NCBI GenBank assembly: GCA_020853135.1
Contig: JADYZO010000034.1
Location: forward strand, 27,413 to 91,412
DNA: 64,000 bases
Direction of reading: 5' to 3'
Source: Gammaproteobacteria bacterium
Lineage (GTDB): Bacteria > Pseudomonadota > Gammaproteobacteria > Steroidobacterales > GCA-2729495
Below, piece by piece: positions 1 to 64,000 of the stretch. Position numbers and translations under genes: made by a program. Position 1 is the first letter of the stretch. The number at the start of each line of letters is the position of its first letter. Below the pieces are notes generated by a model, which was not told the DNA's origin, did not search any database, and saw only the letters and a list, made by a program, of their open reading frames with translations.

Positions 1-90
1 GTTTAGGGTTTGAATCGCAGATGGATCCCCGGGGGAATCCGTCGACTGCAGCACCGTACCATAACCAAGACCAAACACGGTTGAGTGTTC

Positions 91-792
91 ATGAAGCCTT
101 CCATCCGCGCACTTTTGCTGGCCTCATTGTCCCTGGCACCACTGGGATCATGGGCGGCAGCGATTACCGACTGCCCGGTTACAGCGACGGTCTGCTACCA
201 GTACGATGACAGCCAGGCCGCCCTTGCGCTGCTCGGTGCGCCAACGCGCGTCGGTGACGACATGCGGTTCATGCCCTGGGATTTCTGGGCGCTGTCCGAG
301 GATGGTGCCGGGCCCAGCACCAGCAACACGACCTTCGTGTTCGATCGCGTCTGGACGCCCTCCGGTGCCGGCATCCTGAGCCTGCTGGTGGCGGAGGAAG
401 GCGATTACGAGATCGTGGGCAATGGTTTGGTCAGCGCCCAGCTGGGCCTGACGATCAGCAGCAATGTGCTCTTGACGGATACCATCGCCGCGACGCCGCT
501 GTTCACGGCCAGTGCCGATTCCGGCGGGATGGACCTGTGGAGCCTTTCGGCGTCCGGCTACCCGGTTGCCAGCTTCACCGGACCGGCCAACGATGTGAAG
601 GTATCGATTGCCAATACGCTGACAGCCAGCACGACTGCAGCCGGCCAATACGCATTCATCCACAAGAAATTCATCCTGCAGGCTCAATGGCTGCCCTCGA
701 CCCAGGAGGTGCCGGTGCCGGCAGCCCTCTGGCTGCTGGGATCGGGACTCGGGGTGCTGGGTGTGCTGCGGCGCCGGGCCGTGGGCTGCTGA
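91..792 (+). CDS. VPxPA-CTERM (PEP-CTERM-like) sorting-domain secreted protein, copy 1
   Basis: N-terminal signal peptide (MKPSIRALLLASLSLAPLGSWA); C-terminal VPVPAALWLLGSGLGVLGVLRRR tripartite sorting signal; ORF 85..792. Confidence 0.85.
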   Translation: MKPSIRALLLASLSLAPLGSWAAAITDCPVTATVCYQYDDSQAALALLGAPTRVGDDMRFMPWDFWALSEDGAGPSTSNTTFVFDRVWTPSGAGILSLLVAEEGDYEIVGNGLVSAQLGLTISSNVLLTDTIAATPLFTASADSGGMDLWSLSASGYPVASFTGPANDVKVSIANTLTASTTAAGQYAFIHKKFILQAQWLPSTQEVPVPAALWLLGSGLGVLGVLRRRAVGC

Positions 793-848
793 ACGGCGGC
801 AGGATTCGCATAACGACCAGAAAACACGACTGGCGGGGAAGATCGACC

Positions 849-1535
849 ATGAAACTCCAGTATCTGATGGCCGTGACCATGGCGGTGGGCGTGGCCGGCA
901 TGGCCGGCCCGGCCGGCGCAGCGACGATCACCGATTGCGGACCGACGGTCTGCTACCGCTACGACAATGCCCAGACTGCGGTGGCCTGGACCGGCTTGCC
1001 GACGCGGGTCGGCGATGACATGCAGTTCTTCCCGGCGAGCTTCCTTGCCCTGTCCAACGGTACCGGATTCGCCACGGCAGGACCCGCCAATTTCATCTTC
1101 GACCGGGTCTGGACGACGGGCGGGCAGGAAATCGCCTCGCTGGCGGTCAACGAGGAATTCGATTACGAGATCGTCAATGGCGGCAACGTGCGGGCCTCGC
1201 TCTACATGCAGGCGCGCAGCAACCATGTGTCTTCGGACGGCATCAGCCAGCTCTGGAACCTGGCCACCATCAGTGGCGATTCCGGCGGTGCGCAGATCGC
1301 CAGTCTCGGCGGCACGCTGCTGCCCGCGGCGAGCTTCGTCCAGAAGGCGGACGACATGACGGTGTCGATCCAGGACACCCTGCGCGCCTACGCGGCTTCC
1401 GGTCAGCTGGCGTGGATCCAGAAGAAATTCACGCTGGTGACCCAGGTGGTGGTGCCGGTGCCTGCCGCCCTCTGGCTGCTCGGCTCGGGCCTTGGCCTGC
1501 TCGGGGTCGTGCGCCGGCGCCAGTCGGTCCTCTAG
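849..1535 (+). CDS. VPxPA-CTERM (PEP-CTERM-like) sorting-domain secreted protein, copy 2 (paralogue of upstream gene)
   Basis: Internal ATG of ORF 537..1535 gives signal peptide MKLQYLMAVTMAVGVAGMAGPAGA; C-terminal VPVPAALWLLGSGLGLLGVVRRR; shares TVCY.YD, PTRVGDDM.F, FDRVWT and DYEIV blocks with copy 1. Confidence 0.85.
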   Translation: MKLQYLMAVTMAVGVAGMAGPAGAATITDCGPTVCYRYDNAQTAVAWTGLPTRVGDDMQFFPASFLALSNGTGFATAGPANFIFDRVWTTGGQEIASLAVNEEFDYEIVNGGNVRASLYMQARSNHVSSDGISQLWNLATISGDSGGAQIASLGGTLLPAASFVQKADDMTVSIQDTLRAYAASGQLAWIQKKFTLVTQVVVPVPAALWLLGSGLGLLGVVRRRQSVL

Positions 1536-1543
1536 CCGCCCGT

Positions 1544-4231
1544 TCAGTCCCGCCGGTAACCGGCAGGCCCGGTGAGCGAGGCGTCGGGCTTGGCCGGATC
1601 GATCCCCCAGCGCGCCGCCAGTTCCTTCAGTTCCCGTCGCGACACGGCCCGCCGGCCGGCCAGGGCCGCAGCGGCGGCATGCGCGATGCTTTCCGCGCTC
1701 ACCTCGAAGTGCCGGCGCAGTTCTTCACGTGACTCGCTGAGGCCGAAGCCGTCGGTGCCGAGCACCGTGTAGGGGCCCGGCACCCAGCGGGCGATGGAGA
1801 GCGGCAGCGCCTTCATGTGGTCGCTGGCGGCGACGAACACTCCGGTCTCGTTGCCGAGCAGCGCCTGCACCCAGGGCCTGGCCCCGGTGCCGAGGCGCTG
1901 GTCGCGCTCGGCGCGCAGTGCCTCGCGGCTCAGCTCGTTGTAGCTGGTGACGCTCCACACATCGGTGGCCACGCCCGCGGCCTCCAGCAGCTCGGCGGCC
2001 TTCAGCACCTCGGTCATGATGGCGCCGCTGCCGAACAGATGCGCCTTGCGGCCTCGCGTGACACCGAGGGCGGAGCGCCTGAAGCAGTACATCCCGCGCA
2101 CGATGCCAGCCATTGCCGCGGCCGGGACGGGCGGCATCGGATAGTTCTGGTTGTAGAGGGTGATGTAGTAGAAGACGTCTTCCTGCCGGTCGTACATGCG
2201 CTCGATGCCGTCGCGCACGATGATGGCCAGCTCGCCGGCGAAGGCCGGGTCGTAGCTGCGCATGTTGGCCAGGGTGCCGGCGACCACCTGCGAGTGGCCG
2301 TCCTGGTGCTGCGGCCCCTCGCCGTTGAGCGTGGTACGCCCCGCGGTGCCGCCGAGCAGGAAGCCGCGGCAGAGCATGTCGGCCGCGCTCCAGATCATGT
2401 CGCCGACGCGCTGGAAGCCGAAGATCGAGTAGAAGATGTAGAACGGGATGGTCGGCACGCCGTGCACCGCGTAGGCGGTGCCGGCGGCGAGGAAGGAGGC
2501 CATGGCCCCGGCTTCGCAGATGCCTTCCTGCAGGATCTGCCCATCCCTGGTTTCGCGGTAGGGGCTGAGCGTGGTGCTGTCGACCGGCCGGTATTTCTGG
2601 CCTTCCGAGGAGTAGATGCCCCAGCGGCGGAACAGCGCCTCCAGGCCGAAGGTGCGGGCCTCGTCCGGGACGATGGGAACGATGTACCGGCCGAGCCCTG
2701 GATGGCCGATCAGCTTGCCGAGCATGCGCACGAAGGCCATGGTGGTGGAGAGCGGCCGGTCCGCCGAGCCATCGAGGTGTTCCTGGAAGAAGTCGGGAGC
2801 CGGGGCCTGCAGCGCCGGGCATTGCACCACGCGCCGGGGCCAGGGGCCACCGAGCGCCGCACGGTGCTCGCGCAGGTAGCGCATCTCGGGGCTGTCCTCG
2901 GGCGGGCGGTAGAACGCGGCACGGGCCGCCGCCTCGTCGCCGAGCGGGATGCCGAGCCGGCGGGCGGTCTCGATGCGCTCCTCCGTGGCCAGGTTCTTCT
3001 TCTGGTGCACGACATTGGAGCCTTCGTAGCCCTGCATGCCGTAGCCCTTGATGGTCTTGATGAGGATCGCGGTGGGCCGGTCGGTGGCGCGGCTCGCGCG
3101 CTGGAAGGCCGCGTGGATCTTGCGCTGGTCGTGGCCGCCGCGGCGGATGCAGCGGATCTCCTCGTCGGAGAGCACCGCCATGATCTCGGCCAGCCTGGCG
3201 TCCCCCTCGACCCAGTGTTCGCGCACTTCCTGTCCGCTGGAGACCGAGTACATCTGGTAGTCGCCGTCCACCGCGCGCTCCATGCGCTCCTGGAGGACGC
3301 CATCGCGGTCGATGGCGAAGAGCGGGTCCCATTCGCCGCTCCAGATCACCTTGATGACATCCCAGCCCGCGCCGCGGAAGCTGCGTTCCAGTTCCTGGAT
3401 GATCTTGCCGTTGCCGCGCACCGGGCCGTCGAGCCGCTGCAGGTTGCAGTTGACCACCATCACCAGGTTGTCGAGCCGTTCGCGCGCGGCGATGTTGATG
3501 GTGCCGAGCACCTCGGGCTCGTCCGCTTCGCCATCGCCGATGAACACCCAGACCTTGCCACCGTTGGCCGTCTTCAGGCCGCGGTTCTCCAGGTACCGGG
3601 CGAAGCGCGCCTGGTAGATGCCGCTCGGCGTGGACAGGCCCATGGACGCGCAGGGCAGTTGCCAGAAGCCCGGCATGTTGCGCGGGTGCGGATAGGAGGA
3701 CAGGCCGCCGCCCGGCTGCAGTTCACGGCGGAAGTTGCGCAGCTGCTCCGCCGTGAGCCGGCCCTCGAGGAAGGCGCGGGCGTAGATGCCAGGTGCCGCA
3801 TGGGCCTGGATGGTGACGAGGTCGCCGCCATAGTCGGGCCCGGGGTTGCGGAAGAAGTGGTGGAGGCCCACCTCGAGCATGGTGGCCGCCGAGGCATAGG
3901 TGCCGATGTGCCCGCCCACGCCGGTGCCGCTGTCATAGCCCTGCAGCACCATGGCCATGGCATTCCAGCGCAGGATGTTCTCGATGCGCTCCTCGGTGGC
4001 GATGTCACCCGGGTAGGCCGGCTGCTGGGCCAGCGGGATGGTATTGCGGTATGGGGTGTTGAGCGTGGCGTCCGCGACGACGACGTGCTCGTTGCCGAGG
4101 TAGTCGCGCAGCGCCCGGAAGACCTGCTTGGCCCGCTCGGGACCATCGGCCCGCAGCAGCGACTCCATGGATTCCAGCCACTCGCCGAGCTCCAGGTCCT
4201 GGCTGGAGATATCCCTCTGATGGCTCGCCAT
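1544..4231 (-). CDS. aceE: Pyruvate dehydrogenase E1 component, homodimeric type
   Basis: 895 aa; AceE blocks such as GDGEADEPEVLGTINIAARERLDNLVMVVNCNLQRLDGPVRGNGKIIQELE and GRTTLNGEGPQHQDGHS. Confidence 0.95.
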   Translation of the reverse strand: MASHQRDISSQDLELGEWLESMESLLRADGPERAKQVFRALRDYLGNEHVVVADATLNTPYRNTIPLAQQPAYPGDIATEERIENILRWNAMAMVLQGYDSGTGVGGHIGTYASAATMLEVGLHHFFRNPGPDYGGDLVTIQAHAAPGIYARAFLEGRLTAEQLRNFRRELQPGGGLSSYPHPRNMPGFWQLPCASMGLSTPSGIYQARFARYLENRGLKTANGGKVWVFIGDGEADEPEVLGTINIAARERLDNLVMVVNCNLQRLDGPVRGNGKIIQELERSFRGAGWDVIKVIWSGEWDPLFAIDRDGVLQERMERAVDGDYQMYSVSSGQEVREHWVEGDARLAEIMAVLSDEEIRCIRRGGHDQRKIHAAFQRASRATDRPTAILIKTIKGYGMQGYEGSNVVHQKKNLATEERIETARRLGIPLGDEAAARAAFYRPPEDSPEMRYLREHRAALGGPWPRRVVQCPALQAPAPDFFQEHLDGSADRPLSTTMAFVRMLGKLIGHPGLGRYIVPIVPDEARTFGLEALFRRWGIYSSEGQKYRPVDSTTLSPYRETRDGQILQEGICEAGAMASFLAAGTAYAVHGVPTIPFYIFYSIFGFQRVGDMIWSAADMLCRGFLLGGTAGRTTLNGEGPQHQDGHSQVVAGTLANMRSYDPAFAGELAIIVRDGIERMYDRQEDVFYYITLYNQNYPMPPVPAAAMAGIVRGMYCFRRSALGVTRGRKAHLFGSGAIMTEVLKAAELLEAAGVATDVWSVTSYNELSREALRAERDQRLGTGARPWVQALLGNETGVFVAASDHMKALPLSIARWVPGPYTVLGTDGFGLSESREELRRHFEVSAESIAHAAAAALAGRRAVSRRELKELAARWGIDPAKPDASLTGPAGYRRD

Positions 4232-4355
4232 TCCTCGTTCTCCTCGCGGGCTGCCCGGCCCCGGGTCCGGATCCGCAGCTGCCGGCCAGCATAGCCGGTT
4301 TCGGTGCGGCCTTCCCAGCGGGGGGCGGACGGATTATCGTGCGGGCGAGGGGACG

Positions 4356-5540
4356 GTGATGATGATGTCAGACGATGCCCGGCCGGTTGCGCGCCGTGAG
4401 CTGCTGCGCTTCGTGCTGCAGTCCCCGCTGTTGTGGACGGCGGCGGCGCTGGCCCCTGCCGTCGAGGCACGGCCGGAACTGGCGGTTCCGACCGGTGCCG
4501 CGGAGGCACTCGATGTCTTCCAGATGGAGCGGGTGGCGCAGCAGAAGCTCGCCCTGCCCGTCCTCCACTATATCGCCAGTGCTGCGGATGATGGCAAGAC
4601 GCTGCAGGCCAACCGGGATGCCTTCGATGCCTGGGCCATCCGCGTGCGGCGCCTGGTGGACGTCAGCCGCATCGGGCTGGGCACCCGGGTGCTTGGCGAG
4701 ACGCTCGAGTGCCCGGTGATCCTCGCGCCGGTGGGCAACCAGCAGTCGATCCATCCGGATGGCGAACTGGCCACGGCCCGGGCGGCCCGGGCCGCCGGGC
4801 AGCTGATGATCGCCTCCACGGTCACGAACCACAGCGTCGGTGCCATCGCCAGGGCGTCCGGCCCGCTGTGGTTCCAGTTGTATGCATCGCCGGACCACGG
4901 CCTCATGGAGAAGCTGATCCATGACGCGGAGGCTGCCGGCTGCGGTGTCCTGGTGCTGACCGTGGATTCCAATACGCGGGGCAACCGCGAAGGCGAAGCC
5001 TGGTGGGCACGGGTCGCGGGCAGCCGCACGGCACCGCTGCCGCTTGGCAATTTCACCGGTCATTCCGGCCCGCCCCGCGTCGGCGATGCCGCGCTGACCT
5101 GGGATGTCATCGACTGGATCCGCGCGCGGACCCCGCTGAAGCTGGCGCTCAAGGGCATCGTGACCCGGGAGGACGCGGCGCTCGCGGTGGCGCGCGGCGT
5201 GGACGGCCTCATCGTGTCCAATCACGGGGGGCGGCAGGAAGAAAGCCTGCGCTCCACGCTGGCCAGCCTGCCGGAGGTGGTGGAGGCGGCCGCGGGCCGG
5301 ATTCCGGTGCTCGTCGATGGCGGCTTCCGGCGCGGCACCGACGTGTTCAAGGCGCTGGCCCTCGGGGCGAGTGCGATCTGCATCGGGAGGCCCTATCTCT
5401 GGGGCCTGGGCGCCTTCGGCGAGGACGGCGTGGCCCGCGTGCTCACGATCCTGCGCGAGGAGCTGAAGCGCATCATGCAGTTCGCGGGCACCACGTCGCT
5501 GGCGGCGATCAAGCGCTCGTCTCTCGAGAAGGCCGGCTGA
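4356..5540 (+). CDS. Alpha-hydroxy-acid oxidizing protein (FMN-dependent, lactate/glycolate oxidase family) with twin-arginine-like N-terminus
   Basis: SNHGGRQ, LVDGGFRRGTDVFKALALGA and IGRPYLWGL motifs; N-terminus ARRELLRFVLQSPLLWTAAALAPAVEA. Confidence 0.88.
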   Translation: MMMMSDDARPVARRELLRFVLQSPLLWTAAALAPAVEARPELAVPTGAAEALDVFQMERVAQQKLALPVLHYIASAADDGKTLQANRDAFDAWAIRVRRLVDVSRIGLGTRVLGETLECPVILAPVGNQQSIHPDGELATARAARAAGQLMIASTVTNHSVGAIARASGPLWFQLYASPDHGLMEKLIHDAEAAGCGVLVLTVDSNTRGNREGEAWWARVAGSRTAPLPLGNFTGHSGPPRVGDAALTWDVIDWIRARTPLKLALKGIVTREDAALAVARGVDGLIVSNHGGRQEESLRSTLASLPEVVEAAAGRIPVLVDGGFRRGTDVFKALALGASAICIGRPYLWGLGAFGEDGVARVLTILREELKRIMQFAGTTSLAAIKRSSLEKAG

Positions 5541-5605
5541 ATCCCCGCGCAATGCGGTTGTCCAGGGGGCTCTCAGGTTGTGGCTGCCCTCGCGGCGGCG
5601 CTTCA

Positions 5606-5679
5606 GCGCCCGGAGGCGGATACCCCCGAACAAAGCGAATCACGTGGAGCGACTTCGGGGGTATCCGCCGCAAGGGCGC
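5606..5679. repeat. Long inverted repeat / hairpin in convergent intergenic region
   Basis: GGCGGATACCCCCGAA (5615-5630) exactly inverted as TTCGGGGGTATCCGCC (5654-5669), 23-nt loop; outer GCGCCC/GGGCGC extension. Confidence 0.85.
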
Positions 5680-5702
5680 CCGCGGCGCCGTGCGGCGTTG
5701 CC

Positions 5703-7298
5703 CTACGGAGTCAGTATGGTGTCGCGGGCCCCGGCGTCGGGCAGGGTCTGCGGGTGGTCGCGGTTGAAGTGCAGGCCGCGGCTCTCGTGGCGGGAGAGTG
5801 CACTGCGGATGGTCAGCTCGGCCACCAGCGCCAGGTTGCGCAGTTCCACCAGGTCGTTGGTGATGCGGAAGTTGCCGTAGAACTCGGCGATTTCCTCCTG
5901 CAGCAGCGTCACGCGGTGACGGGCCCGCTCCAGGCGCTTGTTGGTGCGTACGATGCCGACGTAATTCCACATGAAGCGGCGCAGCTCGTCCCAGTTGTGG
6001 GACACGATCACCTGTTCGTCGGGGTCGGTGACGCGGCTCTCGTCCCAGGCCGGCAGCTGGCGGGCCAGCGCGGGGAGCGCAGCCAGGTCCCCCGTGATGC
6101 GCTCGGCCGCCGCTGCACCGAACACCGCGCACTCCAGCAGCGAGTTGCTGGCCAGGCGGTTGGCGCCATGCAGGCCGGTGAAGCTGCACTCGCCGACCGC
6201 GTAGAGCCCGCGCAGGTCGGTGGCGCCGTGCAGGTCGGTCATCACGCCACCGCAGCTGTAGTGGGCGGCGGGGACCACCGGGATCGGCTGGCGGGTGATG
6301 TCGATGCCGAACTCGCGGCAACGGGCGGCGATGTTGGGGAAGTGCGCGAGGATGTCCTCCGCCGGCCGGTGGCTGATGTCCAGCCAGACGTACTCGAAGC
6401 CGCCGCGCTTCATTTCATAGTCGATGGCGCGGGCCACGATGTCGCGCGAGGCCAGCTCCCCGCGGGGATCGTGGTCCTGCATGAAGCGCCGTCCGTCGGG
6501 CAGCAGCAGGCGGCCGCCCTCGCCGCGCACGGCTTCGGAGATGAGGAAGGACTTTGCCTGCGGGTGGTAGAGGCAGGTCGGGTGGAACTGCACGAACTCG
6601 AGGTTGGCCACCCGGCAGCCTGCCCGCCAGGCCATGGCGATGCCATCACCCGTGGAGGTGTCCGGGTTGGTGGTGTAGAGATAGGTCTTGGAGGCGCCGC
6701 CGGTGGCCAGCACCACGGCCCGCGCCGGATGCGTCACCACGCGGCCGCTGCCACGGTCGAGCGCGTACGCGCCGAGGCAGCGGTTCCCCCCATCCGCGCC
6801 AAGCTTGGCGGCGGTGATGAGATCCACGGCGATCTGGTTGCCGAGCAGCGTGATGTTCGCATCGGCGCGGACACGGGCGGCCAGCGCCGCGATGATGGCC
6901 CGGCCGGACATGTCTGCGGCATGGACGATGCGCCGGTGCGAATGCCCGCCCTCGCGGGTGAGATGCAGCGCGGCCCCGTCCCGCGTGTGCGTGAAGCGCA
7001 CGCCCTGGTCCTCGAGCCAGCGTATGCAGGCCGGTGCGCGGCTGGCCACCCACTCGACCGCGTCGCGGTGGCAGAGGCCCGCACCGGCCGTGAGGGTGTC
7101 ATCGACATGCAGGGCGGGGGAATCCCCGGCGCCGATGGCGGCCGCGATGCCGCCCTGGGCGTGGGCGCTCGAGCTCTCCTCCAGGCCCTTCTTGGCCATC
7201 AGGGCGACGCGATACCCGAGGGCGGCCAGGCGCAGCGCAGCCGACATGCCGCCGAGGCCGGCGCCGATGACCAGGACGTCGTGGGACCCGGAGCTCAA
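5703..7298 (-). CDS. nadB: L-aspartate oxidase
   Basis: VIGAGLGGMSAALRLA FAD motif, SSSAHAQGGIAAAIG, HYSCGGVMTD, GECSFTGLHGANRLASNSLLE; TTG start proposed at 7298 inside the longer ORF; directly downstream of nadA. Confidence 0.93.
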   Translation of the reverse strand: MSSGSHDVLVIGAGLGGMSAALRLAALGYRVALMAKKGLEESSSAHAQGGIAAAIGAGDSPALHVDDTLTAGAGLCHRDAVEWVASRAPACIRWLEDQGVRFTHTRDGAALHLTREGGHSHRRIVHAADMSGRAIIAALAARVRADANITLLGNQIAVDLITAAKLGADGGNRCLGAYALDRGSGRVVTHPARAVVLATGGASKTYLYTTNPDTSTGDGIAMAWRAGCRVANLEFVQFHPTCLYHPQAKSFLISEAVRGEGGRLLLPDGRRFMQDHDPRGELASRDIVARAIDYEMKRGGFEYVWLDISHRPAEDILAHFPNIAARCREFGIDITRQPIPVVPAAHYSCGGVMTDLHGATDLRGLYAVGECSFTGLHGANRLASNSLLECAVFGAAAAERITGDLAALPALARQLPAWDESRVTDPDEQVIVSHNWDELRRFMWNYVGIVRTNKRLERARHRVTLLQEEIAEFYGNFRITNDLVELRNLALVAELTIRSALSRHESRGLHFNRDHPQTLPDAGARDTILTP

Positions 7299-7315
7299 CG
7301 TGCGCGGGGGCCGCG

Positions 7316-8353
7316 TCAGGCGGTGGCGGTGGTGCGGCCCACGGCCAGCATGCGCTCCATGGAACGCCGGGCACGCTCTGCCACGTCGGGCGCGACGTCG
7401 ATGGCCGGCGCCAGCGTCTGCAGGCTGTGCAGGATGTTCGCCAGCGTGATGCGTTTCATGTGCGGGCAGAGGTTGCAGGGCCGCACGAAATCCACATCGG
7501 GGAACTGCACGGCGACGTTGTCGCTCATGGAACACTCGGTGACGAGTACGACCTGGTCCGGCTGCGCCGTTTCGATGTGGCGGATCATGCCGGAAGTCGA
7601 GCCGACATAGTCGGCCTCGCGCAGCACCTCGGGTGAGCACTCGGGGTGGGCCATGACGTGCACGCCGGGGCGGCTGCGGCGGAATTCGCGGATGTCCTGC
7701 GGCGTGAAACGCTCGTGCACCTCGCAGGTGCCCTCCCAGAGGATGACTTCCACGTCGGTCTGGCTGGCGACGTAGCGGCCGAGGTAGCCGTCGGGGATGA
7801 AGATCACGCGGTCGGTGTCCAGTGACTCGACGACTTTCACCGCATTGGCCGAGGTGCAGCAGATGTCGGCCTCGGCCCTGACGTCGGCATACGCATTGAC
7901 GTAGCAGACCACCGGCACACCCGGATACCGGGCCTTCAGCCGGCGGACATCGGCGCCGGTGATGGAGGCCGCCAGCGAGCAGCCGGCCTCCATGTCCGGC
8001 AGCAGCACCGTTTTCCGCGGGCTCATGATCTTCGCCGTCTCGGCCATGAACCGCACGCCGCACATCACGATCACGTCGGCGTCCGTGCGTGCGCCCTCCT
8101 GGGCGAGTCCCAGCGAGTCGCCGCGGTAGTCGGCAACGCCGTAGTAGATCTCCGGGGTCTGGTAGTTGTGCGCCAGGATCACGGCATTGCGCTGGCGCTT
8201 GAGTTCATTGATCGCGGCGATGAGCGGCGCGTGGACAGGCCACTCGACCCCGGGGATCACGTTGCGGACGCGTTCGTAGATGGCCCGCGTGGCGCGCTCG
8301 ACCTCGGGCGTAAAGGCCAGCCGGCCGCTTCCTGTCGTTGCTTCGGCGCTCAT
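7316..8353 (-). CDS. nadA: Quinolinate synthase
   Basis: AHNYQTPEIYYGVADYRGDSLGLAQ, VMCGVRFMAETAKIMSP, MEAGCSLA, CPHMKRITL motifs; next to nadB. Confidence 0.95.
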   Translation of the reverse strand: MSAEATTGSGRLAFTPEVERATRAIYERVRNVIPGVEWPVHAPLIAAINELKRQRNAVILAHNYQTPEIYYGVADYRGDSLGLAQEGARTDADVIVMCGVRFMAETAKIMSPRKTVLLPDMEAGCSLAASITGADVRRLKARYPGVPVVCYVNAYADVRAEADICCTSANAVKVVESLDTDRVIFIPDGYLGRYVASQTDVEVILWEGTCEVHERFTPQDIREFRRSRPGVHVMAHPECSPEVLREADYVGSTSGMIRHIETAQPDQVVLVTECSMSDNVAVQFPDVDFVRPCNLCPHMKRITLANILHSLQTLAPAIDVAPDVAERARRSMERMLAVGRTTATA

Positions 8354-8554
8354 CCTTGCCAGAACGCACCCTTGCGGGCGCGAGACTCCCTCGAATGCCC
8401 CGGCCGGGGCGGCCGCGGAGGGGCCATCCTAGTCCCGGCGGGGGGGTGGGTCAACGCAAGCCCCCGGCCCGCCGGCAAACCGCGAGGGCGGTCACGGCGC
8501 CCGGGGTGCCGGGTCGGGCATCCTGTGCGGGAGGCGGGAGCCCCGGGAGTCTTG

Positions 8555-10705
8555 ATGGCGGAGTTGCTCGGCAAGGAGGTCGTCCTCGGGGACTACGGCG
8601 CCCTTTTCCGGGCTGTGCTGCCGCAGGTCAGGGGCATCGTTTGCCACGATGCCCGCGGGCAGGTCTTCTGGACGGAAGCGCCGCAGGAGGGTGTGCCGCC
8701 GGTTTCAGACGCCTACCGCAGCCTGCTGGTGCGGCTGCTCAAGGGCGAGGCCCCGCCGGTGGAGGGTGCGCGGCTGCCGCTGGGCGCATGCCTGGCGCAC
8801 CTGGTTCCGCTGGCCGGCGAGGACGGCCGCCTGCTGGGTGTCCTCAACCTGCTCACCGACCCTGCAGTGGCCAGCCTGCCGTACGCGTCCCTGCTCGAGC
8901 AGGCAGCTCCGGCGCTGCGAGTGTTGCAGCGCGAGCTGACGCTGCGCTACCGGCTCGTGGAGAGCCAGCGCAAGCTGCAGGTCCAGGCTGCCGAGGAGCG
9001 CCTGCTCCACAAGGTGGAGCGGCTGCTGCACGACCGCCAGCAACCCTGCGAGCGCACCCTGGCCGGGATCCTGGAACTCTGCTGCGAACACCTCGGTATC
9101 CGCGGGGCCTGGGTGGTGATCCCGGGCAAGCACCTGGCGCTGACAGCCGGCGAGGCGCTGGACCCGGCTGCTGCACGCCAGGCCTGCGCCCGGCTGATGG
9201 CCGGCGTGGGTGCGGCCTCGGCCGCTGGCGGTGACGTGGGACGCAGTGACGAGCTGCTCTGGATCGCCGTCCAGTCACCCGGGCGGCCCGCACATGGCAT
9301 CCTGGCGCTCACCGGCTGGCGTCACTCCCGCTTCAGCGAGCGGCGCCTGATCCGCGTCATCCGCTATGTCGTCTCCCATGTCGATTCGCTGCTCGATCGC
9401 GATTACGACGACCTCACGGGCCTGGCGAGCTGGCCGGTATTCGAGCGCGAGCTGGCCGCGGCAACCGCCGCGGACGACGGCGTGGTGATGGCCATGGACG
9501 TGGACCGGCTGCATGTCTTCAATGAGACTTTCGGCCGGGAGGTGGGCGACGAGGTCCTTCTGCACCTGGCCACCGTCCTGCGCGACGCGCTGCCTGGCCA
9601 CCTGCTGACCCGCATCACCGGGGACCAGTTTGCCGCCCTCCTGCGCCACACCGGCGTGGATGAGGCGCGTGTGCTCGGCGAGAGGATCTGTGTCCGCTTC
9701 CGCGAGCGTTGCTTCGAGCGTGACGGCCAGATACACCGCGCCTCGGTCAGCATCGGCATCAGCGCGCTCGGTGCGGTCAGCGACGGTGATGGCGGGATGG
9801 GCGCGGCACGTGTGGCACTGCAGGCCGCCAAGGACCGCGGTCGCGGCCGGGCCGAGGTGTACCAGTCGGCGGATGCCAGCCTGGTGCAGCGCGTCGACGA
9901 CATCCAGCTGATCGGCCATGTGCGCAGCGCCATCGAGAACAACCGCCTCGTGCTGGTGGCCCAGCCGCTGGCGGCACTGAAATCCGGCCGCGTGGCGGAC
10001 TACAACGAGGTGCTGGTACGGATCGTGAACGATGACGGGCAGCACATGCCGCCCGGGGAGTTCATGTCTGCCGCCGAGCGCTACCAGCTCATGGAGGAGC
10101 TGGACCGCTGGGTGGTGAGCACCACCTTGCGCCTGCTCGCGCAACATGGCCGCCACCTCGCCGGGTCTGCCGCGCGCTTTGCCATCAATCTCTCCGGGCA
10201 GAGCCTCGGCAGCCGGCACTTCCTGCATTTTGTCGAAAGCGCGGTGCGCTCCAGCGGTGTCGCGCCCGACGTGATCGCCTTCGAGATCACCGAATCGGTG
10301 GCCGTGGCGAAGATGCAGCAGGCGCAGGCCTTCATGCAGGCGATGCGCGCCATGGGCTGCCACTTCTCCCTGGACGACTTCGGCACCGGCCTGAGTTCCT
10401 TCGCCTACCTCAAGCTCTTCCCCGTGGACACGCTCAAGATCGACGGCAGTTTCGTGCGCGACCTCGCCACCAACGTGGTCTCCCAGTCGGTCGTGGCGGC
10501 GATCGCCGAGGTGGCGCGCGTGATGCAGCTGGAGACCGTGGCCGAGTTCGTGGAGGACCAGGCGGCCCTCGATCTGCTGCGCCAGCTCAACATCAGCTAT
10601 GCCCAAGGCTACTTTGTCGGGCAGACCGGCCTGCTCGCCGACCGGATTGCCAGCCTCGACCACACCGCCCGGAATTCACGCCAGCGCAGGCCCGCGGCCG
10701 GCTGA
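8555..10705 (+). CDS. GGDEF/EAL domain protein with degenerate GGDEF motif
   Basis: ITGDQFAAL at the GGDEF position; NEVLVR, LDDFGTGLSSFAYL, KIDGSFVRD, ETVAEFVE in the EAL domain; ATG at 8555 within ORF 8168..10705. Confidence 0.88.
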   Translation: MAELLGKEVVLGDYGALFRAVLPQVRGIVCHDARGQVFWTEAPQEGVPPVSDAYRSLLVRLLKGEAPPVEGARLPLGACLAHLVPLAGEDGRLLGVLNLLTDPAVASLPYASLLEQAAPALRVLQRELTLRYRLVESQRKLQVQAAEERLLHKVERLLHDRQQPCERTLAGILELCCEHLGIRGAWVVIPGKHLALTAGEALDPAAARQACARLMAGVGAASAAGGDVGRSDELLWIAVQSPGRPAHGILALTGWRHSRFSERRLIRVIRYVVSHVDSLLDRDYDDLTGLASWPVFERELAAATAADDGVVMAMDVDRLHVFNETFGREVGDEVLLHLATVLRDALPGHLLTRITGDQFAALLRHTGVDEARVLGERICVRFRERCFERDGQIHRASVSIGISALGAVSDGDGGMGAARVALQAAKDRGRGRAEVYQSADASLVQRVDDIQLIGHVRSAIENNRLVLVAQPLAALKSGRVADYNEVLVRIVNDDGQHMPPGEFMSAAERYQLMEELDRWVVSTTLRLLAQHGRHLAGSAARFAINLSGQSLGSRHFLHFVESAVRSSGVAPDVIAFEITESVAVAKMQQAQAFMQAMRAMGCHFSLDDFGTGLSSFAYLKLFPVDTLKIDGSFVRDLATNVVSQSVVAAIAEVARVMQLETVAEFVEDQAALDLLRQLNISYAQGYFVGQTGLLADRIASLDHTARNSRQRRPAAG

Positions 10706-10767
10706 GCCGGATGCGGCGGGTTCCTGCGCGGGATGCTGTGGCAGATCAGGTCCGCAGCGTGGTGGCA

Positions 10768-11232
10768 TCATGGCCTGCGGCGGACGCGGATGCCCTGGCC
10801 GCCGGCCGCGAGGCTGAGCAGGTAGGAATCCAGCGCTGCGCGCCGGATGCGCACCTCGGCCCCGGCCTTCACCGGCAGCGGGGTCGTGTCGATCTGCTCC
10901 CAGGTCTGGCCGTTCCCGAGGACCATCACCAGCTTGCCGTAAGCGTCGCGCCTGGCCTGCGTGACGGTGGCGGTGATCGCCTGCGTGTCGCCGATGCCGG
11001 CCGCCGCGCGCGCCATGGCCGCGCTTCGCACCGCGTCGTGGCCGAAGAGGTCCGCGGCGGTGGGGGGCGGGCTGGCGGCGCCCGTGCGGTCGGCCAGCGC
11101 GTCATAGCAGGCGAGGCGCTCGCGGTCTCCGGCGATGTGGCGGCAGTCCGCCAGCGTGGCCTCCGCGAGGCTGATGCGCGCCAGCCCGCAGCAGGCCGCG
11201 ACCAGGATCCACAGGCGGGCGTGGCCGGGCAA
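10768..11232 (-). CDS. Small secreted/periplasmic hypothetical protein with C-R...L-x-C-Y-D motif
   Basis: ADCRHIAGDRERLACYDALADR motif after a hydrophobic N-terminus; TTG start at 11232 overlaps the stop of the TonB receptor gene; start is tentative. Confidence 0.6.
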   Translation of the reverse strand: MPGHARLWILVAACCGLARISLAEATLADCRHIAGDRERLACYDALADRTGAASPPPTAADLFGHDAVRSAAMARAAAGIGDTQAITATVTQARRDAYGKLVMVLGNGQTWEQIDTTPLPVKAGAEVRIRRAALDSYLLSLAAGGQGIRVRRRP

Positions 11233-11233
11233 G

Positions 11234-14197
11234 CTAGAACCGGGCGTTGACGCCCAGCGAGAACACCCGGCCCAGCGGGTCGTAGGTGGCGGGGAAGGTG
11301 TTGCCGCTGTTCTCGGTGGTGCCACCCCACTCGTTGCCGACCACGGGCGGATCCCTGTCGAAGAGGTTGATGACGCCGGCGCGCAGCGTCCAGGTGTCAT
11401 TGATGCTGTAGCTGCCGGTCAGGTCGAAATAGCTCCGCGAGGGGATCTTGCGCACGGCGAAGTCCGCGGGCTTCATGCCCTCGGGGTTGGTCACCGGGTC
11501 GTAGGCGAAGGCGGAAAGGCTCAGGGCGTCCTGCTTGATGGGGTCGAGGTAGCGCCAGGCGAGCTGCAGCGTCAGGGCGTTCCAGGTCCAGCGGGTGGTC
11601 TGCACGAAGCTCAGTTCCGGCAACGGGCGCAGGCAGGTCTTGCCGGCGAGGCCGGCGCAGTCGTTGGTGGGCGTGTTGTAGCGGTCCTTGGTGTTGCGCT
11701 CGATGACGTAGTTGGCATTCAGGCCGAGGTCCAGGGCGCCCTTCGAGCCCATGTCGAAGGCATAGCGGACCATGACATCGATGCCCTTGGCCGTCTCGCG
11801 GGCGGCGTTGACACGGCTCTTGTCGATGCCGTACTCGGGGTTGCCGAGCAGGCTGCCGGTGACCGCGTTGCGGTGGATGCGCGAGCAGAAGAAGCCGTTC
11901 GGGTCCTTTTCCACCCGGTAGCAGCCGTTGATGATGTTCTGCTCGGAGATCTCCACGATGGCCTGGCTGATGTCGATGTAGTAGTAATCGAGCTTGACCT
12001 CCAGCCCCTCGATGGTGGAGGACACCCAGTCCACGCCCAGTGTCCAGGTGTCGGCCTTTTCGGGCCGCAGCCGGGGGTTGCCGCCGAGGAAGTTGTTCAC
12101 CTGGCCGGCGGAGATGCCGACGAAGTTGCCGGCCTGGCCGGTGGGCACGCCCGTGGCCTCGCAGAGTGCGATCAGGTTCGGGTCGGTGGGCGGGTTGCTG
12201 CTGTCGCAGGGATCATTGATGAGGTCGCCGGTGGAGGAGGTCTTCGGCAGGCCGATTTCCTGCAGCGTCGGGGCGCGCACGGCGCGCTGGAACATGACGG
12301 CGAAGCGCAGTTCGTCGGCGGGCTTCCAGTCGGCGCCGAGCTTCCAGCTGGTGTTGTAGAAGGTGTTGCCCAGCGATGCCGCGCCGATGGTGGTGTCGTT
12401 CTCGTAGCGGGCATGGCGGATGCCGGTTTCCAGGTTGACCGAGCGGGCGAACGGGGCATCACTCACGACCGGCACCAGCAACTCGCCGAACACCTCGCGG
12501 ATCCTGATGCGGGCATCCACCTGCGAGCTCGAGCCGAAGCCCGGCGCGAGGCCGGCCGCATAGTTGCTGTCCGGGCGCGCCTGGCCCTTCTCCTCGCGGT
12601 ACTCCACGCCGACGGCGTAGCCCGCCTGCCTGGAGGCCGTCGGCAGCTGCCAGGGCAGGTCGCCGCTCAGCGAACCGCCAAAGACCTGCTGGCTGGTCCG
12701 GTCCACCTCGAGCAGGTTGCCGAAGGCAATGAAGGGGATGACCCTGGGGTCCAGGTTCCCCTCGCCGAAGAAGTTGGCGGGGACACAGGCCGGGTCGTCG
12801 TTGGACGGGTTGGCATCGGCGTTGATGCGGCAGACCGGATGGCCCGCGCCGTCATCCACGACATCGGCCGCCAGCCGCGCCTTGTCGATGTTGATGTCAT
12901 TGACGAAGTTCTGGTTGCGTGAAGTGTGGCCATACTGGCCGAAGACCTCCCAGCGGTGGTCCTCCCAGATGCGCCCCTTCAGGCCGCCGACGAACTGGTA
13001 GGCGGTGTTCTCGTAGAGGGAGTCGCGCGTGCCGGCCTCCACCAGCCGGCGGCCCAGGTCGACGCTGACGATGCCATCGCCCGGACTGGCGTCGGCCGCG
13101 TCCACGAGTGCCCAGCGGCTGCGCACCGACGGGCTGAGGAAGGGGTTGTCGAGATAGTGGTACTCGAAGGTGTTGAAGAAGGTGCCGGTGGGCGCAATGA
13201 CGGTGTCCACCCTGTTGTTCGCGAACGAGGCGCGGGCGTAGGCCTCCAGGCTGTCGGTGATCTCGTAGCGCGCCAGCGCCGTGCCGGTCCACAGCTGCTG
13301 TGGCGTCTGCAGCAGGTTGTACTTGTTGAAGTTGAAGGAGCCGTCGCAGGTGCCGGAGATGTCCCCCGACTTCGTGAACTGCAGGCAGGTGTCCAGCGGG
13401 TCGCCGGGGTAGCCGGTGTCGAAGGCGGTGGATCCGGGGATGGTATAGCTGCCACCGGGTTCGAGCAGGTTGTCGAGGGAGAAGCGGGAATAGCCGCGCT
13501 GGTCCTGCGTGACCGCATCGCGCTTGGTGTAGCCGAAGTTCATGACGACGTTGCCGCGCCCGCCGGCGAAATTGCCGCCCGCGGTGACGTTGAAGTCGTA
13601 GCTGTCACCGTCGTTGTCGCCGGTGCGGCTCGTGCCGCCGTTGACCTCGAGCCCCTCGAAGTCCTGCTTGAGGATGAAGTTGACCACGCCGGCGATGGCG
13701 TCCGCGCCGTACACGGCCGAGGCGCCGCCGGTGATGACCTCGATCCGCTCGATCAGGCTCGTGGGGATCATGCTGATGTCGACAAAGCCCTGGTAGTCAT
13801 AGGGCACGAAGCGCTTGCCGTTCACCAGCACCAGCGTGCGCTCCTCGCCGAGATTGCGCAGGTCGATGGTGGCACTGCCGTCGTTGCCGTTGTTGGTATT
13901 GCTGCCGATGCCCGGGGCGAACTGCGGCGTCCGGCGCAGGAACTCGTCCACCGTCGTGGCGCCGCTGAGCTGGATGGCCTCGGCGCCGATGATGGCAATG
14001 GGGCTGATGGCGGTCAGGTCCGGTCGTGCGATGCGCGAGCCGGTGACGATGATCTCGGGCATCTCGTCCTGGGTCAGGGTGGTGACCGGCGCGGCTGGCG
14101 CCTTCTGCTGGGCGGACAGGATGCCGGGCAACAGCGCCAGTGCGCCGGCCGAGAGCAGGACAAGGCGGGCGCTGGCCCGCTGCCGTGGATGGTGCAT
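11234..14197 (-). CDS. TonB-dependent receptor
   Basis: Signal peptide MHHPRQRASARLVLLSAGALALLPGILSAQ; TonB box-like EIIVTGSRI; plug domain LVLVNGKRFVPYDYQGFVDISMIPTSLIERIEVITGGASAVYGADAIAGVVNFI; C-terminal aromatic ending LGVNARF. Confidence 0.93.
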   Translation of the reverse strand: MHHPRQRASARLVLLSAGALALLPGILSAQQKAPAAPVTTLTQDEMPEIIVTGSRIARPDLTAISPIAIIGAEAIQLSGATTVDEFLRRTPQFAPGIGSNTNNGNDGSATIDLRNLGEERTLVLVNGKRFVPYDYQGFVDISMIPTSLIERIEVITGGASAVYGADAIAGVVNFILKQDFEGLEVNGGTSRTGDNDGDSYDFNVTAGGNFAGGRGNVVMNFGYTKRDAVTQDQRGYSRFSLDNLLEPGGSYTIPGSTAFDTGYPGDPLDTCLQFTKSGDISGTCDGSFNFNKYNLLQTPQQLWTGTALARYEITDSLEAYARASFANNRVDTVIAPTGTFFNTFEYHYLDNPFLSPSVRSRWALVDAADASPGDGIVSVDLGRRLVEAGTRDSLYENTAYQFVGGLKGRIWEDHRWEVFGQYGHTSRNQNFVNDINIDKARLAADVVDDGAGHPVCRINADANPSNDDPACVPANFFGEGNLDPRVIPFIAFGNLLEVDRTSQQVFGGSLSGDLPWQLPTASRQAGYAVGVEYREEKGQARPDSNYAAGLAPGFGSSSQVDARIRIREVFGELLVPVVSDAPFARSVNLETGIRHARYENDTTIGAASLGNTFYNTSWKLGADWKPADELRFAVMFQRAVRAPTLQEIGLPKTSSTGDLINDPCDSSNPPTDPNLIALCEATGVPTGQAGNFVGISAGQVNNFLGGNPRLRPEKADTWTLGVDWVSSTIEGLEVKLDYYYIDISQAIVEISEQNIINGCYRVEKDPNGFFCSRIHRNAVTGSLLGNPEYGIDKSRVNAARETAKGIDVMVRYAFDMGSKGALDLGLNANYVIERNTKDRYNTPTNDCAGLAGKTCLRPLPELSFVQTTRWTWNALTLQLAWRYLDPIKQDALSLSAFAYDPVTNPEGMKPADFAVRKIPSRSYFDLTGSYSINDTWTLRAGVINLFDRDPPVVGNEWGGTTENSGNTFPATYDPLGRVFSLGVNARF

Positions 14198-14373
14198 GAG
14201 AACTCCCCCGGATGTGTCGACCACGAGGTCCGGCACACGCGGGGTCCCTGCATCGCGAAGCCAGGGACTCCCCCGAGCGCCACCCCTCCCCGCGATAGAG
14301 GATAGCAGACTGTGGCCCGGCCCCCGCAAGCCCGCGTGCTGCGGTTGTGCCCGGTGTGGGCCCGGCGGCGGCT

Positions 14374-14814
14374 TCAGCGCCAGCAGCGGTCCGTGTTGTC
14401 GCCGCCGCCGCTGTCCGCGGCGCTGCGCAGGCCCTGGGCATTGACGCTGAATGCCGCGCAGTCGGTGTCGTCCGCCTGCTCGCCGCCGGCCACCACCGTG
14501 GCCGTGGCCGTGTAGCCGGTGGTGAGGTCGTTGGAATCGATCGCCAGGCTGTAGTAGCCGCGTTCGGTGCCGGGGATGCCGAGGCCCGCCGGCGGGGCGT
14601 CGTCCATCAGGTCGGTCGAGGCATAGCTGTTGTGCTGGATGTAGAAGCGCTCCTGCATGGCTGCCAGCCGCAGCAGGGCGGTGGTGGCATCCGCCCGCTT
14701 GGCCCGCATCGTGTACTGGCGGTAGGAGGGCACGGCCACCGCGGCCAGGATGCCCACGATCGTGACGACCACCATCAGTTCCATGAGGGTGTATCCGCGA
14801 TTGCGCTGGTTCAT
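14374..14814 (-). CDS. pilE: Type IV pilin PilE-like (minor pilin cluster A)
   Basis: Prepilin motif [30 protein letters not shown]-terminal Cys pair; ATG at 14814. Confidence 0.85.
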
Positions 14815-14836
14815 CTGAGTTCCCCTTGCCGGCCCC

Positions 14837-17800
14837 TCACTCGGTGCCGTCCTGGTTCCAGTGGGTGCGCCGCGGCGGGTTGGCGAAGCCCGGGTCGAAG
14901 CATTCCACGCCGATGCACAGCGTCGGTGTGGTGCCCTCGCCGGTGTGGTTGCGTGCGTCGTCGCAGTTGTCACCGAGGCAGGCCACGGGCTGGGCGCCTC
15001 CCGCCAGCTGTCCTGCCGGCGGCGAGAAGAACACCGCCGGGCTCGGGGCGATGCCGCCCTGGCTCAGGGCGCGATAGCGGTCGCCGAGGGTCAGCGGGCC
15101 GGGCGTGCCATCGCCGGCGGTGGAGCCGTCGAGGTTGGCCACCGGTGAGCCGTCGCGGACGCTGATGACGTACAGGCGGTTGAGGCCGCCGGCCGCCACG
15201 CAGGCATCGCCGTTGCCGCCCGGCGTGAAGGAGCTGAACAGCACCACGTTGTCGAAGGTCAGCGACTCGGCCATCACCTTCTCCCCGGCGTTCAGGGCCA
15301 TGCGCAGCAGCCAGCCCGAGGAGTTCTGCGGGATGGTGGGGGCCAGTTCGTTGGTGATGTCGACCAGGTTGTTCTCCTTGATCGGCGCCGGATAGCTGCC
15401 GGTGGCGATCCGGTCGAGCACCTTGTAGTCGCGCAGCGCGTAGAAGCGGTCCTCGACCGCGGTTTCCAGCGGGTGCGCCCGGTGGCCAGAGCCGATGTTG
15501 ATGCTCAGGTAGGCGCGGTTGTTGGCGATGATCCGCGCGACATCCGGTGTCGAGTAGAAGCGGCGCGCCGCGCTGTCCGGCACCGGCGGGCTGCCGGCCG
15601 CCGCGCCGCCGAGGCTGGCGAAGACGCCGCCGTCCACCAGGGTGGCGGCCGGCTGGCCATTGTTGATGTCGAAGCGCCAGACCTGGCCGGCCATGTCGCC
15701 GACGTACATGCGGTCGGCGAAGCCGTCGAGGTCGAGGTCCAGGACGCGCAGCCCGGCCGGGATGGCGTGGGTCATGGCGCCGAGGTTGAGGTTGTAGCTG
15801 CTGCCATTGCCCGCCCGCCACAGCAGTTCGCCGGTCAGCGCATCGACCATGTAGATGGCGTTGCCGCGGGCATCGGCGCTGCGCCAGGGCGTGGTGTCCT
15901 CGGCGTCGTCATAGCCGCCGGCGAACAGCGCCACGTGGCGGATGGTCGAGCCGATCTTGACGTCGGCCACGACGGGCGCCGACCAGGTCTGGCCGAGGCG
16001 TTCGAAGCCGGTCATGCCGCTGTTGATCTTCCACAGCACCTTCGGCTGGCTGCGGTCGGTGACGTCCAGCGCATAGACGGTATCCCCGCCGCGGCGCATG
16101 CCGAACAGCAGGATGACCTTCTCCGCGCCGCTGATGCCGGGATGGCCATCGTCGTTGGCGATCCAGACGGTGATCTCCCCATCCAGGCCGTAGGTGCGGG
16201 TGCTGGCGGGTTCGTCGAGGTAGAGGTCGTAGAGGCGGCCGAGCATCTCCGCGGGAACGAAGGCCCAGAGCTCGTGACCGTCGGCCGGGTCGACGGCATG
16301 CAGGTAGCCATCGTTGGTGGAGACGAAGACGGTGGCATCCGGGGCCGCCATCGTGCCCCCGTAGAGCACGTTCACCGGGCGCACGTGCAGCGGGTCGCCC
16401 ATCACCTTGCGGATGTCGGTGGTGTCGCCGTTGTCGTTCTCGTCGAGCACGTCGAGGCCGCGCGCCCAGTCGATGACCGTGTTGCGGCTGGCGGCGGGGG
16501 CGCCGATCATGGCCGCGGTCAGCGTGGCATTGGCGCTGCTGATGGCATTCCCGGCGGCGCCGAGGTCATTGCCCGCGATGTTGGTGTAGAGCTTGCGGGC
16601 GGTGCTGGCCGGCAGCTGGCCGGCGGCGCCGCCGAGCTGGGCGCTGTTGCCATCCACGGCGGCGGACCAGTAGCTCCGGGCGGTCTTGGCGAAGAAGCCG
16701 GTGTTCGGGTCCACGGCCGCCTGGTCGTTGGCGTCGATCAGGCGCCCGTTCTGCAGGTGATACTTCTTCAGGTTGCCCGGCCAGTGCCTGTTGACCGAGG
16801 GTGCGAACACCGAGACGAACACGTCGCTCAGGTTGGTGGTGCGGTTGAAGGCGTTCACCGGCGCCGTGGGCGTGGAGAACGTGGTGGCATCGTCGAGGAT
16901 GTCGTAGACGATGGACGTCAACGCCGACTGCAGCGTGGCGGTGTCGCCGGCCGGGAAATACTTGCCGCCGCCCCTGGTGGCGGTCTGCTGGAGGAAAGTG
17001 GTGTCACCGAGCGCGAGGTCCACGCCAAAGCCGATGGTGTAGGTGGTGACGTTCTGCAGGCCCGCCAGACCCGGGTCGAGGTCGTGCCTGTGCAGGTACT
17101 CGGCCAGATCGCTCATGCACTGGCCGTCGCTGCCGGCGGTGCCGCTGCAGGCGGGTTTGGTGACGGAGCTGGCCCACTGCGGCAGCGCCTTGATCTTGGC
17201 GGTGGCGCTGACGTCATGCGTGGGCTGGCCGTCGGTCAGGATGACGATGTAGTTCTTCTGGCAGGCGTAGTTCACCGGCCGCTTGTAGGTGCTGCCCGTG
17301 ATGGTGCCGCTGGTGCGCGCGGCCGCCACGCTTTTCACGGGACCGACGTTGCCGTAGTCGACGTTGCGGCCCATGTAGTAGTTGGCGGCCTCGTAAAAGG
17401 TCTCCGACAGCGGCGTCCAGGTGCTGGCGGTCAGGGCATTCACCGCGGCCTGCATGTCGGTCCGCGAGGTGGCGATGTTGGTGATGGCCTGGGCCACCGG
17501 GCCGCCCTCCTCGTAGTTGAAGTGCATGAGGCCGACGTTGACGCCATTGAGGCTGGCGAGCAGGTTGTTGGTCACTTCGCGCACGATTTCGATGCGGGTC
17601 TTGGAGACCATGCCGCCGCTGGAGAACCAGTTCAGCCAGTTGCCGTCCCAGACGGTGTAGTCGTTGTTCCAGGCCGGTTCGGTGGCCGAACCGGCAGCCC
17701 AGGGACCGCCGTTGCCGTTCGCGGCGTAGGGTTTGCCGTCGCCGCCGGCCTTGCCGTGGACGCCGCGGTCCGCGCGGCATTCCAGCGAGCGGCCGCTGTT

Positions 17801-18220
17801 GCCACCGCCACTGAGGGCGACCCAGCTTTTGTTGTCGGTGCGCCAGGCCAGCATCCGGTCCGTGTAGCTGCCGAGGTTGTCCAGCGGTGCCTTCGAGGCA
17901 TTGCAGTAGTTGGCGGACTTGTTGATGTAGTTGGTGCTGTTGCAGGCGGGCTTGGTCGAGTTGGTGGAGAAATACAGGCGGTCCTTGTTGTAGCAGCCCG
18001 TGAACGTCGTGGTGGGGCTCCACGGCGCCTGCGTCAGCACGGTGCTGTCCATGCTGCCGGAGTTGTCGTAGATGAACAGGATGTTGGGCTTGGCCCCGGT
18101 GATGGAGGGGTCCTGCGAGGCAATGAAGATCTCGGTGTCATCGGCGATGACCGGCAGGGCCGCCAGCCCGAGCAGCAGGCCGAGAGCCAGGGAGCGGGTG
18201 CGATGGTGGAGCATGTTCAT
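14837..18220 (-). CDS. pilY1: PilY1/PilC-family type IV pilus tip protein (cluster A)
   Basis: Signal peptide, VWA-like [12 protein letters not shown]-terminal PilY1 beta-propeller ([30 protein letters not shown]). Confidence 0.92.
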
Positions 18221-18253
18221 GGTGGCACGACCTCTCTGGAATATGCCGGTGGC

Positions 18254-18610
18254 TCAGCGCGCGCCCAGCACGACGCGGGTGACGGCGTTGTTGTCGAGAC
18301 GGTAGAAGACGGTCAGCAGGCGCTGGTCGGCGCCCGGGGCCCGCAGGGCCTCGCGCATGCCGGCGAGCGTGACGGGCTCGCCGTTGGCCCCGCCGATGAA
18401 GTAGAGCGTCTGTGCATCGGCCTGCAGCGTGACCGGCTTGCAGCCGCTGCAGGCGGAGACGACCAGCGCACCCCGCTCGACCGCGGGCAGGCTGACCTGG
18501 CGTGCCGAGGTCTCGTAGGCGTTCTCGACATTGGTCATGGCCGCCGGGGCCGTGGCACTGGCGAGGGCCAGGGCTGCCGTTGCCAGAAGGGTGCCGATGC
18601 GCTGGTACAT
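18254..18610 (-). CDS. Small secreted two-cysteine protein between pilX and pilY1 (cluster A)
   Basis: 118 aa with signal peptide; ACSGCKP; homologous to 50654..51013 product (YE....QV.LPAV..G.L....C..C). Confidence 0.75.
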   Translation of the reverse strand: MYQRIGTLLATAALALASATAPAAMTNVENAYETSARQVSLPAVERGALVVSACSGCKPVTLQADAQTLYFIGGANGEPVTLAGMREALRAPGADQRLLTVFYRLDNNAVTRVVLGAR

Positions 18611-18639
18611 GATGGGGGACTCCTTGGTATCCGATGGAC

Positions 18640-19089
18640 TCAGCAGGCGTTCGGGCCGATCAGGAAGAATTCCTGCTGGTTCTGTGACTGCGCGCCGCGG
18701 GTGGATTGCCCGACCGAGGCGATGCGGAAGTGGTAGGCGCGGAAGTTCGCGCTGTAGCCGTCCTTCAGGGTGCAGGTCTGGTAGACGGTGTCGGCCTGGT
18801 AGCTGCCGATGGCGTGGCCGCCGGGGTCGAGGACCTGCGTCTGCGGGATCTGGTTGGCCGGGCAGTCGGCGCCGGCACAGAACGGGCCGTTGCTGATGGC
18901 CACCTCGATGCCGGTCTCCGCCAGCTGGAAGGCGTTCTCGCTGTACTGCATGTTGCCGGCCATGGTCAGGCCGAAGGTGGCGCTGTTCATGGTGGACACG
19001 GCCAGCACCGAGAGCACCAGCAGGAGGATCAGGCCGATGACCAGCGCGGCGCCGCGCTGCCGGGATGGAGTGGGGGTGGTGGCGTTCAT
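18640..19089 (-). CDS. pilX: Type IV pilus assembly protein PilX-like (cluster A)
   Basis: RQRGAALVIGLILLLVLSVLAVSTMNSATFGLTMAGNMQYSENAFQLAETGIE; ATG at 19089. Confidence 0.87.
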   Translation of the reverse strand: MNATTPTPSRQRGAALVIGLILLLVLSVLAVSTMNSATFGLTMAGNMQYSENAFQLAETGIEVAISNGPFCAGADCPANQIPQTQVLDPGGHAIGSYQADTVYQTCTLKDGYSANFRAYHFRIASVGQSTRGAQSQNQQEFFLIGPNAC

Positions 19090-19096
19090 GGCTGGA

Positions 19097-20023
19097 TCAG
19101 CTCCGCAGGTTGCGCAGCACGATGGTTTTGCTGACGAGCTGGCGGCGCAGCTGGTCACCCGGCTGGTAGTTCGCCACGTCGGCGAAGTCGTAGGTGGTCC
19201 CGTCCCGGAAGCTGAGGTCGGGTTGCTCGGCGCGCAGCAGCAGCCAGAGGCGCACGGCGATGACCCGCGCCGGGAACGCCAGCGGGTTGACCAGCCCGTT
19301 GTCGGGGTCCACGTAGCGGTCCACCACGCCATCGGCGTTGGTGTCGACGCCCAGCTGGATCTGCAGGTTTTCCACGCCGGCCACCAGCTCTTCGTCCTGC
19401 CACACGCCGCCCGCCAGCGTCATGCGCCGCAGGGACGGCACGGTCGCACCCAGCGACGAGGCCGAGGACACGTAATAGGCATTCGTCTGCCAGTTGAAGA
19501 TGCAGCAGGCGGCCGGCGGCGCGCCGTCGGCGAAGACGCGGCTGTTGGAGCGGTCGCTCTGGATCTGGATCACGCCGTTGGTGGCCGGCGCCACGGCTCC
19601 GCTGGCATGGCGCAGCACCAGGACGTCGGTGCCGGCCTGGTAGGGCCTGGCCGCGGGGGGCGCGCAGGGCAGGGTGTAGGCCGAGTTGCCGGCCGCCACC
19701 GGGGTCAGGTTGTCCAGCACCCAGCCGCTGACGTCGGTACCGTCGGCGCAGGTGACATTGATGCCGCCCGGAACCTCGACATTGGGCCCCGCATTCTGCA
19801 TGCCCCAGCTGCCGGTCATGCGGATGTCGGGCTCCATCTGGCTGAGGATGAAGCGCAGGTTCTCCTGCATCCGCGCCACCGTGTCGTTGGTGCGGTAGGT
19901 GCTGCGCGTCTGCGAGAACATCGCGATCACGCCGATGATCAGGAAGGCGCCGATGACCAGCGTCACCATCATCTCGATGAGGCTGAGGCCCGCCTCCCGG
20001 CCGGGGGATGCGCGCTTCATCAC
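19097..20023 (-). CDS. pilW: Type IV pilus assembly protein PilW-like (cluster A)
   Basis: GLSLIEMMVTLVIGAFLIIGVIAMFSQTRSTYRTNDTVARMQENLRFIL. Confidence 0.88.
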   Translation of the reverse strand: MMKRASPGREAGLSLIEMMVTLVIGAFLIIGVIAMFSQTRSTYRTNDTVARMQENLRFILSQMEPDIRMTGSWGMQNAGPNVEVPGGINVTCADGTDVSGWVLDNLTPVAAGNSAYTLPCAPPAARPYQAGTDVLVLRHASGAVAPATNGVIQIQSDRSNSRVFADGAPPAACCIFNWQTNAYYVSSASSLGATVPSLRRMTLAGGVWQDEELVAGVENLQIQLGVDTNADGVVDRYVDPDNGLVNPLAFPARVIAVRLWLLLRAEQPDLSFRDGTTYDFADVANYQPGDQLRRQLVSKTIVLRNLRS

Positions 20024-20493
20024 AGCTGCACCGCCAGGGCGTACTGCAACTGCCCGGCCACGCCGGGTTCGTTCCAGTCCAGGGTGATGGTGTAGGCGCC
20101 CGGTCCGCCGGCGCCGGCTGCGAAGGTCACCACGGCATTGCCGGCGGGCAGCAGGGTGGTGACCTGGCGGCGCCAGAAGAAGAGGTCGCAGGCGGCCTGT
20201 GCCGCCGGGTTGAGGTCGGCGTTGGCGTTGACGCAGCCATTGCCGCTGGTCGCGGCTGCACCCGCATAGGACGCCTGGCCGGTGGAATTGGCCCGCATGC
20301 GGTCGGCCAGGTCGGCGGCGAGGTCGACGGCCACGGTGCGGTAGATGGAGGTGCGCCCGGCGCGCAGCCCCTCCACGTACATGGCGGCGATGCCGAGCAT
20401 GCCGACCGAGATGACGACCATGGCCACCAGTGACTCCACCAGGGTGAAGCCGGCGGCGCCATGCGGGGGACGATGTACGGTACGCGTCTTCAT
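20020..20493 (-). CDS. pilV: Type IV pilus modification protein PilV-like (cluster A)
   Basis: GFTLVESLVAMVVISVGMLGIAAMYVEGLRAGRTSIYRTVAVDLAADLADRMRAN; ATG at 20493. Confidence 0.88.
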   Translation of the reverse strand: MKTRTVHRPPHGAAGFTLVESLVAMVVISVGMLGIAAMYVEGLRAGRTSIYRTVAVDLAADLADRMRANSTGQASYAGAAATSGNGCVNANADLNPAAQAACDLFFWRRQVTTLLPAGNAVVTFAAGAGGPGAYTITLDWNEPGVAGQLQYALAVQL

Positions 20494-20500
20494 GTTGACC

Positions 20501-21100
20501 TCAGCAGCCACCCACCGGGTTACCCTGGACCTCGCCCTGCATGCGGTAGGTCTGCGGACGGCCGGTCGGGCCGATCTGGATCCAGCGCCCTGCCGCAATG
20601 CCACCACCGGTGTCGGCATTGCCGCGCTCGTCGCAGAGCTGGATGTTGGTGATGGCAGGACCGGCGGCGGCCTGCTGCGGGAAGCCGTTGGCGCCGAACT
20701 GGATGTAGCGTGCGGCGGCGGCATCGACCGCCAGGTTGATGCCCTGGGCGGGCGGGGCATGGGTCTGTACCACCGCGTCTCCGGCATCCACGCTGGCATC
20801 CGCGTTGGCGTCGATGAAGACGATCCAGCCCGTGCCGCCGGCCAGGTCGCAGGCAGGCGCGGCATCGCTCCAGTTGCTGCTCGCGCACAGCGTGACGGGC
20901 TGGCGGCGCTTGACGGCCTCGGTGCGTGCCGTGTGGATCGAGGTGACGAGGTCATTGGCCGCCGCGGCCATGCGGTTGTTGGCGAGGAACTGCGTGAAGG
21001 AGGGGATGCCGATGCCGAGCACCATGGAGGCGATCACCAGCGTGACCATCAGCTCCAGCAGGTTGTAGCCGCCCTGGCGGGCAGGGTGTCTGGTGCGCAT
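20501..21100 (-). CDS. GspH/FimT-type pseudopilin (cluster A)
   Basis: GGYNLLELMVTLVIASMVLGIGIPSFTQFLANNRMAAAANDLVTSIHTARTEAVKRRQPVTLCAS; ATG at 21100. Confidence 0.85.
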   Translation of the reverse strand: MRTRHPARQGGYNLLELMVTLVIASMVLGIGIPSFTQFLANNRMAAAANDLVTSIHTARTEAVKRRQPVTLCASSNWSDAAPACDLAGGTGWIVFIDANADASVDAGDAVVQTHAPPAQGINLAVDAAAARYIQFGANGFPQQAAAGPAITNIQLCDERGNADTGGGIAAGRWIQIGPTGRPQTYRMQGEVQGNPVGGC

Positions 21101-21104
21101 GGGA

Positions 21105-21674
21105 TCAGTCCTCCGTCCGGCCCGGGCAGCCGAGCGGGGCGCCATCGCGGCCGCGGTCCGCCAGGGTGGGCAGGCCGCTGGCCCGCAGGATGACGACGCG
21201 TCCGGCAGTCGTGGCGCCGGCTGCGCAGAAGGCGAACTCGCCGCTCGCCACCTCGCGCCTGGGGCCGCTGGTACGACCGTCGGCGGCAAAACCGAAGGCG
21301 CTGGCGAACTGCACGGAGGCGAGCGACAGTCCCGGTGCCGGTGCCTGCTCCACGAGCGCTTCGGCGGGAGCGCGCTGCTGGTTGCCGTCCTCGTCCACGA
21401 AGGCGATCCAGCCATCGCTCCAGTCGTGGCTGTCACAGCCCGTACCGCTGGCGCTTGCGCAGACGGACACCGGCCGGTTGCGCATGATGGCTTCGCTGCG
21501 CGCGAGGTGCATGGTGGTCACCAGCTGGTTGACGGCGGCCGCCTGGCCGTTGCTGCGCGTGAGCGACTGCAGGCCGGGCACCGCGAGCGACAGGCCGATG
21601 CCGGTGACTGCCAGGGCCGCCAGGGTCTCCCCCAGCGTGAAACCAAGCTGCCTGTCGGTATGGGTCCTGTGCAT
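21105..21674 (-). CDS. GspH/FimT-type pseudopilin, first gene of cluster A
   Basis: LGFTLGETLAALAVTGIGLSLAVPGLQSL...AVNQLVTTMHLARSEAIMRNRPVSVCAS. Confidence 0.83.
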   Translation of the reverse strand: MHRTHTDRQLGFTLGETLAALAVTGIGLSLAVPGLQSLTRSNGQAAAVNQLVTTMHLARSEAIMRNRPVSVCASASGTGCDSHDWSDGWIAFVDEDGNQQRAPAEALVEQAPAPGLSLASVQFASAFGFAADGRTSGPRREVASGEFAFCAAGATTAGRVVILRASGLPTLADRGRDGAPLGCPGRTED

Positions 21675-21817
21675 GGCTGCCTCTCGGGGACGTGCTGTCC
21701 CGGGAGCGCAATCTAGGCAGTCGCACGCCGGGAAACGGTGAAGCAGTTCCGCGCAGCTGCCCTCCCGGGGCTGGGTGGTGCTCCCGGGAGCCAGGTCTGG
21801 AAGGTGTCCGGAAGGCA

Positions 21818-21885
21818 GCCTTCAAGAAAAAATAAAGTATTTAAATCAATATATTGAAAGATACAACGCAGGTTGTTCCTTGTAT
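21818..21885 (-). promoter_or_regulatory. AT-rich upstream region of minor pilin cluster A (promoter candidate)
   Basis: tcaagaaaaaataaagtatttaaatcaatatattgaaagatacaac is strikingly AT-rich against a high-GC background and lies just upstream of the first pseudopilin gene. Confidence 0.45.
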
Positions 21886-22144
21886 CCGGGCGGGGTGCCG
21901 CCCGGGGTGCCAATTGCGACGCGGGTCACGAAACCGGCTGCGGCCTGCCACCGCCGACAGGCGTTGTGCGCCGGGCGATGTCCGGTCGGCCGACCGGCCG
22001 CCGATCCCCCGGGCCGCCCGCGCATGCGCAGGCCATGGCGTGCCGGTGGCCTGCCGACCCTGGCGGCCCTGGTACTGTGGTCATGACAAGAGGTTAAAGT
22101 GCCGCCGTCCAGGCGCGGCGGTACGCGCTGGCGCAGGGAAGCCC

Positions 22145-22807
22145 GTGTCCGATTCCTATCAGTGGTTGCGCTTTGCGCACGTACTCTTGTTCGCCTACTG
22201 GCTGGGCGCCGACCTGGGCGTGTTCCTGGCTGGCGGCGTGATGTCGCGGCCCGGCCTGCCGGTGCCCGAGCGCAACCGCATCCGCGCGTTGCTGATGGAC
22301 ATCGACCTCGCCCCGCGCATCGCGCTGCTCGGCATCCTGCCGGTGGGATTCCAGATGGCCCTGCAGTGGGGCGCCCCCCTGCCGCCGGTGGCGGTGGCGG
22401 TGACCTGGGGGCTGGCACTGGCATGGATCGTCATGGCCCTGGTGATCCACTTCGGCCATGCCCGCGCACCGGTGGCGCGGTTGCTGCGCATCGACCTGGC
22501 CTGCCGTGTGGCCCTGCTGGCGGGCTTCAGCGGGCTCGCCTGGCGCCAGTGGCAGCTGCCCGGGCATGCGGTGCCGGACTGGCTGATCCTCAAGCTCGTG
22601 GTGGTTGCCGCCATCGTCGTCGATGGCATGGTGCTGCGCGTCTACAGCGGCCAGTGGCGCCTCGCCATCGAGCGCCTCAGCGCCGGGGACGTGGCTGGCG
22701 GGGAGCGGCTGCTGGGGGTGCGCCGGCGCAAGGCCGCCACTGCCGCGCTGGTCATGTGGGCGCTGGTGGCGCTGGCCGCGTTCCTCGGCGCCGTGAAGCC
22801 GTTCTGA
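22145..22807 (+). CDS. CopD-like multi-pass integral membrane protein
   Basis: GTG start at 22145; several hydrophobic helices (FAHVLLFAYWLGADLGVFL..., IALLGILPVGFQMAL..., LILKLVVVAAIVVDGMVL...). Confidence 0.65.
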   Translation: MSDSYQWLRFAHVLLFAYWLGADLGVFLAGGVMSRPGLPVPERNRIRALLMDIDLAPRIALLGILPVGFQMALQWGAPLPPVAVAVTWGLALAWIVMALVIHFGHARAPVARLLRIDLACRVALLAGFSGLAWRQWQLPGHAVPDWLILKLVVVAAIVVDGMVLRVYSGQWRLAIERLSAGDVAGGERLLGVRRRKAATAALVMWALVALAAFLGAVKPF

Positions 22808-22816
22808 GGCGCGCCG

Positions 22817-24802
22817 GTGGCCGTCGCCAGCAACGGTGAACCCGGCGTCGAAGCGCCCCTCTCCGCAGGGCGCGCGCTGCTGGTGATGGCGGCGCTGCTG
22901 CTCGCCACCGCCATGGCGAGCCTCGATTCGAGTTTCATGCCGCTCGCCTTCTCCGACATGATCGAGGACCTCGACTCGAGCACCAACCAGATCGTCTGGG
23001 TGGCGCTCGGCTACCTCGTGGCGGCCACCGGGCCCATGCTGCTTGCGGCACGCATCGCGGATGCCTTCGGCCATGCGCGGCTGTTCCAGGCCGGCACGAC
23101 GGTGTACTCCCTGGCGATGATGGCCTGCGCCTTCGCGCCGGACGTCCCCGAACTCATCGCGCTGCGGCTCGTGCAGGGCTTCGGCATGGCGCTGTTCCTG
23201 CCCACGACATTCACCATCGCCACGCGCATCTTCGGCCCCGAGCGGCGCGGCCGTGCGCTCGGCTGGCTGCAGTCGGCCAATGCACTGGGCTTCATCTTCG
23301 GGCCGATCTTCGCCGGCTGGCTGCTGGATGCCTATGACTGGCGGGCGACGTTCTCGAGCCGCATCCCGCTGGCGCTGCTGATCATCGTGCTCGCCTTCGG
23401 CTCGCTGGGCCTGCGCCGGCCCATGGCCCTGCCCGGCGCCTCCCGGCGCTTCGACCTCGCCGGCGCGCTCTACCTGACGCTCGCCATGTCCGGTGTCCTG
23501 TACGGCTGCACGCAGCTGCCGGTCGAGGAGAACTGGCGTGATCCCTGGTCCTGGCTGGTGTTCGTGGCCGGCTTCGTCTTTGCATGGCTGTTCCTGCGCC
23601 ACGAGCGGCGCACGCCCGAGCCGTTGATCGACCTCGGCCTCTTCGCGCGCAGCGCCGAGTTCACGCGGGCGGCGGTCGCCTTTGCCGCCATGTTCGCCAG
23701 CCTGCCGCTCACGCTCTTCGTGCTGCCCATCGTGCTCATCAATGCGCTGGAGCTGCGCGCCTGGGACGTGGGCCTGGTCATGGCGGTCTCGGCGCTGTTC
23801 ACGACGCTGATGAGCCCCGTGTCCGGCTGGGCATCCGACCGCTTCCGTCCCGAGATCATGAGCAGCACCGGTGCGCTGGTGCGCGGCACCGGCTACCTGA
23901 TGCTGCTTGCGGTGACGGTCGACACCGGCCTCGCCGGGGTGCTGCCCGCGCTCATCGTCATCGGCATCGGCACCGGGCTGTTCTTCTCGCCGAACAATGC
24001 GCTGTTGCTGGCGCATGCGCCGCCGGAACGCGCGGGCATGGTCTCGGGGCTGTTCGGCACGCTGCGCCAGTCCGGCTATGCGCTGGGCTTCGCACTGATC
24101 GCCAGCCTGTTTGCCGTGATCCAGAGGAACTTCGAGCTGGGCTGGGTCTTCACCGCGCTGGCCGGATTGCCCCGCGCCCGCGCCGAGCAGCTGGCCGCGG
24201 TGTTCCAGGCGGGCGGCATCTGGTCACCGGAGCTGCTGATCTTCATCCTGCGGGTGACTGCGCTGGCCTGCACGGCCATCCTCGGGCTCAGCCTGCTCAA
24301 CTCGCTGCCGCGCCTGCGGCTGTCGTGGCGGCGCCAGCTGGGCGCCGGCGCGCTGCTCGCAGGCAGTGCCCTGGTGGGCAGCTTCGCGCTCGGCGCGCGG
24401 ATGCCGGGTGGCGTGGGCAGCACGGCAGGCGGCGACGGCCAGGGGGGGCGCAGTCCGCCGGCGGTGGTGGCCCCGTTCGGGATGGCCTCGCGCAGCGCGG
24501 TGAGCGTGGCGGAGCCGGCCGTTGCGATGACTGCCGGTGGTGGTGCCTTCAGCCAGTATTGCGCCGGCTGCCACGGTGCGCAGGCGCAGGGCCTGCCGGG
24601 GCTCGGCGTCGACCTGCGGACCTCGGCGTTCGTGCGTGGGCGCGATGTCGGAGGGCTCAAGGCCTTCCTGCGGGTGGGCCGCGAGTCCGCGAGCCCGGAC
24701 AGCCGCACGGGGCGGGCCATGCCGGCGTTTGGCTGGCTGCCGGAGGCAACGCTAGACGAACTGGCTCGTCAGCTGAGGGACGGCGTGGCCAGCCCGCACT
24801 GA
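22817..24802 (+). CDS. MFS transporter (DHA2/EmrB-like) with fused C-terminal cytochrome c domain
   Basis: MFS helices and motif (AARIADAFGHARLFQAG; ALGWLQSANALGFIFGPIFAGWL); C-terminal heme motif CAGCH at 24560-24574 and Met-ligand-like GRAMPAFGWLPEATLDELARQLRDG in one uninterrupted frame. Confidence 0.88.
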   Translation: MAVASNGEPGVEAPLSAGRALLVMAALLLATAMASLDSSFMPLAFSDMIEDLDSSTNQIVWVALGYLVAATGPMLLAARIADAFGHARLFQAGTTVYSLAMMACAFAPDVPELIALRLVQGFGMALFLPTTFTIATRIFGPERRGRALGWLQSANALGFIFGPIFAGWLLDAYDWRATFSSRIPLALLIIVLAFGSLGLRRPMALPGASRRFDLAGALYLTLAMSGVLYGCTQLPVEENWRDPWSWLVFVAGFVFAWLFLRHERRTPEPLIDLGLFARSAEFTRAAVAFAAMFASLPLTLFVLPIVLINALELRAWDVGLVMAVSALFTTLMSPVSGWASDRFRPEIMSSTGALVRGTGYLMLLAVTVDTGLAGVLPALIVIGIGTGLFFSPNNALLLAHAPPERAGMVSGLFGTLRQSGYALGFALIASLFAVIQRNFELGWVFTALAGLPRARAEQLAAVFQAGGIWSPELLIFILRVTALACTAILGLSLLNSLPRLRLSWRRQLGAGALLAGSALVGSFALGARMPGGVGSTAGGDGQGGRSPPAVVAPFGMASRSAVSVAEPAVAMTAGGGAFSQYCAGCHGAQAQGLPGLGVDLRTSAFVRGRDVGGLKAFLRVGRESASPDSRTGRAMPAFGWLPEATLDELARQLRDGVASPH

Positions 24803-24809
24803 GCCGGGC

Positions 24810-24998
24810 CTAGTCTTCCGCGCCGGCCGGCCGTGCGGGACGGCGCTTCGGCCGCGGGGTGTCCGCACCCCGGTGGCGCGGATCCCCGACGGCATCACGC
24901 TCGTGCTGGGCAAAGAAGCGCTCGACGACGTGGTCGGCGGAGAGCGGCTCCTCGCCGTCATCCCACAGGGTTTCGTCCATTTTCCGCTGGCGGTTCAT
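24810..24998 (-). CDS. Small acidic/basic hypothetical protein (62 aa)
   Basis: MNRQRKMDETLWDDGEEPLSADHVVERFFAQHERD...; divergent from marR-like gene; fits the gap without overlap. Confidence 0.45.
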   Translation of the reverse strand: MNRQRKMDETLWDDGEEPLSADHVVERFFAQHERDAVGDPRHRGADTPRPKRRPARPAGAED

Positions 24999-25040
24999 GG
25001 GGCGTCTCTGTATTGACGCCCCAAGAAGATAGCCATGGGC

Positions 25041-25056
25041 ATCTTGATGTCAAGAT
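25041..25056. promoter_or_regulatory. Candidate MarR-family operator palindrome
   Basis: ATCTTGA-TG-TCAAGAT in the divergent intergenic region about 40 nt upstream of the MarR-like gene. Confidence 0.65.
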
Positions 25057-25096
25057 ACATGGACGGCCTGCGCCATTGCCGGTAATCTGCCCGGCA

Positions 25097-25606
25097 GTGG
25101 AAGACCAGGTCGACAAGCTGCTGGGCCAGTGGGCGCGCGAACGGCCCGAGCTCGACTGCTCGAGCCTGGGCGTCGTCGTGCGCGTCCAGTTCCTCGCCAA
25201 GCTGTGCCAGCGCGGCGCCGAGCGGGCACTGGCCCGCCTGGGCCTGCGCCTGTGGGAATACGACGTGCTCTCGGCGCTGCGCCGGCAGGGGCCACCCTAC
25301 CAGCTGCCGGCCACGGTGCTGGCCCGTGCCTCCCTGCTGACCAGTGGCGCCATGACCACCCGCATCGACCGGCTCGAGGCGCGCGGCCTCGTGCTCCGGG
25401 CTGCCGAGCCGAGTGACCGCCGCGGTGTCAACGTGCGCCTCACCGAGCGCGGGCGCCAGCTGGCCGAACAGGCCATCGAGGCGCGCCTTACCGCGGCGGA
25501 CGCGCAGATCGAGGCGTTGTCGGGCACCGAGCGGCACGCCGCCTCGGCCGCATTGCGCAAGGTGCTGTTGCGCGCAGCTGTCAGCGACAACCCGCCGCAG
25601 CCCTGA
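25097..25606 (+). CDS. MarR-family transcriptional regulator
   Basis: GTG start at 25097; LGLRLWEYDVLSALRRQGPPYQLPATVLARASLLTSGAMTTRIDRLEARGLVLRAAEPSDRRGVNVRLTERGRQL winged-helix signature. Confidence 0.9.
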   Translation: MEDQVDKLLGQWARERPELDCSSLGVVVRVQFLAKLCQRGAERALARLGLRLWEYDVLSALRRQGPPYQLPATVLARASLLTSGAMTTRIDRLEARGLVLRAAEPSDRRGVNVRLTERGRQLAEQAIEARLTAADAQIEALSGTERHAASAALRKVLLRAAVSDNPPQP

Positions 25607-25610
25607 GCGC

Positions 25611-26063
25611 TCAGCGCGCCTTGAGCAGGTCGCGGATCTCGCCCAGCAGCTTCTCCTCGGCCGAGGGTCCCGGCGGTGCCGCCGGCGCTTCGGCCTTCTT
25701 CAGGCGGTTGATGGCGCGCACCAGCAGGAAGATGGCGAATGCCACGATGATGAAGTCGAGCAGCGTGTTGATGAACAGCCCGTAGCGGATCACCGGCGCG
25801 TTGGCGGCCTGGGCGGCGGCCAGGTTGGCATAATCGCCACCCGACAGGTTGATGAACAGGCTGCTGAAGTCCATCTTCCCGAGCAACAGGCCGATGGGTG
25901 GCATGATCACGTCGTTCACCAGCGAGGTGGTGATCTTGCCGAAGGCCCCGCCGATGATGATGCCGACGGCGAGGTCGACGACGTTGCCCCGCATGGCAAA
26001 CTCTCTGAACTCTTTCAGCACGGACGTACTCCCGACATGAAGGCTGGAATGCGGGTCGATCAT
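25611..26063 (-). CDS. mscL: Large-conductance mechanosensitive channel MscL
   Basis: [46 protein letters not shown]-terminal [15 protein letters not shown]. Confidence 0.97.
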
Positions 26064-26119
26064 TGTCCCGGCGCGGAAACGGCGTCAAGGGGCGATGGCC
26101 TGCGCAGGGCGGGGCGGGC

Positions 26120-27517
26120 GTGATCCGTCTCGAGTTCTGCGGCGCGGTGGGCGAGGTCACCGGCTCGGGCTGCCTCGTGCATGCCCCTGCGGCGACCGTG
26201 CTGGTGGACTTCGGCGTGTTCCAGGGCGGAGCGGATGCGCGTGAGCGCAGCGCCTCCCTCGGACCGGTCCGGGCGGACCGGCTCGATGCGGTGGTGTTGA
26301 CCCACGCGCACATCGACCACTGCGGCCGGCTGCCGTTGCTGGCGGCGGCGGGCTATGCGGGGCCGGTGTTCGCCACTCCCGCCACGCTGGATCTCGCGGC
26401 GCTGCTCCTCGCGGATCTCGGCCGCATCCAGGAAGCCGACCTCGCGCGGGAGAACCGCCGGCGTCGCAGCGCGGGCCTGCCGCCGCTGCAGGCGCTGTTC
26501 GGTGCCGCGGACGTGGAGCGGGTGCGGGACTGTGGCCGGGCGCTGCCGTACGGGCAGGCACGACGGATCGCGCCCGGCATCACCGCACGCCTGACCGAGG
26601 CCGGGCACATTCTCGGCTCGGCCAGCGTGGAGTTGGCGGTGGAGGAGGGCGGGACCCGCCGGGTGCTGGTGTTTTCCGGTGACATCGGTCCCTGCGGTGC
26701 ACCGATCCTGCGTGATCCGGTGCCGCCAGCCGCGGCGGACCTGGTGGTCATGGAGTCCACCTACGGTGCGCGTGACCGCCCGCCCCAGGCCGGGACCGTG
26801 GCCCGCTTCAGGGAAATACTCGCCGAGGCGGTGCGCAGCCATGCGCGCATCGTCATCCCGGCGTTCGCCGTGGGCCGCACCCAGCTGCTGCTGTTCTACA
26901 TCGCCGAGGCCATCCGCGAGGGCGCGATCCCGCCCCTGCCCGTGTTCCTCGACAGCCCGATGGCCACGGCGGCGACGCTTGCCTATGCGCGCCACCAGGA
27001 ACTCTACGACGAGGAACTGGGCGGCCTGGTGCGCACCGGGCAGATCCGCCACGACCTGCAGAGCCTGCGGGTGGTGGAGTCCGTCGAGGAATCCCGCAGC
27101 CTCAACGACCGCCGGGGTGCCTGCGTCATCATCAGCGCCGCGGGCATGTGCGAGGCGGGCCGCGTGGTGCATCACCTGCGCCACACGCTGTGGCGCGAGA
27201 ATGCCCATGTGATCCTGCCCGGCTACATGGCGCCCGGGACCCTCGGCCGGGCGCTGGCTGATGGTGCCCCGCAGGTCGACATCTTCGGCGAGCCGGTCGT
27301 CGTGCGTGCCACGGTCCACCACCTGAGCGGCTTCTCGGCCCATGCCGGGCAGGGAGAACTGCTGGACTGGCTCGACGGCGTCGCACCGCAGGGTCCGCGC
27401 CTCGTCCTCACGCACGGTGACGACGAGGCACGCACGGTACTGCGCGAGCGCATCCACGAGCGCCATGGCATCCTCGCCGAGTGCCCGGGACCCGGGAGCG
27501 TGGTGACGCTGCCCTGA
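26120..27517 (+). CDS. MBL-fold/beta-CASP metallo-hydrolase (RNA-processing-type)
   Basis: THAHIDHCGRLPLL, FSGDIGPCGAPIL, ESTYGARDR, PAFAVGRTQLLLFYIAEA, SAAGMCEAGRVVHHL, LSGFSAHAGQ; GTG at 26120. Confidence 0.92.
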   Translation: MIRLEFCGAVGEVTGSGCLVHAPAATVLVDFGVFQGGADARERSASLGPVRADRLDAVVLTHAHIDHCGRLPLLAAAGYAGPVFATPATLDLAALLLADLGRIQEADLARENRRRRSAGLPPLQALFGAADVERVRDCGRALPYGQARRIAPGITARLTEAGHILGSASVELAVEEGGTRRVLVFSGDIGPCGAPILRDPVPPAAADLVVMESTYGARDRPPQAGTVARFREILAEAVRSHARIVIPAFAVGRTQLLLFYIAEAIREGAIPPLPVFLDSPMATAATLAYARHQELYDEELGGLVRTGQIRHDLQSLRVVESVEESRSLNDRRGACVIISAAGMCEAGRVVHHLRHTLWRENAHVILPGYMAPGTLGRALADGAPQVDIFGEPVVVRATVHHLSGFSAHAGQGELLDWLDGVAPQGPRLVLTHGDDEARTVLRERIHERHGILAECPGPGSVVTLP

Positions 27518-27561
27518 CACCACACTTGACAGGGCGTGCATCCAGCTGCGACGGTTCATCC

Positions 27562-29139
27562 ATGCTGGCCCTCGCCCTGTCGACCCTCTGCGCCTTCATC
27601 CTCGGGCTGCTGGCGCGCTCGCTGGCGCTGCCGCCGCTGGTGGGGTTCCTGGCCGCGGGCTTCCTGCTCAATGGCCTCGGCGTCGGGCCGGTGCCCGTCC
27701 TGGCCTCGCTCGGCGAGGTGGGCGTGTGGCTGCTGCTCTTCACGGTGGGACTGAAGCTGCGCTGGCAGAGCCTGGTCAGGCCCGAGGTGTGGGTGACCGC
27801 CAGCGTGCACCTGCTGTTGACCGCCGCGCTCGCGGCGCTCCTCGCGCGCGTGTCCGGCCTGGCGTGGCCTGCGGCGTGGTTGCTGGGGGCCGCCTTCAGC
27901 TTCTCCAGCACGGTGCTGGCTGCCGTCGTCCTCGAGCCCAGGCGGGAACTGCGCGCCTTCCATGGCCGCATCGTCATCGGTGTCCTGGTGGTGCAGGACG
28001 TCGTGGCGGTGGCGGTGCTGGCCGCCGGCGCGGATGTCACGCCATCACCCTACGCCGCGCTGCTGGTACTGGTATTCCTGGCGCGGCCGCTGCTCAACCG
28101 GCTGGTCGACTTCGTGGGGCATGGCGAACTGCTGGTGCTGCTCGCCGTGCTGCTGGCCGTGAATGGCGGTGGCTATGGCTTCCATGCACTGGGGCTCAGC
28201 GGCGAGGTGGGCGCCCTGCTGCTGGGGGCACTGCTCTCGGGCCACCCCCGCTCCACGGAGCTCGCCGATGCGCTATGGGGCATGAAGGAAATCTTCCTGC
28301 TCTGCTTCTTCCTGGGCATCGGCATGGCCAGTCCGCTGGGAGCCGGGGCGATTGCCGGTGGCGCGGCGCTGCTGCTGGCCCTGCCTTTCAAGGCGGTGCT
28401 GTTCTTCGTGCTGCTGCTGGCACTGGGCTTGCGTGCCCGCAGCAGCTTCCTCGCCGCGCTCAGCCTGACGAGCTTCAGTGAATTCGGCCTCATCGTCATG
28501 CAGCTGGGGGTCCGTCGCGAGCTGCTTGACCCACAGTGGCTGTCGCTTGCTGCGGTGGCGGTGGCCGGGTCCTTCGCGCTGGCGACGCCGCTCAACCGCC
28601 TGGCCCACGGGTTGTTCGCCCGCTGGGAACCGGTGCTCCAGCGCTTCGAGCGCCGCCGGCGCCATCCCGATGATGAGCCGCTGTCGGTGGGTGCGGCCGA
28701 GGTCCTCGTGGTGGGCATGGGCCGGGTCGGCAGCGGCGCCTATCGCTACCTGCGCGAGCATCATGTGCAGGTCGTCGGGCTCGACAGCGACATGACCAAG
28801 GTGGAGGCCCACGTCCAGGACGGTCGCCGTGTCGTCTATGCCGATGGGGAGGATCCCGAGCTGTGGCATCGCCTGCAACTCGGCCGGGTGCGGGCGGTGA
28901 TGCTGGCATTGCCGGACACCGAGGCCAAGATCATCGCCAGCCGCCAGCTGCGCCGCCGGGGCTTCGCCGGGTTGATCGCGGCGACCTATGTCTACGACGA
29001 GGAGCGCCAGCCGATCCTCGATGCGGGCTGCGACCTCACCTACAACTATTTCTCGGAGGCGGGCACCGGTTTCGCCGCGCACATCGCTGATTCGCTGCAG
29101 GGGGTCATCCCCGCCGGGGCGGCCCGGCGCCCCGGCTGA
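27562..29139 (+). CDS. Kef-type cation/proton antiporter (CPA2) with C-terminal TrkA-N domain
   Basis: Multi-pass CPA2 region (FSFSSTVLAAVVLE, GVLVVQDVVAVAVL) followed by LVVGMGRVGSGAYRYLREHHVQVVGLDSD NAD-binding fold; ATG at 27562. Confidence 0.9.
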   Translation: MLALALSTLCAFILGLLARSLALPPLVGFLAAGFLLNGLGVGPVPVLASLGEVGVWLLLFTVGLKLRWQSLVRPEVWVTASVHLLLTAALAALLARVSGLAWPAAWLLGAAFSFSSTVLAAVVLEPRRELRAFHGRIVIGVLVVQDVVAVAVLAAGADVTPSPYAALLVLVFLARPLLNRLVDFVGHGELLVLLAVLLAVNGGGYGFHALGLSGEVGALLLGALLSGHPRSTELADALWGMKEIFLLCFFLGIGMASPLGAGAIAGGAALLLALPFKAVLFFVLLLALGLRARSSFLAALSLTSFSEFGLIVMQLGVRRELLDPQWLSLAAVAVAGSFALATPLNRLAHGLFARWEPVLQRFERRRRHPDDEPLSVGAAEVLVVGMGRVGSGAYRYLREHHVQVVGLDSDMTKVEAHVQDGRRVVYADGEDPELWHRLQLGRVRAVMLALPDTEAKIIASRQLRRRGFAGLIAATYVYDEERQPILDAGCDLTYNYFSEAGTGFAAHIADSLQGVIPAGAARRPG

Positions 29140-29149
29140 AGGCGGCCAG

Positions 29150-34669
<5,520 letters not shown>

Positions 34670-34800
34670 GGTCCTGGCGGGCGGGTGAATCCGCCGATAT
34701 TAAGGAGCGCAGGGCACCAATGACAGCTGCGCGGGTGCCGGCAAAGGGGCTATGATTCGCGCCCGGTGACCCGACGTGGCAGCGGCAAGGAGCCGTACCG

Positions 34801-35832
34801 ATGCGATCCGACATGGCAGGCCGGCTCTACCACGTCATCGACACCCGCGGCTTCGACCGGCCGCTGCTCGACGAACTCTGCGAGCTGACGACCACGGTGC
34901 GCAACATCGCCAAGACCGTGGCCGGCGCGCAGGCGTTGCAGGCGCTGCTGCCGCATGCGCGCGCGATGCTCTACTTCCCCCAGCCTTCGACGCGCACCTT
35001 CCTCTCCTTCAACAATGCCTGCCACATCCTCGGCATCCGCACCAGCGAGATCCGCGACCCGGCCACCTCCTCGGAGGTGAAGGGCGAGAGCTTCGACGAC
35101 AGCATCCGCACCTTCAGCTCCTACGTGGACGTCATCATCATGCGCACCCCGGAGGCGGGCTACGCCGCCCGCGCCGCCGCGCAGATGGACCGCATCCCGC
35201 GGCCGGTGCCCATCGTCAACGCGGGCTCGGGCAAGGACCAGCACCCGACCCAGGCGCTGCTCGACATCTACACGCTGGAGCGCAGCTTCGCCGACCGCGG
35301 CGGCATCGACGGCAAGGTCATCGCCATGATGGGCGACCTCAAGCGCGGGCGCACCGTACGCTCGCTCTGCGGGCTGATGCGCAACTACCGCGGCGTGCGC
35401 CTCGTGCTGGTGGCCCCGGCGGCCTTTGCCATGGAGGATGACGTCAAGGTGGAGCTGCGCGCGCAGGGCATCCCGTTCACCGAGACCAGCCGGCTGGCCG
35501 ACGTGCTGCCGGAGATCGATGCGCTCTACGTGACGCGCATCCAGACCGAGTGGGATACGGCGGAGGAGTCGCGCGGCATGGACTATGCGCAGTTCGGCAT
35601 CAATCTGGCCAACCTGCCGCTGCTCAAGCACGATGCCATCATCATGCACCCGCTGCCGCGCGGGCCGGAGATCGACCCCGCGGTGGACGAGGACCCGCGC
35701 GCCGTGTACTGGCGCCAGGAGCGCAACGGCATGTGGATGCGGGTGGCGATCCTCGTCAAGATCTTCCGGCTGGAGGATCGTATCGCCGCGCTGGCGGCAA
35801 CCCTGCCGCCAGCGCCTGCGGATCGGGCGTAG
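34801..35832 (+). CDS. pyrB: Aspartate carbamoyltransferase catalytic chain
   Basis: [33 protein letters not shown] motifs. Confidence 0.92.
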
Positions 35833-36604
35833 GCGCGGCCACGGGCGCTGCCGCCGGGCGCACCAGCACGCCGCCCGGCACCGCCTGCAGCGGTGACATC
35901 AGGTCGCGCGGCGTGAGCGGCGTGGCCATGCGCTGCCCGACCCAGTCGATGAGTGGTGCCCAGCCCTCGATGTCCTTCGCGGTATGCGACGGCGGCAGTT
36001 CGTGGATGCCGAGTCCCTGTTCGGCGGCGTGCACGTAGTTCTGGCTGTCGCGCAGCTGCCCGACCACCGGGATGTTCAGCGATTCGAGGAAGCGCATCAG
36101 CCGCCGGTAGGCCAGCGTGTTCTCGCGCACCCGGTTGGCGACGACGCCGAGGCGACCCATGCGGCGGCTGACCTTGGCGACCAGCAGCAGGTCGGCGACC
36201 AGCTGCGACACCGCGTGGATGTCCATGTCGGAGGGCAGCACCGGCACGAGGATGGCGTGCGCACCGCGGGTGAACTGCGAGAGGCGCTGTGCGGACATGG
36301 CCGCCGGAGTGTCCACCACCAGCTGGCGCACGTCGGGCGGGATGCGCAGCTGGAAGCTGCGGGTCACCCGCGGGTTGGTGGCACAGGCATCGACGACATG
36401 GATGAAGGGCCGTTCCTGCGGCCGGTTGTGTGCCCAGCGCATGGTCGAGCCCTGGGGATCGAAATCCATGAGTGCGGTCTTGCAGTCGTTGGCGGCGAAG
36501 TGCGCCGCCAGGTTCACCGCCACCGTGGTCTTGCCGGACCCGCCCTTGGGGTTCAGCACGACGATCTTGCGCAACTCCGGATGGGCGGGGATGTTGAGCA
36601 GCAT
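35756..36604 (-). CDS. ParA-family ATPase
   Basis: Deviant Walker [42 protein letters not shown]. Confidence 0.92.
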
Positions 36605-36640
36605 GAGCCTATTATCGGCTGTTCCTGCAGGGAAATTGAA

Positions 36641-37294
36641 CTACTGTCCGGGCTGCCGGGCGTCCCGGGCCCGCTGGAGCAGGGTGCGCAGGATGCGCCG
36701 CAGGCTGTTGCGGGCGGCTGGCGGCTCGCCCAGCGCCGGCAGCACGTCGGCAACGGCTTCCAGGGTGGAGACCCACTCCCGGCGCGGCTCGCGGCGCAGC
36801 TTGCCGTACATCGAGGGTTCCCGCGGCACGAGCACCAGGCGGGGCAGCTTGAGCAGCCAGGGGTTGCGCCACCACAGCGTCTTCGCCTGGCTCCAGGTGC
36901 CGTCCAGCACGAGGATGCCATCGAGCGGGTGGCGGTTGCGGTCGAGCAGGACCCCGTGGCGGTCCACCAGTGCCACCTGGTCGCGCCGGGCCGCGGCGAG
37001 CACCGCCTCGGGTGCCTTGGCTGCCGCCAGCACCGCCCAGCGGGCGGGATCGGCGTCCGGGTCTCCCAGTGCCCCGGCCAGCGAGGGCCAGGACAGGCCG
37101 ACGCGGATCCCGGCCCTGGGCAGGGTCAGCGTCACCAGGCGCGCGGTGCCGAGCAGCGCATCGTCCTCGCGCGGGTGCTGGAGGATGACCACCCGCAGGC
37201 GCGTTTCCACCGGCTCCACACGGTCGCAGATGCACAGCGCCTGCGGCTTGGCGCAGCGGGGGCAGGCATCGGCACTCTCGGCGGTCTGGGCCAT
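36641..37294 (-). CDS. DTW-domain protein (tRNA aminocarboxypropyltransferase family)
   Basis: CPRCAKPQALCICD, LQHPRE, LDGTWSQAKTLWWRNPWL, REPRREWVSTLEA. Confidence 0.88.
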   Translation of the reverse strand: MAQTAESADACPRCAKPQALCICDRVEPVETRLRVVILQHPREDDALLGTARLVTLTLPRAGIRVGLSWPSLAGALGDPDADPARWAVLAAAKAPEAVLAAARRDQVALVDRHGVLLDRNRHPLDGILVLDGTWSQAKTLWWRNPWLLKLPRLVLVPREPSMYGKLRREPRREWVSTLEAVADVLPALGEPPAARNSLRRILRTLLQRARDARQPGQ

Positions 37295-37351
37295 CCACCC
37301 ATTCTAGCGGGACTGCGGCAGCGGACTGCCCCGGGGTGATGTCATGGTGGC

Positions 37352-37428
37352 TGGTCGGGGTGACAGGATTCGAACCTGCGACCTCTTGCTCCCGAAGCAA
37401 GCGCTCTACCAAGCTGAGCTACACCCCG
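37352..37428 (-). tRNA. tRNA-Pro (anticodon CGG), CCA encoded
   Basis: Reverse complement CGGGGTGTAGCTCAGCTTGGTAGAGCGCTTGCTTCGGGAGCAAGAGGTCGCAGGTTCGAATCCTGTCACCCCGACCA folds as cloverleaf; loop TTCGGGA. Confidence 0.96.
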
Positions 37429-37550
37429 CAATCCCGCGGCACCCTGCGGGATGGGGCGCCGGGCCGGCGAGCCGCCGGCAAGGCCGGGCATTTTGCGGGA
37501 ACGGGCGGGGCACGTCCAGCAGTGTCGGACCGGTCCCTCGCCAGGGGCAG

Positions 37551-38561
37551 TCAGTAGCGGCGCTCGACGGCAAAGTCCGCGAGCTGGACCAGTGCATCCT
37601 TGTAAACGGAGTCCGGCAGGCGGGCCAGCGCGGCCACCGCGCGCCGGGAGGCTTCGCGGGCCTGGGTGAGGGTGTAGGCCAGGGCGCCGGTGGTCTGGAG
37701 GGCCGAGAGGATGGTCGCCAGGTCCTCGATGCCGCCGTGCTCGATGGCCCGGCGGATGGCGAGCTGCTCGCGGGCCGAGCCGCGCTGCAGGGCATGGATC
37801 AGCGGCAGCGTCGGCTTGCCCTCGGCGAGGTCGGTGCCGATGTTCTTGCCCAGTTCCCCGGCATCGGCCTGGTAGTCGAGCGCATCGTCGACCAGCTGGA
37901 AGGCGAGGCCGATGTTCTTGCCGTATTCGACCAGCGCCTCTTCCACGGCCAGCGTCTGCGCGGCGAGGATGGCGCCGATCTGCATGCCGGCCTCGAAGAG
38001 CTTGCCGGTCTTGCGGTAGATCACCTGCAGGTAGCGCGCTTCGGTGGTCTCGGGGTCGCGGCAGTTCATGAGCTGCATGACCTCGCCCTCGGCGATGGTG
38101 TTGGTGGCGTCCGCCAGCACTTCCATGATGCGCATCTGGCCGACCTGGACCATCATCTGGAAGGCGCGCGAGTAGAGGAAGTCACCCACCAGCACGCTCG
38201 CCTGGTTGCCGAACACGTGGTTGGCGGTCTCCTGGCCGCGGCGCAGGTCGGACTTGTCGACCACGTCGTCGTGGAGCAGGGTCGCCGTGTGGATGAACTC
38301 GATGATGGCCGCGCCGAGCACGTGCTGTTGCCCGGCGTAGCCGCAGGCGCGCGCCGCCAGCAGCACGAGCAGGGGCCGCAGGCGCTTGCCCCCGCTGCCG
38401 ATGATGTAGTGCGCCACGCTGTTGACCAGCGCCACGTCGCTGGCGAGCTGGGCCTGGATTTCGCGGTTGACCGCTTTCCAGTCCTCGCCGACGATGCGCC
38501 GGACGGCATCGAGGTCGAAGCGTGGTGGCTTGGCCTGGGCTAGCTGCATTGCGCCGGCCAT
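37551..38561 (-). CDS. ispB: Octaprenyl/polyprenyl diphosphate synthase
   Basis: GGKRLRPLL, LLHDDVVDKSDLRRG, FQLVDDALDYQAD motifs; next to rplU. Confidence 0.94.
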   Translation of the reverse strand: MAGAMQLAQAKPPRFDLDAVRRIVGEDWKAVNREIQAQLASDVALVNSVAHYIIGSGGKRLRPLLVLLAARACGYAGQQHVLGAAIIEFIHTATLLHDDVVDKSDLRRGQETANHVFGNQASVLVGDFLYSRAFQMMVQVGQMRIMEVLADATNTIAEGEVMQLMNCRDPETTEARYLQVIYRKTGKLFEAGMQIGAILAAQTLAVEEALVEYGKNIGLAFQLVDDALDYQADAGELGKNIGTDLAEGKPTLPLIHALQRGSAREQLAIRRAIEHGGIEDLATILSALQTTGALAYTLTQAREASRRAVAALARLPDSVYKDALVQLADFAVERRY

Positions 38562-38708
38562 GATGCCCGTGGCGGGGCGGTCCTGTAAAACTCGGTTTTC
38601 TCTTACTGCCTGGCGGGCGGGTGCCGTGCACGGTCATGGCCGGGCAGGGGTTGCGCGGACGGGCGGGACCCACGCCGCCGGTCGCGGCGCGCAGGCCCTG
38701 CCAAGCCG

Positions 38709-38737
38709 TTGAACCGGCTGGCCGAAGTCTTTAGAAT
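38709..38737 (+). promoter_or_regulatory. Sigma-70-type promoter upstream of rplU
   Basis: TTGAAC - 17 nt - TAGAAT. Confidence 0.75.
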
Positions 38738-38749
38738 GCCCCCTCTTTT

Positions 38750-38768
38750 CCGGCCCCCTCCGGGCCGG
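38750..38768 (+). promoter_or_regulatory. rplU 5'-leader hairpin
   Basis: CCGGCCC-CCTCC-GGGCCGG perfect stem-loop between promoter and ribosome-binding site. Confidence 0.6.
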
Positions 38769-38789
38769 ACCTGCGGAGAGAATCCAGAG

Positions 38790-39128
38790 ATGTACGCCGT
38801 ATTCGTGACGGGTGGCAAGCAGTACCGCGCAAAGCCGGGCGACCAGCTCGAGATCGAGAAACTGCCGGCCGCCGAGGGTGACAGCGTCGAGTTCACCGAC
38901 GTGCTGCTGATCGGCGAGGGCAGCAACCTCGCGGTCGGCAAGCCGAAGGTGGCGGGCGGCAAGGTCCAGGCCAAGGTGCTGGCCCAGGGCCGCAGCGACA
39001 AGGTCAGCGTCATCAAGTTCAGGCGCCGGAAGACCTACAAGCGCATGGGCACGCACCGGCAGTCCTTCACGCTGGTGGAGATCACCGGCATCACCGGCGG
39101 GCCGCAGCAGGCCACCACGGCGGAGTAA
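38790..39128 (+). CDS. rplU: 50S ribosomal protein L21
   Basis: [25 protein letters not shown]...[26 protein letters not shown]. Confidence 0.98.
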
Positions 39129-39134
39129 GGCAAG

Positions 39135-39398
39135 ATGGCACACAAGAAGGCAGGCGGCAGCACGCAGAACGGCCGCGACTCGGAGGCCAAGCGCCTTGGC
39201 GTCAAGCACTTCGGCGGCGAGGGCGTGGTGGCCGGCAACATCATCATCCGGCAGCGGGGCACCCGCTACCATGCGGGTGCGAACGTCGGCATGGGCCGCG
39301 ACCACACCCTGTTCGCCAGGGCGGCGGGCACCGTGGAGTTCCAGCGCAAGGGTCCAAAGAACCGCCTGTTCGTGAACGTCATCCCGCAGCAGGGTTGA
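39135..39398 (+). CDS. rpmA: 50S ribosomal protein L27
   Basis: [48 protein letters not shown]. Confidence 0.98.
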
Positions 39399-39421
39399 TC
39401 GTTGCGCAACGGGCGCCTGAT

Positions 39422-40509
<1,088 letters not shown>

Positions 40510-40567
40510 CGATCGCGGACGGGGCTGGCCGCAGGTCTGGTGCTGCGGCCTGGCCGGCCTATCTGAT

Positions 40568-40837
40568 CTATCTGGCCTTGAGGACCTTGACAGCCTTGTT
40601 CAGGCGGCTCTTGTGCCGGGCAGCCTTGTTGCGGTGGACGAGGCCCTTGCTGACCATCGTGTCGATCTGCGGTACGGCAGCCTGGAGTGCGGTACTGGCA
40701 GCGGTCCCGTCGCCTGCCTGGGTGGCCTTGACGGTCTTCTTGATGGCGCTGCGCATGCGGGTGCGCAGGGCGGCGTTGTGCTGGCGGTGCTTTTCCGCCT
40801 GCCGCGCCTTCTTTGCTGCTGACTTGATGTTCGCCAA
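40568..40837 (-). CDS. rpsT: 30S ribosomal protein S20, TTG start
   Basis: (M)ANIKSAAKKARQAEKHRQHNAALRTRMRSAIKKTVKA...NKAARHKSRLNKAVKVLKA from TTG at 40837. Confidence 0.96.
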   Translation of the reverse strand: MANIKSAAKKARQAEKHRQHNAALRTRMRSAIKKTVKATQAGDGTAASTALQAAVPQIDTMVSKGLVHRNKAARHKSRLNKAVKVLKAR

Positions 40838-40888
40838 GGTGGTGCCCTGCAATATCGAGCGCCGGGCGCCGGCCCGGCAAGGGCGCGT

Positions 40889-40917
40889 ATTCTTTGGGTT
40901 TGGTCCACCCTTGTCAA
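40889..40917 (-). promoter_or_regulatory. Sigma-70-type promoter upstream of rpsT
   Basis: On minus strand TTGACA - 17 nt - AAGAAT. Confidence 0.7.
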
Positions 40918-40940
40918 TACGCTGGTAGACTGCGACACCG

Positions 40941-42560
40941 ATGTCAGGATCCCCGCCGCAGCCGCCCACCCACGTCTCCGGGCGCCACCTGCTCAGGTCC
41001 ACCACCACCGTCGGCGCCATGACCCTGCTGTCACGGCTGCTCGGGCTGGTGCGCGACATGGTCTACGCGCGTTTCTTCGGGGCGAGCCCCGTGATGGACG
41101 CCTTCTTCGTGGCGTTCAAGATCCCCAACATCTTCCGGCGCTGGTCCGCGGAGGGGGCGTTCTCGCAGGCCTTCGTTCCCGTGTTCGCGGACTACGACCA
41201 GAACCGCCGACGCGAGGAGGTCAGGGTCCTCGTGGAGCGGGTGACCGGCACGCTGGGGGCCGCGCTGCTGGTCTTCACGGCCGTCGGCATCCTCGCCGCG
41301 CCGCTGCTGATCCTGCTCTTCGCCCCGGGGTTTGCCGCCGAGGCAGCGGACGGCGACCGGTTCACGCTGGCCGTGGGCATGCTGCGGCTGACCTTCCCCT
41401 ACCTTTTCTTCATCTCCCTGGCCGCGGTGGCCGGCGGCATCCTCAACACCTACCACCGCTTTGGCGTGCCGGCGTTCTCGCCCGTGCTGCTCAACGTGAT
41501 CATGATCGTGTTCGCGGCCTTCGTCGCCCCGTACTACCACCGCCCCGGCATGGCGCTGGCGGCGGGGGTGTTCGCTGCCGGGCTGGTGCAACTCGCCTTC
41601 ATGTTCCCCTTCCTGCGCCGCATCGGCATGCTGTCGCGGCCGCGCTGGGGCTGGACGGACCCGGGTGTACGCCAGATCCTGCGCTTGATGGTGCCGGCGG
41701 TGTTCGGCTCCTCGGTGGCCCAGGTGAGCATCCTGCTCGACTCGCTCATCGCCTCGTTCCTGGTGACCGGCAGCATCAGCTGGCTCTACTATGCCGACCG
41801 CCTCATGGAGTTCCCGCTGGGCATCTTCGGCATCGCGCTCGCCACGGTGATCCTGCCCAACCTCTCGCGCCAGCACGCCAGTGCCTCGCGCGGGCAATTC
41901 GCCGCCACGCTGGACTGGTCCATCCGCTTCGTCATCCTGATCTCCGCACCCGCCTCGGTGGGCCTGGTGGTCCTGGCCGGCCCGGTGCTCGCCACCATCT
42001 TCTACGGCGGGGAGTTCACCGCCACCGACGTGGACATGGCGGGCATCAGCCTCATGGCCTATGGCGGCGGGCTCGTGGCGCTGACGCTGGTGAAGGTGCT
42101 GGCGCCGGGCTACTTCGCGCGCCAGGACACGAAGACGCCGGTGCGTGTCGGCCTGGTCGCGCTCGGCTGCAACATGGCCTTCAATGTCGCGGTGGTCGTG
42201 CCCTGGGCGCTGGCCGGGCTGCCGGCGCCGCACGCCGGCCTGGCACTGTCCACCTCGCTCTCCGGATTCATCAATGCAGGACTGCTCTGGCGGGGCCTGC
42301 ATCGTGACGGCGTGCTGTCCCGGGCCGATGGCCTGCCGCTCTTCCTGCTGCGTGTGGCCGTGGCCTGTGGCGTCATGGCCATGCTGCTGGTCACCGTGAC
42401 GCCGCCGCTGCCGCGCTGGCTGGAGGCGGGGCTCGCCACCCGCTGCCTGTGGCTGGCGGGCATCATCGGCGTGGCGATCCTCGCCTACTTCGCCGCCCTC
42501 TACGCGGTGGGGCTGCGCCCGCGCGAGTTCCGGATGAAATCCCCGGGGTCGCCCGTATAA
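40941..42560 (+). CDS. murJ: Lipid II flippase MurJ
   Basis: TVGAMTLLSRLLGLVRDMVYARFFGASPVMDAFFVAFKIPNIFRRWSAEGAFSQAFVPVF. Confidence 0.97.
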   Translation: MSGSPPQPPTHVSGRHLLRSTTTVGAMTLLSRLLGLVRDMVYARFFGASPVMDAFFVAFKIPNIFRRWSAEGAFSQAFVPVFADYDQNRRREEVRVLVERVTGTLGAALLVFTAVGILAAPLLILLFAPGFAAEAADGDRFTLAVGMLRLTFPYLFFISLAAVAGGILNTYHRFGVPAFSPVLLNVIMIVFAAFVAPYYHRPGMALAAGVFAAGLVQLAFMFPFLRRIGMLSRPRWGWTDPGVRQILRLMVPAVFGSSVAQVSILLDSLIASFLVTGSISWLYYADRLMEFPLGIFGIALATVILPNLSRQHASASRGQFAATLDWSIRFVILISAPASVGLVVLAGPVLATIFYGGEFTATDVDMAGISLMAYGGGLVALTLVKVLAPGYFARQDTKTPVRVGLVALGCNMAFNVAVVVPWALAGLPAPHAGLALSTSLSGFINAGLLWRGLHRDGVLSRADGLPLFLLRVAVACGVMAMLLVTVTPPLPRWLEAGLATRCLWLAGIIGVAILAYFAALYAVGLRPREFRMKSPGSPV

Positions 42561-42586
42561 TCCCGCTTTTCCGAGCCGCGACCGCG

Positions 42587-43522
42587 ATGAGACTGATCCG
42601 CCGCCCCGCCGAGGGGGCCAGCATCCTGCCATCCGGCTGCGTGGCGACCATCGGCGCCTTCGATGGCGTGCACCTGGGGCACCAGCGCATCCTGGCACGG
42701 GTGGTGGAGGAGGCCGGCCAGCGTGGCCTGGCGGCGCTGGCCTTCAGCTTCGAGCCCACGCCACGGGAGTATTTCAGCGGGGGCGAGGAGCCGCCGGCGC
42801 GGCTTACGCGGCTGCGGGAGAAAGTGGTGCTGCTGGCGGCGCTCGGGCTCGACTGGCTGTTCTGCCCCCCCTTCGATGCGCGCATGGCGGCGCTGGATCC
42901 CGGCGAGTTCATCGGGCAGCTGCTGGTGCGCACGCTGCGGGTCCGGCACCTGGTGATCGGGGATGATTTCCGCTTCGGGCGCCAGCGTGCTGGTACGCTG
43001 GCCGGGCTCCAGGCGGCGGGCCCGCGCTGCGGGTTCAGCGTAGAGCAGGTGGGCAGCGTGGTCAGCAACGGGGTGAGGGTCTCGAGCACCGCGGTGCGCG
43101 CAGCCCTGGCGGCCGGTGACATGGCCGGTGCGCGCGGCCTGCTCGGGCGCTGTTACGCGATGACCGGCCGTGTGGTCCCTGGCCGGCGGCTCGGGCGCGA
43201 GCTGGGCATGCCGACGGCGAACATCAACCTGTGCCGGCAGCAGAGTCCGGTCGCAGGCATCTTTGCCGTCAGGGTGGCCGGCCTTGCCGACGGCCTGCTG
43301 CCCGGCGTCGCCAGTGTCGGCACGCGCCCCACCATCAACGGGAGCGGGCCGCTGCTCGAGGTGCACGTGTTCGACTTCGACCGTGACATCTACGGGCACT
43401 ACATTGAAGTGCAGTTCGTCGCACGCCTGCGCGACGAACTGAAGTTCCCGGACCTGCCGGCCCTGCAGCGGCAGATGCACCAGGACGCCGAGGCCGCCCG
43501 GCGGGTCCTGGCGACAGCCTGA
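42587..43522 (+). CDS. ribF: Bifunctional riboflavin kinase/FAD synthetase
   Basis: IGAFDGVHLGHQRIL, DDFRFGRQRAG, GRELGMPTANI; between murJ and ileS. Confidence 0.96.
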   Translation: MRLIRRPAEGASILPSGCVATIGAFDGVHLGHQRILARVVEEAGQRGLAALAFSFEPTPREYFSGGEEPPARLTRLREKVVLLAALGLDWLFCPPFDARMAALDPGEFIGQLLVRTLRVRHLVIGDDFRFGRQRAGTLAGLQAAGPRCGFSVEQVGSVVSNGVRVSSTAVRAALAAGDMAGARGLLGRCYAMTGRVVPGRRLGRELGMPTANINLCRQQSPVAGIFAVRVAGLADGLLPGVASVGTRPTINGSGPLLEVHVFDFDRDIYGHYIEVQFVARLRDELKFPDLPALQRQMHQDAEAARRVLATA

Positions 43523-43538
43523 TGGAGGCAGCGAGCGC

Positions 43539-46358
43539 GTGAGCGAGCAAGACTACAAGGCCACCCTGAACCTCCCGGAAACGGGTTTTCCCATGAAGGC
43601 GGGCCTCGCCCAGCGCGAGCCGGGCATGCTGGCCCGCTGGGAGGCGGATGACGTCTACGGGCGCATCCGCCGTGCCGCCGCCGGCCGGCCGGTCTTCCTG
43701 CTGGTGGATGGCCCGCCCTATGCCAACGGCCAGATCCACCTCGGCCATGCCGTGAACAAGGTGCTCAAGGACATGGTGGTCAAGTCCCGCACCCTCTCGG
43801 GCTTCGATGCGCCCTACATCCCCGGCTGGGACTGTCATGGCCTGCCCATCGAGCTGGAAGTGGAAAAGAAGCATGGCAAGGTGGGGCAGAAGCTCGATGC
43901 CGCAGGCTTCCGCGAGGCCTGCCGCAGCTATGCCCGCGCCCAGGTCGACAGCCAGCGGCGCGACTTCCGCCGCCTCGGGGTGCTCGGCGACTGGGACCGC
44001 CCCTACCTGACGCTGGAGCCGGCCTTCGAGGCCAACCAGGTGCGCGGCTTTGCGCAGATCATGGCCAACGGCCACGTGCAGCGCGGTTACAAGCCGGTGC
44101 ACTGGTGCCTGGACTGCGGCTCGGCGCTGGCCGAGGCCGAGGTCGAGTACCTGGACAAGACCTCGACGGCCATCGACGTGCGCTTCGACCTGGTGGATCC
44201 CGGCGAGTTCTACGCGCGGCTCGCGCGCGGCGGCAAGGCGGTGCCTGCGGATGCACTGGCCGTGAGCCTGCCGATCTGGACCACGACGCCCTGGACGCTG
44301 CCGGCCAACCAGGCGGTGGCCGTGGGTCCGGAGCTCGATTACGTGCTGGTGGAGGCCACCATCGCCGGGCGTCCAGAGCGGCTGGTGCTGGCTGCAGCGC
44401 TGGCCGATGCCGTGCTCGGTCGCTGCGGTGCGCAGGGCGTGCGCCGTCTGGCGGAATTTCCGGGTGCGATGTTGCCTGGCCTGCGGGTGCAGCACCCCTT
44501 CTACGAGCGCCAGGTGCCGGTCATCGGCGGGGATCACGTCACGCTCGATGCGGGCACCGGTGCGGTGCATACCGCGCCAGGCCATGGTCAGGAGGATTTT
44601 GCCGCCGGGGTGGCCAACGGCCTGCCACTGGAGAACCCGGTGGACGGCGCGGGCCTCTACGTGCCCGGCACCGGGCGCTTCGCCGGGCAGCACATCTACA
44701 AGGCGAACGAGGCCATCGTCGCCCTCCTGCGCGAGACCGGCCGCCTGCTGCACGCCGGGAAGGTCACCCACAGCTATCCGCATTGCTGGCGGCACAAGTC
44801 GCCGCTGATCTTCCGGGCAACACCCCAGTGGTTCATCAGCCTGGAGCAGAACGGCCTGCGCGGGCAGGCGCTCTCGGCCATCGCCACCGTGAACTGGGTG
44901 CCTGACTGGGGGCGCCAGCGCATCGAGAACATGGTGGCCGGCCGGCCCGACTGGTGCGTGTCGCGCCAGCGCGCATGGGGCGTGCCGATTCCGCTGTTCG
45001 TGCACCGCGCGAGCGGTGAGCTGCATCCGGATACGCCACGGTTGCTCGAGGAGGTCGCGCGCCGCATGGACACGCGCGGCATCGAGGCCTGGTTCGACCT
45101 CGAGCCGCGCGAGCTGCTGGGCGCGGCGGCTGCCGACTACGAGAAGATCGCCGACACCATGGATGTGTGGATGGACTCGGGCATGGTGCACCACTGTCTG
45201 GCGCAGTCGCGCCCGGAGGTGGGATTTCCCGCCGACCTGTATCTCGAGGGTTCGGACCAGCACCGCGGCTGGTTCCAGAGCTCGCTGCTGACCGCGGTGG
45301 CCATGCATGGTGTTGCGCCCTACCGCAGCTGCCTCACCCACGGCTTCACCGTGGACGAGAAGGGCAGGAAGATGTCGAAGTCGCTCGGCAATGGCATCGA
45401 GCCCCAGCAGGTGTTCGATACGCTGGGCGCCGACGTGTTGCGCCTGTGGGTGGCGGCCACCGACTACCGTGCCGAGATGAGCGGTTCGGCCGAGATCCTC
45501 AAGCGCATCTCCGAGTCCTACCGGCGCATGCGCAATACGGCGCGGTTCCTGCTCGGCAACCTGCATGGCTTCGATCCGGCCACCGACCAGGTGGCGGAAG
45601 CGGAGCTGGTGGATCTCGACCGCTGGGCGATCGCGCGCACCGCCGGGCTGCAGCGCGAGATCGTTGCGGCCTACGATGCCTTCGAGTTCCACCGTGTGTA
45701 CCAGCTGCTGCACAATTTCTGCGTGGTGGACCTCGGTGCCTTCTACCTCGACATCATCAAGGACCGCCTCTACACGACGCCGCGCCGGAGTCTGGCGCGC
45801 CGCTCGGCGCAGACCGCGATGCAGCACATCGCCGAGGCCATGGTGCGCTGGCTGGCGCCGGTGCTGAGCTTCACGGCCGAGGAGGTGTGGCAATCGCTGC
45901 CCGGCGGGCGCGACGTGACGGTGTTCACCGGCACCTGGCATGCCCTGCCGGCGCCGGGCCCGCGGCGCGTGGACTGGCCGGCGGTGCTGCGTGTCCGCGA
46001 GGCGGCGGCACGCGCCCTGGAAGGGTTGCGCGCCGCCGGGCAGATCGGCTCCGGGCTCGATGCCCGCGTGGATGTCTACGCCGACGGGGCCCTGGCGGAG
46101 TCGCTGCGCGCGCTCGGCGCGGAGCTGCGCTTCGTCTTCATCACCTCGGCGGCCGCGGTGCACCCGCCCGCGGACCGGCCGGCCACGGCCCTGCAGGCCG
46201 AGGGTTTTGCGGTGACCGTGGCGGCGGTGGATGACCCGAAGTGCGTGCGTTGCTGGCACCGCCGGCCCGACGTCGGCACGGTGGCGGCGCATCCGGGGCT
46301 GTGCGGGCGTTGCGCGGACAATATCGCGGGTCCGGGTGAGTCCCGGGCCTTTGCCTGA
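43539..46358 (+). CDS. ileS: Isoleucyl-tRNA synthetase
   Basis: LVDGPPYANGQIHLGHAVNKVLKD; KMSKSLGNGIEPQQV; C-terminal zinc-binding CVRCWHRRPDVG...CGRCADNI; GTG start. Confidence 0.98.
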   Translation: MSEQDYKATLNLPETGFPMKAGLAQREPGMLARWEADDVYGRIRRAAAGRPVFLLVDGPPYANGQIHLGHAVNKVLKDMVVKSRTLSGFDAPYIPGWDCHGLPIELEVEKKHGKVGQKLDAAGFREACRSYARAQVDSQRRDFRRLGVLGDWDRPYLTLEPAFEANQVRGFAQIMANGHVQRGYKPVHWCLDCGSALAEAEVEYLDKTSTAIDVRFDLVDPGEFYARLARGGKAVPADALAVSLPIWTTTPWTLPANQAVAVGPELDYVLVEATIAGRPERLVLAAALADAVLGRCGAQGVRRLAEFPGAMLPGLRVQHPFYERQVPVIGGDHVTLDAGTGAVHTAPGHGQEDFAAGVANGLPLENPVDGAGLYVPGTGRFAGQHIYKANEAIVALLRETGRLLHAGKVTHSYPHCWRHKSPLIFRATPQWFISLEQNGLRGQALSAIATVNWVPDWGRQRIENMVAGRPDWCVSRQRAWGVPIPLFVHRASGELHPDTPRLLEEVARRMDTRGIEAWFDLEPRELLGAAAADYEKIADTMDVWMDSGMVHHCLAQSRPEVGFPADLYLEGSDQHRGWFQSSLLTAVAMHGVAPYRSCLTHGFTVDEKGRKMSKSLGNGIEPQQVFDTLGADVLRLWVAATDYRAEMSGSAEILKRISESYRRMRNTARFLLGNLHGFDPATDQVAEAELVDLDRWAIARTAGLQREIVAAYDAFEFHRVYQLLHNFCVVDLGAFYLDIIKDRLYTTPRRSLARRSAQTAMQHIAEAMVRWLAPVLSFTAEEVWQSLPGGRDVTVFTGTWHALPAPGPRRVDWPAVLRVREAAARALEGLRAAGQIGSGLDARVDVYADGALAESLRALGAELRFVFITSAAAVHPPADRPATALQAEGFAVTVAAVDDPKCVRCWHRRPDVGTVAAHPGLCGRCADNIAGPGESRAFA

Positions 46359-46900
46359 TGGGTGGCACGATGACCGGGGAAGGTTCTGCAACGCCGGCGG
46401 GCGGGAGTGGCGGGCGCATCGCCTGGGGTGGCTGGCTCTTGGTGTCGCTGCTGGTGATCGCAGCCGACCAGTTCACCAAGCTGCGGGTGACCGAGGCGCT
46501 GGAGCTCTACGAACGGGTGCCGGTGCTGCCATTCTTCGACCTGGTGCGCCTGCACAACACCGGGGCTGCCTTCAGCTTCCTTGCCGGCGCCTCGGGCTGG
46601 CAGAACTGGCTGTTCACGGCGGTGGCGGTGGTGGTCAGCGCAGCGGTGTTCTGGTGGCTGACCCGCCTGCCGCGCAAGGGGCGCGACCTGCTGGCGCTCG
46701 GCCTGGCACTGCTGCTCGGCGGGGCCATCGGCAACCTGATCGACCGGCTGCTCTACGGCCATGTGGTGGATTTCCTCCTGCTCCACTACCAGGGCTGGTC
46801 CTGGCCGGCCTTCAACCTCGCGGATTCGGCCATCACCGGCGGCGTCCTGCTGGTGCTGTTCGACGGACTGGTGCTCGATCGCTACCGCAACCGCTCCTAG
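46358..46900 (+). CDS. lspA: Lipoprotein signal peptidase
   Basis: AADQFTKL, LHNTGAAFSFLA, GGAIGNLIDRLLYGHVVDF, FNLADSAIT; TGATG overlap with ileS. Confidence 0.97.
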   Translation: MGGTMTGEGSATPAGGSGGRIAWGGWLLVSLLVIAADQFTKLRVTEALELYERVPVLPFFDLVRLHNTGAAFSFLAGASGWQNWLFTAVAVVVSAAVFWWLTRLPRKGRDLLALGLALLLGGAIGNLIDRLLYGHVVDFLLLHYQGWSWPAFNLADSAITGGVLLVLFDGLVLDRYRNRS

Positions 46901-47358
46901 CGCCAGCAGTCGCCGGCATCCGCCACGGCACTGCCATCGCGGCGCTGCGCACCACGCAGGCCGCGCTCGTTCAGCGTGAACACCCAGCAGTCGGCATCGT
47001 CGGTCTGCGTGCCGTCGGCAGCCACCGTCGCGGTGGCGGTGAAGCCGATCACGGTGCCCCCGGCTGCGGCCTGGATGTCGAGCACATAGTCACCGCGCTC
47101 GGTGCCGGAGATGCCAAGCCCGGCCGGTGGTGCCGGGGCCATGGCCAGGCCATCGGCGTACTGGCCGTTCTGCGCATAGTATTTTTCCTGCGCCGAGGCC
47201 ACCCGGAGCAGCGCCGCCGTGGCATCCACGCGGTGGGCGCGGCGCAGGTACTGGCGGTAGCCGCCCACGGCGAGCGAGCTGACGATGGCAAGGATGGCCA
47301 GCGTCACCAGCAGTTCGATCAGCGAAAAGCCGCCGGTCGCGGCCGGGCGGCGGTTCAC
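46897..47358 (-). CDS. pilE: Type IV pilin PilE-like (cluster B)
   Basis: GGFSLIELLVTLAILAIVSSLAVGGYRQYLRRAHRVDATAALLRVASAQEKYYAQNGQYA; GTG start at 47358. Confidence 0.87.
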   Translation of the reverse strand: MNRRPAATGGFSLIELLVTLAILAIVSSLAVGGYRQYLRRAHRVDATAALLRVASAQEKYYAQNGQYADGLAMAPAPPAGLGISGTERGDYVLDIQAAAGGTVIGFTATATVAADGTQTDDADCWVFTLNERGLRGAQRRDGSAVADAGDCWR

Positions 47359-50300
47359 CGCGCGCGTTCCTGCGTCCAGTAGGTGCGCTTGAGGCTGCCG
47401 GCGGCACCGGGTTCGCCGGGACCCGGGGGCGGGAAGCAGGCGAGGCCGATGCAACGCGTGGGCCCGCCGAAGCCGCTGGCCGGGAAGAGGAACACCGATT
47501 CCGGGGCGATGCCGGCCTGGCTCAGCACGCGGAAGCGGTCCTCGATGCCGAGCGGCCCGTCCCCGCTGCTGCCGTCGAGGTTCGTCAGCGGGCGGCCCGT
47601 GCACAGGTCGACCTGGTAGGCCCGGTTGACGCCGAGGCCGCCGAGGCAGGCGCTCACGGCGGCACCGGGCGAGAACGAGGTGAAGTACAGCGTGTTCCTG
47701 AAGGTGGCCGCTGCCGTCAGGACCTTTTCGCCGGGTTCCTGTGTCAGGCGCAGGCGCCAGCCGGCCGCATCCGCGGGGACCGCGGCCGTCGGGTCATCGG
47801 TGATGTCGAGGAGGGCATTGATCCTCACCGGGTCGCCATAGTCGGCTGCGGCGATGACGCCGTAGACCTGGGGGTCGCGCACCGAGAAGAACTGGTCCGC
47901 CACATCCGTGTCCAGAGGGTGGCCGCGATAGCCAGAGCCGAGGTTGACGGCGAGGAAGTTGCCGCGGATGCAGTCCACCAGCACGACATCAGGCGTGGCG
48001 TAGAAGCGGCGCACATCGGCCGGATCCGGATTGGCGAGGCCGGCGGCGCCGAGCGCGGCCAGCACGCCACCGGTTGCCAGGTCGGTGCGTTCGTGGCCGT
48101 TGAGGATGTCGAAGCGCCACAGCCGGCCGCCCATGTCACCGACATAGAGGCGGTCGGCGAGGCCATCGCCGGTCAGGTCCACGACCCGGGGGGCGGCCGG
48201 GATGGAGTTGCGCATGGCGGGCAGGACGAGATCATGGCCGTGGCCGGCGGCCCCGGCACTCCACAGCCGCTCACCCGTCAGGAGGTCGATGAAGTACAGC
48301 GCATTGCCGACGCTGTCTTCGTGCCAGCCCCGGTTGTCCTGGGCGTCGTCGTAGCCGCCGCTGAGGATCACCGCCTCCCGCACGCCGCTGCCGACGCGGA
48401 TCTTCGCGATCTCCGGGGCCGCCCAGGTCTGCCCGAGCGCGCCGTACCCCGGGGTCTGCCGGTCGATCTGCCAGAGCAGGACGGGAGCGGCGGGGTTGGT
48501 GACATCGAGGGCAAACACCGCGGTGCCGCCACGGCCCATGCCGAAGACGAGGATCGCCTGCTCGTTGCCGCCGATGCCGGGCGTGCCATCGTTGTTGCGG
48601 ATGTACAGCCGCAATTCGCCATCGAGGCCGTACTGGCGCACCGGGGTGGGCGGGTCGAGGTAGAGCGCCTGCTGGCGTGCCAGCAGGCGTGCCGGCAGCC
48701 AGGCCCAGCGCTCGGCGCCGGTGGCGGCGTCCACGGCGTGCAGGAAGCCGTCATTGGTGGCGACATAGACCACTGTGCCGGGATTGCCGCCATTGCTGTA
48801 ATTCACGACCACCGGGCGCACGTGCAGCGGGTCGCCCATCTGCAGCCGCGCCTGCGTGCGATCGCCGTCGCCGTTGATGTCGGCGGCATCGGCACCGCGG
48901 ATCCAGCCGATCAGCGCATCGCGCTCGCCCGCCGCCACGCCGAGCACCGCGGCGCTGATGGCCGCATTGGCGGTCTCGATGCGGTTGCCAGCCGCGGTGA
49001 GGCTGGGGCCGCTGATGTCGGTGTAGAGCCGGCGCAGGGCCGGGTCCGGCAGCCGGCTGGCCGCACCACCCGCCGTGACGCGGTCGCCGTCGGCAGCCGC
49101 CGACCAGAAGCTCCAGGCCGCCGGCTCGAAGAAGCCGGTTGCCGGATCCACGGCCGGCTGGTCGTTCTGGTCCCTGAGGCCGTTGTCGGAGAACCGGTAC
49201 TTCTTCAGGTTCCCGGGCCAGTGCATCTTGCCGGTGGGCTCGAAGACCGCCACGTAGGCATCGCGCTCGGCGGCGCTGCGGTTGAAGCTGTTCACCGGTA
49301 TCGCCGGGGCGACGAAGGTGCCGGATCGCTCGGCGATGCCGGCGATCACGGCACTGAGCGCGCTCGCCAGGCTGCCTGTGTCGTCGGCAATGTAATAGCG
49401 CCCGCCGCCACGCCTTGCGGTGGCCTCCAGCAGCGGGGCATCCACGTCGAAGCCGATGGTGTAGGTGACCACGTTCTGCCTGCCGTCGACGGCGGGGTTG
49501 GCATCGCCGCGGTAGAGGTAGTCGGCCAGATCGTCGAGGCAGGCGCCGGCACCCGAGCCATCGCAGCTGCCGATCAGCCCGGTGAAGCCGGGCAGGCCGG
49601 GGACCAGTGCGGGCGTCTGGTCATCATCGCTCGAGGGTTCACCGTCGGTGAGCAGGATGATGAAGTTCTTCTGGCATTCCGCGGTGACCGGCGAGGCGTA
49701 GGCGGCGGCGCTGGCGTTGCCGCCGAGGCGCGCGGCGGGCACGCTCAGCACCGGGCCCACATTGCCGAAGCGGACCGGCCCGCCGTGGAAGTACTGGGTG
49801 GCCTCGTACAGCGTTTCGGAGAGCGGGGTGCGCGTGGAGGGCGTCAGCGCATCCACGGCGTCCTTCATCGCCTGGCGGGAGGTGGCGATGTCGGTGAGCG
49901 CCTGGCTCACCGTGCCGCCATCGGCGAAGTTGAACTGCATCAGTCCGACATTGACGCCCTGCAGGCCGTCGAGCACTTCCTTCACGACGTTTTTCACGAT
50001 CTGCAGCCGGCTGCGGGTCACCGTCGGCGGATTGCTGTGCCAGTTGAGCCAGTTGCCGTCGAAGACCGTCGCCTGCGCGGTCCAGCCGGGCTCGTGGTCG
50101 GGGCTGGCGGCCCAGGGGCCGTCCGCGCCGTTGGCGGCGTAGACCTCGCCGCCGCCCGCACCGTCGATCCCGCGATCCGACCGGCATTCGAGATAGGCGT
50201 TCGCCCCGCCGCCGGTGGCCGCCTGCCACAGCCGGGCCGCCGGGTCCCAGCCGAGGAACTGGTCGCTGTACTGGCCCCGGCTGCGCAGGGCCGTCTGGGC

Positions 50301-50657
50301 CGCCGCGCAGCGATTGGCCGGCTTGGGCACCCGCACCCCGCCACCGCAGGGTGGCGGGGTGGTCGTGGTGGTGACATACAGTGAATCGCCCTGGTAGCAG
50401 CCGGTGAATGGCTGGTCGGGATTCCACTCGGCCTGGGTGGCCACGGCGGAGTTCATGCTGCCCGAGTTGTCGAGGATGAACAGGATGTTCGTGCGTGCGC
50501 TGGCGGGGCCGCTGCCGGGCTGGCCGACATAGAGCTCGGTGTCATCGGCGTACAGCGGCGCGGCGGCCAGGCCGAGCAGGGCGCCGGCCAGCGCGACTGC
50601 CGCGAGCAGGCGCGGGCCTGCCAGGTGATGCCGCGGCATGGTGGGCGTGATGCTCAT
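47355..50657 (-). CDS. pilY1: PilY1/PilC-family type IV pilus tip protein (cluster B)
   Basis: Signal peptide from ATG 50657; LFILDNSGSMNS; VVYVATNDGFLHAVDAATGAERWAWLPARLL propeller region. Confidence 0.92.
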   Translation of the reverse strand: MSITPTMPRHHLAGPRLLAAVALAGALLGLAAAPLYADDTELYVGQPGSGPASARTNILFILDNSGSMNSAVATQAEWNPDQPFTGCYQGDSLYVTTTTTPPPCGGGVRVPKPANRCAAAQTALRSRGQYSDQFLGWDPAARLWQAATGGGANAYLECRSDRGIDGAGGGEVYAANGADGPWAASPDHEPGWTAQATVFDGNWLNWHSNPPTVTRSRLQIVKNVVKEVLDGLQGVNVGLMQFNFADGGTVSQALTDIATSRQAMKDAVDALTPSTRTPLSETLYEATQYFHGGPVRFGNVGPVLSVPAARLGGNASAAAYASPVTAECQKNFIILLTDGEPSSDDDQTPALVPGLPGFTGLIGSCDGSGAGACLDDLADYLYRGDANPAVDGRQNVVTYTIGFDVDAPLLEATARRGGGRYYIADDTGSLASALSAVIAGIAERSGTFVAPAIPVNSFNRSAAERDAYVAVFEPTGKMHWPGNLKKYRFSDNGLRDQNDQPAVDPATGFFEPAAWSFWSAAADGDRVTAGGAASRLPDPALRRLYTDISGPSLTAAGNRIETANAAISAAVLGVAAGERDALIGWIRGADAADINGDGDRTQARLQMGDPLHVRPVVVNYSNGGNPGTVVYVATNDGFLHAVDAATGAERWAWLPARLLARQQALYLDPPTPVRQYGLDGELRLYIRNNDGTPGIGGNEQAILVFGMGRGGTAVFALDVTNPAAPVLLWQIDRQTPGYGALGQTWAAPEIAKIRVGSGVREAVILSGGYDDAQDNRGWHEDSVGNALYFIDLLTGERLWSAGAAGHGHDLVLPAMRNSIPAAPRVVDLTGDGLADRLYVGDMGGRLWRFDILNGHERTDLATGGVLAALGAAGLANPDPADVRRFYATPDVVLVDCIRGNFLAVNLGSGYRGHPLDTDVADQFFSVRDPQVYGVIAAADYGDPVRINALLDITDDPTAAVPADAAGWRLRLTQEPGEKVLTAAATFRNTLYFTSFSPGAAVSACLGGLGVNRAYQVDLCTGRPLTNLDGSSGDGPLGIEDRFRVLSQAGIAPESVFLFPASGFGGPTRCIGLACFPPPGPGEPGAAGSLKRTYWTQERAR

Positions 50658-51013
50658 TGCGTGGCATCCAGGACGATCCGCCGCACGATGGCGCTGCGGG
50701 GGTCGAAGTACACGAACAGCGAGGTCCGCGGGCGGTGGCTGAGGCGCGCGGCCTCGCGGCGCAGGGTGTCCAGGCTGACGCTGCCGGTGCCGGGCAGCAC
50801 CTGGAACATCGCCTGCGCATCCAGCCGCAGGAGTTCCGGTGCGCAGCTGGCGCAGCGGCGCAGCGTGAGGCTGCCGCCGGCCACTGCGGGCAGCGTGACC
50901 TGGGCCAGGTCGAGTTCGTAAGCCTGCTCGATCTTGCGCAGCGCGGCGGCCGCGTCCTGCGCGCCAGCCAGCAGGAACAGCATGGCCAGCAACCCGGTCA
51001 GCCGCAGCGTCAT
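50654..51013 (-). CDS. Small secreted two-cysteine protein between pilX and pilY1 (cluster B)
   Basis: 119 aa, signal peptide; RCASCAP; homologous to 18254..18610 product; 4-nt overlaps with both neighbours. Confidence 0.78.
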   Translation of the reverse strand: MTLRLTGLLAMLFLLAGAQDAAAALRKIEQAYELDLAQVTLPAVAGGSLTLRRCASCAPELLRLDAQAMFQVLPGTGSVSLDTLRREAARLSHRPRTSLFVYFDPRSAIVRRIVLDATQ

Positions 51014-51492
51014 TCCTCGTACTCCCGGTAGAAGCCCTGGGCATGGATGGCCTCGGCGTTGCGCTGGTCGGTGCGCCCGCGCGACTCGATGCGATAGTGC
51101 AGTTGCGTGAAGCTGACGCTCGAGCCGATGGCATCATGGGTTCTGCCGGCGGCGCACAGGCGCACCTCGTACCGCCCCTTGAGCTGCGGCAGCGGTATCG
51201 GGGTGCCCCAGGGCAGCTCCGTTGCGCTCCAGGGGCCGGGTGTGGCCGGGCAGGCCGGCACGGCATCGAGGTCGATGGCATTCGCCTCCACGCGCCGCAG
51301 GGTGGCCTGGATGCCGGACTCCGCCAGCTGGAAGGCGTTTTCGCGGAACTGGGCATTGCCCGCCATGGTGAGGTTGAGCGTGGCCGTGCGCATGGCGGAG
51401 ATGGCCAGCACCGTCAGCACCATCAGCACGACCAGGCCGACGATCAATGCGGCCCCGCGCTGGGTGCCGCCAGCGGGTGTCCGCGGGTTCAT
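51010..51492 (-). CDS. pilX: Type IV pilus assembly protein PilX-like (cluster B)
   Basis: RGAALIVGLVVLMVLTVLAISAMRTATLNLTMAGNAQFRENAFQLAESGIQ; ATG at 51492. Confidence 0.87.
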   Translation of the reverse strand: MNPRTPAGGTQRGAALIVGLVVLMVLTVLAISAMRTATLNLTMAGNAQFRENAFQLAESGIQATLRRVEANAIDLDAVPACPATPGPWSATELPWGTPIPLPQLKGRYEVRLCAAGRTHDAIGSSVSFTQLHYRIESRGRTDQRNAEAIHAQGFYREYEE

Positions 51493-52457
51493 CGGGCCAC
51501 CTCGTTGCGCAGCAGGATGGTCTTGGTGACCTCCACGCGCTGGAACTGTGCCGGGTAGGCGTCGTTCCCGGGCGTGATGGCGGCGGCATGGCCGTCGAGC
51601 GGCTGGTAGCTGTGCGTGTCGCGAAACGCCGCGCCGGGGGATTCCTCGGACCGCACCAGCAGCCACAGGCGCACGGCGACGATGCGTGCACCCTCGAGAT
51701 AGCCGCTGGCGCCGGGAGTCAGCGCCGGGCTGTCGGGATCGACATAGCGCTCCACGTGGCCATCGCCGTTGGTGTCCAGGCCGAACTGCACCTGCAGGTT
51801 TTCCACCCCGGTGATCATCTCCTGGTCCTCGACCACCCCGCCCTTGATGAGCGTCAGCCGGCGCAGCGACGGCATGTCGGCGGCGAAGCTCGAGGAATTG
51901 TCGACGTAGTAGGCGTGCACCTCGAGGTCGCGGACCTCGCCGGTGGCGGCGTCGAGGTCGGCCGGCACGACGCCGTCGTCGAAGATGCGCGCCATGGCGA
52001 GATCGCTGGCGACCTGCGGCTGTCCGGCATCGGGGCTGGCGCGCAACGCGCCGGCGTGGCGGATGAACAGCACGTCGCTGCCGGCCCTTGCACTGCCGTG
52101 CGGGGGGCAGCCGGCAATGCCGTAGGCATCGTCGCTGGCGGCGACCGGGTGATCCAGGGCAAGGACCCAGGCGCTGGCATCGGCACCGGCGCAGGTCACG
52201 GCGATGCCCGTGGCATCGGGGACGAGGGCGGTGTTCGTGCTCGGGCCCCAGAACCCGGCCAGCCGCAGGTCGGGCTCGATGGCCTCCAGCGCGAAGCGGG
52301 CGTTCTCCTGCAGCCGGGTCGCCACCTCGGCGGCCTGGTAGTTGCCCTTGCTCTGGATGTACACCGCGAAGGCGCCCCAGATGAGGAACAGGCCGATGGC
52401 CATGGCCACCATCAGCTCGATCAGGGTCATGCCGCGGGACTGGCGCCGGGTGCTCAT
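51489..52457 (-). CDS. pilW: Type IV pilus assembly protein PilW-like (cluster B)
   Basis: GMTLIELMVAMAIGLFLIWGAFAVYIQSKGNYQAAEVATRLQENARFAL; ATG at 52457. Confidence 0.88.
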   Translation of the reverse strand: MSTRRQSRGMTLIELMVAMAIGLFLIWGAFAVYIQSKGNYQAAEVATRLQENARFALEAIEPDLRLAGFWGPSTNTALVPDATGIAVTCAGADASAWVLALDHPVAASDDAYGIAGCPPHGSARAGSDVLFIRHAGALRASPDAGQPQVASDLAMARIFDDGVVPADLDAATGEVRDLEVHAYYVDNSSSFAADMPSLRRLTLIKGGVVEDQEMITGVENLQVQFGLDTNGDGHVERYVDPDSPALTPGASGYLEGARIVAVRLWLLVRSEESPGAAFRDTHSYQPLDGHAAAITPGNDAYPAQFQRVEVTKTILLRNEVAR

Positions 52458-52921
52458 AGCTGCAGGGCCAGCGCGTAGCTCGCCGGCGCCTCCTGCCCGA
52501 CCTCGGGCCACGACAGCGTGATCACGTACTCGCTGACCGGGGCCAGGTCCTGCCGCGCGATCGCCGCGGTGGCCCCCGCCGGCAGGCGCCGGCGCAGGTC
52601 CTCCAGCCAGCGATACCAGTCATCGGCAGCCAGGTCACTGGCGCTGCAGTCCGCGGCGCCGTTGACGCAGCCCATGTCGGCGCCCGGTCCGCTGCCGGCG
52701 TAGGAACCGGCCGGATTGGCCCGGATGCGGTCGGCCATGTCGGCGGCCAGCGTGACCGCGGCGCCACGGTAGACCGCGGTGCGCCCCGCGTGCAGCCCCT
52801 CGACGTAGAGCCCGGCGATGCCGAGCAGGCCCACGGCCATGACCACCAGGGCGACGAGCACCTCCACCAGGCTGAACCCGCGGGCAGGCCGGGTCATGCG
52901 GTGCGCTGCCATGCTCAGCAC
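52454..52921 (-). CDS. pilV: Type IV pilus modification protein PilV-like (cluster B)
   Basis: GFSLVEVLVALVVMAVGLLGIAGLYVEGLHAGRTAVYRGAAVTLAADMADRIRAN. Confidence 0.88.
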   Translation of the reverse strand: MLSMAAHRMTRPARGFSLVEVLVALVVMAVGLLGIAGLYVEGLHAGRTAVYRGAAVTLAADMADRIRANPAGSYAGSGPGADMGCVNGAADCSASDLAADDWYRWLEDLRRRLPAGATAAIARQDLAPVSEYVITLSWPEVGQEAPASYALALQL

Positions 52922-53529
52922 CCCCCCAGCGGGTTGGCGGGCGCCTGCAGGCGCACGACCTGGCTCACCAGCACCGTGTTGCCTGCCGGGCCGATGCTGA
53001 TCCAGCGCCCGGCCGCGCGCCCGCCACCGGTGTCGCGGTTGCCGCGGTCATCGCAGAGCTGGATGTTGCGCACGCCGGGGCGTGCGCCGACACCGGCCGG
53101 GAAGCCATCGGCGCGGAAGGAGAGGAACTGGGGCATGCCGCCGTCGGCCGCCGTGCGGGCCTGCAGGCGGATGCGGTCGTCGAGCGGGCCGTGGACCTGC
53201 AGCACGGTCTCCCCCGGGCCGGCCGCGGCATCGCCATCGGCGTCCTCGAAGACGATCCAGCCATCGAGCAGCGAGGCATCGGCGGCGCAGTGCGGCGCCG
53301 GTGCGTCCCAGTCGCGGCTGGCGCACAGCGTGACCGGCAGGCTGCGGCTGGAAGCCTGCGCGCGCGCGGCCTGGATGCTGCTCACGAGGTCATTGGCCGC
53401 CACGGTCATGCGCCCGTTCGCGGCCATGCTGGTCATCGCCGGAACGCCCAGTCCCAGTGTCAACGCCAGCACCATCATCAGCACGAGGAGCTCGATGAGG
53501 GTGAAGCCTTCTTGGTGCTTCTTGCCCAT
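52915..53529 (-). CDS. GspH/FimT-type pseudopilin (cluster B)
   Basis: EGFTLIELLVLMMVLALTLGLGVPAMTSMAANGRMTVAANDLVSSIQAARAQASSRSLPVTLCAS. Confidence 0.86.
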   Translation of the reverse strand: MGKKHQEGFTLIELLVLMMVLALTLGLGVPAMTSMAANGRMTVAANDLVSSIQAARAQASSRSLPVTLCASRDWDAPAPHCAADASLLDGWIVFEDADGDAAAGPGETVLQVHGPLDDRIRLQARTAADGGMPQFLSFRADGFPAGVGARPGVRNIQLCDDRGNRDTGGGRAAGRWISIGPAGNTVLVSQVVRLQAPANPLGGC

Positions 53530-53622
53530 CGGCTCCCATCCTGCCGCGTGCGCCGGCCGGAAGCAGCCCGGTCCGATGGGCGGCGGGCTGACACGGATGA
53601 GCGGGCAGGGTGGTGCAGGCGC

Positions 53623-54156
53623 TCAGCCGGGGCATGTCAGTGCCTTGCCGTCGGCGGCCCGGCGTGAGACGCGTGGCCGGCCGCTGTAGCTGACGATGAC
53701 GGCCCGGGCGCCGGCGCCGCCACGGGTATCGCAGAACACCACCGTGCCGTTCGTGGCCCGCACCGCGTGGGGGTGCAGGGCATAGGCGCGCCGGTTGCTG
53801 CGGATGGAGGCGAGCGGCAGCGCCGTGCTGGCGGCGAGCACGCGCTCCCCGGGATCGACCGTGGCGGGGTCGTCGCCGTCGAGGTTGACGAAGACCAGCC
53901 AGCCGCTGGCCCAGTCGCCGGCCGGGGCGCAGTGCGCCGCGTCCAGGCTGCGGCAGACGACGACATCGCGTGCCTGGGTGGCCGCGGTGGCCCGCGCGAG
54001 CTGGATGGCGTGGACGAAGCCGTTCACGGTGGCCACCATGCGCGCATCGAGCAGCCACTGGCGACATAAGGGGACGGCGGCGGCTGCCAGCGTCGCGATG
54101 ATGATGAGCGCCAGCAGCAGCTCCAGCAGCGTCAGGCCACGAGATTGCCCACCCAT
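53623..54156 (-). CDS. GspH/FimT-type pseudopilin, first gene of cluster B
   Basis: RGLTLLELLLALIIIATLAAAAVPLCRQWLLDARMVATVNGFVHAIQLARATAATQARDVVVCRS. Confidence 0.85.
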   Translation of the reverse strand: MGGQSRGLTLLELLLALIIIATLAAAAVPLCRQWLLDARMVATVNGFVHAIQLARATAATQARDVVVCRSLDAAHCAPAGDWASGWLVFVNLDGDDPATVDPGERVLAASTALPLASIRSNRRAYALHPHAVRATNGTVVFCDTRGGAGARAVIVSYSGRPRVSRRAADGKALTCPG

Positions 54157-54242
54157 GGGCCTGCACCATAGGCAGCCCCGGCCGGCCCCGCAGCCGCCGA
54201 TTGCGCCGTGAATCGCCTGAAATCCGTATCCGGGCGGGCGCG

Positions 54243-54272
54243 TTTACACCGGCCCGGACGGGCGACTAGAAT
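54243..54272 (+). promoter_or_regulatory. Sigma-70-type promoter upstream of Fur-family gene
   Basis: TTTACA - 18 nt - TAGAAT. Confidence 0.55.
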
Positions 54273-54308
54273 GGCCGGGAGGCCCATTTTTCCAGTGGAA
54301 GGCCCCAG

Positions 54309-54722
54309 TTGGAACCTCGTGAGCGGGTGACCGCACAGCTGCTCGGACACGGTGTCCGCCCGACCGCCCAGCGCCTGCAGATCGCCCTGCTGGTGCTCGA
54401 CCGTCCCTGCCACTTCTCCGCGGACCAGTTGCTCGCGAGCCTGCGCAAGGGCGGCCAGCGTGTGTCCAAGGCCACGGTCTACAACACGCTCAACCTGTTC
54501 TCCCGCCGCGGCCTCATCCGCGAGGTGGCGGTGGATCCCGTGCGCCTGATGTACGACTCCACCACTGCGCCACACCACCACTTCTACAATGCCGAGACCG
54601 GCGAACTGACCGACATCGATCCGACGGAATTGCGGGTCTCGCGGCTGCCGGCACTGCCGCGCGCCACCGAGGCCGAGGGCATCGAGGTCCTCATCCGCAT
54701 CCGGCCGCGCAAGGACGCTTGA
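54309..54722 (+). CDS. Fur-family transcriptional regulator, Irr-like (no CxxC pairs)
   Basis: HGVRPTAQRLQIALLVL...KATVYNTLNLFSRRGLIREVAVDPVRLMYDSTTAPHHHFYNAETGELTDI; TTG start. Confidence 0.85.
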   Translation: MEPRERVTAQLLGHGVRPTAQRLQIALLVLDRPCHFSADQLLASLRKGGQRVSKATVYNTLNLFSRRGLIREVAVDPVRLMYDSTTAPHHHFYNAETGELTDIDPTELRVSRLPALPRATEAEGIEVLIRIRPRKDA

Positions 54723-54755
54723 GCCGGCCGTCGAACTGCTATACTTCGCCGCCGC

Positions 54756-54831
54756 GCCGGCGTAGCTCAGTTGGTAGAGCAGTCGCTTCGTAAGCGAGAG
54801 GTCGGGGGTTCAAGTCCCTCCGCCGGCACCA
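54756..54831 (+). tRNA. tRNA-Thr (anticodon CGT), CCA encoded
   Basis: GCCGGCGTAGCTCAGTTGGTAGAGCAGTCGCTTCGTAAGCGAGAGGTCGGGGGTTCAAGTCCCTCCGCCGGCACCA; loop TTCGTAA; TATACT -10-like box at 54740. Confidence 0.95.
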
Positions 54832-54855
54832 CCGTCCCGCCACCGGGGAATCGGC

Positions 54856-55458
54856 ATGCGGCTCATCGTCGGGATTTCGGGTGCCAGTGGCGCCATCTAC
54901 GGCATCCGGCTGCTGGAGGTCCTGGCGGGCCAGGCCGATATCGAGACCCACCTGGTCATCAGCCACGGTGGACGGCGCACCCTGGCCCTGGAGACCAGCC
55001 TCGGCCTGAAGCAGGTGGAGAAGCTGGCGAGCGTGGTCCACAGTGACCAGGACCTGGCCGCCAGCATCGCCAGCGGCTCCTTTCCGACCGATGGCATGAT
55101 CGTCGCACCCTGCTCGATGAAGACGCTGTCGGCCATCGCGCATTCCTACGCCGACACGCTCATGGTGCGCGCCGCCGATGTGGTGCTCAAGGAGCGCCGG
55201 CGGCTCGTGCTGGTGCCGCGGGAGACGCCGCTGCACAGCGGGCACTGCGAGCTCATGCACAAGGCATCCCTGATGGGTGCCATCATCGCGCCGCCGGTGC
55301 CGGCCTTCTACAACGGGCCGCAGTCCGTGGACGACATCGTCAACCACACGGTCGGCCGGCTCCTCGATCTGTTCGGCATCGACAGCGGTGTCGTCCGGCG
55401 CTGGCAGGGCGGGCGGGCGGTGCGCCGCGCGGCGGGGCGGGCGAAAGCACGGCGATGA
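54856..55458 (+). CDS. ubiX: Flavin prenyltransferase UbiX
   Basis: MRLIVGISGASGAIYGIRLLE, PTDGMIVAPCSMKTLSAIAHSYADTL, RRLVLVPRETPLHSGHCELM. Confidence 0.95.
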   Translation: MRLIVGISGASGAIYGIRLLEVLAGQADIETHLVISHGGRRTLALETSLGLKQVEKLASVVHSDQDLAASIASGSFPTDGMIVAPCSMKTLSAIAHSYADTLMVRAADVVLKERRRLVLVPRETPLHSGHCELMHKASLMGAIIAPPVPAFYNGPQSVDDIVNHTVGRLLDLFGIDSGVVRRWQGGRAVRRAAGRAKARR

Positions 55459-55934
55459 ACCTGGCCGGGGAGCGCGCCGCCATCGCGCAGATGCTGGCTG
55501 CCCACCAGACGCTCACCCTGGCCACCAGCCAGGACGGGCAGCCCTGGGCGGCCACCGTGTTCTATGCGAGCGATCCCGGTTTCAACCTGTACTTCGTCTC
55601 CGACCATCGCACCCGGCACGCGCGGGACATGGCCGCCAACCCGCGCGTGGCGCTGGCCATCGGGGCGGACGCCGGGCACTGGCACGAGGTGCGCGGGCTG
55701 CAGGTCGAGGGCGAGGCCGCCTGCCTGGCCGGCCCTGGACGCGAGCAGGCGCTCGAGCTGTTCCTCGGGAAGTTCGCCGACGTGAAGGCGCTGTTTGCCA
55801 CGCCGGAGTCCGCGGATGAACAGATCATCGCCGGGCGGCTGCGCCATGCACCGTTCTGGCGGATCACCCCGCGCTTCATCCGGCTCATCGACAATGCGCG
55901 CGGTTTTGGCAACAAGCTGGAGCTGCGGCTGTAA
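55455..55934 (+). CDS. Pyridoxamine 5'-phosphate oxidase-fold family protein
   Basis: TLTLATSQDGQPWAATVFYASDPGFNLYFVSDHRTRHARDMAANPRVALAI; 4-nt overlap with ubiX. Confidence 0.8.
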   Translation: MNLAGERAAIAQMLAAHQTLTLATSQDGQPWAATVFYASDPGFNLYFVSDHRTRHARDMAANPRVALAIGADAGHWHEVRGLQVEGEAACLAGPGREQALELFLGKFADVKALFATPESADEQIIAGRLRHAPFWRITPRFIRLIDNARGFGNKLELRL

Positions 55935-55987
55935 GTCGATGCCCATGTCCGCTGCGCAGGCGGGCACTTCCGCATCCCAATCCGCCG

Positions 55988-56002
55988 GCTCCTTGCAGGA
56001 GC
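55988..56002 (+). terminator. Weak terminator-like hairpin after PPOX gene
   Basis: GCTCCT-TGC-AGGAGC followed by gggtcttccctttcct. Confidence 0.4.
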
Positions 56003-56211
56003 GGGTCTTCCCTTTCCTGTGTGACCACTGAGTGGACGGTTGCACTCATGCATCGGGGTTTGGGTTGACTCGAAAAATCGCAAACGGGACATTGTGCCCG
56101 TTGCCGGGTTGACGGAAAGAATCGATTCAGCAGACCTGTCTCTGAACCAGAACGTCCGGATTGCCGACTGTTGGGGAACAGCTGCAATCGTTATGAGGGG
56201 GGGCTCATATC

Positions 56212-58965
56212 ATGGTCGTACAGGAAACGAGGGGGCATCGCCGTCCAGGCGGTTATTGCCAGTTCGCCAGGGGATCCGCCTTTGCGACTGCTGCACTGCT
56301 GCTGTCGCCGCAGTGTCCGGCTGCAAGTCCGGGCCCCGGCATCGACGAGATTGTCGTGACGGCCCGCAAGTTCGACGAACGGCTGGTGGATGTACCGCTG
56401 GCCATCACGGCCTTCAGCGAGCAGTCGATCGAGTCGGCCGGCATCACCGACCTCACCGACATCGCCCACATGACACCCGGCCTGCAGTTTTACGAGGCCG
56501 CCGGGTACCTGGCCACCCCGATCATCCGTGGTGTCGCACCCACCGAAATCAAGGCACGGGAAACCAATGCCGCCATCTTCGTTGATGGTGTCTATGTCTC
56601 GGCCCGCGAGGGTCTGAACTTCAGCCAGCTCGACATCGAGCGCATCGAGGTCGTCAAAGGCCCGCAGAGCGCACTCTACGGCCGCAATGCCTTCAGCGGG
56701 GCGATCAATTTCATCACCAAGCGGCCCAGCGATGTCTTCGAGGCCAGGACCGCCCTGACTGCAGGCAACCGTGGCAAGTTTGCCGCAAGCGGCTCGGTCA
56801 GTGGTCCGGTCATCGCCGGCACCCTCAAGGGTCGCATTGGTGTGAGCTACGATGGCTGGGACGGCTCCTACGACGATCCGTTGTATGACCAGGACGTCGG
56901 TGGTCACACGTTCCGATCGGTGCAGGGCAGCCTGCTCTGGACGCCTGTTGAAACGCTGGACGTCTTCGCCAAGGTCTACTATTCCAATGATGACATCTCG
57001 CAGGTTGCGGCCGCCGCGGTACAGGCGAACTGCGAGGATGCGGCCATCCACAATCCCAAGCTCAGGAGCGCCGCCGGGGTGCCCTACAACAGCCCGATCA
57101 TGAGCAACTACTGCGGGGAAATCCCCATGGTGTGGTCGGGCAATGACCTGCCGATGGCTCGCGGTGCCGGCGGCGAGAATCGCGAGGTGTTTCGCAGCAG
57201 CCTGAACATCGACTGGAGCCTGGGCGTGGGCACGATCAGTGCGCTGACCGGCTATGTCGACACCAAGTGGGATGCCATCGTCGATTTTGGCCGCCTCGGC
57301 GACAGCACCCCCCTGGTGTACTGCATCGGCACCTGGCAGTCCCCCAGCTGCAACAACAACAATACACCCACGCCGCTGAAACGGTTTTTCAGCGGCATCA
57401 TCAATCGCGAGCCGGGTACCGAAGACAGGGAGTTCAGCCAGGAACTGCGTTTTTCCAGCCCACGGGACAGGTCCTTTCGCTGGTCTGCGGGCGGCTACTA
57501 TTACAACGTGCGTTTCGAGGACATGGGCTTCCAGGCTTTCCTGACCAGCCCGCTCCCGGACGACCTCCGGCCACCAACCATATCCGACCCGCTGGATCCC
57601 AATTACGGCATTGGCTCGGGTGCCTTCTGTCCCTGCCAGCCCATGGGGCCCGGCAGGTATCTGGCACCCTACGGCAACGGGCTGTTCGTCACCGATCCGG
57701 GGTACAACAACGACCAGATCGAGTCCATCACCAGGACGCGCTCCTGGGCGGCATTTACTTCAGCGGAACTGGACTTTCTGGAGCGCTGGACGTTGCGCGG
57801 CGAGCTGCGCTACACATGGGAGACGAAGCAATACCGGCAATGGATCGTTCCGGAACTCCAATACCAGGATAACGGCGTCTATCCGCGGCGCAGCGAAGAT
57901 CATCTGCGGTCCCACGACAGCTGGGATTGGGTGAGCGGGCGCCTGACGCTGGACTACAAGACGGATAGCGGCTGGCTGGTCTACACGTCACTGGCCAATG
58001 CCAGCAAGAGCGGTGGTTTCACGGGCGAGAAACCGAAATTCATCAATCCGGTCACGCAGGCCAGTGGCCCTGCGATACCCATCGTCGAACCCTATGATCC
58101 GGAGAAGAACTGGACCGTGGAGGCGGGCATCAAGGGGCGCACGGCCGACCGTCGCCTGGGAATCGACCTCTCTGTCTACCGCATCGACTGGACCGACATC
58201 GTGTTGCCGCAGGTGCTGATGGAGTACGTGGATCCCACCGATGGCGTCCTCAAGGGCACGGCGGAGACCATCACCCTGATGCGCAATACCGGTGATGCCA
58301 CCGTGTGGGGCTGGGAGTTGCAGACCGACCTGCTGATCAACGATGCATGGAGCGCGGGCCTCGGCGTGTCGTATACCGACTCCACCTGGGACCGCGCGAA
58401 GCAGGCTTCCTACCAGTTCTTCCCGAGCTTCTACACCACGGATCCGGACTGTTCGCCAGCGGCGATCTACGCCTTGCCGACGACGCCTGTCAACGAGCGG
58501 GCGCCCAGGGTCAATGCGTGCGCAGCCGCTTCCGGCGATATCTCGGGTCAGCAGCAGTTGCGGGTTTCGCCGTGGACGGTGAATGCCACCCTGCAGTACC
58601 GGCACCAGCTGGTTGATCACTGGGATTTCTACGGCCGTACCGACGTGAGCTGGCGGGACAAGTGGTACACGGGCAGCGACAACCAGAACTGGATACCGCC
58701 CTCGACCTTCGTCAATCTCCGTCTCGGCGTGGAATCCGGCCGATACACCATCGAGGCTTTCGTGGACAACCTCTTCGGCTTCAGCAAGCCGATCGGCGCG
58801 TACCGCGACATCTTCCGCAGCAATACCCAGGACATCTATTCGCGCAACAACCCGCCGACCAGCTCGATGGGCGACTTTCCGCCCATGCGCGAGACGATCA
58901 ACCTGCCCAATCTGCGGACCTGGGGTCTCACGGCGCGGGTGCGTTTCGGCAATGCGGTGCGATGA
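56212..58965 (+). CDS. TonB-dependent receptor
   Basis: TonB box-like DEIVVTARKFDERLVDVPLAITAFSEQSIESAGI; plug IIRGVAPTEIKARETNAAIFVDGVYVSAREGLNFSQLDIERIEVVKGPQSALYGRNAFSGAINFITKRP; C-terminal LRTWGLTARVRFG. Confidence 0.93.
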   Translation: MVVQETRGHRRPGGYCQFARGSAFATAALLLSPQCPAASPGPGIDEIVVTARKFDERLVDVPLAITAFSEQSIESAGITDLTDIAHMTPGLQFYEAAGYLATPIIRGVAPTEIKARETNAAIFVDGVYVSAREGLNFSQLDIERIEVVKGPQSALYGRNAFSGAINFITKRPSDVFEARTALTAGNRGKFAASGSVSGPVIAGTLKGRIGVSYDGWDGSYDDPLYDQDVGGHTFRSVQGSLLWTPVETLDVFAKVYYSNDDISQVAAAAVQANCEDAAIHNPKLRSAAGVPYNSPIMSNYCGEIPMVWSGNDLPMARGAGGENREVFRSSLNIDWSLGVGTISALTGYVDTKWDAIVDFGRLGDSTPLVYCIGTWQSPSCNNNNTPTPLKRFFSGIINREPGTEDREFSQELRFSSPRDRSFRWSAGGYYYNVRFEDMGFQAFLTSPLPDDLRPPTISDPLDPNYGIGSGAFCPCQPMGPGRYLAPYGNGLFVTDPGYNNDQIESITRTRSWAAFTSAELDFLERWTLRGELRYTWETKQYRQWIVPELQYQDNGVYPRRSEDHLRSHDSWDWVSGRLTLDYKTDSGWLVYTSLANASKSGGFTGEKPKFINPVTQASGPAIPIVEPYDPEKNWTVEAGIKGRTADRRLGIDLSVYRIDWTDIVLPQVLMEYVDPTDGVLKGTAETITLMRNTGDATVWGWELQTDLLINDAWSAGLGVSYTDSTWDRAKQASYQFFPSFYTTDPDCSPAAIYALPTTPVNERAPRVNACAAASGDISGQQQLRVSPWTVNATLQYRHQLVDHWDFYGRTDVSWRDKWYTGSDNQNWIPPSTFVNLRLGVESGRYTIEAFVDNLFGFSKPIGAYRDIFRSNTQDIYSRNNPPTSSMGDFPPMRETINLPNLRTWGLTARVRFGNAVR

Positions 58966-58980
58966 CCCCGGGAGAAGCAA

Positions 58981-60660
58981 ATGACCGTTCCAGATGATGA
59001 TTCGCCCCAGCTGGACCGGCGCACCCTCATTTCGTCGGCAGCCGGTCTGGCTGTCTCCACGGCAGGCCTTCCCGTGCTGGGTGCAGAGGCCAGAAAGGGC
59101 GCGCCAACGACTGCGATTCGGAAGGACAGCACCCGGACGGGCGCCCGGGCATCTTTCCCGTACGACAGCTTCCGGGACTGGATCGCCGCACTGGACGACC
59201 ATGGCCTGCTCATGCGCGTGGGGCGCCTGGACCAGGACGCCTACGAGGTGACCGCCCTTGCCTACCGGCTCGTCGACAGGTTCGGATGGTACGGCGCGCC
59301 AGCAGTGCTTGCCGACGAAGTGAAGATCGATGGCCGTTGGGTCAAGGGTCCGCTGCTGTTCAATCACCAGGGCCACTGGAAGACCGAGCCGCTGCTTCTC
59401 GGGCTGGAGCCCGGCAATACGACCGACCGGCATGGGTACCGGGCGGCGGTGGACCATTTCCTAGGTATCCTCGAGGCCAACGGCGGCAAGGTGCCGCAGA
59501 TTGCGCCGGTAACGGTGGATGCGGGCAAGGCGGCAGTCAAGGAGGTGATCCTGCGCGGTGACGCGATAGACCTGACGCAGTTTGCCTTCATCCAGTCCAA
59601 TCCGGGTGATGGCGGCCGCTACATCACGACGGGCTCGGTGTTCACCTCCGACCCCGAACTCGGCATGAACTTCGGCACCTATCGCTGCCAGCTGCGCGGG
59701 CCAAGGCTCATCGGCGTCAATCCGGAACCCGGTCAACGCGCCTGGAAGATGTTCATGGCCCAACGCGAGCGGGGGGAAAAACTGGCGAAGGTGTCCATCG
59801 TGCTCGGGCAGGACCCGATGATGTGGGTGGTGAGCGGATCGGCCCTGACCAAGGGCATGCTGGATGATGAGCTGGCGATCACCGGAGGCCTGCGGGGCAG
59901 GGCGGTCGAGGTGGTGCGGTCGGAGACCAATGATCACATGGTTCCCGCCCATGCCGAGATGGTGATCGAGGGCGAGGTGCCGCTGCAGGAGCCCATGCTG
60001 CCCGAAGGACCTTTCGGCGAGATGTTCGGTTATCTCGGCCGCAGGAAGGACGAGAATTTCTGGATGCGGGTCACCTGTGTCACGCATCGCAGGAATCCGT
60101 GGATCCTCAACCAGTTCACTGGCGTGACCCCGGGCTTTTGCCGTGTGCCGATGGATGCGCTGGCGCTCTACCGCCTGAGAAAGGTGTTCCCCGATGTGCT
60201 TGCACTGGATTCGGTGGGAGGTGCTACCGGGTGGATCGTCGTCACCATCGACAAGAAGAAACGGGGCCAGGCACTGGAGGTCGGCAGGCGGCTGGCACAG
60301 ACCAGCATCTCCGCCAAGATCATTGTCGTGGTGGACAAGGATGTGGACGGTACGAACCTCGACGAGGTGATGCATATCGTCGGATCGCGCTGGCAGCCGT
60401 CCCCGGCTGCCGAGATTCTCGATGACATGCCGGGCATACCACTTGATCCGAGCGCGGTCAAAACGGGCAGGTCAAGCAAGATCATCATCGATGCCACCCG
60501 GCAGTGGCCAGAGGAAGGTGGCCCGCCGGTCTACCAGGAACTCAACCGCGAGCTGCTGACCAGGCTGGCGCCGGCGGCAATTCCCCAGGTGGATTCACGG
60601 TGGGAGCGCTATCTGGCTGGCTGGAAGCAGGGCAGGTGTTTCCCCGCTGCGGGCGACTGA
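58981..60660 (+). CDS. UbiD-family decarboxylase with Tat-like N-terminal leader
   Basis: QLDRRTLISSAAGLAVSTAGLPVLGAEA leader; UbiD blocks VPAHAEMVIEGEVP, EGPFGEMFGYLGRRKDENFWMRVTCVTHRRNPWI. Confidence 0.88.
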   Translation: MTVPDDDSPQLDRRTLISSAAGLAVSTAGLPVLGAEARKGAPTTAIRKDSTRTGARASFPYDSFRDWIAALDDHGLLMRVGRLDQDAYEVTALAYRLVDRFGWYGAPAVLADEVKIDGRWVKGPLLFNHQGHWKTEPLLLGLEPGNTTDRHGYRAAVDHFLGILEANGGKVPQIAPVTVDAGKAAVKEVILRGDAIDLTQFAFIQSNPGDGGRYITTGSVFTSDPELGMNFGTYRCQLRGPRLIGVNPEPGQRAWKMFMAQRERGEKLAKVSIVLGQDPMMWVVSGSALTKGMLDDELAITGGLRGRAVEVVRSETNDHMVPAHAEMVIEGEVPLQEPMLPEGPFGEMFGYLGRRKDENFWMRVTCVTHRRNPWILNQFTGVTPGFCRVPMDALALYRLRKVFPDVLALDSVGGATGWIVVTIDKKKRGQALEVGRRLAQTSISAKIIVVVDKDVDGTNLDEVMHIVGSRWQPSPAAEILDDMPGIPLDPSAVKTGRSSKIIIDATRQWPEEGGPPVYQELNRELLTRLAPAAIPQVDSRWERYLAGWKQGRCFPAAGD

Positions 60661-60750
60661 CTGCCAACTCCGTGGCGCTGTGCCAGAATGGGGCCAGGCG
60701 CCTGCTGTGGGTGCCGGCTTTTCATCCCAGGATCCGACTCCCATCCCGTC

Positions 60751-61731
60751 ATGACCACAGCCTGTGTCTTTGGCCTCGGTGCCATCGGCGGCTATCTTGC
60801 TGCGCGCCTGGCGCTGGCCGGTGTGCGGGTCACCGCCATCGCCCGCGGTGCCACGCTGGAGGCGGTGCGCAGCCGTGGCCTGGTCCTCATCGAGCAGGGC
60901 CGGCGCGAGACCGTGCAGCTGCGCACCGCGGCGAGTGCCGCGGAGGCCGGCCAGCAGGAGGTGGTGTTCCTGGCGCTCAAGGCCAATGACCTGCCGGCGA
61001 TCGCCGCCGGGCTGCGCCCGGTGCTGGGGCCGGGTACCGCGGTCGTCACCATCGGCAATGGCTTTCCCTGGTGGTATTTCTTCCGCTCGCCATCGGGGAG
61101 CATCAACCCGACGCTCACCACGGTGGATTCGCGGGGACTGCTCTGGCGGCTGGTGGGGCCCGAGCATGCCGTCGGCTGTGTGGCCTATCCGGCCGCCCGC
61201 GTGCCGGAGCCCGGTGTCGTCGAGCACATCTACGGCACGCGCTTCTCGCTCGGTGAACCTGACGGTTCGTTGTCCGGGCGCGTGCAGCGCATTGCGGCGA
61301 TGCTGGCCGCTGCCGGGCTCGATGCTCCGGTGCGCCGGGATATCCGCACCGAGATCTGGACCAAGCTCGCGCTCAATGCGGCCTGCAATCCGGTGAGCCT
61401 GCTCACCGGCGCGACGCTCGGCCAGATGATCGAGGATGCCGGTACCGCGGGGATACTGCAGACGCTGATGCAGGAGACAAGTGCGGTCGCTGCCTCGCTC
61501 GGCGTGCGGGTGCCGCTGCAGCCGCGCCAGCTGCTCGAACTCACGCGACCGCTGGCCCGGCACAAGACCTCGACCCTGCAGGACCTGGAGGCAGGCCGGT
61601 CGATCGAGCTTGAGCCGGTGGCCGGTGCCGTGGCCGAGATCGGCCGCCTGCGCAACGTGCGCACGCCGGCGCTGGATGCCACGCTCGCGCTGGCACGCCT
61701 GCGGGCGCGCCTGGCAGGCTGCCATGGTTGA
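60751..61731 (+). CDS. Ketopantoate reductase (PanE/ApbA)-family oxidoreductase
   Basis: CVFGLGAIGGYLAARLALAGVRVTAIARG Rossmann; FLALKANDLPA; EIWTKLALNAACNPVSLLTGATLGQM. Confidence 0.88.
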   Translation: MTTACVFGLGAIGGYLAARLALAGVRVTAIARGATLEAVRSRGLVLIEQGRRETVQLRTAASAAEAGQQEVVFLALKANDLPAIAAGLRPVLGPGTAVVTIGNGFPWWYFFRSPSGSINPTLTTVDSRGLLWRLVGPEHAVGCVAYPAARVPEPGVVEHIYGTRFSLGEPDGSLSGRVQRIAAMLAAAGLDAPVRRDIRTEIWTKLALNAACNPVSLLTGATLGQMIEDAGTAGILQTLMQETSAVAASLGVRVPLQPRQLLELTRPLARHKTSTLQDLEAGRSIELEPVAGAVAEIGRLRNVRTPALDATLALARLRARLAGCHG

Positions 61732-62623
61732 GCCGCCCGCTGCCGATGGGGCCCTGCTGTCCCATGCGCAACGGCTGCGCGCCCTGCTGGCGGGCCCGGC
61801 CTTCATCGCTCCGGGCTGTTACGACGCACTGACCGCACTGCTCATCGAGCAGGCGGGTTTCGGCTGCGGCTACGTGAGCGGCGCCAGCGTCGCCTTCACG
61901 CGCATCGCCCGCCCGGACCTCGGCCTGACGACGCTGACGGAGGTGGCCGGGATCGTGGGCTGCATGCGCGAGCGCATGGAGATGCCGCTGCTGGTGGATG
62001 CCGACGACGGCTTCGGCAATGCGCTCAACGTGCAGCGCACGGTGCGCCTCCTCGAGCGCATGGGCGCTTCCGGCATCCAGCTCGAGGACCAGGCCAGCCC
62101 CAAGCGCTGCGGCCACCTGGCCGGCAAGCGGCTGGTGTCCACCGGGGAGATGCTGGGCAAACTCCACGCCGCGCTCGATGTCCGGGCCGATGCCGACACC
62201 GTGATCGTGGCGCGCACCGATGCGGTGGCCGTGGAGGGCTTTGCGGCGGGGCTGGCACGCGCGCAGGCCTATCTTGATGCGGGCGCCGACGTGCTGTTCA
62301 TCGAGTCGCTGCGCACACCGGAGGAGTTCGCGCACGTCGGGCGCGAACTGGGCAGCCGCGTGCCACTGCTGGCCAACATGGTGGAAGGCGGGAGCAGCCC
62401 GCTGTTCTCGATCGACGAGCTGGGTGACATGGGGTTTCGTCTCGCCATCTTCCCCGGTGCCATGGTGCGGGTCCTCGCGCATGCCGCCCGTGACTACCTG
62501 GCCACGCTGAAGCGCGATGGCAGCACCCGCCGGATGCTCGACCGCATGCTGGATTTCCAGGGGATCAATGCCGTGGTCGGCACCGATGCCCTGCTGGCGC
62601 AGGGCAGGGACTACGAGCGCTAG
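61724..62623 (+). CDS. Isocitrate lyase/PEP mutase superfamily protein (oxaloacetate decarboxylase / methylisocitrate lyase-like)
   Basis: FIAPGCYDALTALLIEQAGF, LLVDADDGFGNALNVQRTVRLLERMGASGIQLEDQASPKRCGH; overlaps upstream gene by 8 nt. Confidence 0.88.
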   Translation: MVEPPAADGALLSHAQRLRALLAGPAFIAPGCYDALTALLIEQAGFGCGYVSGASVAFTRIARPDLGLTTLTEVAGIVGCMRERMEMPLLVDADDGFGNALNVQRTVRLLERMGASGIQLEDQASPKRCGHLAGKRLVSTGEMLGKLHAALDVRADADTVIVARTDAVAVEGFAAGLARAQAYLDAGADVLFIESLRTPEEFAHVGRELGSRVPLLANMVEGGSSPLFSIDELGDMGFRLAIFPGAMVRVLAHAARDYLATLKRDGSTRRMLDRMLDFQGINAVVGTDALLAQGRDYER

Positions 62624-62813
62624 GCGCCCGGGCGCAGTGCCGGGTCCGCCGGACTCGCCACGACCCCTCGTCCCTGGCCGGTTGCGGCGCGATGCGCGGC
62701 TGTATTGCGGATACCGGACGCCCGGCGGACAATTCCCCGCCCGCCCGGTGGCTGGCGTTCCGGCGCTGACGCATGCCCAGGACTACGGGCCTGTTTATTG
62801 CGTAAATATCCGT

Positions 62814-63617
62814 ATGATGCAGAATAAATCGGAATCTGGATGGCAGGTCCATGCCGACGCTGTCGGACCGCTCGATGCCGGCCAGGTCGCCCGCTTCCAC
62901 GCCGCGGGCTACCTCGTCGTGCCGCGGTTGTTCGATGCGGGCGAGGTGGCGGACATCCGCCGCTGGACCGATGAAGTCCAGGGCTGGCCCGAGGTCGCTG
63001 GCCGCCACATGATGTACTTCGAGCATCCGGCCGGCGGCCAGCGCATCCTCAACCGCATGGAAAACCTGCTGCCCTGGCACGACGGTTTCCGTCGGCTGGC
63101 GACCGGGGAAAAGCTGCAGGGTGCCTGCGGCCAGCTCTTCGACGGGCCTGCCGTGCTCTTCAAGGACAAGATCAACTTCAAGCTCCCCGGGGCTGGCGGC
63201 TTCGAGCCCCACCAGGACGTGCAGGCAGGCTGGTCGCGCTATGCCAGCCTGCACATCACCGCGCTGGTCAGCGTGGACCATGCCACCATCGCCAACGGCT
63301 GCCTGGAAATGGCGGCGGACTTCGGTGGCGGGCAGGCGCTGATCGGCAGCGAGTGGGAGCCGCTCGGTGCCGCAGAGCTGGCCGGCCTGCACTGGCGGCA
63401 CATCGAGGCCGAACCCGGCGACGTGGTGTTCTTCGATTCCTTCATCCCGCACCGCTCGGCGCCCAACCACACGGCAGACGCGCGCCGGGTCCTTTACTAC
63501 ACCTACAACCGCGCGAGCGAGGGCGATCACCTCGTCCGGTATTACGCGGACAAACGCCGCAGCTATCCGCCCGACATCGAGCGCGAGGCGGGCCGGGAGT
63601 ACCGCTATCGTGTCTGA
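62814..63617 (+). CDS. Phytanoyl-CoA dioxygenase (PhyH)-family Fe(II)/2-oxoglutarate oxygenase
   Basis: [49 protein letters not shown] (HxD); [20 protein letters not shown] (distal His). Confidence 0.87.
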
Positions 63618-64000
63618 CACGGACGCCAGGGGACAGTCCCGGCCCGCGGCTCCTGCCGCAGGGGAGCCGGCGCACGGCAGGCCGCGCCGCACGACGCGGT
63701 TTCGCCAGCTGCTCCAGGGGTCGGAGCTCGAGTTCCTGCTCGAGGCCCACAACGGCATCAGCGCGCGCATCGGCGAGGAGGCGGGCTTCAGGGGCCTGTG
63801 GGCCGGCGGCCTGTGCATGTCCGCGCAGTACGGCGTGCGCGACAGCAACGAGGCCTCCTGGACCCAGGTGCTCGAGATGCTGGAGTTCATGGTGGATGCC
63901 ACCACCGTGCCCATCCTGCTCGATGGCGACACCGGCTACGGCAACTTCAACAACGTGCGCCGCCTGGTGCGCAAGCTCGAGCAGCGCGGCGTGGCCGCGG
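63610..64000 (+). CDS. pepM: Phosphoenolpyruvate mutase, 5' portion (runs off window end)
   Basis: GTG start overlapping PhyH stop by 8 nt; open frame to window end gives [90 protein letters not shown]; not in ORF track because no stop is inside the window. Confidence 0.88.

Follow-up and report, generated by a model that had tools for sequence, protein, structure and literature searches.

Does the pair of genes at the end of this DNA, an oxygenase of the PhyH family followed by the start of a probable PEP mutase (PepM), open a phosphonate biosynthesis operon and, if so, what does the oxygenase hydroxylate? The window, by which we mean the whole 64,000-nucleotide stretch of gammaproteobacterial DNA that was analysed, carries phyH as the first gene of the run (62814-63617, + strand, 267 amino acids) and, sharing 8 nt with its stop (63615-63617), a GTG-initiated frame on the + strand that starts at 63610 and is open up to 64000. 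The GTG frame, its overlap with the phyH stop and its open end had been described in the original prediction and were all seen again in the sequence. Base 64000 is the true end of a contig (C34) of the window genome (G000). Contig C15 opens with the final 105 bases of the window at 100% identity, the sole such match in the genome, and the PepM frame carries on into C15 to a stop, giving a full protein of 563 amino acids. The join between C34 and C15 is supported because a relative (L014, QUBU01000005.1) has the same genes together on a single 144-kb contig, with a PepM 97% identical throughout. At 105 bases the overlap is slightly atypical compared with the 127 bases of two other joins of the assembly, namely C15 with the reverse strand of C149 (exactly 127 bases) and, elsewhere, C83 with C124. 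Coordinates beyond 64000 refer to the extended window, in which base p of C15 (locus L008) corresponds to 63895+p.

The joined protein is, as far as can be judged from its sequence, a genuine PEP mutase. The 130 residues visible in the window, although a fragment, already scored higher with the PEP mutase family (TIGR02320, 125 bits) than with phosphonopyruvate hydrolase (65) or PrpB (60), and the joined PepM reaches 378.3 bits against a TIGR02320 cut-off of 319.55, while its scores for phosphonopyruvate hydrolase (231, cut-off 374) and PrpB (135, cut-off 354) fall far short. Its identity to Mytilus PepM is 62%, and it keeps D58, D85, D87, E114, K120, N122, S123, R159 and H190, which we take to be the catalytic residues of the Mytilus enzyme. 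The original prediction had recognized the PepM core, had named another ICL/PEPM subfamily such as phosphonopyruvate hydrolase as the alternative, and had proposed looking beyond 64000 for the motif EDKxxxxxNS, a ppd gene, an aminotransferase and a nucleotidyltransferase. The motif is present in C15 as EDKIYPKTNS (L008, near bases 114-143). The pepM gene, which also encodes a C-terminal PF12804 nucleotidyltransferase domain, spans 63610-65301 (the 5' part to 64000 in the window, the rest in L008:1-1406) and adjoins, on the same strand as phyH, a phosphonopyruvate decarboxylase gene (ppd, 65298-66443; TIGR03297, 419.6 bits, cut-off 312.5). The aminotransferase (66459-67568) matches the 2-aminoethylphosphonate (AEP) transaminase family TIGR03301 over its full length and stops 1.7 bits short of the cut-off (359.1 versus 360.8). 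Finally, a separate nucleotidyltransferase related to the cytidylyltransferase PntC, NTPT2, is encoded at 67565-68344 on that strand.

Four more genes follow on the strand of phyH, coding for a small membrane protein with no family match (about 68398-68670, L008:4503-4775), a TagF-like transferase (68670-69842), a YejM-like protein (69844-71637) and a YidC-like protein (71637-73133). The nine genes form an operon on one strand with gaps of -8, -4, +15, -4, +53, -1, +1 and -1 nt. It is preceded by a 190-base intergenic gap (62624-62813) that likely contains the promoter of the operon. Some 15 gammaproteobacterial loci have this gene order; other loci are rearranged, and there the operon adjoins heptosyltransferase and Kdo/WaaP kinase genes, neighbours that hint at lipopolysaccharide (LPS). 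On the 3' side of the YidC-like gene lie a PEP-CTERM-like gene and, further on, MetF-like, corrinoid-protein-like and methyltransferase-like genes, recognized by reading the sequence only; we take all of these to be outside the operon. On the 5' side, UbiX, UbiD, PanE and ICL-like genes were considered as pathway members and rejected: they are syntenic in close relatives only and absent from more distant PhyH-PepM loci. The ICL/PEPM-family paralogue directly upstream of the operon (61730-62620, its ORF ending at 62623), itself syntenic in close relatives, scores best with PrpB (284 bits, below the cut-off of 354) and is likely a C-C lyase, not a PepM. At the N-terminus of the UbiD-family decarboxylase (58981-60660), the sequence RRTLISSAAGLAVSTAGLPVLGAEA resembles a Tat-type signal, which would be odd for a prFMN enzyme; nearby are UbiX (54856-55458) and a TonB receptor (56212-58965). 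On the minus strand, 51489-54156 holds a run of minor pilin/pseudopilin-like genes with the prepilin N-termini MTLIELMVAM, FSLVEVLVALV, FTLIELLVLM and LTLLELLLAL.

The operon thus encodes two nucleotidyltransferase domains, which differ in the residues expected of an active PntC. NTPT2 matches PDB 6pd1 (nucleotidyltransferase/aminotransferase) over its full length with 152.7 bits; judging by its description (nucleotidyl transferase/aminotransferase class V) and the numbering of its residues, we take this structure to be the Treponema denticola PntC-AEPT of Rice et al. Alanine mutants of R15, K25 and K153 in Tde-PntC retain less than 10% of the activity (PMC6697681), and the three residues are kept in NTPT2 of the window and in 41/41 other sequences compared. 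In the PepM-fused domain (L008:660-1406), by contrast, Lys25 is kept while Arg15 is replaced by Ala and Lys153 by Glu. The same holds widely: among 52 fused domains, Lys25 occurs in all, at least 50 have Ala, Glu, Gly or Asp in place of Arg15, and most have lost Lys153; they share instead an almost invariant [ST]RG motif. The residue pattern indicates that the fused domain is conserved yet not a canonical PntC, and it could be inactive, have a regulatory role or work in another way; the PntCs assayed by Rice et al. were, in the parts of the paper covered here, without a PepM fusion (PMC6697681).

For the TagF-like protein we obtained no Pfam, NCBIfam or PDB sequence match, the PDB search being run with a profile of this protein. 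The best PDB fold for its structural model (pLDDT 90.4) is 3l7k, TagF with CDP-glycerol (E 9.5e-10, TM 0.52), followed by capsule polymerases solved with CMP; at a TM of about 0.5 the match identifies a GT-B fold. This modelled likeness to a polyol-phosphate polymerase points to a surface polymer as the acceptor. A search by tblastn against the window, C15 and C149 returned no CDP-alcohol phosphotransferase, and a transferase of the phosphonolipid type is absent from the cluster. Of the phosphonate or phosphonolipid pathway that had been expected beyond 64000, the phosphonate part therefore stands, and a phosphonolipid is less likely for the window genome, because the cluster has no CDP-alcohol phosphotransferase and its transferase has a TagF fold. 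The YejM-like protein combines DUF3413 and Sulfatase domains (assigned in a full-length relative and at the N-terminus of the protein itself), and the YidC-like protein matches 60KD_IMP. The small membrane protein carries an AYLDPSTGS motif, and its gene adjoins the TagF-like gene in most loci, Rokubacteria included. Four rokubacterial loci (L043, L064, L067 and L071) have PhyH, the small protein, the TagF-like protein and a divergent NTPT2, with no PepM in the flank and with YejM-like and YidC-like genes where the contig reaches; the genome of L067 carries PepM and Ppd elsewhere (L130).

What, then, is the substrate of PhyH? The protein matches Pfam PhyH (PF05721) over residues 28-226 (75 bits, cut-off 22) and has the iron triad HxD...H (H133/D135/H213) and a 2-oxoglutarate-binding-type arginine (R224), invariant in 43 sequences. 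Its best NCBIfam match is methylphosphonate hydroxylase PhnY (NF052437, residues 24-259), with 182.8 bits, below the cut-off of 500, a threshold that no protein exceeded among 399 Pseudomonadota. The AlphaFold model (pLDDT 90.8) is nearest to proline hydroxylase H11, SnoN, PHYHD1, GriE and EctD, with no phosphonate hydroxylase among the best fold matches. Because the family score is below its cut-off and the best folds include no phosphonate hydroxylase, the substrate is not readable from sequence or fold. The window genome has a second, distant PhyH paralogue beside a TonB receptor (L131:2618-3182 plus L009:1-324), split over contigs C83 and C124 at their 127-base overlap.

The substrate is better indicated by the company that PhyH keeps. 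A scan of 84,980 species gave 170 relatives, of which 80 were kept. PepM was in the same fetched locus as PhyH in 27 of these 80 (hopanoid genes being present in 3 of the 27 and absent from the other 24), and 42 of the 50 PhyH genomes searched had a PepM over the cut-off; one of the remaining eight, a Rokubacterium, has a PepM with the motif EDKLFPKTNS and a Ppd in a stretch split by the search. In a fixed sample of 369 Gammaproteobacteria, 17 had PhyH, 30 (8%) had PepM and 15 had both. PepM was thus present in 15/17 PhyH genomes versus 15/352 others (Fisher p=1e-16), but since genomes are related and p-values overstate their independence, the safer figure is the count by family, with PepM in 7 of the 8 families having PhyH. 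With a PhyH score of at least 340 bits, all 13 carriers in the sample had PepM, a strict count that leaves out two genomes (G382 and G418, PhyH 213 bits) whose PhyH proteins are probably outside the subfamily, that of G418 being a 35% paralogue. Two genomes of one family (G091 and G232, with scores of about 260 bits) carry PhyH but no PepM and count as exceptions. In G418, which belongs to the family of the window genome, the genes from PepM through the small protein form a run that lacks PhyH, so that hydroxylation is dispensable. A locus of the window's family (L138) holds ICL, the PepM fusion, Ppd, AEP transaminase, NTPT2 and the small protein with no PhyH between ICL and PepM, and is a natural PhyH-less version. 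The position of PhyH varies: the gene can precede PepM, follow YidC or lie in a hopanoid locus at a distance from PepM. The coupling of PhyH to PepM, claimed originally from this one locus, thus proved much stronger, from genome-wide co-occurrence, than could then have been known. Since the PhyH subfamily tracks PepM, its substrate is most likely the phosphonate and its product 1-hydroxy-AEP, a compound which is a known lipid head group in Bdellovibrio stolpii according to work cited in PMC8154272.

Hopanoid genes are the other recurrent company of PhyH. About 44 PhyH loci carry them, representative ones including squalene synthase (SQS), hopene cyclase (SHC, 794 bits), HpnG, HpnN (841 bits) and HpnA (502 bits); in genomes with such loci, PepM clusters lie elsewhere without PhyH, or in the same run. 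Thus two loci (L134 and L135) read, on one strand, SQS-SHC-HpnG-PhyH-HpnN-HpnA-LPG_synthase_TM-NTPT2-PepM-Ppd-AEPT, and in a third (L132) PhyH is missing from this run, which ends with a CDP-alcohol phosphotransferase. A complete AEP pathway is contiguous with various subsets of SQS, SHC, HpnG, HpnN and HpnA in L132, L133, L134, L135, L136 and L139, often accompanied by LPG_synthase_TM and a CDP-alcohol phosphotransferase. Within the 369 Gammaproteobacteria, squalene-hopene cyclase was present in 20 of the 30 PepM genomes (p=4e-12, a value inflated by kinship), PepM and hopene cyclase lay 7-11 kb apart in five genomes, and hopanoid genomes never had PhyH without PepM (13/0 versus 7/33). In a quick tree of PhyH, supported by SH-aLRT only, hopanoid and phosphonate contexts alternate, each with 3 or more forced changes. 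The simplest interpretation is a single enzyme that acts on a single phosphonate substrate and serves different acceptors. The window genome itself, a fragmented metagenome-assembled genome that is 94% complete, gave no match to squalene-hopene cyclase (TIGR01507), and the cyclase is likely, though not certainly, truly absent. A role of PhyH as a hopanoid-synthesis enzyme in the window was rejected, given a genome without hopene cyclase and a PhyH that follows PepM rather than SHC.

Starting from the observed gene content, gene order, motifs, fold and evolutionary tie between PhyH and PepM, we propose, with a probability of roughly two in three, that the window ends in a phosphonyl-tailoring operon, in which AEP would be made, hydroxylated by PhyH, activated with CMP and moved by the TagF-fold transferase to the cell surface. 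In this proposal every catalytic activity, like the order of the steps, is a prediction. PepM would convert PEP to phosphonopyruvate, Ppd would decarboxylate this to phosphonoacetaldehyde, and the transaminase would yield AEP. PhyH would hydroxylate the phosphonate, most likely at C1 (the position and the stereochemistry both being predicted), to give 1-hydroxy-AEP, i.e. the reaction of PhnY* used in synthesis and not in breakdown. The separate PntC-like enzyme would activate the (hydroxy-)AEP as a CMP ester, from which the TagF-fold transferase would pass the phosphonate group to a presumed cell-surface acceptor, probably LPS or a capsule glycan. The small membrane, YejM-like and YidC-like proteins may serve assembly or export, roles that are likewise presumptive.

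The point at which PhyH acts can be read in other ways. Gene order does not fix it, because PhyH is tied to PepM but found in varied places, and the enzyme could hydroxylate CMP-AEP, a glycan or lipid that carries AEP, or C2, in which case 1-hydroxy-AEP would never be the free intermediate. We consider this unlikely, although worth keeping in mind, since small free phosphonates are the substrates of both the nearest curated family and the characterized PhnY*, which acts on AEP at C1 (PMC8154272). It is rather improbable that PhyH puts the hydroxyl on the acceptor (a lipid or sugar) and keeps company with the phosphonate genes because the two modify one and the same molecule. Some Rokubacteria do have PhyH beside TagF-YejM-YidC with no PepM in the flank, and many PhyH genes are in hopanoid loci; nevertheless, the acceptors must differ between hopanoid, TagF and cyanobacterial phosphonolipid types while PhyH stays with PepM in all of them, and the one Rokubacterium checked has PepM and Ppd elsewhere in its genome.

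That PhyH belongs instead to phosphonate breakdown of the PhnY*/PhnZ type, recycling AEP, is very improbable even though its nearest curated family stems from such a pathway: the operon has no HD-domain PhnZ-like gene, and PepM, Ppd, transaminase and cytidylyltransferase with overlapping genes are a synthetic set. Hardly credible is the idea that the PepM-like protein is another ICL/PEPM enzyme, such as phosphonopyruvate hydrolase or methylisocitrate lyase, and that no phosphonate is made; family resemblance and the true ICL-like paralogue just upstream would allow it, and the EDKIYPKTNS motif, the family scores given above and the adjoining ppd all oppose it.

For many Gammaproteobacteria, the window genome not being one of them, the hopanoid loci raise the tentative possibility, which we hold as somewhat doubtful, that PhyH, PepM, Ppd, transaminase, PntC and, in many cases, a CDP-alcohol phosphotransferase belong to a single pathway together with squalene-hopene cyclase, HpnG, HpnN and HpnA, placing (hydroxy-)AEP on a hopanoid or on a lipid made alongside. 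Hopanoids rank among the major lipids of membranes and serve as geological biomarkers. Our literature search, which did not reach Yu et al. 2013, found no earlier report of a link between phosphonates and hopanoids, and the recurrent oxygenase and whole AEP pathways in hopanoid operons suggest a lipid class for which it found no report. Phosphonate hopanoids, if true, would matter for lipidomics and the marine phosphorus cycle. The operon of the window in turn offers a compact testable set, made of a phosphonate-bound oxygenase, a canonical PntC beside a degenerate fused domain, and, as a candidate for the missing transfer, a protein with a TagF fold.

Several known systems resemble parts of this operon. 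TagF/TagB polyol-phosphate transferases use a CMP-activated donor. The window protein shares with them its best PDB fold, TagF with CDP-glycerol, but has no Pfam or PDB sequence match, and its donor would be CMP-(hydroxy)AEP. With PhnY*/PhnY hydroxylases, PhyH shares the family, the Fe/2OG residues and the nearest curated match; it differs in scoring below the family cut-off, in having no PhnZ partner and in its synthetic gene context. Most bacterial phosphonate capacity is directed to cell surfaces, and the steps after AEP are largely obscure, according to Rice et al. 2019 (PMC6697681). The pnt clusters (Ppm/PepM, Ppd, AEPT, PntC) described there share the PepM-PF12804 fusion, Ppd, AEP transaminase and a separate cytidylyltransferase with the Tde-PntC catalytic residues; relative to them, the window operon adds PhyH, the TagF-fold transferase and the YejM-like and YidC-like proteins, and its PepM-fused domain is without the PntC Arg15 and Lys153. 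The 1-hydroxy-AEP phosphonolipid clusters of the Nostoc/Burkholderia type have a 2OG-Fe(II) oxidase with NTPT, pepM, ppd and AEPT. PMC5987646 shows a lichen Nostoc cluster, drawn after Yu et al. 2013 (Fig. 7), with OG-Fe(II) oxidase, pepM, ppd, AEPT, NTPT, CDP-alcohol phosphotransferase and hpnL, and includes HAEP in its abbreviation list. A Nostocales locus of our set (L041) has this layout, with a PhyH 53% identical to that of the window. The CDP-alcohol phosphotransferase and the membrane protein of the hpnL type that are depicted there are both missing from the cluster of the window. PhyH with PepM in phosphonolipid clusters has therefore already been proposed, and hydroxylated phosphonolipids are a known idea; what is added here is the TagF/YejM/YidC layout, the genome-wide tie between PhyH and PepM, the hopanoid operons and the degenerate PepM-fused domain.
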